Source: a virus. From it: 30,947 bases of DNA. The notes below the pieces were generated by a model. It did not search any database, was not told the origin of the DNA, and saw only the letters and a program-made list of their open reading frames with translations. The stretch covers positions 1-30,947 of the IMG/VR virus record IMGVR_UViG_3300030329_004264. One strand, 5' to 3'. This document shows, piece by piece, positions 1 to 30,947 of the stretch. The first letter of the stretch is position 1. Each line of letters starts with the position of its first letter. Both the position numbers and the translations under genes were made by a program.

Positions 1-190
1 ATATACTAATATGCTAATGCTAACGCCCAACCCCAAGTCGATATTTTTAACCCCACCCCAACAATATAACACACATATAACGCATTGACTTTCAGCACAT
101 CTATTAATACATCACGCATCACACACTATATATCCCCAAAGTCTATTTAACATAATACATATTATAGGACAATTGCCTAAACTATTTATT

Positions 191-279
191 AGAACGATTG
201 TTCTACTATGTTTTAGAATGGTCGTTCTGTTGATTGTTTTAGAATGGTCGTTCCACAAACTATTTAGAATGGTCGTTCT
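191..279. repeat. Four iteron-like repeats with about 25-bp period
   Basis: Four copies of a 14-bp word start at 191, 215, 241 and 266, so the spacing is 24, 26 and 25 bp. The core is AGAATGGTCGTTCT. The copies at 215 and 266 are exact, the copy at 241 ends in C, and the copy at 191 reads AGAACGATTGTTCT. Copies are usually preceded by TTT. Each is partly self-complementary (AGAA..TTCT), which suits a dimeric DNA-binding protein. The spacing is a little over two helical turns, as in plasmid and phage iterons. Confidence 0.8.
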
Positions 280-486
280 GTTTAGAAGTGTAGCACATTG
301 GCATAACACCCCCCAACATTTAAGCAATTATCCCTAAATCAATTTGAAGGGCATTTTTAAGCGATTTAACAGACTTTCTATCTATTCTGAACCTCTACCA
401 TTAAAAGTTTTTGTTATGCGATTAGAATTGTTTTCCCTCTGTTAAATTTCTTTACATTTACGATTGTTAATAGAATTGTTAATAAC

Positions 487-518
487 TTTATTTATTTGCT
501 ATTGACTTTATATATTTA
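487..518 (+). promoter_or_regulatory. Degenerate Bacteroidota-type promoter for the antirestriction unit
   Basis: TTTA (487-490), 20 bases, then TATATTTA (511-518) differs from TTTG-N20-TAnnTTTG by one base in each box. The 16-mer AATTGTTAATAACTTT at 474-489 recurs exactly at 2273-2288, where it runs into the -33 box of the well-formed early promoter. The parallel placement is the main support. The implied leader before the start at 765 is about 240 nt. Confidence 0.4.
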
Positions 519-527
519 ATGTGTTAT

Positions 528-574
528 CATCACACGCGTACATCACACGCGTACACACATCACACACACGCGTT
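528..574. repeat. CATCACACGCGTA direct repeats
   Basis: The 13-mer CATCACACGCGTA occurs twice with no gap (528-540, 541-553). A longer variant, CATCACACACACGCGTT, follows at 558-574. Each holds the palindrome ACGCGT. The repeats lie just downstream of the degenerate promoter, so they would fall in the untranslated leader or act as an operator. Function unknown. Confidence 0.75.
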
Positions 575-604
575 CCATTAGTAGCTTGTAATACCTATTC
601 CTTA

Positions 605-621
605 TTTAGAATGGTTCTAAA
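605..621. repeat. Palindrome TTTAGAA-TGG-TTCTAAA
   Basis: This is a perfect 7-bp inverted repeat with a 3-base centre. Its left half and centre (TTTAGAATGGT) are identical to the core of the iterons at 215 and 266. It may be an isolated high-symmetry site for the same protein, placed between the possible promoter and the first gene. Confidence 0.6.
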
Positions 622-764
622 TTTCCTCGAGAGAATGAAGTACCAATGAAAAATAATGTAAAAAATGTTTGCATATGAATTTTAGTATTTGTAGTATTGC
701 AGTATGGTTTTGAAATGGATAAGCCATATTAACTAAACATTAACACACACTAAATTAAATTATT

Positions 765-1700
765 ATGAAAAAAGACATTTATCAGATTATAACAGATGAA
801 GTAATCAAAGGACTTGAGAAAGGTGGCCACGAGTGGTTCAAATCTTGGGCAGGCAAAGAAGAAACATTAACTATATCACACACAACAGGTAAGATTTACA
901 GAGGTATTAATCAACTGTTATTATCTATGAGTATGTATTTTAATAAATACTCTAGCAGAGAATTTATAACCTTTAACCAAGCGAAAAAATTAGGTGGCAA
1001 AGTTAAGAAAGGCAGTACATCTGATATAGTAGTTAAATATAATGTATCATTTTATGTTGAGGATAAGGAAAAGAAGGGCAAGAGAATATATCTAAAAACT
1101 GATGAACTTAATCAACCAATTATCCCCAAAGGTTATCAACAAGAGGATGTTGAAAAGTCTATGAGTGCTAGATATTTTAGAGTATTTAATCTAGATTGTA
1201 TCGAGGGTATAGAGGACAAATGGGATATTAAAGATGTTGCGAAAGGTACTATATTTGAACCAATTAAAAATGCTGATTTAGTATATACTAATATGAGAAA
1301 GAAACCTGAATTGATACACAAAGATAATATAGGTTGTTTTTATAGTCCAAAATGGCACGAAATTAATATGAGTAGTCCAGAAACTTTCATTTCTTCTGAT
1401 GATTATTATAAAGTATTATTTCACGAAATGGTACACTCTACAGGCCATAAAGATTTACTAAATAGAAAGACTTTAAACACGCCAAATTATAATAAGGTAG
1501 CTTATAGCCAAGAAGAATTAGTTGCTGAATTAGGTGCTATGTTTTTAACTAATATACTAGGATTAAAGCCAAAGGATAATGAGAAGAATAGCCAAGCATA
1601 TATTAATGGTTGGATAAAGCATCTGAAAAATAATCCTAAGGAAATTGTTTTTGCAAGTGGTCAGTCGCAAAAAGCAGTTGAATATATACTAAATAAATAA
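765..1700 (+). CDS. ardC: ArdC-type antirestriction protein (ssDNA-binding domain plus zincin metallopeptidase)
   Basis: The 311-residue length is normal for ArdC. Residues 1-145 match the N-terminal ArdC ssDNA-binding domain, with the early Trp-rich stretch HEWFKSW and the typical GKIYRGIN turn. Residues 200-265 form a zincin peptidase with HEMVH at 220-224, the two His and the catalytic Glu present, and a downstream EELVAELGA that supplies the third ligand region. In the family, ArdC enters with incoming DNA, coats ssDNA and blocks restriction. In phages such proteins belong to the 'polyvalent' group that may be delivered with the genome. It leads a short unit with 1760-2065 and 2065-2169. 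The start is the first ATG after an A/T-rich leader. I saw no degenerate motif, so it should be active. Confidence 0.88.
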   Translation: MKKDIYQIITDEVIKGLEKGGHEWFKSWAGKEETLTISHTTGKIYRGINQLLLSMSMYFNKYSSREFITFNQAKKLGGKVKKGSTSDIVVKYNVSFYVEDKEKKGKRIYLKTDELNQPIIPKGYQQEDVEKSMSARYFRVFNLDCIEGIEDKWDIKDVAKGTIFEPIKNADLVYTNMRKKPELIHKDNIGCFYSPKWHEINMSSPETFISSDDYYKVLFHEMVHSTGHKDLLNRKTLNTPNYNKVAYSQEELVAELGAMFLTNILGLKPKDNEKNSQAYINGWIKHLKNNPKEIVFASGQSQKAVEYILNK

Positions 1701-1714
1701 TTAATATAGGTTAA

Positions 1715-1736
1715 GGGGGACGCCTTAAAGTCCCCC
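1715..1736 (+). terminator. G/C hairpin between ardC and the next gene
   Basis: GGGGGAC (1715-1721) pairs with GTCCCCC (1730-1736) across an 8-base loop. The following bases are A-rich without a clear T run, so it may be a weak terminator, a processing site or an mRNA-stabilising hairpin. The next gene starts 24 bases downstream. Confidence 0.5.
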
Positions 1737-1759
1737 AAAATTTAATAAACTAAATAACT

Positions 1760-2065
1760 ATGAAAAATCTAATTAACAAACTAAAAAACTATTTAACAGA
1801 AGTATTAAAATCAGATGATATGATGCTTGTATCAAAATCAGAATTTGGAGATGATATACAAAACATTAAGGATTTTATTGAAGAAGTAAAAAACAGGGCG
1901 AATAATAATTTATATGTCAGCGATGATGCCATAAGAGATGCAGTACACGATGCAATATATAATATGCATATTGCAGATGATTTAATAGAGGGGATAGATG
2001 ATGTAGAAAGTGAGTGCCAAAATGCAATTAACGAAGTCGATAATCTTATGAAAAAATATATATAA
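1760..2065 (+). CDS. Small acidic protein, unknown function
   Basis: The 101-residue product is rich in Asp, Glu, Asn and Ile. It reads as mainly helical, with a Lys-rich N-terminus (MKNLINKLKNYL), an acidic centre and the repeated fragment AIRDAVHDAIYN. No catalytic motif is visible. The start follows the leader AAATAACT. Its stop overlaps the next start (TAATG), so the two are translationally coupled. Position behind ardC suggests an accessory early protein. I do not recognise a family. Confidence 0.75.
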   Translation: MKNLINKLKNYLTEVLKSDDMMLVSKSEFGDDIQNIKDFIEEVKNRANNNLYVSDDAIRDAVHDAIYNMHIADDLIEGIDDVESECQNAINEVDNLMKKYI

Positions 2066-2169
2066 TGAATAATTTAAATCAACAAGAATTGATTGACAAA
2101 GTTTTGTCAGGTCAATTAACACAAGAGCAATTTGATAAACTAATTTATCAAACAATGGAAAATATGTAG
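2065..2169 (+). CDS. 34-residue protein, unknown function
   Basis: The start overlaps the previous stop as TAATG. The 34-residue product (MNNLNQQELIDKVLSGQLTQ..., ending TMENM) resembles a short helical peptide with the pattern ELIDKVLSGQLTQEQFDKLI. Support comes from the overlap, the coding-like composition and the terminator-like hairpin just after it. Its small size keeps confidence moderate. Confidence 0.5.
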   Translation: MNNLNQQELIDKVLSGQLTQEQFDKLIYQTMENM

Positions 2170-2187
2170 CGTGTGTATTTAGTTGGG

Positions 2188-2218
2188 ATTATAGGGGGTT
2201 GAAATATACCCCCATAAT
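2188..2218 (+). terminator. Hairpin ending the ardC unit
   Basis: ATTATAGGGGG (2188-2198) pairs with CCCCCATAAT (2209-2218) around a 10-base loop, with one bulged A. It lies 19 bases after the 34-residue gene and before the early promoters, as expected for the end of a transcription unit. The following tract is TCTC then A-rich on this strand, so it is not a classic T-tail terminator. Confidence 0.55.
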
Positions 2219-2242
2219 TCTCAAAAAAAAATCACTATGAGT

Positions 2243-2271
2243 AATTACTATGAATAGACAAACGAACAAAC
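2243..2271. repeat. Imperfect repeat with the copy at 3104-3135
   Basis: AATTACTATGAAT...ACAAACGAACAAAC occurs here and again at 3104-3135, where three extra bases (ATG) are inserted. The last 14 bases (2258-2271 and 3122-3135) are identical. Both copies open a mini reading frame starting M-N-(R/K)-Q-T-N-K (18 codons from 2250; 21 codons at the second copy). The repeat stands just upstream of two transcription segments. Confidence 0.55.
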
Positions 2272-2285
2272 TAATTGTTAATAAC

Positions 2286-2315
2286 TTTGTTAATATCTTC
2301 TACTAAATATATTTG
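2286..2315 (+). promoter_or_regulatory. Early promoter P1 (Bacteroidota type)
   Basis: TTTG at 2286-2289, 18 bases, then TATATTTG at 2308-2315. This matches the -33 TTTG and -7 TAnnTTTG boxes used by the primary sigma factor of Bacteroidota, with a spacer slightly shorter than usual. Its -7 box overlaps the -33 box of P2. Confidence 0.6.
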
Positions 2316-2343
2316 TGTGTAAACTATTTTTACATTATATTTG
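2312..2343 (+). promoter_or_regulatory. Early promoter P2 (Bacteroidota type)
   Basis: TTTG at 2312-2315, exactly 20 bases, then TATATTTG at 2336-2343. Both boxes and the spacer fit the Bacteroidota consensus. Transcription would begin near 2350, leaving about a 15-base leader before the start at 2365. It is the best promoter in the window and probably drives the small-gene early region. Confidence 0.8.
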
Positions 2344-2364
2344 TAGAAACAAAACTAAATAATT

Positions 2365-2601
2365 ATGAAAAATTCACAATTTTTATGCTTCAACGAATGG
2401 GTTGGACAATTAATATATAATAAGACAAAAGTCTTTTGGATAGATAAAAATAATACTAAACATTATTTGTGGTCTAAGAAACCCACATTAGATGATAGTG
2501 GAAATGTAGACTATAAAAAACTATCTGTAAGAAATAAAGAAATGGAAATTAAAACATATCGTTGGATATGTAATAATATGGTTGAACTATTAAACAAATA
2601 A
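2365..2601 (+). CDS. First early small protein (78 residues), unknown function
   Basis: This is the first gene after the tandem promoters. The 78-residue product is basic and rich in Trp, Tyr and Lys (for example KVFWIDKNNTKHYLWSKK and TYRWICNN), unlike its acidic neighbours, and could bind nucleic acid or protein. No family recognised. The next gene starts five bases after the stop. Confidence 0.75.
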   Translation: MKNSQFLCFNEWVGQLIYNKTKVFWIDKNNTKHYLWSKKPTLDDSGNVDYKKLSVRNKEMEIKTYRWICNNMVELLNK

Positions 2602-2605
2602 AATT

Positions 2606-2794
2606 ATGGCAAAGATAAATAATCAAAATAGCGATGTTGTACAAAAAAATATAAATATAGTTATGATAGGTATGTACAAAAATCAAATAGATATATATAA
2701 ATCAACGATTGAACAAATGGGTAGAACGATAGATGATTTACAAGATGAAATAAAACAAAATGAACAAATTATTAACGATTTAAAAGAATTTTAA
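2606..2794 (+). CDS. Coiled-coil small protein, paralogue A
   Basis: The 62-residue product has a shared core NIVMIGMYKNQIDIYKSTIE, then QMGRTIDDLQDEI, and ends in LKEF. The second half has heptad spacing of Ile and Leu, so a short coiled coil is likely. It is clearly homologous to the protein at 4337-4528, with roughly two thirds of residues identical by eye. In both places the stop is followed at once by TTATGAA opening the next gene. Role unknown; a dimeric adaptor is plausible. Confidence 0.8.
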   Translation: MAKINNQNSDVVQKNINIVMIGMYKNQIDIYKSTIEQMGRTIDDLQDEIKQNEQIINDLKEF

Positions 2795-2796
2795 TT

Positions 2797-3093
2797 ATGA
2801 AATGGGAAAACAGATTTAAAGTATTAAGACAAAAAATATCACATCGTGGGGGTGGTATTGAAATAGATTTATCTCCTTTTGGATATGAAGGGGAAAAAAT
2901 GTCAGCTTATCAAAATTATCTTGGTGGTGGTATGCTTGGTGGAGTTGGTAGTGATTGCACAATTAAAGACTGGGAAGATAACCACAAATTAAGATTTTAT
3001 GCTGAAAAACTACAAGTATATTATACTGATTTAGTTTCTGATGCATTAGGATATAATGCTGATTTTTCAGGATTACCCCTTAGAGCTTATTGA
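2797..3093 (+). CDS. Small Gly-rich protein (98 residues), unknown function
   Basis: The start lies two bases after the previous stop. The product has a basic N-terminus (MKWENRFKVLRQKISHRGGG) and then a Gly-rich run, YLGGGMLGGVGSD, likely a flexible loop or turn. It ends in a helical, Tyr-rich part. No known motif is visible. A hairpin overlaps the last codons and may end this first segment. Confidence 0.72.
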   Translation: MKWENRFKVLRQKISHRGGGIEIDLSPFGYEGEKMSAYQNYLGGGMLGGVGSDCTIKDWEDNHKLRFYAEKLQVYYTDLVSDALGYNADFSGLPLRAY

Positions 3094-3100
3094 AAAGGGG
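3076..3100 (+). terminator. Hairpin over the end of 2797-3093
   Basis: CCCCTT (3076-3081) pairs with AAGGGG (3095-3100) around a 13-base loop that includes the TGA stop. There is no strong T tail. It probably reduces read-through or protects the mRNA end. Confidence 0.4.
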
Positions 3101-3103
3101 GCA

Positions 3104-3135
3104 AATTACTATGATGAATAAACAAACGAACAAAC
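3104..3135. repeat. Second copy of the ACAAACGAACAAAC repeat
   Basis: Partner of 2243-2271, sharing the exact 14-mer at 3122-3135 and the upstream AATTACTATGA. It opens a non-coding gap (3094-3296) that also carries a weak hairpin (3190-3210) and a palindrome (3257-3271). Confidence 0.5.
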
Positions 3136-3189
3136 GAAGTGGATATAATATGCCCTATTACAAATCTACTAATTAAGAGAGGTATTGAG

Positions 3190-3214
3190 AGAGATATTTA
3201 AAAAGTCTCTTTTT
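3190..3214 (+). terminator. Weak intrinsic terminator
   Basis: AGAGA (3190-3194) pairs with TCTCT (3206-3210), followed by TTTT. The stem is only five pairs, so this is a weak terminator at best. It fits the end of the first early segment. Confidence 0.3.
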
Positions 3215-3256
3215 GAATAATCTCCTAAAAAAAGCAGGGGCAAGGTACAAGTAATT

Positions 3257-3271
3257 TTTGACAATGTCAAA
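3257..3271. promoter_or_regulatory. Candidate operator palindrome TTTGACA-A-TGTCAAA
   Basis: This is a perfect 7-bp inverted repeat around one base, 25 bases before the start at 3297. The sequence TTTGACA also resembles a promoter -33/-35 box, so a bound protein could block transcription here. I could not find a matching TAnnTTTG box at the right distance downstream. The only obvious small DNA-binding protein in the window is the HTH protein at 9718-9906. Confidence 0.5.
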
Positions 3272-3296
3272 TAGTGTTAATAAAAAATAATAAAAT

Positions 3297-3509
3297 ATGG
3301 ATAATTTAGCGATGTTAAAGATGTTTAGTGTTATGCAAGATATAGCAACATCTGATAAAAAAGTAGATAAAAAAGAATGGATAAAGAGCAAAGAACGATT
3401 AATCTTTGCAACGAATGGTATAATAAAACCTGATAATTGGGAAGAATTAAGCGATGAGGTTAAAGAAAAAAGAATTAATAAAGTATTAGAGAATTTAAAT
3501 AAAGTATAA
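3297..3509 (+). CDS. Small Lys-rich helical protein (70 residues)
   Basis: The product starts MDNLAMLKMFSVMQDIATSD and continues with alternating Lys and acidic residues. It appears all-helical, with one Trp-containing turn (KPDNWEEL). No family recognised. It opens the second early segment, after a 203-base non-coding gap. The start follows AATAAAAT. Confidence 0.72.
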   Translation: MDNLAMLKMFSVMQDIATSDKKVDKKEWIKSKERLIFATNGIIKPDNWEELSDEVKEKRINKVLENLNKV

Positions 3510-3513
3510 AATT

Positions 3514-3666
3514 ATGGAAAAATATCAATGCAGATTTACAGCAAGATTTGGAGCATACTCAATGGAAAAGTATGATTTACCAACAGATAATGAAGAAGAA
3601 ATAATAAATATACTAACTAATGATGGTTGGGAAGTGTTGGGAGTTTATGATATAAAAACTCAATAA
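3514..3666 (+). CDS. 50-residue protein, unknown function
   Basis: ATG at 3514 follows the leader AAATT. The product begins MEKYQCRFTARFGAYSMEKY and ends GWEVLGVYDIKTQ. The pattern of a strand, a helix with an acidic centre (TDNEEEIINIL) and a final strand fits a small alpha-beta fold like those in many phage proteins that read '...L...GWEV'. The four-base gap to the previous gene supports it as a real member of the operon. Confidence 0.65.
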   Translation: MEKYQCRFTARFGAYSMEKYDLPTDNEEEIINILTNDGWEVLGVYDIKTQ

Positions 3667-3692
3667 TATAAATGAATTAAAAAACTAAAATT

Positions 3693-3845
3693 ATGGAAAA
3701 ACAATTAGCATACAAGATAGCAGACAAATTTACTGATACATTTTTTGAACAAATATCTGATTATTTAATGGCTTATGATGTAGAAGTTAATGATGATAAT
3801 GTAGATAAAGTTATAAAAGAAATTATAAAAATATATAATAAATAA
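3693..3845 (+). CDS. 50-residue helical protein, unknown function
   Basis: ATG at 3693 follows AACTAAAATT. The product starts MEKQLAYKIADKFTDTFFEQ and continues with Asp and Val-rich helices. It ends four bases before the next start, with the same leader pattern. Nothing identifies its role. Confidence 0.65.
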   Translation: MEKQLAYKIADKFTDTFFEQISDYLMAYDVEVNDDNVDKVIKEIIKIYNK

Positions 3846-3849
3846 AATT

Positions 3850-4035
3850 ATGGAAGAAGAAAATAAATTAAATATAGATGAGGTTTTGTATATACAGGAA
3901 CATTTGAAAAATGATTACGATAATATAAACGAAACCTGTTATGATGATGAGTTTGTTAACATGATAGAAGAACTGAACAATAAAATGAACAGAATTAAAA
4001 AGGAATTAAATAACAATGAGGACTTGCCCTTTTAA
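3850..4035 (+). CDS. Acidic helical protein ending in an SSB-like tip (EDLPF)
   Basis: The 61-residue product is an acidic helix (MEEENKLNIDEVLYIQEHLK...), then a heptad-like stretch NMIEELNNKMNRIKKELNN, and the C-terminus NNNEDLPF. The last residues copy the conserved tip of bacterial single-strand-binding proteins (acidic residues, then hydrophobic-Pro-Phe). Host repair and replication proteins dock on that tip. The window's own SSB-like protein (10395-10673) ends in a similar SDALPF. I infer a decoy or bridge for SSB-binding proteins. The chance that a five-residue tail is coincidental is real. Confidence 0.75.
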   Translation: MEEENKLNIDEVLYIQEHLKNDYDNINETCYDDEFVNMIEELNNKMNRIKKELNNNEDLPF

Positions 4036-4064
4036 TACAAGTCATTAAATTAAAAAATAAAATT

Positions 4065-4169
4065 ATGGTAAAAAAATGTAGTATATGTAGGGCAAAGTTT
4101 ATACCTACAAACGAAAATGCAGAAAGCAGACAATGTTGTAAAGAATGTATAAAAGAATTTAAAAAATAA
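4065..4169 (+). CDS. 34-residue zinc-ribbon-like protein
   Basis: ATG at 4065 follows AATAAAATT. The product begins MVKKCSICRAKF and contains a CSIC pair and a CCKEC group, which together give two CxxC knuckles (C5/C8 and C25/C28, with an extra C24) separated by about 17 residues. That is the layout of a minimal zinc ribbon. It ends EFKK. The gap to the next gene is four bases. Such mini zinc ribbons are common in phage early regions and often target host RNA polymerase or DNA. The target here is unknown. Confidence 0.68.
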   Translation: MVKKCSICRAKFIPTNENAESRQCCKECIKEFKK

Positions 4170-4173
4170 AATT

Positions 4174-4314
4174 ATGGAGAAACTAAATACTGAAACAGAA
4201 CATATAGTAGAATTACTAATAGATAAAAAGATAACGTGGGAACAATTTTTATTTAGGCGTGAAGCTAATAAACTAGGTATAAATATATACGCACCCACAC
4301 AAAATGAAAAATAA
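4174..4314 (+). CDS. 46-residue protein, unknown function
   Basis: ATG at 4174 follows AATAAAATT. The product begins MEKLNTETEHIVELLIDKKI and ends APTQNEK. The middle (TWEQFLFRREANKLG) looks like a helix-turn-helix-sized pair of helices but is too short to call. Operon spacing supports it. Confidence 0.62.
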   Translation: MEKLNTETEHIVELLIDKKITWEQFLFRREANKLGINIYAPTQNEK

Positions 4315-4336
4315 TAATAATTAAAAACTAAAAACT

Positions 4337-4528
4337 ATGAAAACAAAAATAAATAACCAACCAAGTGATACCGTAATGAAGAATATAAACTTAGTTATGA
4401 TTGGTATGTACGAACAACAAATAGATGTATATCGAAGTACAATTAAACAAATGGGTAGAACAATAGATGAACTACAACAGAATATAGAAGCAAATAAAAA
4501 TAACATTAACCAATTAAAAGAATTTTAA
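4337..4528 (+). CDS. Coiled-coil small protein, paralogue B
   Basis: The 63-residue protein is homologous to 2606-2794: INNQPSDTVMKNINLVMIGM, then QQIDVYRSTIKQMGRTIDEL, and the same LKEF end. The coiled-coil half has diverged more than the N-terminal core. The end (AAAAGAATTTTAATTATGAA) is the same DNA as after copy A, and the next gene again starts two bases after the stop. An old tandem duplication of this gene is likely. Confidence 0.8.
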   Translation: MKTKINNQPSDTVMKNINLVMIGMYEQQIDVYRSTIKQMGRTIDELQQNIEANKNNINQLKEF

Positions 4529-4530
4529 TT

Positions 4531-4845
4531 ATGAACAAGAGAAAATTAGAAAAAGTAATACGATTACTTAAATCACACGTTAAGGATAGTAGAGTATATC
4601 TTGACACATTCTATACTGAATGTAAAAATTATGAGGTTGAAGATATGGATTGGGTACAAAGCGATAGAGAATTTCACGACTTTTTAAACTCACAACCATT
4701 AGAGTATAATAGAATATGGGACTTAGCTGTACTGAAAACAGCAGAGAAACTATTAGAAGTATTAGATGTTGAAGTATTATATGAAGAATATAAAATGAAT
4801 GATGATGATGAAAACATTAGAACAAGAATAGAATTTAAACAATAA
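4531..4845 (+). CDS. Acidic helical protein (104 residues), unknown function
   Basis: A basic N-terminus (MNKRKLEKVIRLLKSHVKDS) leads into an acidic body with DMDWVQSDREFHDFL and KTAEKLLEVLDVEVLYEEYK. It looks all-helical. It follows paralogue B as 2797-3093 follows paralogue A, but the two downstream proteins do not look related. No family recognised. Confidence 0.72.
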   Translation: MNKRKLEKVIRLLKSHVKDSRVYLDTFYTECKNYEVEDMDWVQSDREFHDFLNSQPLEYNRIWDLAVLKTAEKLLEVLDVEVLYEEYKMNDDDENIRTRIEFKQ

Positions 4846-4865
4846 CTAACTAAAAATATATAACT

Positions 4866-5072
4866 ATGGGAAATATGAGCTACTGCAGATTTCATAATAC
4901 TGAAATTGATTTAGATGATTGTGTAGGTGCAATCGAAAACGGAGAAATAGATGAGTTAAGTGAGAATGAAATAAGAGCATTGGAAAGAATACAAATTCTA
5001 GCTAAATGTATCATTGAACTGGAGGAAGAAATTATAACAGGAATAATGAGGTCAAAAGAATATGGTCGATAA
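4866..5072 (+). CDS. Conserved small phage protein of the MSYCRFxNT type
   Basis: The 68-residue product begins MGNMSYCRFHNTEIDLDDC, then has an acidic helix with the pattern ELSENEIRALERI. I recall this start, followed by DL.DC and LS..E..A, from many unrelated phages of Gram-negative hosts, always without a known role. Cys7 and Cys19 might bind metal with His10. An alternative start at the second Met is possible. Confidence 0.75.
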   Translation: MGNMSYCRFHNTEIDLDDCVGAIENGEIDELSENEIRALERIQILAKCIIELEEEIITGIMRSKEYGR

Positions 5073-5088
5073 TTAAATAAATAAAATT

Positions 5089-5328
5089 ATGAGTGAAATA
5101 TATATAGATAACTCCAGATTTATGGAGTACATAGATGAATTAGCAACAAGAATAACAGAAGAAAAATTTGGGGAAGAAACATTTGCATACTCAAGTGAGG
5201 TAGGGCAAGAAGATACCTTAATGTTTACAGAAAAGGCACATGATTTTTATAATGAAGTGTATGATGAGTATGAAGCATTAACTAATAATCTGTTAGGTGT
5301 GTATAGTAATAACGAATTAAATAAATAA
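5089..5328 (+). CDS. Small acidic protein (79 residues), unknown function
   Basis: The start follows AATAAAATT. The product is acidic with many Glu, Tyr and Phe (EEKFGEETFAYSSEVGQEDT; HDFYNEVYDEYEAL). It resembles a DNA-mimic-like composition but has no recognised motif. It is the last gene before the structured RNA element at 5329-5427. Confidence 0.7.
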   Translation: MSEIYIDNSRFMEYIDELATRITEEKFGEETFAYSSEVGQEDTLMFTEKAHDFYNEVYDEYEALTNNLLGVYSNNELNK

Positions 5329-5427
5329 AATTAATAAGAAAGGGGAGTGTGAAAGGGGGCGTTGTTAACAAAAATTGTAGATAACAGCTAAACGCACTAC
5401 AACCCACATTCCCCCCTTTCTTTAATT
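5329..5427 (+). ncRNA. Strongly folded RNA element in the early operon
   Basis: This stretch folds on paper into one long nested structure. The outer stem pairs 5329-5334 with 5422-5427 and 5337-5345 with 5413-5421 (including GAAAGGGG with CCCCTTTC). After a CC bulge, 5346-5351 pairs with 5405-5410. An inner arm pairs GCGT (5359-5362) with ACGC (5392-5395), TGTTA (5363-5367) with TAACA (5382-5386), and ACAA (5368-5371) with TTGT (5375-5378) around an AAA loop. No open frame crosses it and no T run follows. It could be an mRNA processing or stability element, an attenuator, or a stable small RNA. Confidence 0.6.
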
Positions 5428-5465
5428 CAAAAAAGATATAATAACTAAACTTAAAAAATAAAACT

Positions 5466-5678
5466 ATGGAAAAAGAAACGTATTATTTAGTGCAATATGT
5501 AAGTGTTTTTGGGGATAGAGAATTTGAGGGAGTGTTCACTAAAGAGAGTTGGAAGAAGTATATTAGAGAAGTCAATAAAGAAAGACTTGAAGATGGTGAG
5601 CAACCATACAATGAAAGGTTGGGATTGGCTGGGGAAAATGAGGAATTTTTAGCAATTCAAATTAGAGTGTATAATTAA
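5466..5678 (+). CDS. Small protein (70 residues), unknown function
   Basis: The product reads METYYLV-like at its start (MEKETYYLVQYVSVFGDREF), then EGVFTKESWKKYIREVNKER, then a turn and a last strand FLAIQIRVYN. The strand-helix-strand order fits a small alpha-beta fold. It is the first gene after the structured RNA, with the usual leader AAATAAAACT. Confidence 0.73.
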   Translation: MEKETYYLVQYVSVFGDREFEGVFTKESWKKYIREVNKERLEDGEQPYNERLGLAGENEEFLAIQIRVYN

Positions 5679-5691
5679 AAAAAATAAAATT

Positions 5692-5832
5692 ATGAATAGA
5701 GTTAGATGGACTGAAATAAAAGATAGAATGGACGAAATATGGGAACAATATAATTACAATGGCTCGGTAGAAGATTTGTCAGAATTTGAAGAATTAGTTA
5801 TTGAATTATACGAATTAGAAAACATTAAATAA
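5692..5832 (+). CDS. 46-residue acidic helical protein
   Basis: ATG at 5692 follows AAATAAAATT. The product begins MNRVRWTEIKDRMDEIWEQY and ends EFEELVIELYELENIK, so it is a strongly acidic amphipathic helix in its second half. No family recognised. The eight-base gap to the next gene fits the operon. Confidence 0.65.
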   Translation: MNRVRWTEIKDRMDEIWEQYNYNGSVEDLSEFEELVIELYELENIK

Positions 5833-5840
5833 ATAAAATT

Positions 5841-6143
5841 ATGAAGAAATATAAATTAACAAAAAAAAGATTTGCAGACTGGTTATTTTCAGATAGTGAT
5901 GATGTAGAGTATTGGGGTAGAAGATTTGTAAATGAGTTAAGAGATGAGGGAGAATGTAGTATAACACTACAAGAGATATTTGATGAGAGAGATGAAGTAC
6001 CTGTACATATATTAGAAAATTACCACAATCTTAATGAGAAACAGGTAGATGATTGGGTTGATGAAGTGTGTATAACAGAAGTTGAATTAATAGATGATTG
6101 GGCTGATGAACAGGAATTTATAACTCGCAAAAACAACGATTAA
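5841..6143 (+). CDS. Acidic protein (100 residues), unknown function
   Basis: A basic start (MKKYKLTKKRFADWLFSDSD) is followed by an increasingly acidic body with VDDWVDEVCITEVELIDDWA. The charge pattern could mimic DNA. No conserved motif seen. The start follows AAATAAAATT and the next gene begins five bases after the stop. Confidence 0.73.
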   Translation: MKKYKLTKKRFADWLFSDSDDVEYWGRRFVNELRDEGECSITLQEIFDERDEVPVHILENYHNLNEKQVDDWVDEVCITEVELIDDWADEQEFITRKNND

Positions 6144-6148
6144 TAATT

Positions 6149-6232
6149 ATGGAGATAATAATAATAACAGTTTTTGCAATCAGCTTCATAGCAGGATTGT
6201 ATATAACATTAAAAATAGGAGGTATATTATGA
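6149..6232 (+). CDS. 27-residue single-TM peptide
   Basis: ATG at 6149 opens a 27-residue peptide that is nearly all hydrophobic (MEIIIITVFAISFIAGLYIT, then LKIGGIL). One membrane helix is expected. Its stop overlaps the next start as ATGA. Within its last codons lies AGGAGGT, which also acts as a Shine-Dalgarno-like site for the next gene. It may be a genuine micro-protein or only a coupling leader. Confidence 0.5.
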   Translation: MEIIIITVFAISFIAGLYITLKIGGIL

Positions 6233-6417
6233 GAAGTGATTGTTGTACTGCAACTGTTTGGGAGAATACCGACATTTGCTCAAAGTGTATAGAACATTGT
6301 ACGGTAGTATTTGAATGCAAACACTGTGGAGATGAGATGCAATCGCTACCACACGATGGATTTTGTTCAACAGACTGTTGGAATGGATACGCACACGAAA
6401 CATTTGGAAAAGATTAA
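6229..6417 (+). CDS. Cys-rich zinc-binding protein (62 residues)
   Basis: Cys and His residues form at least two metal sites: CC near residue 5, CSKCIEHC at about 17-24, CKHC at about 30-33 and CSTDC at about 46-50. The spacing suggests two small zinc ribbons or a treble clef. It is one of few genes here with a clear Shine-Dalgarno-like AGGAGGT upstream, unlike the A/T leaders used elsewhere. Likely a protein- or nucleic-acid-binding early regulator; no target identified. Confidence 0.75.
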   Translation: MRSDCCTATVWENTDICSKCIEHCTVVFECKHCGDEMQSLPHDGFCSTDCWNGYAHETFGKD

Positions 6418-6441
6418 TAACTAATTAAAAACAATAAAACT

Positions 6442-6666
6442 ATGGAAAACGAAATTGCAAAAGCAAAAGATACATTACAAAAAGCGGGATATTATATTAA
6501 CACCCTGTATCATATTGAAGATGTGCAATGGATATATGAGTGTACAGATGAACAAGCTCTGGAAATACTGGAGCTTGCTATGGATAATGATGGAACCGCT
6601 AATCAGATAATAGAAGAAATAAGATACCACGCAGAAGAAATGGGACTTAAACATATAGAAAGGTAA
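6442..6666 (+). CDS. Small helical phage protein (74 residues)
   Basis: The product contains LQKAGYYINTLYHIEDVQ, CTDEQALEILELAM and IIEEIRYHAEEMGL. The order 'AGY..NLWH.DDV ... T.E.A..IL..A' resembles a recurring small protein family I recall in Bacteroidota phages and elements, with no known function. Operon member with leader AATAAAACT. Confidence 0.75.
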   Translation: MENEIAKAKDTLQKAGYYINTLYHIEDVQWIYECTDEQALEILELAMDNDGTANQIIEEIRYHAEEMGLKHIER

Positions 6667-6710
6667 TAACAATTAAAAACTAAAATAATAACAATTAAAA
6701 ACTAAAAACT

Positions 6711-6956
6711 ATGAAAATAAAAACAATGGAAGACGGTTGGGACTGTGTCCCAGAACTACAAGAAGCAGTGGATTTTATTGAAGAACTCAATGAGTTTACT
6801 TATGAAATTAAAAGCTGTAAAAGAGACCAAGACTTAGATTATATGGTCGAAGAAATGATACAAAAACTGCAGGAAGCGATTAATGTTCTAGAAGAAATCG
6901 ACACTGACCAAGAGTTTGAGACTGTTAATGACTGGGAAGAATTGGAAGAAGAGTAA
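6711..6956 (+). CDS. Highly acidic protein (81 residues)
   Basis: Glu and Asp dominate (for example DCVPELQEAVDFIEELNEFT; NDWEELEEE at the end). A coiled coil or DNA-mimic function would fit such a charge, but nothing decides between them. The 44 bases before it hold two copies of AACAATTAAAAACTAAAA, a short duplication of the leader. Confidence 0.72.
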   Translation: MKIKTMEDGWDCVPELQEAVDFIEELNEFTYEIKSCKRDQDLDYMVEEMIQKLQEAINVLEEIDTDQEFETVNDWEELEEE

Positions 6957-6989
6957 TAAATAATAATAACTAATTAAAAACAAAACATT

Positions 6990-7133
6990 ATGAAAAAAAT
7001 TAAATTAAACTTAGATAAATCAGATGCAAGAAGATTATTAAGTATGGTCAAAATGTCAAGGACAAAGGCTTGGGACACTCAAAGAATGATTACAACTTTA
7101 TTATCTGAACAATTAGAAATGCTAAACGAATAA
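6990..7133 (+). CDS. 47-residue basic helical protein
   Basis: ATG at 6990. The product begins MKKIKLNLDKSDARRLLSMV and continues KMSRTKAWDTQRMITTLLSE, ending EMLNE. Basic at the N-terminus and helical, it could be a ribbon-helix-helix-sized DNA binder (a short strand KIKLNL, then two helices). That is a suggestion only. Confidence 0.65.
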   Translation: MKKIKLNLDKSDARRLLSMVKMSRTKAWDTQRMITTLLSEQLEMLNE

Positions 7134-7156
7134 TAACAATTAAAAACAATACAATT

Positions 7157-7444
7157 ATGAAAAATGAAAAAGAAAATGAAAAAGAATTTACAACACACGC
7201 AATAAGTAATTCAACATTCGGACATTACCGAGAGCAACAGAAAAAAATAGATGAAGCAACAAAATTATTGGAAGACGAAGGGTATCTTGTTCTTGGAGGT
7301 GAAGAGAGAGAAGAGAGAAAAAAGCGTGTAGGTATGATGCAAGAGGAATTAAGATGGTATAGAACTTATGGGGAGTATGTAAATAATAACTACATGAATG
7401 TAGATATTGAAGCGTGTTCATACGCAGACGGAGATACTGAATAA
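7157..7444 (+). CDS. Charged helical protein (95 residues)
   Basis: A Lys/Glu-rich N-terminus is followed by HAISNSTFGHYREQQKKIDE and a helix with REERKKRVGMMQEELRWYRT, then a Tyr/Asn-rich tail. Likely coiled coil in the middle. No family recognised. Confidence 0.72.
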   Translation: MKNEKENEKEFTTHAISNSTFGHYREQQKKIDEATKLLEDEGYLVLGGEEREERKKRVGMMQEELRWYRTYGEYVNNNYMNVDIEACSYADGDTE

Positions 7445-7458
7445 TAATAATTTGTACT

Positions 7459-7614
7459 ATGAGTTATATATTTTACAAAATAGCTGAATTTATAGGTGCG
7501 TTAGTCTGTGGAACTTTATTTATTATGCTTATATTAGTGATATTAATGGCTATTACATCTATAATAACTGAGTTATTTAAATTAATAATAGAATTTTTAA
7601 AAAAACTAAAATAA
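7459..7614 (+). CDS. 51-residue membrane protein
   Basis: ATG at 7459 gives MSYIFYKIAEFIGALVCGTL, then FIMLILVILMAITSIITELF and a basic end EFLKKLK. One long or two short membrane helices are expected, with the Lys-rich tail in the cytoplasm. The start of the next gene lies one base after its stop. It may target the host membrane early in infection. Confidence 0.65.
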   Translation: MSYIFYKIAEFIGALVCGTLFIMLILVILMAITSIITELFKLIIEFLKKLK

Positions 7615-7615
7615 A

Positions 7616-7966
7616 ATGGAACGAATAGAATTATTGACAGCAAAATTAAGACATCTATATGGAGACGCAAGGCTACATAAAAACACAGGTGTCCCATGCT
7701 CAGATTATGTGAGTGAGCAAAAATTAATAAGAGTTTTTAAACAGAGTATAAACAGTGATATAATAGAACAGTTAAGGAATGTAAAGAGCTTAGGCTCTAG
7801 GGAAGAAACGGTAAGACAAAACTTAATTGAGGTTGTAGAGCAAAAAATAAATAAATTAGATGGCAAAGAGATTAGAGACTATATTGAAAGATTTAAGGAA
7901 AACGATGTTCTTACTTGTATTAGAGAGATTATCGGCAGGCAAGAAGAAAATGAAAGTGATAACTGA
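7616..7966 (+). CDS. Helical protein (116 residues), unknown function
   Basis: Product is helical and of mixed charge, with KLRHLYGDARLHKNTGVPCS near the N-terminus and a longer helix EVVEQKINKLDGKEIRDYIE. No known domain. Its last 17 bases overlap the next gene in another frame, which suggests translational coupling. Confidence 0.72.
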   Translation: MERIELLTAKLRHLYGDARLHKNTGVPCSDYVSEQKLIRVFKQSINSDIIEQLRNVKSLGSREETVRQNLIEVVEQKINKLDGKEIRDYIERFKENDVLTCIREIIGRQEENESDN

Positions 7967-8162
7967 AGAACAGATGTTATATGACTATATAAAAGAAAAT
8001 AAAAACAAATTACCAGAAGAAGCTAAGGATGATGAGCAAAGTTTTTTAGAGATAGTAGAGTATCTTTTATACTACTACGAAAAGAGAGAAGACTATGAAA
8101 AATGTTCATTCTTAAGCAAAGTCTTAGACAACTGGGATAAACTAAAAATGAAAAAAAAATAG
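7950..8162 (+). CDS. Acidic helical protein (70 residues)
   Basis: I place the start at ATG 7950, preceded by AGAAGAAA, instead of at the upstream ATG 7860, which would overlap the previous gene by more than 100 bases. The product begins MKVITEEQMLYDYIKENKNK and has EIVEYLLYYYEKREDYEKCS in the middle and a Lys-rich end. No family recognised. It is the last gene of the early small-protein region. Confidence 0.7.
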   Translation: MKVITEEQMLYDYIKENKNKLPEEAKDDEQSFLEIVEYLLYYYEKREDYEKCSFLSKVLDNWDKLKMKKK

Positions 8163-8193
8163 GTAAATTGTTGTGTAAATGAAAATAATTTAC

Positions 8194-8209
8194 TATATTG
8201 CACAATATA
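8194..8209. repeat. Palindrome TATATTG-CA-CAATATA
   Basis: This perfect 7-bp inverted repeat with a two-base centre lies in the non-coding region upstream of the recombination and replication genes. It could be an operator for the small HTH protein at 9718-9906, whose size suits binding as a dimer. Confidence 0.5.
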
Positions 8210-8292
8210 TGAGGGTGTGTAATGGTGTAAAAATAATTATGAATAGCGAGGGTGTTAATCTCTAGAGTGAAAATAATTATTGCCTGACGAGG

Positions 8293-8301
8293 TTATACAC
8301 A
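8293..8301 (+). promoter_or_regulatory. DnaA-box match TTATACACA
   Basis: Exact match to TTATnCACA. A 9-mer with one free position is expected by chance now and then in AT-rich DNA. Its weight comes from being in a non-coding, repeat-bearing gap beside replication genes that include a DnaA domain-IV-like protein. Confidence 0.45.
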
Positions 8302-8385
8302 CTTAATGATAAGGTAATCTATTTGCAGTACCAACTTATCGCCAACATATATTACTAAAATAAAACTTAATTAAAACTAAATAAT

Positions 8386-8910
8386 ATGAACAAACTAAAA
8401 ACAATAAACATTAAAGGTAAGCAGTACGTTGAAGTTAACGAAAGATTAAAATACTTTCGTGCTAACTTTAAGGACTACTCACTCACATCAGAGATTACAC
8501 ATATAGACTCAAGTATGTGTGTTGTTAAATCAGAGATTGTATCACCTGATGGTAGGGTGGTTGCATCAGGACACGCACATGAAGTGCAATCATCAAGCTA
8601 TATTAATAAGACTAGCTACGTAGAAAACTGTGAAACTTCTTCATGGGGTAGATGTTTAGGAAACTTTGGTATAGGTATTGACTCTTCTGTTGCTTCCGCT
8701 GATGAAGTTAAGATGGCTATTGATAAGCAAGATGGTGCAAGCACTATCACGCCTAAAACAAAACAACTAAAAACAATGACTGTTAAAGTATTTGAGAGTA
8801 TGCTTAAAGCTATTGACGATGGTAAATCTGATTTAGTTAGAGAAAGAATGAAAGATTATAAGTATAATGATGCTCAGTTAAAAACATTGAACAGCAAGTT
8901 AAAAAACTAA
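8386..8910 (+). CDS. Putative Rad52/ERF-like single-strand annealing protein
   Basis: The 174-residue protein has the recurrent phage pattern GHAHE (62-66), INKTSYVENCETSSWGRCLG (73-92), then GIGIDSSVASADEV. I know this 'A.GHA.E ... EN.ETSA.GRALG.LGIG ... ASA.EV' signature from phage recombination proteins with a Rad52/ERF-like fold, which anneal complementary ssDNA. The rest is a Lys-rich C-terminal tail. The next gene is a RecE-like exonuclease starting five bases after the stop, as in known annealase-exonuclease pairs. It could instead be a general ssDNA-binding recombination mediator. Confidence 0.7.
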   Translation: MNKLKTINIKGKQYVEVNERLKYFRANFKDYSLTSEITHIDSSMCVVKSEIVSPDGRVVASGHAHEVQSSSYINKTSYVENCETSSWGRCLGNFGIGIDSSVASADEVKMAIDKQDGASTITPKTKQLKTMTVKVFESMLKAIDDGKSDLVRERMKDYKYNDAQLKTLNSKLKN

Positions 8911-8914
8911 AACT

Positions 8915-9694
8915 ATGTACGAACAATTTATAAAAAAGTTTGCTTCTGATGAGGCATACTACAGCGACTTTGACTTTGTGACTAACTCACAATTAAGTCT
9001 TATAAAGAAAAGTCCAGCTACGTATGATTTCTTTAGAAATAACCCCAACTTAAGACCTGAGACTAAGGCACTTAACTTCGGTAGAGCCTTCCACATGTGT
9101 ATGCTTGAGCCTGATAAATTTGACAAAAGAGTTGTTAAAGAACCTGAAGGAATTAATAAAAGAACAAAAGCGGGTAAGGAAGAGTATAGTCAATTCTTAC
9201 AGGAAAATAAAGACAACACCGTTTTGTCTGGTGATGAATACAAATCACTTATGGGTATGAGGAATAGATTATTCTCAGCTCACGAATGTATGGAATACTT
9301 ATCAGGAGGTGAGTCTGAGGTTGTATCAGTATGGAAAGATGAAGACACAGATATGTTGTGTAAATGTAAGGCGGACTATTTTATAAAAGATAAGAAAATA
9401 CTTGTAGATATTAAAACAACACAAGATGCTGGATTTTATGGGTTCAGAGGCTCAGCATATAAATATGGGTACGACAGACAATCCGCTTTTTATGGAGATG
9501 GATTTAAAGCTGAAGAGTTTGTGTTTATTGTTATAGAAAAGACAGCTCCCTATAATATAGGATTTTATCAAACCTCTGAGGAGTTTAGAGAAGAGGGAAG
9601 ACAAAAATATAAAGAACTACTACAAACATACAAAGATGTGTTTATAGAAGAATTAATAAACCCTTATGAAGTAGTACATTCGGGTGTATTATAA
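8915..9694 (+). CDS. RecE-like PD-(D/E)XK exonuclease (DUF3799 type)
   Basis: The 259-residue product has the full set of motifs of this family: SQLSLIKKSPATYDFF at the N-terminus, GRAFH (56-60), Glu135 in ESEVV, Asp154 in CKADYF, VDIKTT (164-169; D165 and K167) and the Q189/Y193 helix YDRQSAFY. These residues build the two-metal active site of exonucleases that make 3' overhangs from dsDNA ends. With the annealing protein upstream it forms a two-gene recombination unit. It is shorter than full RecE and corresponds to the nuclease domain alone. Confidence 0.85.
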   Translation: MYEQFIKKFASDEAYYSDFDFVTNSQLSLIKKSPATYDFFRNNPNLRPETKALNFGRAFHMCMLEPDKFDKRVVKEPEGINKRTKAGKEEYSQFLQENKDNTVLSGDEYKSLMGMRNRLFSAHECMEYLSGGESEVVSVWKDEDTDMLCKCKADYFIKDKKILVDIKTTQDAGFYGFRGSAYKYGYDRQSAFYGDGFKAEEFVFIVIEKTAPYNIGFYQTSEEFREEGRQKYKELLQTYKDVFIEELINPYEVVHSGVL

Positions 9695-9717
9695 TTACTA
9701 ACTTAAAACTAATTAAA

Positions 9718-9906
9718 ATGAACTTATTACAAACAATGAAACGAAACAAGCTCACTAAAAATAGAGTGAGTGAAATAACAGGTTTATCAGTACCAACTGT
9801 ACGTAAATATGTTAATGAACCAGGATTATTTCCTGTGAGGAATGCTAAACAAATAGCAGAGGAACTAGGCATGGTGCACGAACATGCTTTAATGGAATTA
9901 TTTTAA
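9718..9906 (+). CDS. Small helix-turn-helix DNA-binding protein
   Basis: The 62-residue product is almost only an HTH: NRVSEITGLSVPTVRKYVNE followed by FPVRNAKQIAEELGM. The pattern of a helix, the G-L-S turn and a recognition helix with T-V-R-K matches Cro/XRE- or phage-regulator-type folds. It likely binds as a dimer to a palindrome. Candidates are 8194-8209 and 3257-3271. It lies inside the replication operon, three bases before the next start, so it may regulate that operon. Confidence 0.78.
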   Translation: MNLLQTMKRNKLTKNRVSEITGLSVPTVRKYVNEPGLFPVRNAKQIAEELGMVHEHALMELF

Positions 9907-9908
9907 AT

Positions 9909-10376
9909 ATGAGACGATTTATGGGAACACTTTTGGAGGATTACTTAACATTGAAGAACAGTTTGAGGGATAAGTCTTTTAACAACACACTCATGCTTAT
10001 TAGCGACACCTTTCAGGTTAAACCTAATGAGATAATGGCAGCTGGTGGTAGAAAAAGACACCTTGTTAGACCTAGAAATATGTTATGTTATATGATGTAT
10101 AGTAAATTAGATTACAGATTAGAACAAATTGCTGAAAGAGTTGGGTACAAAAACCACACTTCAGTAATGCACGCATTAAATATGCACTCTATAGATTTAA
10201 AGTTTGAACAAAGCTATAGAGAAAAATATGAAATCGTGGAGAAAGGTCTTAAAATTGAGGACCCCCACGAAACTGGTGTTGACTTCGGAAATACTGAAGG
10301 CACCTTAAAATCCTTTCATTATAAACTACTAACAATAGAGAGTAGAATGGAAGCACTAGAGAAATTTATTAACTAA
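9909..10376 (+). CDS. DnaA domain-IV-like DNA-binding protein
   Basis: Residues 30-95 match the C-terminal DNA-binding domain of DnaA: a helix, LVRPRNMLCYMMY (R54 and R56 correspond to the basic pair of the domain), LEQIAERVGY and the signature NHTSVMHA (82-89; bacterial DnaA has DHTTVLHA). The AAA+ domain is absent, so this is a stand-alone box-binding module with an extra C-terminal part. It may bind the TTATACACA site at 8293 or the iterons, marking the phage origin or interfering with host DnaA. Confidence 0.8.
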   Translation: MRRFMGTLLEDYLTLKNSLRDKSFNNTLMLISDTFQVKPNEIMAAGGRKRHLVRPRNMLCYMMYSKLDYRLEQIAERVGYKNHTSVMHALNMHSIDLKFEQSYREKYEIVEKGLKIEDPHETGVDFGNTEGTLKSFHYKLLTIESRMEALEKFIN

Positions 10377-10394
10377 CTAATTATTATTTTTATT

Positions 10395-10673
10395 ATGAAT
10401 GAAACAAAATCCGCTCCAGTTTACTGTGGTAATGGTAAGGAGCACAAATTTGAAGACGGAGGAAGTGTTATACACTTTTCTTTAAAGCTTTCTAAAATTA
10501 AAGACCATATATATGACTTTAATGATGAGAAGTATGTTAACCTAACTATGTGTGCTAACAAAGACGGTGCTAATGAGTACGGTAAAACACATTACGTTAA
10601 GATTAACGACTTTAAACCAGATACTAATAAGAAAGACGAAGGGTCTAATGACTCAGATGCTTTACCGTTTTAA
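10395..10673 (+). CDS. Putative ssDNA-binding protein with SSB-like tip
   Basis: The 92-residue product has a beta-rich body: YCGNGKEHKF, SVIHFSLKLSKIKDHI, YVNLTMCANKDG and GKTHYVKINDFKP. After a polar linker it ends SNDSDALPF, an acidic tip with terminal Pro-Phe as in bacterial SSB. The size, strand pattern and position between the initiator-type gene and the primase-helicase unit fit a compact OB-fold SSB. I recall similar 'GNGKE ... GKTHYV' proteins in Bacteroidota phages. OB fold is inferred. Confidence 0.62.
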   Translation: MNETKSAPVYCGNGKEHKFEDGGSVIHFSLKLSKIKDHIYDFNDEKYVNLTMCANKDGANEYGKTHYVKINDFKPDTNKKDEGSNDSDALPF

Positions 10674-10691
10674 TTTACTTTTATAGTTTTT

Positions 10692-10723
10692 GATAGGCTC
10701 ACCTATATTTAGGTGGGCTTATC
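10692..10723 (+). terminator. Strong intrinsic terminator or attenuator inside the replication operon
   Basis: Bases 10692-10704 pair with 10711-10723 in a 13-pair stem (two are G-T pairs) closed by the loop ATATTT. TATTTTTATTATT follows. This is the best intrinsic terminator in the window, yet the next gene of the module starts only 14 bases later, so it probably partitions expression instead of ending it. Confidence 0.75.
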
Positions 10724-10736
10724 TATTTTTATTATT

Positions 10737-11225
10737 ATGTATTTAAAATTAAGTCAAGATATAGTTATTGAAAGCACCTCTATCTCAAGCTATGAGCTAG
10801 ATGAATGTAAGGTGATTATAAAAAATAAACATCATAACAACCCAATGAGTATCTATTACTCTACAGCTGAGGAGGCTATGGATGTTTTCAATAAACTTAA
10901 TACACATTTTAAACCAAAAGATTTATTATCTAAATCAAAACCTAAAGAGAATAACAATGATGAAAAAGAAGCATCATTTAATTTGTTCTGGGATTTGTAT
11001 GATAAGAAAGTGGGTATGCAAAACTGTAAAAAGAAATTCATGAAACTAAGCATGCCTATTATAAAAGATATACTAAAGTCTTTACCTGAGTACATAAAGA
11101 AGACTCCTAACGTAAGATATAGAAAAAACCCTCTTACGTGGTTGAATGGAAAGCACTGGGAAGACGATTATGATGAAACTAAACCTATTAAGAAACAAGA
11201 ATTTGATATAAAAGATTTATTCTGA
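10737..11225 (+). CDS. Putative replication initiator or helicase-loader protein
   Basis: I start at ATG 10737, because an upstream GTG (10713) lies inside the terminator stem. The 162-residue product has a beta-like N-terminal third and a polar linker (SKSKPKENNNDEKE). Its C-terminal domain has FWDLYDKKVGMQNCKKKFMK and ends NPLTWLNGKHWEDDY. The pattern 'FW..Y.KKVG...... P.TWLN...WED' is the hallmark of phage replication proteins and DnaT/O-like loaders. The stop overlaps the start of the primase-helicase (TGATG). Confidence 0.72.
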   Translation: MYLKLSQDIVIESTSISSYELDECKVIIKNKHHNNPMSIYYSTAEEAMDVFNKLNTHFKPKDLLSKSKPKENNNDEKEASFNLFWDLYDKKVGMQNCKKKFMKLSMPIIKDILKSLPEYIKKTPNVRYRKNPLTWLNGKHWEDDYDETKPIKKQEFDIKDLF

Positions 11226-12976
11226 TGAGCGATATAAATGATAAGATAAAAATAACTAAGTCCGAGGGAGAGCACAGAGCTGTTTGCAAAGTGTGTTCTG
11301 ATGACAGAAAGAAGAAGATGGAGAAGTGCCTGGCAATTAATTGCTACACAGGGACTTATCTATGTCATCACTGTGGAGACTCAGGTATATTAGACTCACA
11401 TAAGACTATGAAGTCAATTAAAAAAGAATACGTTAAACCAGTGAGAAGCAACGTGACGGATTTATCTGACGAGGTTGTTAACTGGTTTAAGGATAGGGGA
11501 ATATCACAAAGAACCCTTATAAAAAACAAGATTGAACAGTCAAATGAATTTATCCCCCAAGTACAAAAAAGTAGAAATGTAATATGTTTTAATTACTATA
11601 GAGACGGAGAGCTAATTAACATAAAGTTTAGAGATGGAGAAAAGAACTTTAAGCAAGTCAAGGGAGCAGAAAAGATATTCTACGGATTGGACGACATAAA
11701 AGGTTGTAAAGAAGTATATATAGTTGAAGGTGAGATGGACAAATTGTCCCTTGATGAAATAGGTATAGAGAATTGTGTGTCTGTACCTGACGGAGCTCCG
11801 AATCCTGGTACTAAAAACTATGATAACAAATTCTCTTATCTAGATAATTGCTGGGAGTATTTTACTGATGTTGAAAAAATAACTATATGCTCTGATAATG
11901 ACAACAACGGAAGAATACTCCTAGAAGAGATGAGCAGAAGACTGGGAAGAGAGAGATGTTTTATAGTAAAGTTTCCTGAAGGAATTAAGGATGCTAATGA
12001 AATGCTTATGAAGGAGGGTGCTATTAAGTTAGAGAGCTGTCTTGTTGATGCAGAACCTTATCCAGTAGAAGGTGTCTTTACAGTTAAGTCAGAGAAGGAC
12101 TATATGCTTGACGTATTTAATAACGGTAAAAAGAAGGGTATTACAACAGGATATAGATGTTTAGATAATCACTATAAACTTAGAACATCCGAGTTAGATG
12201 TTTGGACTGGTGTGCCAGGTAGTGGTAAAACAATGATGGCTTTTCAGGTCATGCTTAATTCATCTATACTATACGGATGGAAATGGGGTTTATTCTCACC
12301 AGAGAACTATCCTATAGGAGATTTATTTGACACCTTGGCCGAGATGCTGATGGGTAATACATCAGACTTAGACAAGGAGGGAAGGATGACCATATATGAG
12401 TATGAAAAAGCTATTGAATTTTTGCACGAACACTTTATCGCTATATATCCTGAGGATGATTTTACATTGGACAATATACTATCTAAATTTAAACATTTAG
12501 TTATGAGATACGGTATTAAAGGGTGTCTTTTAGACCCATTTAACCAGCTTGACCATGACTTTAGAGGTAAAGATGAGACAACATATATAGGCGATTGCTT
12601 AACTAAGATAAGAAGGTTTGAACAAATTAACGACCTTAAGTTTATCATTATAGCACACCCAAGAAAGATGGATAGAGACGAGACAGGTGTTCATTATAAG
12701 ATGCCTACTGCATATGATATTAGCGGTAGTCAAAACTGGTTTAATAAAGCTGACAATGTTGTGTGCCTACATAGAGTTAATCCAATGGATGTATTTGACA
12801 CATCAGTTAAATTTAATGTACAGAAGGTTAAGTTTCAAAAGCTAGTAGGGATACCAGGTGAAGCTGTTCTTAAATACGATAGAAGGTCTGGTAGATTTTT
12901 AGATGAGATGAATTTATGTCCATTAGATAATGTTAGCTACACTTACTCTCAATTTAATAACACATCAGAGGTATGA
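11225..12976 (+). CDS. T7 gp4-like bifunctional primase-helicase
   Basis: The 583 residues carry three modules. Residues 21-50 are a zinc ribbon (C21, C24, C47, C50) for template recognition. Residues 160-265 are a TOPRIM primase core with the catalytic Glu168 (VEGE) and the metal pair SDND at 223-226. Residues 300-560 are a RecA-like DnaB/Twinkle-type helicase with Walker A GVPGSGKT (329-336), Walker B CLLDP (434-438), the sensor stretch FIIIAHP (473-479) and GSQNWFNKADNVV. The length equals T7 gp4 (566). It both primes and unwinds at the fork. It starts in a TGATG overlap with the loader-like gene, suggesting coupled synthesis. Confidence 0.93.
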   Translation: MSDINDKIKITKSEGEHRAVCKVCSDDRKKKMEKCLAINCYTGTYLCHHCGDSGILDSHKTMKSIKKEYVKPVRSNVTDLSDEVVNWFKDRGISQRTLIKNKIEQSNEFIPQVQKSRNVICFNYYRDGELINIKFRDGEKNFKQVKGAEKIFYGLDDIKGCKEVYIVEGEMDKLSLDEIGIENCVSVPDGAPNPGTKNYDNKFSYLDNCWEYFTDVEKITICSDNDNNGRILLEEMSRRLGRERCFIVKFPEGIKDANEMLMKEGAIKLESCLVDAEPYPVEGVFTVKSEKDYMLDVFNNGKKKGITTGYRCLDNHYKLRTSELDVWTGVPGSGKTMMAFQVMLNSSILYGWKWGLFSPENYPIGDLFDTLAEMLMGNTSDLDKEGRMTIYEYEKAIEFLHEHFIAIYPEDDFTLDNILSKFKHLVMRYGIKGCLLDPFNQLDHDFRGKDETTYIGDCLTKIRRFEQINDLKFIIIAHPRKMDRDETGVHYKMPTAYDISGSQNWFNKADNVVCLHRVNPMDVFDTSVKFNVQKVKFQKLVGIPGEAVLKYDRRSGRFLDEMNLCPLDNVSYTYSQFNNTSEV

Positions 12977-13236
12977 GAAAATCAATATACACAGTTAAGT
13001 TAGAGGGTTATTATCAAATAGTCAATTACAATAAAGGCAGAAGGATGGTTAGTAAAAATAAAAACCGACTATTTGTTGATAATGTTTTTACAGAGAATAC
13101 TGTGGAAGGAATTACTAATGATGAAAGATGTATGAAAAAAATAAGAAGAACTATAAAGGTGAATAAAGAAATTGAGATAACTATAAGTAAAATAAATGAG
13201 TTTAAATTTATAAGCATGAGTAATGACATATACTAA
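12973..13236 (+). CDS. Basic protein (87 residues), unknown function
   Basis: The start overlaps the primase-helicase stop (ATGA). The product is rich in Lys, Arg, Ile and Val with strand-like stretches (SIYTVKLEGYYQIV; KIRRTIKVNKEIEITISKI). It could be a small nucleic-acid-binding beta protein. No family recognised. Its 3' end overlaps the next gene by 14 bases. Confidence 0.7.
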   Translation: MRKSIYTVKLEGYYQIVNYNKGRRMVSKNKNRLFVDNVFTENTVEGITNDERCMKKIRRTIKVNKEIEITISKINEFKFISMSNDIY

Positions 13237-13696
13237 TTTTAAAAGAGATTTAATTATAGGTGAGGATGGAGAGGTAGATGTATCTGTATTTCTCACAGAT
13301 AATGGGTTTAAAGACATTTCTTTTAATAAAGATAAGCTATGGGACGTTAGAGGTAGAAGCCCTCTTACGGGTCTTTTAACCGATTTTGAAGTTAAAACAG
13401 ATATATACTGTAAGGATAAGAAAACAGACACAGGTAATATAGCTGTTGAAATAAGGTACAGGGGTAATCCTAGTGGTATATCATCTAGTCATGCGGACTA
13501 TTTTGTGTATTATTTTATACATTTTGATAAAAATAATTTATGGTTTATAAGCATAGAGAATTTAAAGAAACTTATAAAAGAAAATATAAACGAATTAAGA
13601 GTCGTTAACGGAGGAGATAATAATTGGAGTGAGATTGTTCTTATTCCTAGAAAAAAGTATTACAAACATTTTTATGTCTATACTTTTAAGTACTAA
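13223..13696 (+). CDS. PD-(D/E)XK nuclease of the Holliday-resolvase type
   Basis: The 157-residue product shows Glu near the N-terminal helix (GEDGEVDVSVFL), Asp41 in LWDVRG, the FEVKTD core (E56 and K58) and the late strand SGISSSHADYFVYYFI. This order (E, D, ExK) is the active-site plan of Hjc/HsdR-like nucleases. In a phage replication operon, a structure-specific nuclease for branched DNA or a processing nuclease is most likely. A restriction-like role cannot be excluded. Confidence 0.7.
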   Translation: MTYTNFKRDLIIGEDGEVDVSVFLTDNGFKDISFNKDKLWDVRGRSPLTGLLTDFEVKTDIYCKDKKTDTGNIAVEIRYRGNPSGISSSHADYFVYYFIHFDKNNLWFISIENLKKLIKENINELRVVNGGDNNWSEIVLIPRKKYYKHFYVYTFKY

Positions 13697-13712
13697 TTTA
13701 ATTTAATGTATT

Positions 13713-14105
13713 ATGAAAAAACTAATTTTATCAATGATAATTATGATATTCGGAAATGTGTACTCACAGCTAAATGATGGGGTATATATATCCAATGAGT
13801 ATCACTATCAACAACTGTGGCAAGACACTGTTAAATCTGATACCATTTTTTATGGTGAGTATAAGTTTGATGTATGTGAAAGAGGTATTAGAATTTATCA
13901 TGGAAATCATATAGGTCGGTATTTTCCTTGGAAATATATAGGAATTTTTGCTGGGTATCCAACTTATATATTGAGCAATAGTGATAAGATTGTTGTTTAT
14001 GATGAGGTTGACGGAATCATCTGGTACTCAGACTCAGATATGGAAATGAGATGGTACAGGATAGCTGATGTTTATTACAATATGAACATAAATGAAAAGA
14101 AATAA
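13713..14105 (+). CDS. Secreted protein with flavobacterial signal peptide
   Basis: Residues 1-19 form a signal peptide (MKKLILSMIIMIFGNVYSQL), with likely cleavage near YS/Q as in many flavobacterial proteins. The mature 110 residues are rich in Tyr, Trp and Asp and strand-like (GEYKFDVCERGIRIYHGNHI; GYPTYILSNSDKIVVYDEVD). This could be a small beta-sandwich in the periplasm or on the outer membrane. Because it sits among early and middle genes, superinfection exclusion or envelope modification are possible roles. No family recognised. Confidence 0.7.
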   Translation: MKKLILSMIIMIFGNVYSQLNDGVYISNEYHYQQLWQDTVKSDTIFYGEYKFDVCERGIRIYHGNHIGRYFPWKYIGIFAGYPTYILSNSDKIVVYDEVDGIIWYSDSDMEMRWYRIADVYYNMNINEKK

Positions 14106-14538
14106 AAAAATAAGGAATGCTACATCCGTAAAAAAGGGCAGGTTAAAATTTAGGTCTAAGCTTGAGCTATTTACTTATAATCAACTTAAAGCTAATAAAA
14201 TTCCTTTCAGTTATGAAAAGGAAAAATTTGTATTGATAGACTCATTCACTTATGAGGGTGAGTCATATGAGAAAAAGAAGAAGAAAGGGAAGGGGGTATT
14301 CCTCAAATCTTCTAATAAAATACCTCAAGCGACCTACCTGCCTGATTTTACAAACTTAAAAGACGGATGGATAATAGAATGCAAAGGATTAAGAACAGAA
14401 GCGTTCAATCTAAGATGGAAAATGTTTAAGAATATTCTTGCAAAAGAGAAAAAATTTTACGACCTTTACATGCCTGGGACTAAGACTCAGGTATTAGAGG
14501 TAGTACAATTAATAAAACAAAAATATAAGAAATGTTAG
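14092..14538 (+). CDS. DUF1064-type / endonuclease-I-like PD-(D/E)XK nuclease
   Basis: The 148-residue product has a basic N-terminus, an N-terminal helix SKLELFTYNQL (E25), PDFTN (P84, D85), IIECKG (E96, K98) and the final helix after LRWKMFKNIL. D85, E96 and K98 match the catalytic triad of T7 endonuclease I, which resolves branched DNA; DUF1064 proteins share the plan. It overlaps the secreted protein by 14 bases and the holin-like gene by seven. It is the second resolvase-like nuclease within 1.3 kb. Confidence 0.8.
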   Translation: MKRNKKIRNATSVKKGRLKFRSKLELFTYNQLKANKIPFSYEKEKFVLIDSFTYEGESYEKKKKKGKGVFLKSSNKIPQATYLPDFTNLKDGWIIECKGLRTEAFNLRWKMFKNILAKEKKFYDLYMPGTKTQVLEVVQLIKQKYKKC

Positions 14539-14933
14539 CAGGATTATTCAAATCACTTATTGGAAATGCTTCAACCATTATTGATGAGTGTGTGACAACT
14601 AAAGAAGAGAAGTTAACTCTTAAAAATAAAATGAAAGAGATATTAGCTCAAGCTGAAGCTAATGCTCAAGAACAGGTGACACGAAGATGGGAGGCTGATG
14701 CTAAAGCAGGATGGCTGCCCGCAAACATAAGACCTCTAACTATGGCATTCTTAACGATAATGCTTGTAGTTATGTCGTTTTTTGACGGTAATGTAGGTGG
14801 ATTTCAAATGAATCCTGTATATGTTCCTGTATATCAAACACTACTTATGGTGGTGTATTCAGCTTACTTCGCTGGACGTTCAATAGAAAAAATTAAAACT
14901 AACAATAAAATTAAAGAAAATGGAAAAAAATAA
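14532..14933 (+). CDS. 3TM-type holin candidate
   Basis: The 133-residue protein has an amphipathic helix with a Glu/Lys-rich stretch, AKAGWLPANIRPLTMAFLTI near residue 57, and membrane helices at about 68-85 and 98-115, then a basic tail. The W-L-P/R-N-I-R-P entry into the first membrane helix is the mark of the 3TM holin family used by phages and gene transfer agents to permeabilise the inner membrane. It is at the far end of the plus-strand unit. The enzyme it would release could be 16880-17644 on the other strand. Confidence 0.72.
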   Translation: MLAGLFKSLIGNASTIIDECVTTKEEKLTLKNKMKEILAQAEANAQEQVTRRWEADAKAGWLPANIRPLTMAFLTIMLVVMSFFDGNVGGFQMNPVYVPVYQTLLMVVYSAYFAGRSIEKIKTNNKIKENGKK

Positions 14934-15201
14934 AACAATTAAAATAGAAGAAAAAGATTTAAATGAAATCAGGTCTCTAAGACACGATAACAGTAAATTA
15001 ACTGTTGACTTTGGTAGAATTAGATTAGAGATGATTTTATTAAGAGCTAAACTAACTGAAATGGAAAAGGTGGATGGTGACATGGAGGCTAAGTATAAAG
15101 GAAATAGAACTAAAGAAAAGAAACTTGTTGAGAAATTAAATAAAAAATATGGTCCTGGTACTGTAGATATTGACAAAGGTGTGTTTACACCAGCAGACTA
15201 A
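14920..15201 (+). CDS. Coiled-coil protein (93 residues), possible lysis or structural accessory
   Basis: Residues 10-75 are a charged helix with heptads (DLNEIRSLRHDNSKLTVDFG and following), then KLNKKYGPGTVDIDKGVFTP. The C-terminal KYG.G..D...G.F pattern recurs in phage proteins near lysis genes in my memory, but I cannot name a family. It overlaps the holin-like gene by 14 bases. Confidence 0.68.
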   Translation: MEKNKTIKIEEKDLNEIRSLRHDNSKLTVDFGRIRLEMILLRAKLTEMEKVDGDMEAKYKGNRTKEKKLVEKLNKKYGPGTVDIDKGVFTPAD

Positions 15202-15205
15202 AGTT

Positions 15206-15352
15206 ATGGGTAAAGCTAATGCTAAGAAGAAAGCCTGGAGAGATAAGTTAACTCTATTAAATACTCTTAGAAAAAAGATGAAGAGAGCTAAATCAGAGTC
15301 TAAAGCTAAGGAATTTGAAAGCAGAATCAACTCTATAAAGTCTAAGTTATAA
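15206..15352 (+). CDS. 48-residue very basic protein
   Basis: I start at ATG 15206, which avoids a long overlap with the previous gene. The product begins MGKANAKKKAWRDKLTLLNT and is nearly all Lys, Arg, Ser and Glu, one amphipathic helix that may bind nucleic acid. It is the last clear gene of the plus-strand unit, before the convergent hairpin. Confidence 0.62.
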   Translation: MGKANAKKKAWRDKLTLLNTLRKKMKRAKSESKAKEFESRINSIKSKL

Positions 15353-15358
15353 AAAGAA

Positions 15359-15389
15359 ATAGGCCAACAGCGGGAGCTGAATGACCTAT
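15359..15389 (-). terminator. Terminator of the leftward late unit, at the convergent junction
   Basis: ATAGG (15359-15363) pairs with CCTAT (15385-15389), CA (15365-15366) with TG (15382-15383), and CAGC (15368-15371) with GCTG (15376-15379). The last pair closes a four-base loop (GGGA on the plus strand, a GNRA form; TCCC on the minus strand). Read leftward, the stem is followed by TTTCTTTTT, so it is a proper intrinsic terminator for the minus-strand genes. For plus-strand RNA it is a hairpin without a T tail. Confidence 0.65.
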
Positions 15390-15404
15390 CTCAAAACTAA
15401 AACT

Positions 15405-15533
15405 ATGAAACTCACAGATAAAGTTATGAAATTATCTGTTAAAATAAAAGTAAAATTGAAATTTTTATACAGAGGCTATGAAAACTTCTACATCTATAGC
15501 AGAACTACCTGTAAACACAACAAGACTTTCTAA
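15405..15533 (+). CDS. Possible 42-residue basic peptide at the junction
   Basis: ATG at 15405 follows the typical leader AAAACTAAAACT and reads MKLTDKVMKLSVKIKVKLKF, then 22 more residues to the stop. The first 20 codons lie outside other genes; the rest runs antisense over the 3' end of 15465-15956. The good leader speaks for it; the overlap and Lys-rich, simple composition speak against. Confidence 0.3.
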   Translation: MKLTDKVMKLSVKIKVKLKFLYRGYENFYIYSRTTCKHNKTF

Positions 15534-15956
15534 ATCAACTAAATCTGTAACTAGGTTAGCATTTGCGTCAGATATACCTATACCATCGTTTGGTACACCC
15601 ATTATAAAGCTTCTACCAGGTTCGATTAATAAACTAGCAGACTCATCTGCAGCTGAATCATCTTCACCAACATCTGACTGCAGGCTCAATGTTATGTTTG
15701 TTGAGTCATCTAAGTTAGTGACTCTTATATATCTTACATCATCTATATCTAAAGGAGAGAGTGTTCCATCGGCAACCGAACTATGAAACATAGCTACTGT
15801 TGTCTCAGAATTAGCTGGACAAGTTACTATTCTCTTAGATATCTCATTTATAGAGCCAATTCTAAGTATGTTTTCTCCACCCTGTTTAACACCATTAAGA
15901 GTTATATCCTCTTTAATAGTTACTGTTAATGTTGATGCTTTTATTGTTGTTGCCAT
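15465..15956 (-). CDS. Beta-rich virion-type protein, paralogue of 16463-16831
   Basis: The 163-residue product begins MATTIKASTLTVTIKEDITL and is Thr, Val, Ser and Asp-rich with alternating strand patterns. It contains YIRVTNLDDSTNITLSL and LLIEPGRSFIMGVPNDGIGI. These two stretches match YYFYAKNTDSTNFVIL and LSPGEFAFFPVNDGNG of the 122-residue protein upstream, so the two are diverged copies. No enzyme motif. A decoration, fibre-base or stabilising protein of the particle is most likely. It is last in the late unit. Confidence 0.72.
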   Translation of the reverse strand: MATTIKASTLTVTIKEDITLNGVKQGGENILRIGSINEISKRIVTCPANSETTVAMFHSSVADGTLSPLDIDDVRYIRVTNLDDSTNITLSLQSDVGEDDSAADESASLLIEPGRSFIMGVPNDGIGISDANANLVTDLVDLESLVVFTGSSAIDVEVFIASV

Positions 15957-15958
15957 AA

Positions 15959-16456
15959 TTAATCAAAATCTATATATTTTATAGTAACTGTTTTATTACT
16001 CTCTAAAGCCTCAGCTATTCGGGGATATATCCTTTTATAAGCTTGAGTTGACTTCCCTATAAAACCGTTCTTCGTGATTTGGTTGTTCTCCTGCGAGTCC
16101 CCAACAAGTAGACACCCAGCTGTGTGTTCATCAGTGTTGCCACAATGAATGAGAATATACTCAAACCCAGGAACATTAGTAACGTGAAGCATACCCCTGT
16201 GTATATCAGAAAACCTCTTACTATATTTTTTATTAAACCCACCTTCTTTTCTGAGTTTTAATTCATATTCTCCAGCAGGTATTCTTGTTTCACCAAAAAC
16301 TTTTTCATCCCTTTGTTCATCTTCTAAAGTATAACATAGAAACTTTTTCTTACATCTAAATCCTTCACTATAAGGACTATCAGCCATCTCTACCTCAAAC
16401 ATTATTCCTGATGTAGAATCCTCTTCACTTGATATTCTATATACCTCTAAGTTCAT
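15959..16456 (-). CDS. DUF5675 family protein (possible cell-wall enzyme)
   Basis: The 165 residues contain the family landmarks: a cysteine-rich start, CYTLEDEQRD, RIPAGEYEL (58-66), His91 in GMLHV, IHCGNTDEHTAGCLLVGD (103-120) and a final strand. DUF5675 is often near phage lysis genes. Its His-Gly-Asn and T-x-G-C pattern recalls L,D-transpeptidase-like active sites, but catalysis in the family is not established to my knowledge. It lies between the two related beta-rich proteins with two- and six-base gaps. Confidence 0.82.
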   Translation of the reverse strand: MNLEVYRISSEEDSTSGIMFEVEMADSPYSEGFRCKKKFLCYTLEDEQRDEKVFGETRIPAGEYELKLRKEGGFNKKYSKRFSDIHRGMLHVTNVPGFEYILIHCGNTDEHTAGCLLVGDSQENNQITKNGFIGKSTQAYKRIYPRIAEALESNKTVTIKYIDFD

Positions 16457-16462
16457 TATTCT

Positions 16463-16831
16463 TTACCCTTTCTTCCAATATGCGTATTCTAAAATACAAC
16501 TAGCTGTGTCAGCTCTAGCTTCTAAACCGTTTCCATCATTTACAGGAAAAAAAGCAAATTCACCAGGACTTAATCTAGCATATTGTACACTTGCTGTAGT
16601 TTGAAGTATGACAAAGTTAGTTGAATCAGTGTTTTTAGCGTAGAAATAATATACTCCACTAGTGGCTTCATCTACTAACTCTTGATTGTCAGCTGTTGTT
16701 ATGGTTTTTCTCGACAAACCTTGATTCGGTCCAGCTGCTGCTACCGTTAAATTAGCTGTTACTGTAAAACCTAAAGAGTCAGATGTAGCGTCTGTACTAG
16801 TTAATGTTAATGATGATGATAATGTTGCCAT
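16463..16831 (-). CDS. Beta-rich virion-type protein (122 residues)
   Basis: The product begins MATLSSSLTLTSTDATSDSL and is made of Thr/Ser/Ala-rich strands, with YYFYAKNTDSTNFVILQTTA and LSPGEFAFFPVNDGNGL shared in pattern with 15465-15956. A well-formed promoter stands 16 bases before the start, so it may be made in large amounts, as expected for a particle protein. No family recognised. Confidence 0.72.
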   Translation of the reverse strand: MATLSSSLTLTSTDATSDSLGFTVTANLTVAAAGPNQGLSRKTITTADNQELVDEATSGVYYFYAKNTDSTNFVILQTTASVQYARLSPGEFAFFPVNDGNGLEARADTASCILEYAYWKKG

Positions 16832-16846
16832 GTTATTTCTTTTTTA

Positions 16847-16877
16847 CAAATATAATTAAAATTTTTATCTTTTCAAA
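16847..16877 (-). promoter_or_regulatory. Late promoter (Bacteroidota type), minus strand
   Basis: On the minus strand, TTTG (16877-16874), 19 bases, then TATATTTG (16854-16847) match both boxes of the Bacteroidota promoter. The start codon at 16831 is 16 bases after the -7 box, leaving a very short leader. It would raise expression of the last three genes of the late unit. Confidence 0.78.
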
Positions 16878-16879
16878 CT

Positions 16880-17644
16880 CTACTCCATAAACCTTGGTAG
16901 TGGACCCATGAGATTTTCTTGAACAGTATCTGTCGGCATAAATGGAGGTCCCTCTTGTTCTTCATCTATTTGAGAGCTGGGTGAATAAATACTCCTAAAA
17001 GCATTTAGATATTCAGGAATAGTTTTATTAACTTCACCTGGTACGGTGAAATCCCTACCCTCTCTTAAGGATGCAAAATATTCCCTTGCATTTGGGTGTC
17101 CTTGAAAATGCTCTAGAGCCATTAAATCATAATAACTTAAATCACCAATTAAACCCTCTCTTGAGAAATCTTTAATTGCATTTCTAGTTAAATTTTGACC
17201 ACCAGGTCCGTAGTCTCTTTGTAGTGATTTTATCTGCTTAGGATATTCACTAGTTATTAACCAGTCCATATATTTTTCCTGGGTTTTTGGATTGTTTTTA
17301 AACTGTTCCTTACTAGTTATTCCGTATTTTTTTCTCAACTGTTTTGCGTGAACATTGTCAGTTAATTTATTAAGAAACTTATTAAACTCCGATTTAGTTA
17401 AGTTATACTCCTCTCCTAGATATTTAAAGGTTTCACCTTCTTTATATATATCCTTTAACTTCTTTTTTTCATCATTAGCAAATCTAACAATAATTTGATA
17501 AGGTCCAACAGCATTACTAGTTGGAGACTCTAATGTATAAGCACCTCTATTGCCAGAAGCTTCAACATGATTGATGGCCTTCTTGAATAATTCAGCATCA
17601 AAATCATCGTTATTATTGTCTTGTATTTTATTAAACCTAGCCAT
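16880..17644 (-). CDS. Lytic-transglycosylase-like protein (phage lysozyme fold)
   Basis: The 254-residue protein has AINHVEASGNRGAYTLESPT with the likely catalytic Glu28, then NAVGPYQI (44-51), the Gly-Pro-Tyr-Gln-Ile stretch of SLT-type enzymes. Later come a helical region and LEHFQGHPNAREYF. The C-terminal 60 residues are Pro/Glu-rich and probably unstructured. There is no signal peptide, so it needs a holin or is carried in the virion. It could be the endolysin or a particle-borne wall hydrolase. Its start overlaps the stop of the Cys protein gene (TAATG). Confidence 0.75.
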   Translation of the reverse strand: MARFNKIQDNNNDDFDAELFKKAINHVEASGNRGAYTLESPTSNAVGPYQIIVRFANDEKKKLKDIYKEGETFKYLGEEYNLTKSEFNKFLNKLTDNVHAKQLRKKYGITSKEQFKNNPKTQEKYMDWLITSEYPKQIKSLQRDYGPGGQNLTRNAIKDFSREGLIGDLSYYDLMALEHFQGHPNAREYFASLREGRDFTVPGEVNKTIPEYLNAFRSIYSPSSQIDEEQEGPPFMPTDTVQENLMGPLPRFME

Positions 17645-17823
17645 TACATCTCAAATCCAAAGTTTAAAATCATAAATCTAAATCTTTTACAACTTCCTTT
17701 TTTGTTTTCACAAACTAAGCATGGACAAAACATTATTTCAAATACAGTTAATGTACTTATTCTAAATGCTAATTCATACTTGTCTTTTTTATTTCCTGCG
17801 TTCCAAGAATTAATCCAATTCAT
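17644..17823 (-). CDS. 59-residue Cys protein (CPC motif)
   Basis: ATG at 17823 follows AAAAATAAAT, and the stop overlaps the next start as TAATG. The product begins MNWINSWNAGNKKDKYELAF, then FCPCLVCENKKGSCKRFRF. Four Cys in C-P-C...C...C form could bind a metal or take part in thiol exchange. It is just short enough to be missed by a 60-residue cut-off. The overlaps and typical leader make a real gene likely. No family recognised. Confidence 0.7.
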   Translation of the reverse strand: MNWINSWNAGNKKDKYELAFRISTLTVFEIMFCPCLVCENKKGSCKRFRFMILNFGFEM

Positions 17824-17840
17824 ATTATTTATTTTTATTG

Positions 17841-17888
17841 TTAATCTGCAAAAGGAACATCCTCATTTAAATCAAGAGGTTCCTCTAT
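17841..17888 (-). other. In-frame continuation of the nuclease gene after a -1 shift
   Basis: The nuclease at 17885-18253 ends in A9-C-A8 followed by TAG. Reading one base back on the A8 run opens 15 further codons, beginning IEEPLDLNEDVPFAD, before TAA at 17843-17841. The extension is acidic and coding-like and fills most of the space to the next gene. It may mean programmed slippage, a real frameshift mutation, or a homopolymer sequencing error. Confidence 0.4.
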
Positions 17889-18253
17889 TTTTTTTGTTTT
17901 TTTTTACCACCCCAATACTCAACAGCATATCCTTCTTTTACAAGGGTGTCATTAATGTTGATAGGTAAATCTAAGTTTTTAGGATATACAACTAATACAC
18001 CTAATACTCTTCCATATTTACCTACCTCTCTACTCTCTACAACCAAAGAGCCTTTGCCTAATAACTCTATTAGCCTATCTTTAGCGGCTAAACCTCTTTT
18101 CTTTTCCTCTAAATCTCTAGTTCTAGACTCCGGACTATCAATACCTGCTAGCCTTATTCTCTTGTGAATAGTGATATCAAAACCTAAATCTATATGAGCA
18201 TCTATGGTGTCACCATCAACCACCCTATCTAGTTTTGCTTTATAAGTATACAT
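17885..18253 (-). CDS. Staphylococcal-nuclease-like protein (thermonuclease fold)
   Basis: I use ATG 18253, preceded by AATTAAT, instead of the upstream start that would overlap the next gene. The 122-residue product carries VVDGDT (11-16), RLAGIDSPE with R34, D39 and E42, and KYGR with R82. These are the catalytic and calcium-site positions of the SNase fold. There is no signal peptide. The role would be to degrade nucleic acid, perhaps host DNA, or to act on DNA in the particle. The end is a Lys-rich homopolymer region with a possible -1 extension. Confidence 0.85.
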   Translation of the reverse strand: MYTYKAKLDRVVDGDTIDAHIDLGFDITIHKRIRLAGIDSPESRTRDLEEKKRGLAAKDRLIELLGKGSLVVESREVGKYGRVLGVLVVYPKNLDLPININDTLVKEGYAVEYWGGKKKQKK

Positions 18254-18254
18254 A

Positions 18255-18644
18255 TTAATTAAATTTTGCAAGCATGATGTCATCTATCCTGCTCTGTATT
18301 TCATTTTTGTCAGCATCAAGCTGAAACATTATATTGGCCTTAAACCTTTCCTTTTCCTCTCCGCTTTCAAAAATAATAACAGTAGGTAAACTAGTTATAT
18401 TAAACTCTGATTGTATATTGGGATATTTACCAACATCAACTCTGTATTTTGCACAATCATCTAATTTAGATAAATCAACAAACTCATTGGATGAATTCCA
18501 TTCCACCCAAAACTCTACAGCTACAATGTCTTTAGCTATCTTTTCGTTAAAATTAGACTCTGTTAAAAACTCCTGACCTGTTACTATTCCCATCATAAAA
18601 AACAAAAGTCCTAGTAGTATTAATAAGTGATTAGATATATTCAT
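18255..18644 (-). CDS. Secreted thioredoxin-fold protein lacking the catalytic cysteines
   Basis: Residues 1-23 are a signal peptide ending near VTGQ. The body follows thioredoxin: VAVEFWVEWNSSNEF (41-55), a Tyr/Val strand, then FNITSLPTVIIFESGEEKER with the cis-Pro at 87. In thioredoxins the segment is WCGPC; here Asn50 and Asn53 stand in place of both Cys, so no disulfide exchange is possible. It is probably a periplasmic or membrane-anchored scaffold or chaperone. Genes on both sides are late genes with one- and two-base gaps. Confidence 0.78.
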   Translation of the reverse strand: MNISNHLLILLGLLFFMMGIVTGQEFLTESNFNEKIAKDIVAVEFWVEWNSSNEFVDLSKLDDCAKYRVDVGKYPNIQSEFNITSLPTVIIFESGEEKERFKANIMFQLDADKNEIQSRIDDIMLAKFN

Positions 18645-18645
18645 A

Positions 18646-18930
18646 TTAGTCCATGTTATCTATTTTATTTCTAAGGTATTTCATATCCTCTTTTATTTCC
18701 GCCACATCTTCCTGGGTGGTCATGATGGTTTGCCTCACCATTTGGTCCTTCATGTCGAACTCCATTTTAGTTACCTCTGGTGGAGGTGGTTCTGGAAGAA
18801 GTTTAGCTTCTTCAATATCAGCTTGTAGTGTGAACCACATACCGACTAATGTAGCTATTAATACTGCTATTCCACCTAACGTCTTTAGGCTTACTTCAAA
18901 TTTTGATTCTTCTGAAAGTTCTTTTGCCAT
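18646..18930 (-). CDS. Single-TM protein with periplasmic or cytoplasmic coiled coil
   Basis: Membrane helix at about 17-35 (LGGIAVLIATLVGMWFTLQA), then a Pro run (LPEPPPPEV) and a charged coiled coil to the end (MTTQEDVAEIKEDMKYLRNK). The architecture resembles inner-membrane spanin-like subunits or small phage scaffold proteins. Without a partner outer-membrane lipoprotein in view, a spanin call would be speculative. Confidence 0.7.
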   Translation of the reverse strand: MAKELSEESKFEVSLKTLGGIAVLIATLVGMWFTLQADIEEAKLLPEPPPPEVTKMEFDMKDQMVRQTIMTTQEDVAEIKEDMKYLRNKIDNMD

Positions 18931-18947
18931 TATTATTTATTTATTTG

Positions 18948-19802
18948 TTACCTTTTCTTTTTCTTTTTAAACTTAAAAACAAATGCACCATCTTCTCCTT
19001 TTATTTTATCGTAAATAGCTTTGGTTCCAACAACCATACTACCCACAGGATTAGACCTACTCATCGCCTCCATTTGTTTTTCTTTCTTTGTTACATCAAT
19101 AGTTCCGCTACCACTACCCTGCTTCATTTTTTTATCAAATTCTTGTTTTTTTAGCATTTTCTTTTTACTCGCCAACTCTTTTCTGCTAGTAATTTTTGGA
19201 CCTATATTTGTATCTACATTCGCAGAGATATTTGGCTTTTTTATAGGGGGTAGTTTTATCTCAGAAACATTTTTAATAGCATCTCCAACTTCAGCACCTT
19301 TATCAGCAAATATACCACCTTGGGTTCCGTAAGAGTCTTTTCTAGGTAAATCATAATCCGAGCTAAGTAACCAATCAAAACTTATGTTTGGAAAATTTAT
19401 ATTTAAATTACTTAAATCTATTCCTCCACCACCAGACCTAACAGCCCAAGTACTTGGTCTACCAAAAATATCTGTTTTACCTCCTGCTCCTGGAATAGTA
19501 CGTCTTCTTTTTTTAAGAAACATACCCTTCTTAGCTAATAAATCATCTCTGTGTCCACTTCTTTTTCTCTGTCTCCTCTTCTTATCTATAGCTCTCTGTG
19601 TATCTCCCTCCATAACAACTCCTTGCTTTTTCATATTCCTAACACCTTCACCTCCAAATATTTTTCTATCACCCAATCCAGGTCTATATTCTCCATCAAC
19701 TCTTTTTCCTCCAAAAAGTTTATTAAGCATAGTTCCTTCTTTATCAACCTTTCTGTCTGGGTTAACTCTAGAGCTGCTAGCAAATGTTCCTCTTGATTTC
19801 AT
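18948..19802 (-). CDS. Very basic Gly/Lys-rich protein, possible virion-internal DNA-binding protein
   Basis: The 284-residue protein is rich in Lys, Arg, Gly and Ser with little sign of a globular fold: KKRRQRKRSGHRDD near 75, GMFLKKRRRTIPGAGGK near 93, and a Lys-rich C-terminus KFKKKKKR. The middle (SNLNINFPNISFDWLLSSDY) is the only ordered-looking stretch. Such composition suits a protein packed with the genome or ejected with it. No family recognised. Confidence 0.68.
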   Translation of the reverse strand: MKSRGTFASSSRVNPDRKVDKEGTMLNKLFGGKRVDGEYRPGLGDRKIFGGEGVRNMKKQGVVMEGDTQRAIDKKRRQRKRSGHRDDLLAKKGMFLKKRRRTIPGAGGKTDIFGRPSTWAVRSGGGGIDLSNLNINFPNISFDWLLSSDYDLPRKDSYGTQGGIFADKGAEVGDAIKNVSEIKLPPIKKPNISANVDTNIGPKITSRKELASKKKMLKKQEFDKKMKQGSGSGTIDVTKKEKQMEAMSRSNPVGSMVVGTKAIYDKIKGEDGAFVFKFKKKKKR

Positions 19803-19803
19803 A

Positions 19804-20019
19804 TTATTTTTTCTTTGCGAATTTCTCTACACCACTAATACCAAAACATCCAAGCACAACCCAAACAAAAGAGTCGTAAACAAATTCATTAATTACTAAG
19901 TCTTTACCAACCCAGCCTGTAACCAAGTCAGCGACCATTATTATACACATAATTACAAACGCTATAAAGCCTATTATAGCTTTTTCATTCCAATTATTGT
20001 TATCTTTAAATATATTCAT
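19804..20019 (-). CDS. Two-TM small membrane protein (holin-like)
   Basis: The 71-residue product has membrane helices at about 13-35 (EKAIIGFIAFVIMCIIMVAD region) and 47-65 (SFVWVVLGCFGISGVE), with a Lys-rich cytoplasmic end. The size and topology suit a class II holin. It overlaps the secreted repeat protein (TAATG), so they are made together. With 14532-14933 the genome has two holin candidates on opposite strands. Confidence 0.7.
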   Translation of the reverse strand: MNIFKDNNNWNEKAIIGFIAFVIMCIIMVADLVTGWVGKDLVINEFVYDSFVWVVLGCFGISGVEKFAKKK

Positions 20020-20789
20020 TATAATTTATATTTAATTTTACCATTTTCTATATATATTCCTTCACGCTCTTTAATAGCTTGACCGTTAAGGTTGTAGATT
20101 AATCCTGTTTCATTTGATTTATCTAACAATTCCTCCAACGAACTATTACAAGGCATACCTGTATCACAATCTATATATTCTGTTTGTATTACCTCAATAT
20201 ACTCCATTACAGTGTCAACAACAACTATTTCAATATATTCAGTTTCTACAACTGTATCAATCACTATCACGTCTACGTATTCAATAACGTCTACATACAT
20301 AGTATCTAAAGCACCATCCATCCATAACGTGTCTGTGACATATATATATTCAGGAACCATAACTTCAACCTCAAATGTATCTACAACAATCTGAGTTATA
20401 TATTCTGTTTCTATTATTGTGTCTAACTGTATAATAGTCTCATAAATATAAAAAGGAACTTCCACTTCTACAGTGTCTATAAGTTCTATATATTCTATTA
20501 CATCTACATATACGGTGTCACAATCAGGAGGTGGTGGAACACAGTCTTCTACAGGGGTAGGAACGGCTCCGTTTTCATCACTTGCATCTACACAATCCTC
20601 CCAACCATCGTTAAGCCAGTTATTTGGAACACAACCATTAGGACTATACTGAGTCCAATTAGATGGGTCATCTCCACAATAAAAACCCTGTGCTTGAGAG
20701 CATGTGATACATAATTGTTGAAAATCTAAATCTTGAGAAAAACTAAATGAACTTATAAACGCAAATAAAACTAATAAAAACTTCTTCAT
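20019..20789 (-). CDS. Secreted LDLa/repeat protein with T9SS-like C-terminus
   Basis: The 256-residue protein has a signal peptide (1-18, ending SFSFSQ). An LDL-receptor-class-A-like domain (27-83) follows, with Cys27, 30, 38, 53, 66, 83 and the calcium-site motif DCVDASDE (65-72). Next comes VPPPPDCD, then a long beta-repeat region (91-208) with recurring D-T-V and E-Y-I units such as TEYITQIVVDT and TEYIEIVVVDT. The C-terminus is GLIYNLNGQAIKEREGIYIE (229-248) then NGKIKYKL. This last pattern resembles the sorting domain that type IX secretion uses to send proteins to the surface of Bacteroidota. If so, a phage protein is displayed or released by the host's own pathway. Starts three bases after the barrel gene. 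Confidence 0.75.
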   Translation of the reverse strand: MKKFLLVLFAFISSFSFSQDLDFQQLCITCSQAQGFYCGDDPSNWTQYSPNGCVPNNWLNDGWEDCVDASDENGAVPTPVEDCVPPPPDCDTVYVDVIEYIELIDTVEVEVPFYIYETIIQLDTIIETEYITQIVVDTFEVEVMVPEYIYVTDTLWMDGALDTMYVDVIEYVDVIVIDTVVETEYIEIVVVDTVMEYIEVIQTEYIDCDTGMPCNSSLEELLDKSNETGLIYNLNGQAIKEREGIYIENGKIKYKL

Positions 20790-20792
20790 AAC

Positions 20793-21848
20793 CTAAAATA
20801 TTAAATAGTTAAAACCAAACTTCACCTCATATATCGGCTTCATCCAATACCTCTGATGAGTCCCTTCTACAAACATGCCTAAATGACTAGTTATTCTAGA
20901 ACCAAAAACAATACCTGCGTCCCATTCTATATTATCCCAATCTTCTACACCGTACTCAAATGAATACTCATCCATACCGTAATGAAAAGGCATACAATTA
21001 GCCCAAGCGTGTAGCCAAAATTTAGGCGTATACTTATAATATGCTATTCCTACAACAGCACTTAATTCTTTCTGCATTCCAAGCTTTTCAAGCTCTATTT
21101 CGTTATATCTAGCTACAGCATCACCGAAGTAGTGGCTGAAGAACTCATCGTTAGAGGTAGCAACTAAAACAGAGTCTCCACCACTAACATCGTACCAATT
21201 TTGATTTACGTAAAATCCTTGTACCCACTGCTCTGGAGCATATCCAAAGTCTTCCGCTAGTTGTTGAAACGTAGATTCTCCAGGTATCCAAAAATCTTCT
21301 ATAGGGTTAACACCGTACACTGGGTGCATACGAAATACACCGCCAATAGTGAAGTCCCAATTACCTTTATTTATTCTAAACCTGGTGTCAAAAGAGTTAT
21401 ATCTTAAATCGACTCTTTGGTTATCCTTATATTGAACCTTTGTTACGCATCTATTTCCAAGGTATCTAAGCCAGAAATTTTGCTCAGTATACTTATCACC
21501 ACGATTGCGTATAAATGAATAATTAAGTAGATACTCCCAACCAGTAGCGTTACCAATAGTAACATTGTCTGCAACAGCTTTTTCAGTGCCGTAATACCAC
21601 GTTTTAACCTTATATTCATAATCAAATCTTGCTATTTTTCTTATCCCTATAGTTAAATTGTAGTCATAGGGGTTAACTTCGGTTACGTCCTCATAACCTT
21701 TATCAACAGCTATATAATCCTCTCTTTCTGTGAAAGAAGTACCTGTAGTCATTGATGTATAGAATGTTGAATATTTAAAAAAATCATTAAACTGTGCGTT
21801 AGAAACTCCACAGATTAAGATTAATAGTATTGTTATTATATTTTTCAT
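20793..21848 (-). CDS. Outer-membrane beta-barrel-like protein
   Basis: The 351-residue protein has a signal peptide (1-18, ending SNAQ) and then alternating polar and aromatic residues typical of membrane strands (WEYLLNYSFIRN; NFWLRYLGNRCVTKVQYKDN; WDFTIGGVFRM; KFWLHAWANC). It ends GFNYLIF with a terminal Phe, the usual barrel-assembly signal. Trp and Tyr girdle residues are frequent. No Cys-rich or enzyme motif. It would be inserted in the host outer membrane, or carried in the particle. The -7-like TATATTTG at 21862-21855 stands just before the start. Confidence 0.75.
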   Translation of the reverse strand: MKNIITILLILICGVSNAQFNDFFKYSTFYTSMTTGTSFTEREDYIAVDKGYEDVTEVNPYDYNLTIGIRKIARFDYEYKVKTWYYGTEKAVADNVTIGNATGWEYLLNYSFIRNRGDKYTEQNFWLRYLGNRCVTKVQYKDNQRVDLRYNSFDTRFRINKGNWDFTIGGVFRMHPVYGVNPIEDFWIPGESTFQQLAEDFGYAPEQWVQGFYVNQNWYDVSGGDSVLVATSNDEFFSHYFGDAVARYNEIELEKLGMQKELSAVVGIAYYKYTPKFWLHAWANCMPFHYGMDEYSFEYGVEDWDNIEWDAGIVFGSRITSHLGMFVEGTHQRYWMKPIYEVKFGFNYLIF

Positions 21849-21854
21849 ATCTTA

Positions 21855-21862
21855 CAAATATA
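21855..21862 (-). promoter_or_regulatory. Isolated -7-type box before the barrel gene
   Basis: TATATTTG on the minus strand, seven bases before the start at 21848. I found no TTTG box about 20 bases further upstream; the DNA there is a run of A on this strand. Weak or activator-dependent promoter at best. Confidence 0.35.
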
Positions 21863-21881
21863 CTTATTTTATTTATTATTT

Positions 21882-24800
21882 TTATTTTTTCCTCTTACTT
21901 TTCTCAAACTCAAGCAATTTATCTAATTGTTCTTCAAAATTATAACCTCTTCCAGTACTTACTTTTAGAAACTCTTGATAGTATCTACTTTCCTTATCCA
22001 TGTTTACTTCTAATTCAATAAAATTAAGCCAATCATTAACCTTTTGTAAAATCTCTTTTTCAGTCATTCTTGAAGTTATAGGAGTTCTTCGTATTTCTCC
22101 ACTAAGAGTTTTACTCCAAAACTCCCAATTATCTAAAGTTGATTGTGCTGCCTCATTAGGAGATGCTGTTTTTGAATAAGTTATCCAAATCATATCGCTG
22201 TCATATCTGTGTTCAGTTGCTCTTACAAAATCATCCTGTATGTTTTTTGTACCAGTTTTCAACAAAGTGTTATATTCTACCCCATCTATTATATTTAAAT
22301 TATAGAGGTTATTATAACCATTACTTAAATTTTTTATAGCCTCATCCATCATAAGTTTCCCTCTCTCTTGCCCATCTTCTCCACTATTGTAAAGATTAAC
22401 AGCTTGAACAAATAATCTAGTAGATTCATCTTTAACTCTTCTTATCTGAGCCCTGTATGTTATCTCCTGCCGCTTACCTTTCTCGTATTTTATCCAATTC
22501 TGGTGGTCTTTATCTGATAAGTAGTGTTCAGTCCTGGATGGAACCCACAATATAGATGGAGCTAAGTCACCTGCCATTTCTACTATACTATTGTATGTCA
22601 CTTCATTTACACTACGTCTTTCTTCTTCACTTAATTGACTTGTTATAGCATTGTATAAACTCTGACCCGTTGTTCTATATATATTTGTGCCATTTAAACC
22701 AAAAGCACCAGGAACAGCTACAAGCCTATCTGGAGATAGTCTCATCTCCTCAGGAATTGAGCCATTCCATTTTTTAGTAGCATCAAAGAATATATTTGGT
22801 GTTGCTTGCTGATACTCTCCCTCTGGTAATATACCATCATACATTTCCATTAACGGTGAATAAGCAAAGCCTATAGCATCTCTACCCCTAGTGTAATTTT
22901 TTATAGCCATCAACCAAGGGTTGTTTTGATTCTCCCACCAATGATAAAAATTAAAAGCATCTGTTATACCAACTGAAAGAGCCTCTTCCATAGCACTCTT
23001 TTGCTCTTCGTTCATAACATCTAAAAACACATTATTAAAATCAACATCCCATATAGGCTCACCGTAAGCTTCATTGTAGTATATATTATGGCCCAACTGC
23101 CAGAAAAACATTGATGAATGGTCTTTAGCCATCTTAGTATACACTTGGTCTCCATTAGAATCTTTAACACCAGGTATAGGTAAGTGCAGATAACTAACAT
23201 AGTTATAAACACTACCACTTCTTAGTTTATTCATATCCTCACCATGTTCATTATCCATCATTTGAGAATACATATATCCAGCTGCTATAAGTTGACTAAC
23301 CTTTAACGCTGTTGATGTTGGATTTTCTGTCCAAGCCCTACCTAAAATTTTTGTTCCTTGAAAAGCGGGATTTAGGTAAGGGTAATACCTATCCATTTCC
23401 CCAATAAACCTACCTTTCACAGAAAAGTCTATTGTGTTTCTAGCCGTATTAACAGCCTGCATTTCTATTTCTTTCATTCTAGCCTCACCTATTCCATTCT
23501 CTAATGCGTATTCTCTTATAGGCTTAGAATCAAGATTTCCACTATGTGTAAATTCAAGACCTCTCTTTTCAAATTCTGCTTTTACCAAATTATTTAAACT
23601 TCTATTAGCTACAGCTAAACGCACCCATATCTCCGAAGATAAACCTGGATACTGCAGTATATCTATAGCTCTTCTCTGTAGTTTCTTCCTGTAACTCATT
23701 GGGTCAGCTCCCATTTTTTCATACATAAGTTTTTCGTATTGATACCTAGCATTATCATAGAAACTAATGTTTCCGTTTTTATCTGCAATAGGCTCTTTTA
23801 TATCATAACCTAAATGAAATTCACCTGTATTAGCACCCATTTGCATAAGGTGCTCCATACTTCCACCATTATTTATGTACCAAGAATATATTTCGTTGTT
23901 CATATTCTTTTTCCCCCAAGCACCCCATCTTGTATACATTAAGTCACCAGTTAATTGAGACAATCCTAATGGCATAAAATCACTATAGGTAGGGGTCCAC
24001 ATATAAGCGTGCATATAGTCTCTAGCAAAGTTTTTAACGGCAAAAATAGGATTTGCACCCGTTGTGAAGAATTTCATTTTTTGAGTTCCCCACTCTAGAG
24101 TACTTAAGCCAGTTTCTATTGGCATTGTCCAAACTCTATTCCATGACGATTTTAAATTGAATTGAGCCAGATGCTGTCTTAGTGGATTACTATATTCACC
24201 CACCTGGTTAACAGACTCCCAGTATGACTTCTCTAAAAAGTAGTACTGTTTTTCTCCATTTTTATAATAATAACTTTCAACGAAATTGCTGTTTTGAGGG
24301 TTTTTAGCATCATATATCAAAAGACTTAATCCATTAGCAACCCTAAAAGAGTTTATATCAGCTAATCTAGCGGTAACATTAGCTTCTGTGGGTTTTTCGC
24401 CTCTCATTGTAAATCCAAGGTCGGCAAATTGATATAAATTAGCAGACTCCATCTGTTCAAGAACTTCAAACATATCTCTTTTTGCCATGTTCATCCATAA
24501 AAGTCTTTGAATATTAGCTGCGTACTTAGGGAGAAGATTTTGATGATTTTGACTCATTTTATCGGTGCTACCCGCTCCCAGAAGTTTTATACCTTTAGCA
24601 TCTCCCCAATTATCTTTACCAGTCTCTCTTGGGTCAACTTGTTTATATGTATCCATATACTGAAGATATAACCTAGGACTGTATTTTCTTTTAGCCATCC
24701 TATTGTAGGCCTCTTCCCCAATAATACCTTCCCTATACATTTCATCAAGTTGAGCCCTGTAAAAATCAAATAATATATTTGCTCTTTCATTTAGTTTATT

Positions 24801-27800
24801 GTACTCTTTCTCTCCAATTTCAACTCTTAGGTCATTAAGGCTTTTTTCCATTGAGCTTCTACTAGGAGAATACTGGTTTGCACCAAGTTGAACAGCCATA
24901 TTGTTTATTTGCCATGGGTATATATTTTGCCCACTTCCAGGATGCGTAACGGCATCTATTCCTGCGGGTATTTCTATCTCGTATGTCTTTCCTCCGTATT
25001 TAATATTTTTTTGCACTAAGGAATAACTACCATTTGGATTCTCTTTATATGTTATAGGGGAATTTTCATTTTGACTTATATATTTTAAAGAGTTTTCTAA
25101 ATTTTGTTTTGCTGCATTAACTTCTTTAATACCAGCTCCTGTTTTTACAAGGTTATTTAACTCTAATAATTGAGCATCTACTTTTAGTTTATCTGAATTA
25201 ATCATATCCCAAATAGACTTATTTGACTCCAGTCTAATAATTGTGTTTAAGCTAGTTCTTTGCTTAGCATTTAAATGAGAAGTACCAAATACCCCCTCCA
25301 GTGATGTGCTAGGATTTAAACCTCCCCAAATTTTTAACATGTAGGGCTCGGCTTTCATATTACCTATACCGCTAGCTCCAGCAGAATTTTCCAGAGTTAC
25401 CATAGCATTAAAAGCATCATTTGCCAGTTTATCTCTTTTTACTTTTGACAACTGAGGAAACGCACTATTTACTTCAAGTTCTACAAGTTTAAATAGGTCT
25501 TCTTTAAGTCTTATATTCTTATCAAAAAGATACTCTTTCATACCCAGGCTAAATCCAGTATTAGTAGTACTTCTCCACAAAGACCTCTTATAGGTAAATG
25601 TATTAATGAACTCACTTTTGTAATACTCTTGAGCTTGTCTATTTGATATTGAGCCTAGAACATCCGTTATCTCTGTTGGAAACTCGGTGTTTTTTCCTTT
25701 TGGAACGACATCTTCAAACGGTATTATCTCCGCACCCTTCATTATATCCATCATATCCTCCTGACTAATCCTAATACTACCGTTTCCATCAACGTAAGGA
25801 AATATTATACTTTTAAAATCTCTACTTCCAGATATCATTTGTCTAATATGAAGCAGGTCTTCAGGCCTTATCTCTATAGGTGTTCTGTTTTCAGATTCTC
25901 TTTTACTATTAATAGCCTCTATCATTTTAGAATATTCTTTAGTAGCAAAATCAGCCACCTCCAATGGATGTCTACCCTCATTAATAAGATTTTTTGCGTT
26001 CTCTAAAATGCTTTGAGCGGTGTTTATTTTTACAGTATTCTCTTCAGTATTAACTCCCCTTTTTTTACTTTCCTCCATCAATCTAACTGCTGTATCAATC
26101 AATTTTATAGACTGCTTTCCGTAATTTTGGTTTTTTTCATATTCAGTAAAAGCTTCTATAGTTTCATCAATCCTCATCTTATAACTTAAATCACCTTTAA
26201 ATCCTGTTTTAACACTTTCACCGTTTGATAAATCTATAATTTCTTCGACACCAAGTCTTCTGCCAAGTTCTTTTGCGTAAGAGAAATTTAGTCCATCCAT
26301 TACACCCACTATCTCAATAACACTATCACCTGTTTTATCCACTCTTGTTGACACTGCAAAAGCCTCATTTTGAAGTATATCAGCATTCTTTTCTCTAAAT
26401 TTTTCTAAATCTTTTTCAGTAAATTTTTCTCCCTTTTTTATTGTTATAGACCTTTCAGGAAAAACATTATTTAAAACATACTTTGTTTGCCCTTTTATTG
26501 AGCCGTATAAATCACTAAAGAAACTGTTGCCAGATTCATTATGTTCTTTAATTTGGTTTTTATTTGTTTCAATACTGTTATAATCAAAGCTAGTAGGTAT
26601 ATACGCATTTTGCATAGACTTACCTTCAACACCTTGCTTCATAAAATCTTTTAGTATTTGAACAGCTTTATCTTTTTTACTAACTCCTAAGTTGTAGAGG
26701 TTTATATCTCCTTCTTGAATAATCTTAACACCACTAACAGTTTCTATCCCTACCATATCTATATTTCTACCTTCCAGAATAAACTGTCCCTCTACATTTC
26801 TTTTAAGAACCAGTTCTATTGCTGGGATGTCTCCTTCTTCAGCTTTTACAGTATAAACAAACTCCCTAGTCTTGTTGTTGTAAACAAAATCTTGAGTTTT
26901 TATATTATTTGGCTCAGGTACATTTTGTCCATATTCAGCTTGAACTAATTCATTTTCATACTTCGGTCTAATTTTAACAGTCTCCTCAGTATATTCATAT
27001 TTTTCAAACTCTCCCTTTAATTTTACGCCTACCTGAATATAGTCTGAGGCAAATCCATCACTCATGTTGTATTCTCCAGTTGTTCGCCTCATGAACCCCT
27101 TATATTCTCCTGTTAAATAATATATACCTTCATTTGTAATATACCGGTCTTGCTGATATGTTTTAGACACTTGATATGCAGCCGCTCCATCCATTCCGTA
27201 TACCATAAAAACTTCTGTAACATTCCCATTTTCATCTACCACATTAACCTTTTCATATTCAGAAATTGTACCTCTATTTTTTCTGGCCTCTAAATCAGCT
27301 ATTAACTCTTCTGTTCTAGATTTATTTTCAGCTTCTGATAATTCTTTTTTTGTAGCAGAAATTAAGCTATATGAGTCTAAATTATTTTTATCTAATCTAT
27401 GAGATATATCAGACTCTATTTGCTCCTTTGAACCGTGATTAACACCTCTTTCTTTTGGAATAATCCAAAACGAACCATATTTATCATTATTAATAAGCTG
27501 TCTAGTTGACTGATAACCAAAGATATCACTTAAACCCATTGTTCCTTGATATTGCTCAATAGCTTTTAAACACTTACTAGCATATTCCTTAACCTCTATA
27601 GGGTAATCTCCATTAATAATTTTTTCTGATATTTCGCTTTTACTTTGTTTAACAAAGGCACGTGCTTGTGGAGCGTGAAACGCTGCAGCAAATAAAACTG
27701 TAGAACAAAACTTTTGAACCGCTTCATCTTCTGTTGAGCCAACAACCATTTGTACAGCTTCCATAAAGTCTATGCCTTGGCTAGTCCAAGCATCGGCAAG

Positions 27801-30800
27801 TTCAGCAGAATACATACCTACAGTACCAGAAGCTATACCACCACCATACAAACTCAATCCAAGTGCTGTTTTATCAAGAAAACCTACCGTTTTTGGTACA
27901 AATCCTTCTACATTAACTTTTTTAGGGTCTAAGTATCTCCTATATAAATAATTACCAGCTGATGTACTTGGAAACAGCATTCCAAATCCAGTAGAACCAA
28001 TACCTAAACCAGCTCCAGACGCAAAAGTATAATCCTCTCCAGGGGTGAGATAAAACGCTGTTCCTGTTATAGTTCCAGCCTCACCTAAGTTCCATGCTAT
28101 TTTACCAACAGGTCCTTTGCTATACATATACTGCCTCAAAGCACTATACCTTAAAGCTTGACTAAGCTGTGTGTTTAAAGTCATTTCCTCTAAAGTAGTT
28201 ATACCACTACCCTTTAAACCTCCCTTTTCAACAGGTACGTTTTTCAATCTAGACAGGTCTTTTGAGCTATAAATACTCTTTAAAGGTGTTGAAACCCCAA
28301 CCCCCTTTCTTACTCTAGAAAACAATTTAGATAACTGTGCTATTGTATTCACAGTTCCCATACGAGCAATCGGGAATAAAACAGTACTTTGAAGACCTAT
28401 GACAGGTATTAAATGACCGACACCGTAAGCGACATTATCCCACATGTCATTTTGAGCACTTTCAATTTCTTCTTCCGAAAGATATATACCATATTTTTGT
28501 GCTGCTGTAACATAGTTGGTCACAAAATCAGCCTCTGAATAATATTCACCTCTCCAAAAACCAGTTTGACCCTCAGTAATTTCTGGACTAAGGTTCAATC
28601 TCTTGAATGCGTCTATCTCTCTTCTTTTGTGCATATTCAAGATAACCTTTCCATTGTTTCCTCTTTTATAAATATCTTGATATCTATTACCGGTAGTAAA
28701 ACTTCTGTTTATAACATCACCGAAATCAGAAACAAGTTTAGTTACACCCTCCCCTATAAATCCTTCAAAAAGAGTTTTTTCATTAACCCAAGAATCAAGA
28801 TTTAAAAATGAGTCTTCTCCAAGATGTGTTCCTCTTGTTTTTGAACTGACATCAGAATTGGTTAATATTACCTGCCAGATTGCTTTCATGTCAGCTCTAG
28901 TTTCAACAAATTGTCTTATATATTCTTCTCTAATTCTTTTAACCCTATGTTCAAGGCCATCGTAAAGAGCTTTTTGTTCATCAGTTCCTCTATTATCTAT
29001 ATTAAAAGGAAGATTTTTTGCTCTTCTTTTACTTTCATCTAGTTGGTCGTACTCACCCCATATATATCCTTGAAGATTTGGGAAAGAATATTTTCTATCA
29101 TCACCGGTATTTCCTAATAACGCATCTAATTCACCGTGGTCTGGAAATAGTTGAAAAGCTTCAGATAGGCTCATATCATAAAGCCACACCTCATTGTCTT
29201 TTATGTTAAATTGTCTTTCCGGAATATGAAACGGACCACCCATCCCTTCTACCTTATCAAATATAGATAAATCATATTCCTTTCCTTGGTATTCAAACAT
29301 ACCATTTTTTATTTTTTTACTTAATCTTTCTGGATTTTTTTCTTTTAAATTAAGATAATAACTAAAAGCCTGTCTACTAAAACCCTCAATTTTACTTCTC
29401 CAAACACCTGGAGTTAACTGAATCCTGTATCCATCTTCATCATCTAACATCTCAGTCCACATCATGTCTCTAAAAACTAAGTTATGTCCGACATCAAGTA
29501 TTCCCGCAGCATCAATTTGACCGGTCATTAAAATATCATTAAAGTTTTTTATGTTATCGTTTACTATTTTGTTAAAATTAATCATGTTAGATGACCATAT
29601 ATCATCAGCTATATTGTTTGAGCCTTGTAAGCTCTCAACAACCTCTTTGTCGTGTCTGTTTCCATTATAGTCATATAAAGCAGTAAACCTTAAGTGGCTA
29701 TCTTTAGCCCTTAATTTTTGAAAATCAACAGCTATTAAATCTAATTGTGCATTTAATGAACCAAGTTTTGTTGTTATTGTAGCTCTTTTATCAGAGTCTT
29801 CAGGAAGTTCTTTAAACTCCCCCTGTAATTTATCTATTTCATTTAGAATCCCTCTTTCTTTATCAATTAACTCAAACCATTCTTGAAACTCTTTATCGTT
29901 ATCAAAAAAATTTCTAACATACAATTCATTTTCATCATAAATATTAGCAACAAATGTTTTAATCTCTTCTTTTGTATAATTCCTACCTGGTTGCAAAAAC
30001 TCTCCTTCTATTTTTGGCTTAATTCCAAACCTTTCATTTGCTCTGGTGGCTGCAAGTATATCTTTATAACCTAAAATTGCGTTCTTGTCAAACCCACCTA
30101 AATAACCTCCAGGTAAATTAGAATTTTTAGTTAGTATATTTAAAGTAGTAGATGGTCTGTATATACCTAGATGTTTGTTGTTTCCTGAACCCATACCAAA
30201 AATGTCTTGTTTGGTGCCTACATCCATAAAAGTATACGGAACTCCATTGTTATAAAGAGCTATACCACTGTTTATTTCGTCATCAAGAAGTATAGCTGTG
30301 GTAAAGTCATTAGAGTTTTCCCATCCATTTTCAGTGTTCTGATATAAAGCTTTTCTGTAATGAAAGTTTGTTAAATCAGCAGTACTATGGTCTTCATCTA
30401 GCTCACTCAACAATCTCTCTAGTTGCTCTACCATTCTTTTACCCTCATCAGTGTATTCTTTAACCCACTTATATTTGTCAGTTTGAACAGAACCCTGACC
30501 AGCTGCGGTGACAACCTCACCATAAACTATTTCTTTCCAATCAAATAGTTTTACTTCATTGTCAAAACCTCTGTTAATATAACCTTCGCTCATATCTGCT
30601 TGAGCTAAAGCTGACACAAGCTTAAGAACTTCCTCTTGCTTAAATTCAGTTCCTATGCTTTGTCTTCTTTTTCTTTTTTTATCCCAAACATTTTTATCGT
30701 TCAAAAAAACACCTCCCTCCCAAGGAGCTAGACTATCAATATCTTCATCAGGCATAAATGTCTGCATATAACTATTATAAGCTTCCATATCCCAATCAGA

Positions 30801-30947
30801 CTGGAATTTTTTTGCTCTATTTCGTTTAGGGCCACCTTCTTTTCCAGACAATCCAAAGCCACCATCCTCCTCTCTGTAAATCATATTCATCACCGATTCG
30901 GTGTCAAAATAATTAACATCTTGTATGCCTGGAAAATTGGCTATTTC
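21882..30947 (-). CDS. Giant phage protein (over 3000 residues, 5' end outside the window), polyvalent/ejection type
   Basis: The frame is open for 3021 codons, from the window edge to the stop at 21882. The first start-type codon inside is GTG at 30893, but the 18 codons before it (EIANFPGIQDVNYFDTESV...) are also open, so the true start probably lies beyond 30947. I number from GTG. Residues 348-400 form a charged coiled coil. Hydrophobic, Gly-rich stretches occur at about 818-860 and 935-1080. A region with YRAQLDEMYREGIIGEEAYN lies near 2050. At about 2480-2520 comes AVNTARNTIDFSVKGRFIGE and NPAFQGTKILGRAW, which resembles the LPD38 domain of large polyvalent phage proteins. I found no polymerase motif. 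Such giants are packed in virions and injected, like T7 gp16. The first gene of the late unit here, it is followed by envelope-protein genes. Confidence 0.72.
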   Translation of the reverse strand, partial: EIANFPGIQDVNYFDTESVMNMIYREEDGGFGLSGKEGGPKRNRAKKFQSDWDMEAYNSYMQTFMPDEDIDSLAPWEGGVFLNDKNVWDKKRKRRQSIGTEFKQEEVLKLVSALAQADMSEGYINRGFDNEVKLFDWKEIVYGEVVTAAGQGSVQTDKYKWVKEYTDEGKRMVEQLERLLSELDEDHSTADLTNFHYRKALYQNTENGWENSNDFTTAILLDDEINSGIALYNNGVPYTFMDVGTKQDIFGMGSGNNKHLGIYRPSTTLNILTKNSNLPGGYLGGFDKNAILGYKDILAATRANERFGIKPKIEGEFLQPGRNYTKEEIKTFVANIYDENELYVRNFFDNDKEFQEWFELIDKERGILNEIDKLQGEFKELPEDSDKRATITTKLGSLNAQLDLIAVDFQKLRAKDSHLRFTALYDYNGNRHDKEVVESLQGSNNIADDIWSSNMINFNKIVNDNIKNFNDILMTGQIDAAGILDVGHNLVFRDMMWTEMLDDEDGYRIQLTPGVWRSKIEGFSRQAFSYYLNLKEKNPERLSKKIKNGMFEYQGKEYDLSIFDKVEGMGGPFHIPERQFNIKDNEVWLYDMSLSEAFQLFPDHGELDALLGNTGDDRKYSFPNLQGYIWGEYDQLDESKRRAKNLPFNIDNRGTDEQKALYDGLEHRVKRIREEYIRQFVETRADMKAIWQVILTNSDVSSKTRGTHLGEDSFLNLDSWVNEKTLFEGFIGEGVTKLVSDFGDVINRSFTTGNRYQDIYKRGNNGKVILNMHKRREIDAFKRLNLSPEITEGQTGFWRGEYYSEADFVTNYVTAAQKYGIYLSEEEIESAQNDMWDNVAYGVGHLIPVIGLQSTVLFPIARMGTVNTIAQLSKLFSRVRKGVGVSTPLKSIYSSKDLSRLKNVPVEKGGLKGSGITTLEEMTLNTQLSQALRYSALRQYMYSKGPVGKIAWNLGEAGTITGTAFYLTPGEDYTFASGAGLGIGSTGFGMLFPSTSAGNYLYRRYLDPKKVNVEGFVPKTVGFLDKTALGLSLYGGGIASGTVGMYSAELADAWTSQGIDFMEAVQMVVGSTEDEAVQKFCSTVLFAAAFHAPQARAFVKQSKSEISEKIINGDYPIEVKEYASKCLKAIEQYQGTMGLSDIFGYQSTRQLINNDKYGSFWIIPKERGVNHGSKEQIESDISHRLDKNNLDSYSLISATKKELSEAENKSRTEELIADLEARKNRGTISEYEKVNVVDENGNVTEVFMVYGMDGAAAYQVSKTYQQDRYITNEGIYYLTGEYKGFMRRTTGEYNMSDGFASDYIQVGVKLKGEFEKYEYTEETVKIRPKYENELVQAEYGQNVPEPNNIKTQDFVYNNKTREFVYTVKAEEGDIPAIELVLKRNVEGQFILEGRNIDMVGIETVSGVKIIQEGDINLYNLGVSKKDKAVQILKDFMKQGVEGKSMQNAYIPTSFDYNSIETNKNQIKEHNESGNSFFSDLYGSIKGQTKYVLNNVFPERSITIKKGEKFTEKDLEKFREKNADILQNEAFAVSTRVDKTGDSVIEIVGVMDGLNFSYAKELGRRLGVEEIIDLSNGESVKTGFKGDLSYKMRIDETIEAFTEYEKNQNYGKQSIKLIDTAVRLMEESKKRGVNTEENTVKINTAQSILENAKNLINEGRHPLEVADFATKEYSKMIEAINSKRESENRTPIEIRPEDLLHIRQMISGSRDFKSIIFPYVDGNGSIRISQEDMMDIMKGAEIIPFEDVVPKGKNTEFPTEITDVLGSISNRQAQEYYKSEFINTFTYKRSLWRSTTNTGFSLGMKEYLFDKNIRLKEDLFKLVELEVNSAFPQLSKVKRDKLANDAFNAMVTLENSAGASGIGNMKAEPYMLKIWGGLNPSTSLEGVFGTSHLNAKQRTSLNTIIRLESNKSIWDMINSDKLKVDAQLLELNNLVKTGAGIKEVNAAKQNLENSLKYISQNENSPITYKENPNGSYSLVQKNIKYGGKTYEIEIPAGIDAVTHPGSGQNIYPWQINNMAVQLGANQYSPSRSSMEKSLNDLRVEIGEKEYNKLNERANILFDFYRAQLDEMYREGIIGEEAYNRMAKRKYSPRLYLQYMDTYKQVDPRETGKDNWGDAKGIKLLGAGSTDKMSQNHQNLLPKYAANIQRLLWMNMAKRDMFEVLEQMESANLYQFADLGFTMRGEKPTEANVTARLADINSFRVANGLSLLIYDAKNPQNSNFVESYYYKNGEKQYYFLEKSYWESVNQVGEYSNPLRQHLAQFNLKSSWNRVWTMPIETGLSTLEWGTQKMKFFTTGANPIFAVKNFARDYMHAYMWTPTYSDFMPLGLSQLTGDLMYTRWGAWGKKNMNNEIYSWYINNGGSMEHLMQMGANTGEFHLGYDIKEPIADKNGNISFYDNARYQYEKLMYEKMGADPMSYRKKLQRRAIDILQYPGLSSEIWVRLAVANRSLNNLVKAEFEKRGLEFTHSGNLDSKPIREYALENGIGEARMKEIEMQAVNTARNTIDFSVKGRFIGEMDRYYPYLNPAFQGTKILGRAWTENPTSTALKVSQLIAAGYMYSQMMDNEHGEDMNKLRSGSVYNYVSYLHLPIPGVKDSNGDQVYTKMAKDHSSMFFWQLGHNIYYNEAYGEPIWDVDFNNVFLDVMNEEQKSAMEEALSVGITDAFNFYHWWENQNNPWLMAIKNYTRGRDAIGFAYSPLMEMYDGILPEGEYQQATPNIFFDATKKWNGSIPEEMRLSPDRLVAVPGAFGLNGTNIYRTTGQSLYNAITSQLSEEERRSVNEVTYNSIVEMAGDLAPSILWVPSRTEHYLSDKDHQNWIKYEKGKRQEITYRAQIRRVKDESTRLFVQAVNLYNSGEDGQERGKLMMDEAIKNLSNGYNNLYNLNIIDGVEYNTLLKTGTKNIQDDFVRATEHRYDSDMIWITYSKTASPNEAAQSTLDNWEFWSKTLSGEIRRTPITSRMTEKEILQKVNDWLNFIELEVNMDKESRYYQEFLKVSTGRGYNFEEQLDKLLEFEKSKRKK

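Follow-up and report, generated by a model that had tools for sequence, protein, structure and literature searches.

A recurrent cassette of predicted envelope proteins in uncultured marine Bacteroidota phages and its possible role in the outer-membrane step of lysis

A cassette that encodes an outer-membrane β-barrel, a secreted LDLa-like protein, frequently a small protein with two transmembrane (TM) helices, termed TM2, a membrane protein with a coiled-coil-like C-terminal part, termed TMcc, and an exported protein of the thioredoxin fold, termed Trx, is a recurrent unit in phage genomes, and chance co-location of its genes is rejected. The carriers are uncultured marine Bacteroidota phages represented by metagenome-derived contigs, among which the cassette is conserved and swappable. 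The function that we infer, and that we hold to be about evenly balanced between right and wrong, is that the cassette belongs to the lysis equipment and performs the outer-membrane step that is done elsewhere by spanins. If this reading is right, the cassette may be an unrecognized means by which Bacteroidota phages breach the outer membrane when infection ends.

The window, by which we mean the whole stretch of DNA that was analyzed, is a virus fragment of 30,947 bases with a GC content of 32%. Replication and related genes occupy the plus strand up to ~15.2 kb, and minus-strand genes lie beyond, the cassette and an open reading frame (ORF) of 3003 residues among them. The initial annotation had described six adjacent minus-strand genes between positions 18255 and 21848, with spacing from overlap up to 17 bases, that follow a protein of more than 3000 residues. 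This layout is reproduced in full: all six ORFs are found, the gaps from barrel to Trx measure 3, −1, 1, 17, and 1 bases, and the 3003-residue ORF ends 33 bases upstream of the cassette. The features of the region are as follows.

21882–30893, minus strand: giant protein, 3003 residues, its ORF still open at the contig end; a neighbor only
20793–21848, minus strand: barrel, 351 residues; predicted outer-membrane β-barrel with Q19 at the predicted cleavage site and a C-terminal Phe; core
20019–20789, minus strand: LDLa protein, 256 residues; predicted to be secreted, LDLa-like; usual but optional module member
19804–20019, minus strand: TM2, 71 residues, two predicted TM helices; frequent, optional
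18948–19802, minus strand: basic protein, 284 residues, very basic; lineage-specific, outside the conserved module
18646–18930, minus strand: TMcc, 94 residues; one predicted TM helix and a coiled-coil-like C-terminal part; core
18255–18644, minus strand: Trx, 129 residues; predicted exported thioredoxin fold with NxxN; core
17885–18283, minus strand: SNase-family nuclease (PF00565) with no visible signal peptide; non-core
16880–17644, minus strand: possible lysozyme- or transglycosylase-like protein, assigned with low confidence from sequence; phrog_4538 (function unassigned), E 6e-4
15959–16456, minus strand: DUF5675 protein, possible peptidoglycan L,D-enzyme (PF18925, E 1.3e-28); recurrent module neighbor
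14532–14933, plus strand: holin, PHROG 3427 (phrog_3427, E 2.2e-23)

Two independent searches lead to the same module of barrel, LDLa protein, optional TM2, TMcc, and Trx. In the first, the barrel served as the seed in a collection of 2.9 million viral contigs, which gave 80 loci in which the partners were sought by tblastn; in the second, run on the same collection, the seed was a Trx profile, and the closest 80 of 468 relatives were taken. The module recurs in ~160 loci over both seeds, some of which are the same contig found twice. In the barrel-seeded loci, the LDLa protein is found in 78 of 80, Trx in 73, TMcc in 71, and TM2 in 47. Among the closest 80 of the 468 Trx relatives, TMcc and Trx are direct neighbors without exception (78 of 78). 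In those with at least 4.5 kb of upstream sequence available, 57 of 58 loci encode the barrel and 54 of 58 encode the LDLa protein. Whether the genes stay together in homologous loci was the check proposed with the initial annotation, and the answer from both seeds is strongly affirmative. Its inclusion of the basic protein does not survive the same comparison: no relative of this protein is found in the 80 loci or in the viral contig collection, and it was therefore dropped from the module. The gene for the SNase-family nuclease, found in 16 of the 80 loci, wanders, lying after Trx or between the LDLa protein and TM2 depending on the relative.

The arrangement of the module varies around a smaller core. 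In four distant loci (L143, L180, L182, and L184), with barrels 32–50% identical, the order is barrel-TMcc-Trx, followed by an M15 or DUF5675 gene and a holin gene, which indicates that barrel-TMcc-Trx is the minimal core; the contig of L182 starts inside the barrel gene. Between Trx and M15 of L182 lies a gene (889–1434) for an unrelated exported protein with a short tail similar to that of the LDLa protein (YYDLLGREVKPVKGFYI), and no LDLa gene was found in this locus. In six split loci (L006, L028, L038, L039, L051, and L061), the barrel-LDLa and TMcc-Trx pairs are 7–8 kb apart on opposite strands, and both are retained. Such variability in order, spacing, and strand, together with the optional nature of TM2 and the LDLa protein, is what would be expected of independent late envelope genes that have separate roles and are co-inherited in a late operon. 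That explanation has to contend with retention of the set when it is split, and with its retention across unrelated genomes that share nothing else except the holin, and we consider it unlikely.

The genomes that carry the module differ in their virion genes. Among 50 records that are 28 kb or longer, the terminase phrog_6681 is encoded in 41 and an unrelated portal, phrog_33693, in 6 others, with both found in none. The closest annotated relatives of the phrog_6681 terminases are from elemo-group Flavobacterium phages, Maribacter phage Panino, and an environmental record. All-against-all comparison of a siphovirus-like genome, G014, with the window, G006, and G002 shows that the only common ORFs are those of the barrel, LDLa protein, TM2, TMcc, Trx, and the PHROG 3427 holin, with TMcc below threshold for G006 and one opposite-strand shadow ORF of TMcc set aside. 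The lowest identity is 33% (TMcc, G002) and the highest 88% (TM2, window); the barrels are 60–67% identical. The module is shared between this siphovirus-like lineage and the crAss-like lineages of the window and of the 62–88 kb genomes, which we read, as far as sequence comparison tells, as horizontal exchange of the cassette between phages with unrelated virions.

These comparisons bear on genome entry, which had been put forward together with lysis and exclusion as a possible role for an envelope conduit. An entry conduit, or a virion component that acts with the giant protein, would explain why the giant gene lies directly upstream of the barrel both here and in 9 relatives of the window, and the initial annotation had described the giant protein as an ejection-type neighbor. 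This association is not upheld, as the giant gene is directly upstream of the barrel in 9 of 59 loci and missing there in the other 50, so that a constant association with virion or ejection genes is not seen; tblastn finds the C terminus of the giant protein in just 3 of the 80 barrel-seeded loci. The presence of the module in phages with unrelated portals and terminases speaks against a virion or genome-entry role, and the signal peptides of its exported proteins indicate that these are made and exported by the infected cell, which argues against entry as well. We regard an entry role as highly improbable. Weakly similar to a virion structural protein of phage phi46:3 and to Panino, the giant protein itself is probably a virion or internal protein. 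A giant protein of Panino (L250:18229-23718) resembles part of the 3003-residue protein of the window; its annotation as a "tRNA methyltransferase" is probably a misannotation.

Lysis genes are usual neighbors of the module. Of the Trx-seeded loci from the closest 80 of 468 relatives, 56 have at least 4 kb of downstream DNA, and within 7 kb of Trx a peptidoglycan enzyme is encoded in 44 of these and the PHROG 3427 holin in 31, as raw counts given without a chance expectation; 12 of the 56 have neither. The same holin is found in 33 of 50 records. The neighboring enzymes are of at least three kinds, namely M15, DUF5675, and a PHROG 33083 endolysin-like protein, and for DUF5675 a function as a peptidoglycan enzyme of phages is suggested by sequence. 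A DUF5675 relative (L143:10372-10851) weakly matches Tlde1_dom, an L,D-transpeptidase-like domain, with E 2.2e-5. In L109, from the siphovirus-like lineage, the genes for the LDLa protein, TM2, TMcc, Trx, M15 endolysin, and holin are consecutive and overlap by 1–4 bases. Because the module so often neighbors genes for endolysin and holin, lysis fits best of the three roles originally offered. Counting against lysis, as do the 12 loci with neither gene, the holin gene in the lineage of the window is on the strand opposite to the cassette and apart from it. Across seven genomes or fragments scanned for hydropathy and signal motifs, the module and the holin account for most of the envelope-type proteins found.

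The barrel had been called barrel-like from its sequence, and the AlphaFold2 (AF2) model of its alignment bears this out, folding into a barrel of ~12 long strands with a mean pLDDT of 72; confidence is moderate overall and low near residues 74–99. A signal peptide, a closed antiparallel barrel, and a C-terminal aromatic residue, the marks of an outer-membrane β-barrel, are all present in this moderate-confidence model. A Gln residue at position +1 of the signal peptide cleavage site is what the Q-rule of the Bacteroidetes describes (PMC5837995). Such predicted signal peptides are found on the barrel, the LDLa protein, and Trx, with the Gln at the predicted site invariant in each alignment (Q19, Q19, and Q24, respectively). 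These signal peptides, the barrel model, and the hydropathy scan agree with the envelope placement first proposed for the cassette. A further exported Q-rule protein of 130 residues, with no family match, is encoded near the holin gene of the window (13713–14105, plus strand) and at the same place in G006.

No sequence relatives of the barrel were found in the PDB, in cultured phages, or in the bacterial genomes searched. An unnamed viral protein in BFVD, A0A516LKJ4, looks homologous to it (28% identity, E 1e-27). Other phages also carry genes for barrels, such as the OmpA-like protein of Cellulophaga phage phi14:2 and other BFVD barrels; apart from A0A516LKJ4, these have no sequence relation to the barrel described here and no known tie to TMcc, Trx, or lysis genes. 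Matches of the barrel model in the PDB, all with low TM-scores, comprise many kinds of outer-membrane barrel. Porins are included among these matches, as would suit a permeability or nutrient pore through which the infected cell takes up substrate with the aid of chaperone-like helpers. With no sequence-level similarity to porin families, and with the partners and lysis neighbors unaccounted for, a porin appears very unlikely.

Trx had been described as a cysteine-free thioredoxin fold. The fold is supported by PF00085 (E 1.6e-7, above the cutoff) and by PDB profile matches down to 5e-13, but one cysteine remains, and what is missing is the redox-active catalytic CxxC pair, which is replaced by an N-x-x-N motif that is invariant in 32 aligned sequences. 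A role as a T7-like DNA polymerase processivity factor was rejected because of the signal peptide of Trx. Elsewhere, a frame in an ssRNA phage record (NC_073930.1:199-444) is thioredoxin-like, with 31% identity to Trx and E 4e-6. The partner of Trx, TMcc, is composed of a short N-terminal region, one TM helix, a Pro-rich stretch, and a coiled-coil-like C-terminal part. This i-spanin-like layout is predicted in ~70 members by hydropathy and inspection of their sequences.

The LDLa protein consists of a Q-rule signal peptide, a disulfide-rich N-domain, a linker of ~130 residues that is rich in DT, V, I, and E, and a conserved tail of 39 residues. Q19 is invariant in 41 of these proteins, with the cleavage site called by eye and regular expression (regex). 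As to the initial LDLa assignment, the window protein falls below the Pfam cutoff for PF00057 (E 0.0036), but 33 of 41 members of its family give weak matches. AF2 models the N-domain at high confidence, leaves the 130-residue linker disordered, and folds the tail into a helix plus a hairpin; the Foldseek structure matches are weak and mostly to LDLa modules. The nearest cellular relatives of the LDLa domain are mainly Flavobacteriales proteins, and one of these, L103, combines LDLa copies with a PF18962 tail of the type IX secretion system (T9SS).

The final 39 residues (YNLxGQxI...GIYIxNGKxKY) are conserved across 30 aligned members. Short T9SS signals of 43–55 residues are found in Prevotella intermedia (PMC11969387), and the final 22 residues of HBP35 are required to export a GFP fusion (PMC3120885). 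Similar to the short-tailed T9SS cargo of P. intermedia, the LDLa protein has a signal peptide and a tail close to theirs in length, in which two segments may correspond to motifs D and E; unlike that cargo, it is phage-encoded, its export is predicted, and no family member matches the PF18962 or TIGR04183 profile. Alignment of the tail with host T9SS tails by hhalign covers 9 columns at a probability of 9%, and a genome search with the tail profile is dominated by chance matches, with a few secreted cellular proteins that have like tails (L218, L207, L210, and L217). From its sequence, the tail is a plausible candidate for a short sorting signal of the T9SS. Should this prove correct, the LDLa protein would be a phage-encoded T9SS cargo, which was not found described in the literature searched.

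The predicted location of the barrel in the outer membrane and of the LDLa protein at the surface, together with the PF18962 tail that marks the cellular relative L103 as a surface-secretion substrate, would also suit the main rival to lysis, superinfection exclusion or surface remodeling. Here the barrel and the LDLa protein would alter the surface against adsorption by other phages or the phage's own progeny, and TMcc and Trx would aid assembly. The barrel is strikingly conserved, and its long loop, residues 176–258, would face outward in the usual topology. Lysis, for its part, gives no obvious need for a surface-exported LDLa protein. Nevertheless, the neighbors of the module are lysis and late genes rather than early or lysogenic ones, and exclusion leaves its tightest pair, the inner-membrane coiled coil and the redox-dead Trx, unexplained; we consider exclusion fairly unlikely.

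If the cassette does act in lysis, TMcc would be anchored in the inner membrane and extend its coiled coil into the periplasm, where the redox-dead Trx would serve as a binding adaptor, and the barrel would be seated in the outer membrane. Once the wall barrier had been removed by holin and endolysin, this inner-to-outer-membrane bridge would disrupt or fuse the outer membrane. The LDLa protein would probably be exported to the cell surface, perhaps via the host type IX system, and TM2 may be an accessory holin or antiholin.

The proposed arrangement is reminiscent of the two-component spanin of phage λ, Rz/Rz1. As in an i-spanin, TMcc has an N-terminal TM helix and a predicted periplasmic coiled coil; in addition, the module genes lie near endolysin and holin genes, an outer-membrane partner is predicted, and a role in the last step of lysis is proposed. 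The main differences are that the outer-membrane partner would be a β-barrel rather than a lipoprotein with a lipobox, that the module adds a Trx-fold protein and a surface protein, and that there is no embedded or overlapping o-spanin gene. A regex scan for lipoboxes in 104 regions found a small spanin-like lipoprotein in just two, L020 and L032, the remaining matches being signal peptides of the barrel, LDLa protein, or Trx, or spurious. The two lipoproteins (near position 1551 of the scanned region in L020 and 1548 in L032) are Pro-rich, 53 and at least 61 residues long, respectively, and encoded between the barrel and LDLa genes; they have o-spanin-like features and DT-rich ends that resemble the LDLa linker. 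A unimolecular spanin, that is, a lipoprotein with a C-terminal TM helix, turned up in none of the genomes to which the regex and hydropathy scans were applied.

Approximately 13% of the phages in a published survey were without spanins, flavobacterial (Croceibacter) and Bacteroides phages included, and the survey noted that an outer-membrane protein could serve as an o-spanin and asked about another route (PMC6139136). For such phages, the cassette is a concrete and testable candidate for an alternative route. We suggest, more tentatively than the lysis role itself, a third route across the outer membrane, next to those of the unimolecular and the two-component spanin, in which a mobile cassette would use the barrel as the o-spanin, the redox-dead Trx as the bridge to the inner-membrane coiled coil, and a T9SS-exported surface protein.

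The annotated phages searched contain no relative of the cassette beyond generic thioredoxin and holin matches. One module-carrying genome, G009, shows synteny with that of Flavobacterium phage elemoF across the chaperonin, terminase, portal, and capsid genes. The elemoF genome is without the module and instead encodes gp32 (L249:30391-30936, plus strand) between the M15 and terminase genes. By eye, gp32 reads as a protein anchored in the inner membrane, with a spacer rich in DT and with β-strands at the C terminus that end in Phe, and no relative of it is found in any module locus. In Maribacter phage Panino, CDS0090 (L250:42701-43303, minus strand) likewise has, by eye, an N-terminal TM helix, a DT-rich spacer, and C-terminal β-strands. 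Both proteins are candidate inner-to-outer-membrane connectors: similar to the cassette, they would tie the inner membrane to a C-terminal β region that ends in an aromatic residue or Leu, through a DT-rich spacer that resembles the linker of the LDLa protein. They differ in being one small protein each rather than a cassette, and their function is putative as well. The presence of the module in G009 and of gp32 in elemoF, a single syntenic pair, fits the replacement of one connector by another. As in the elemo phages, phage GroEL and GroES-like chaperonin genes lie upstream of the module in G009 (20393–22257).
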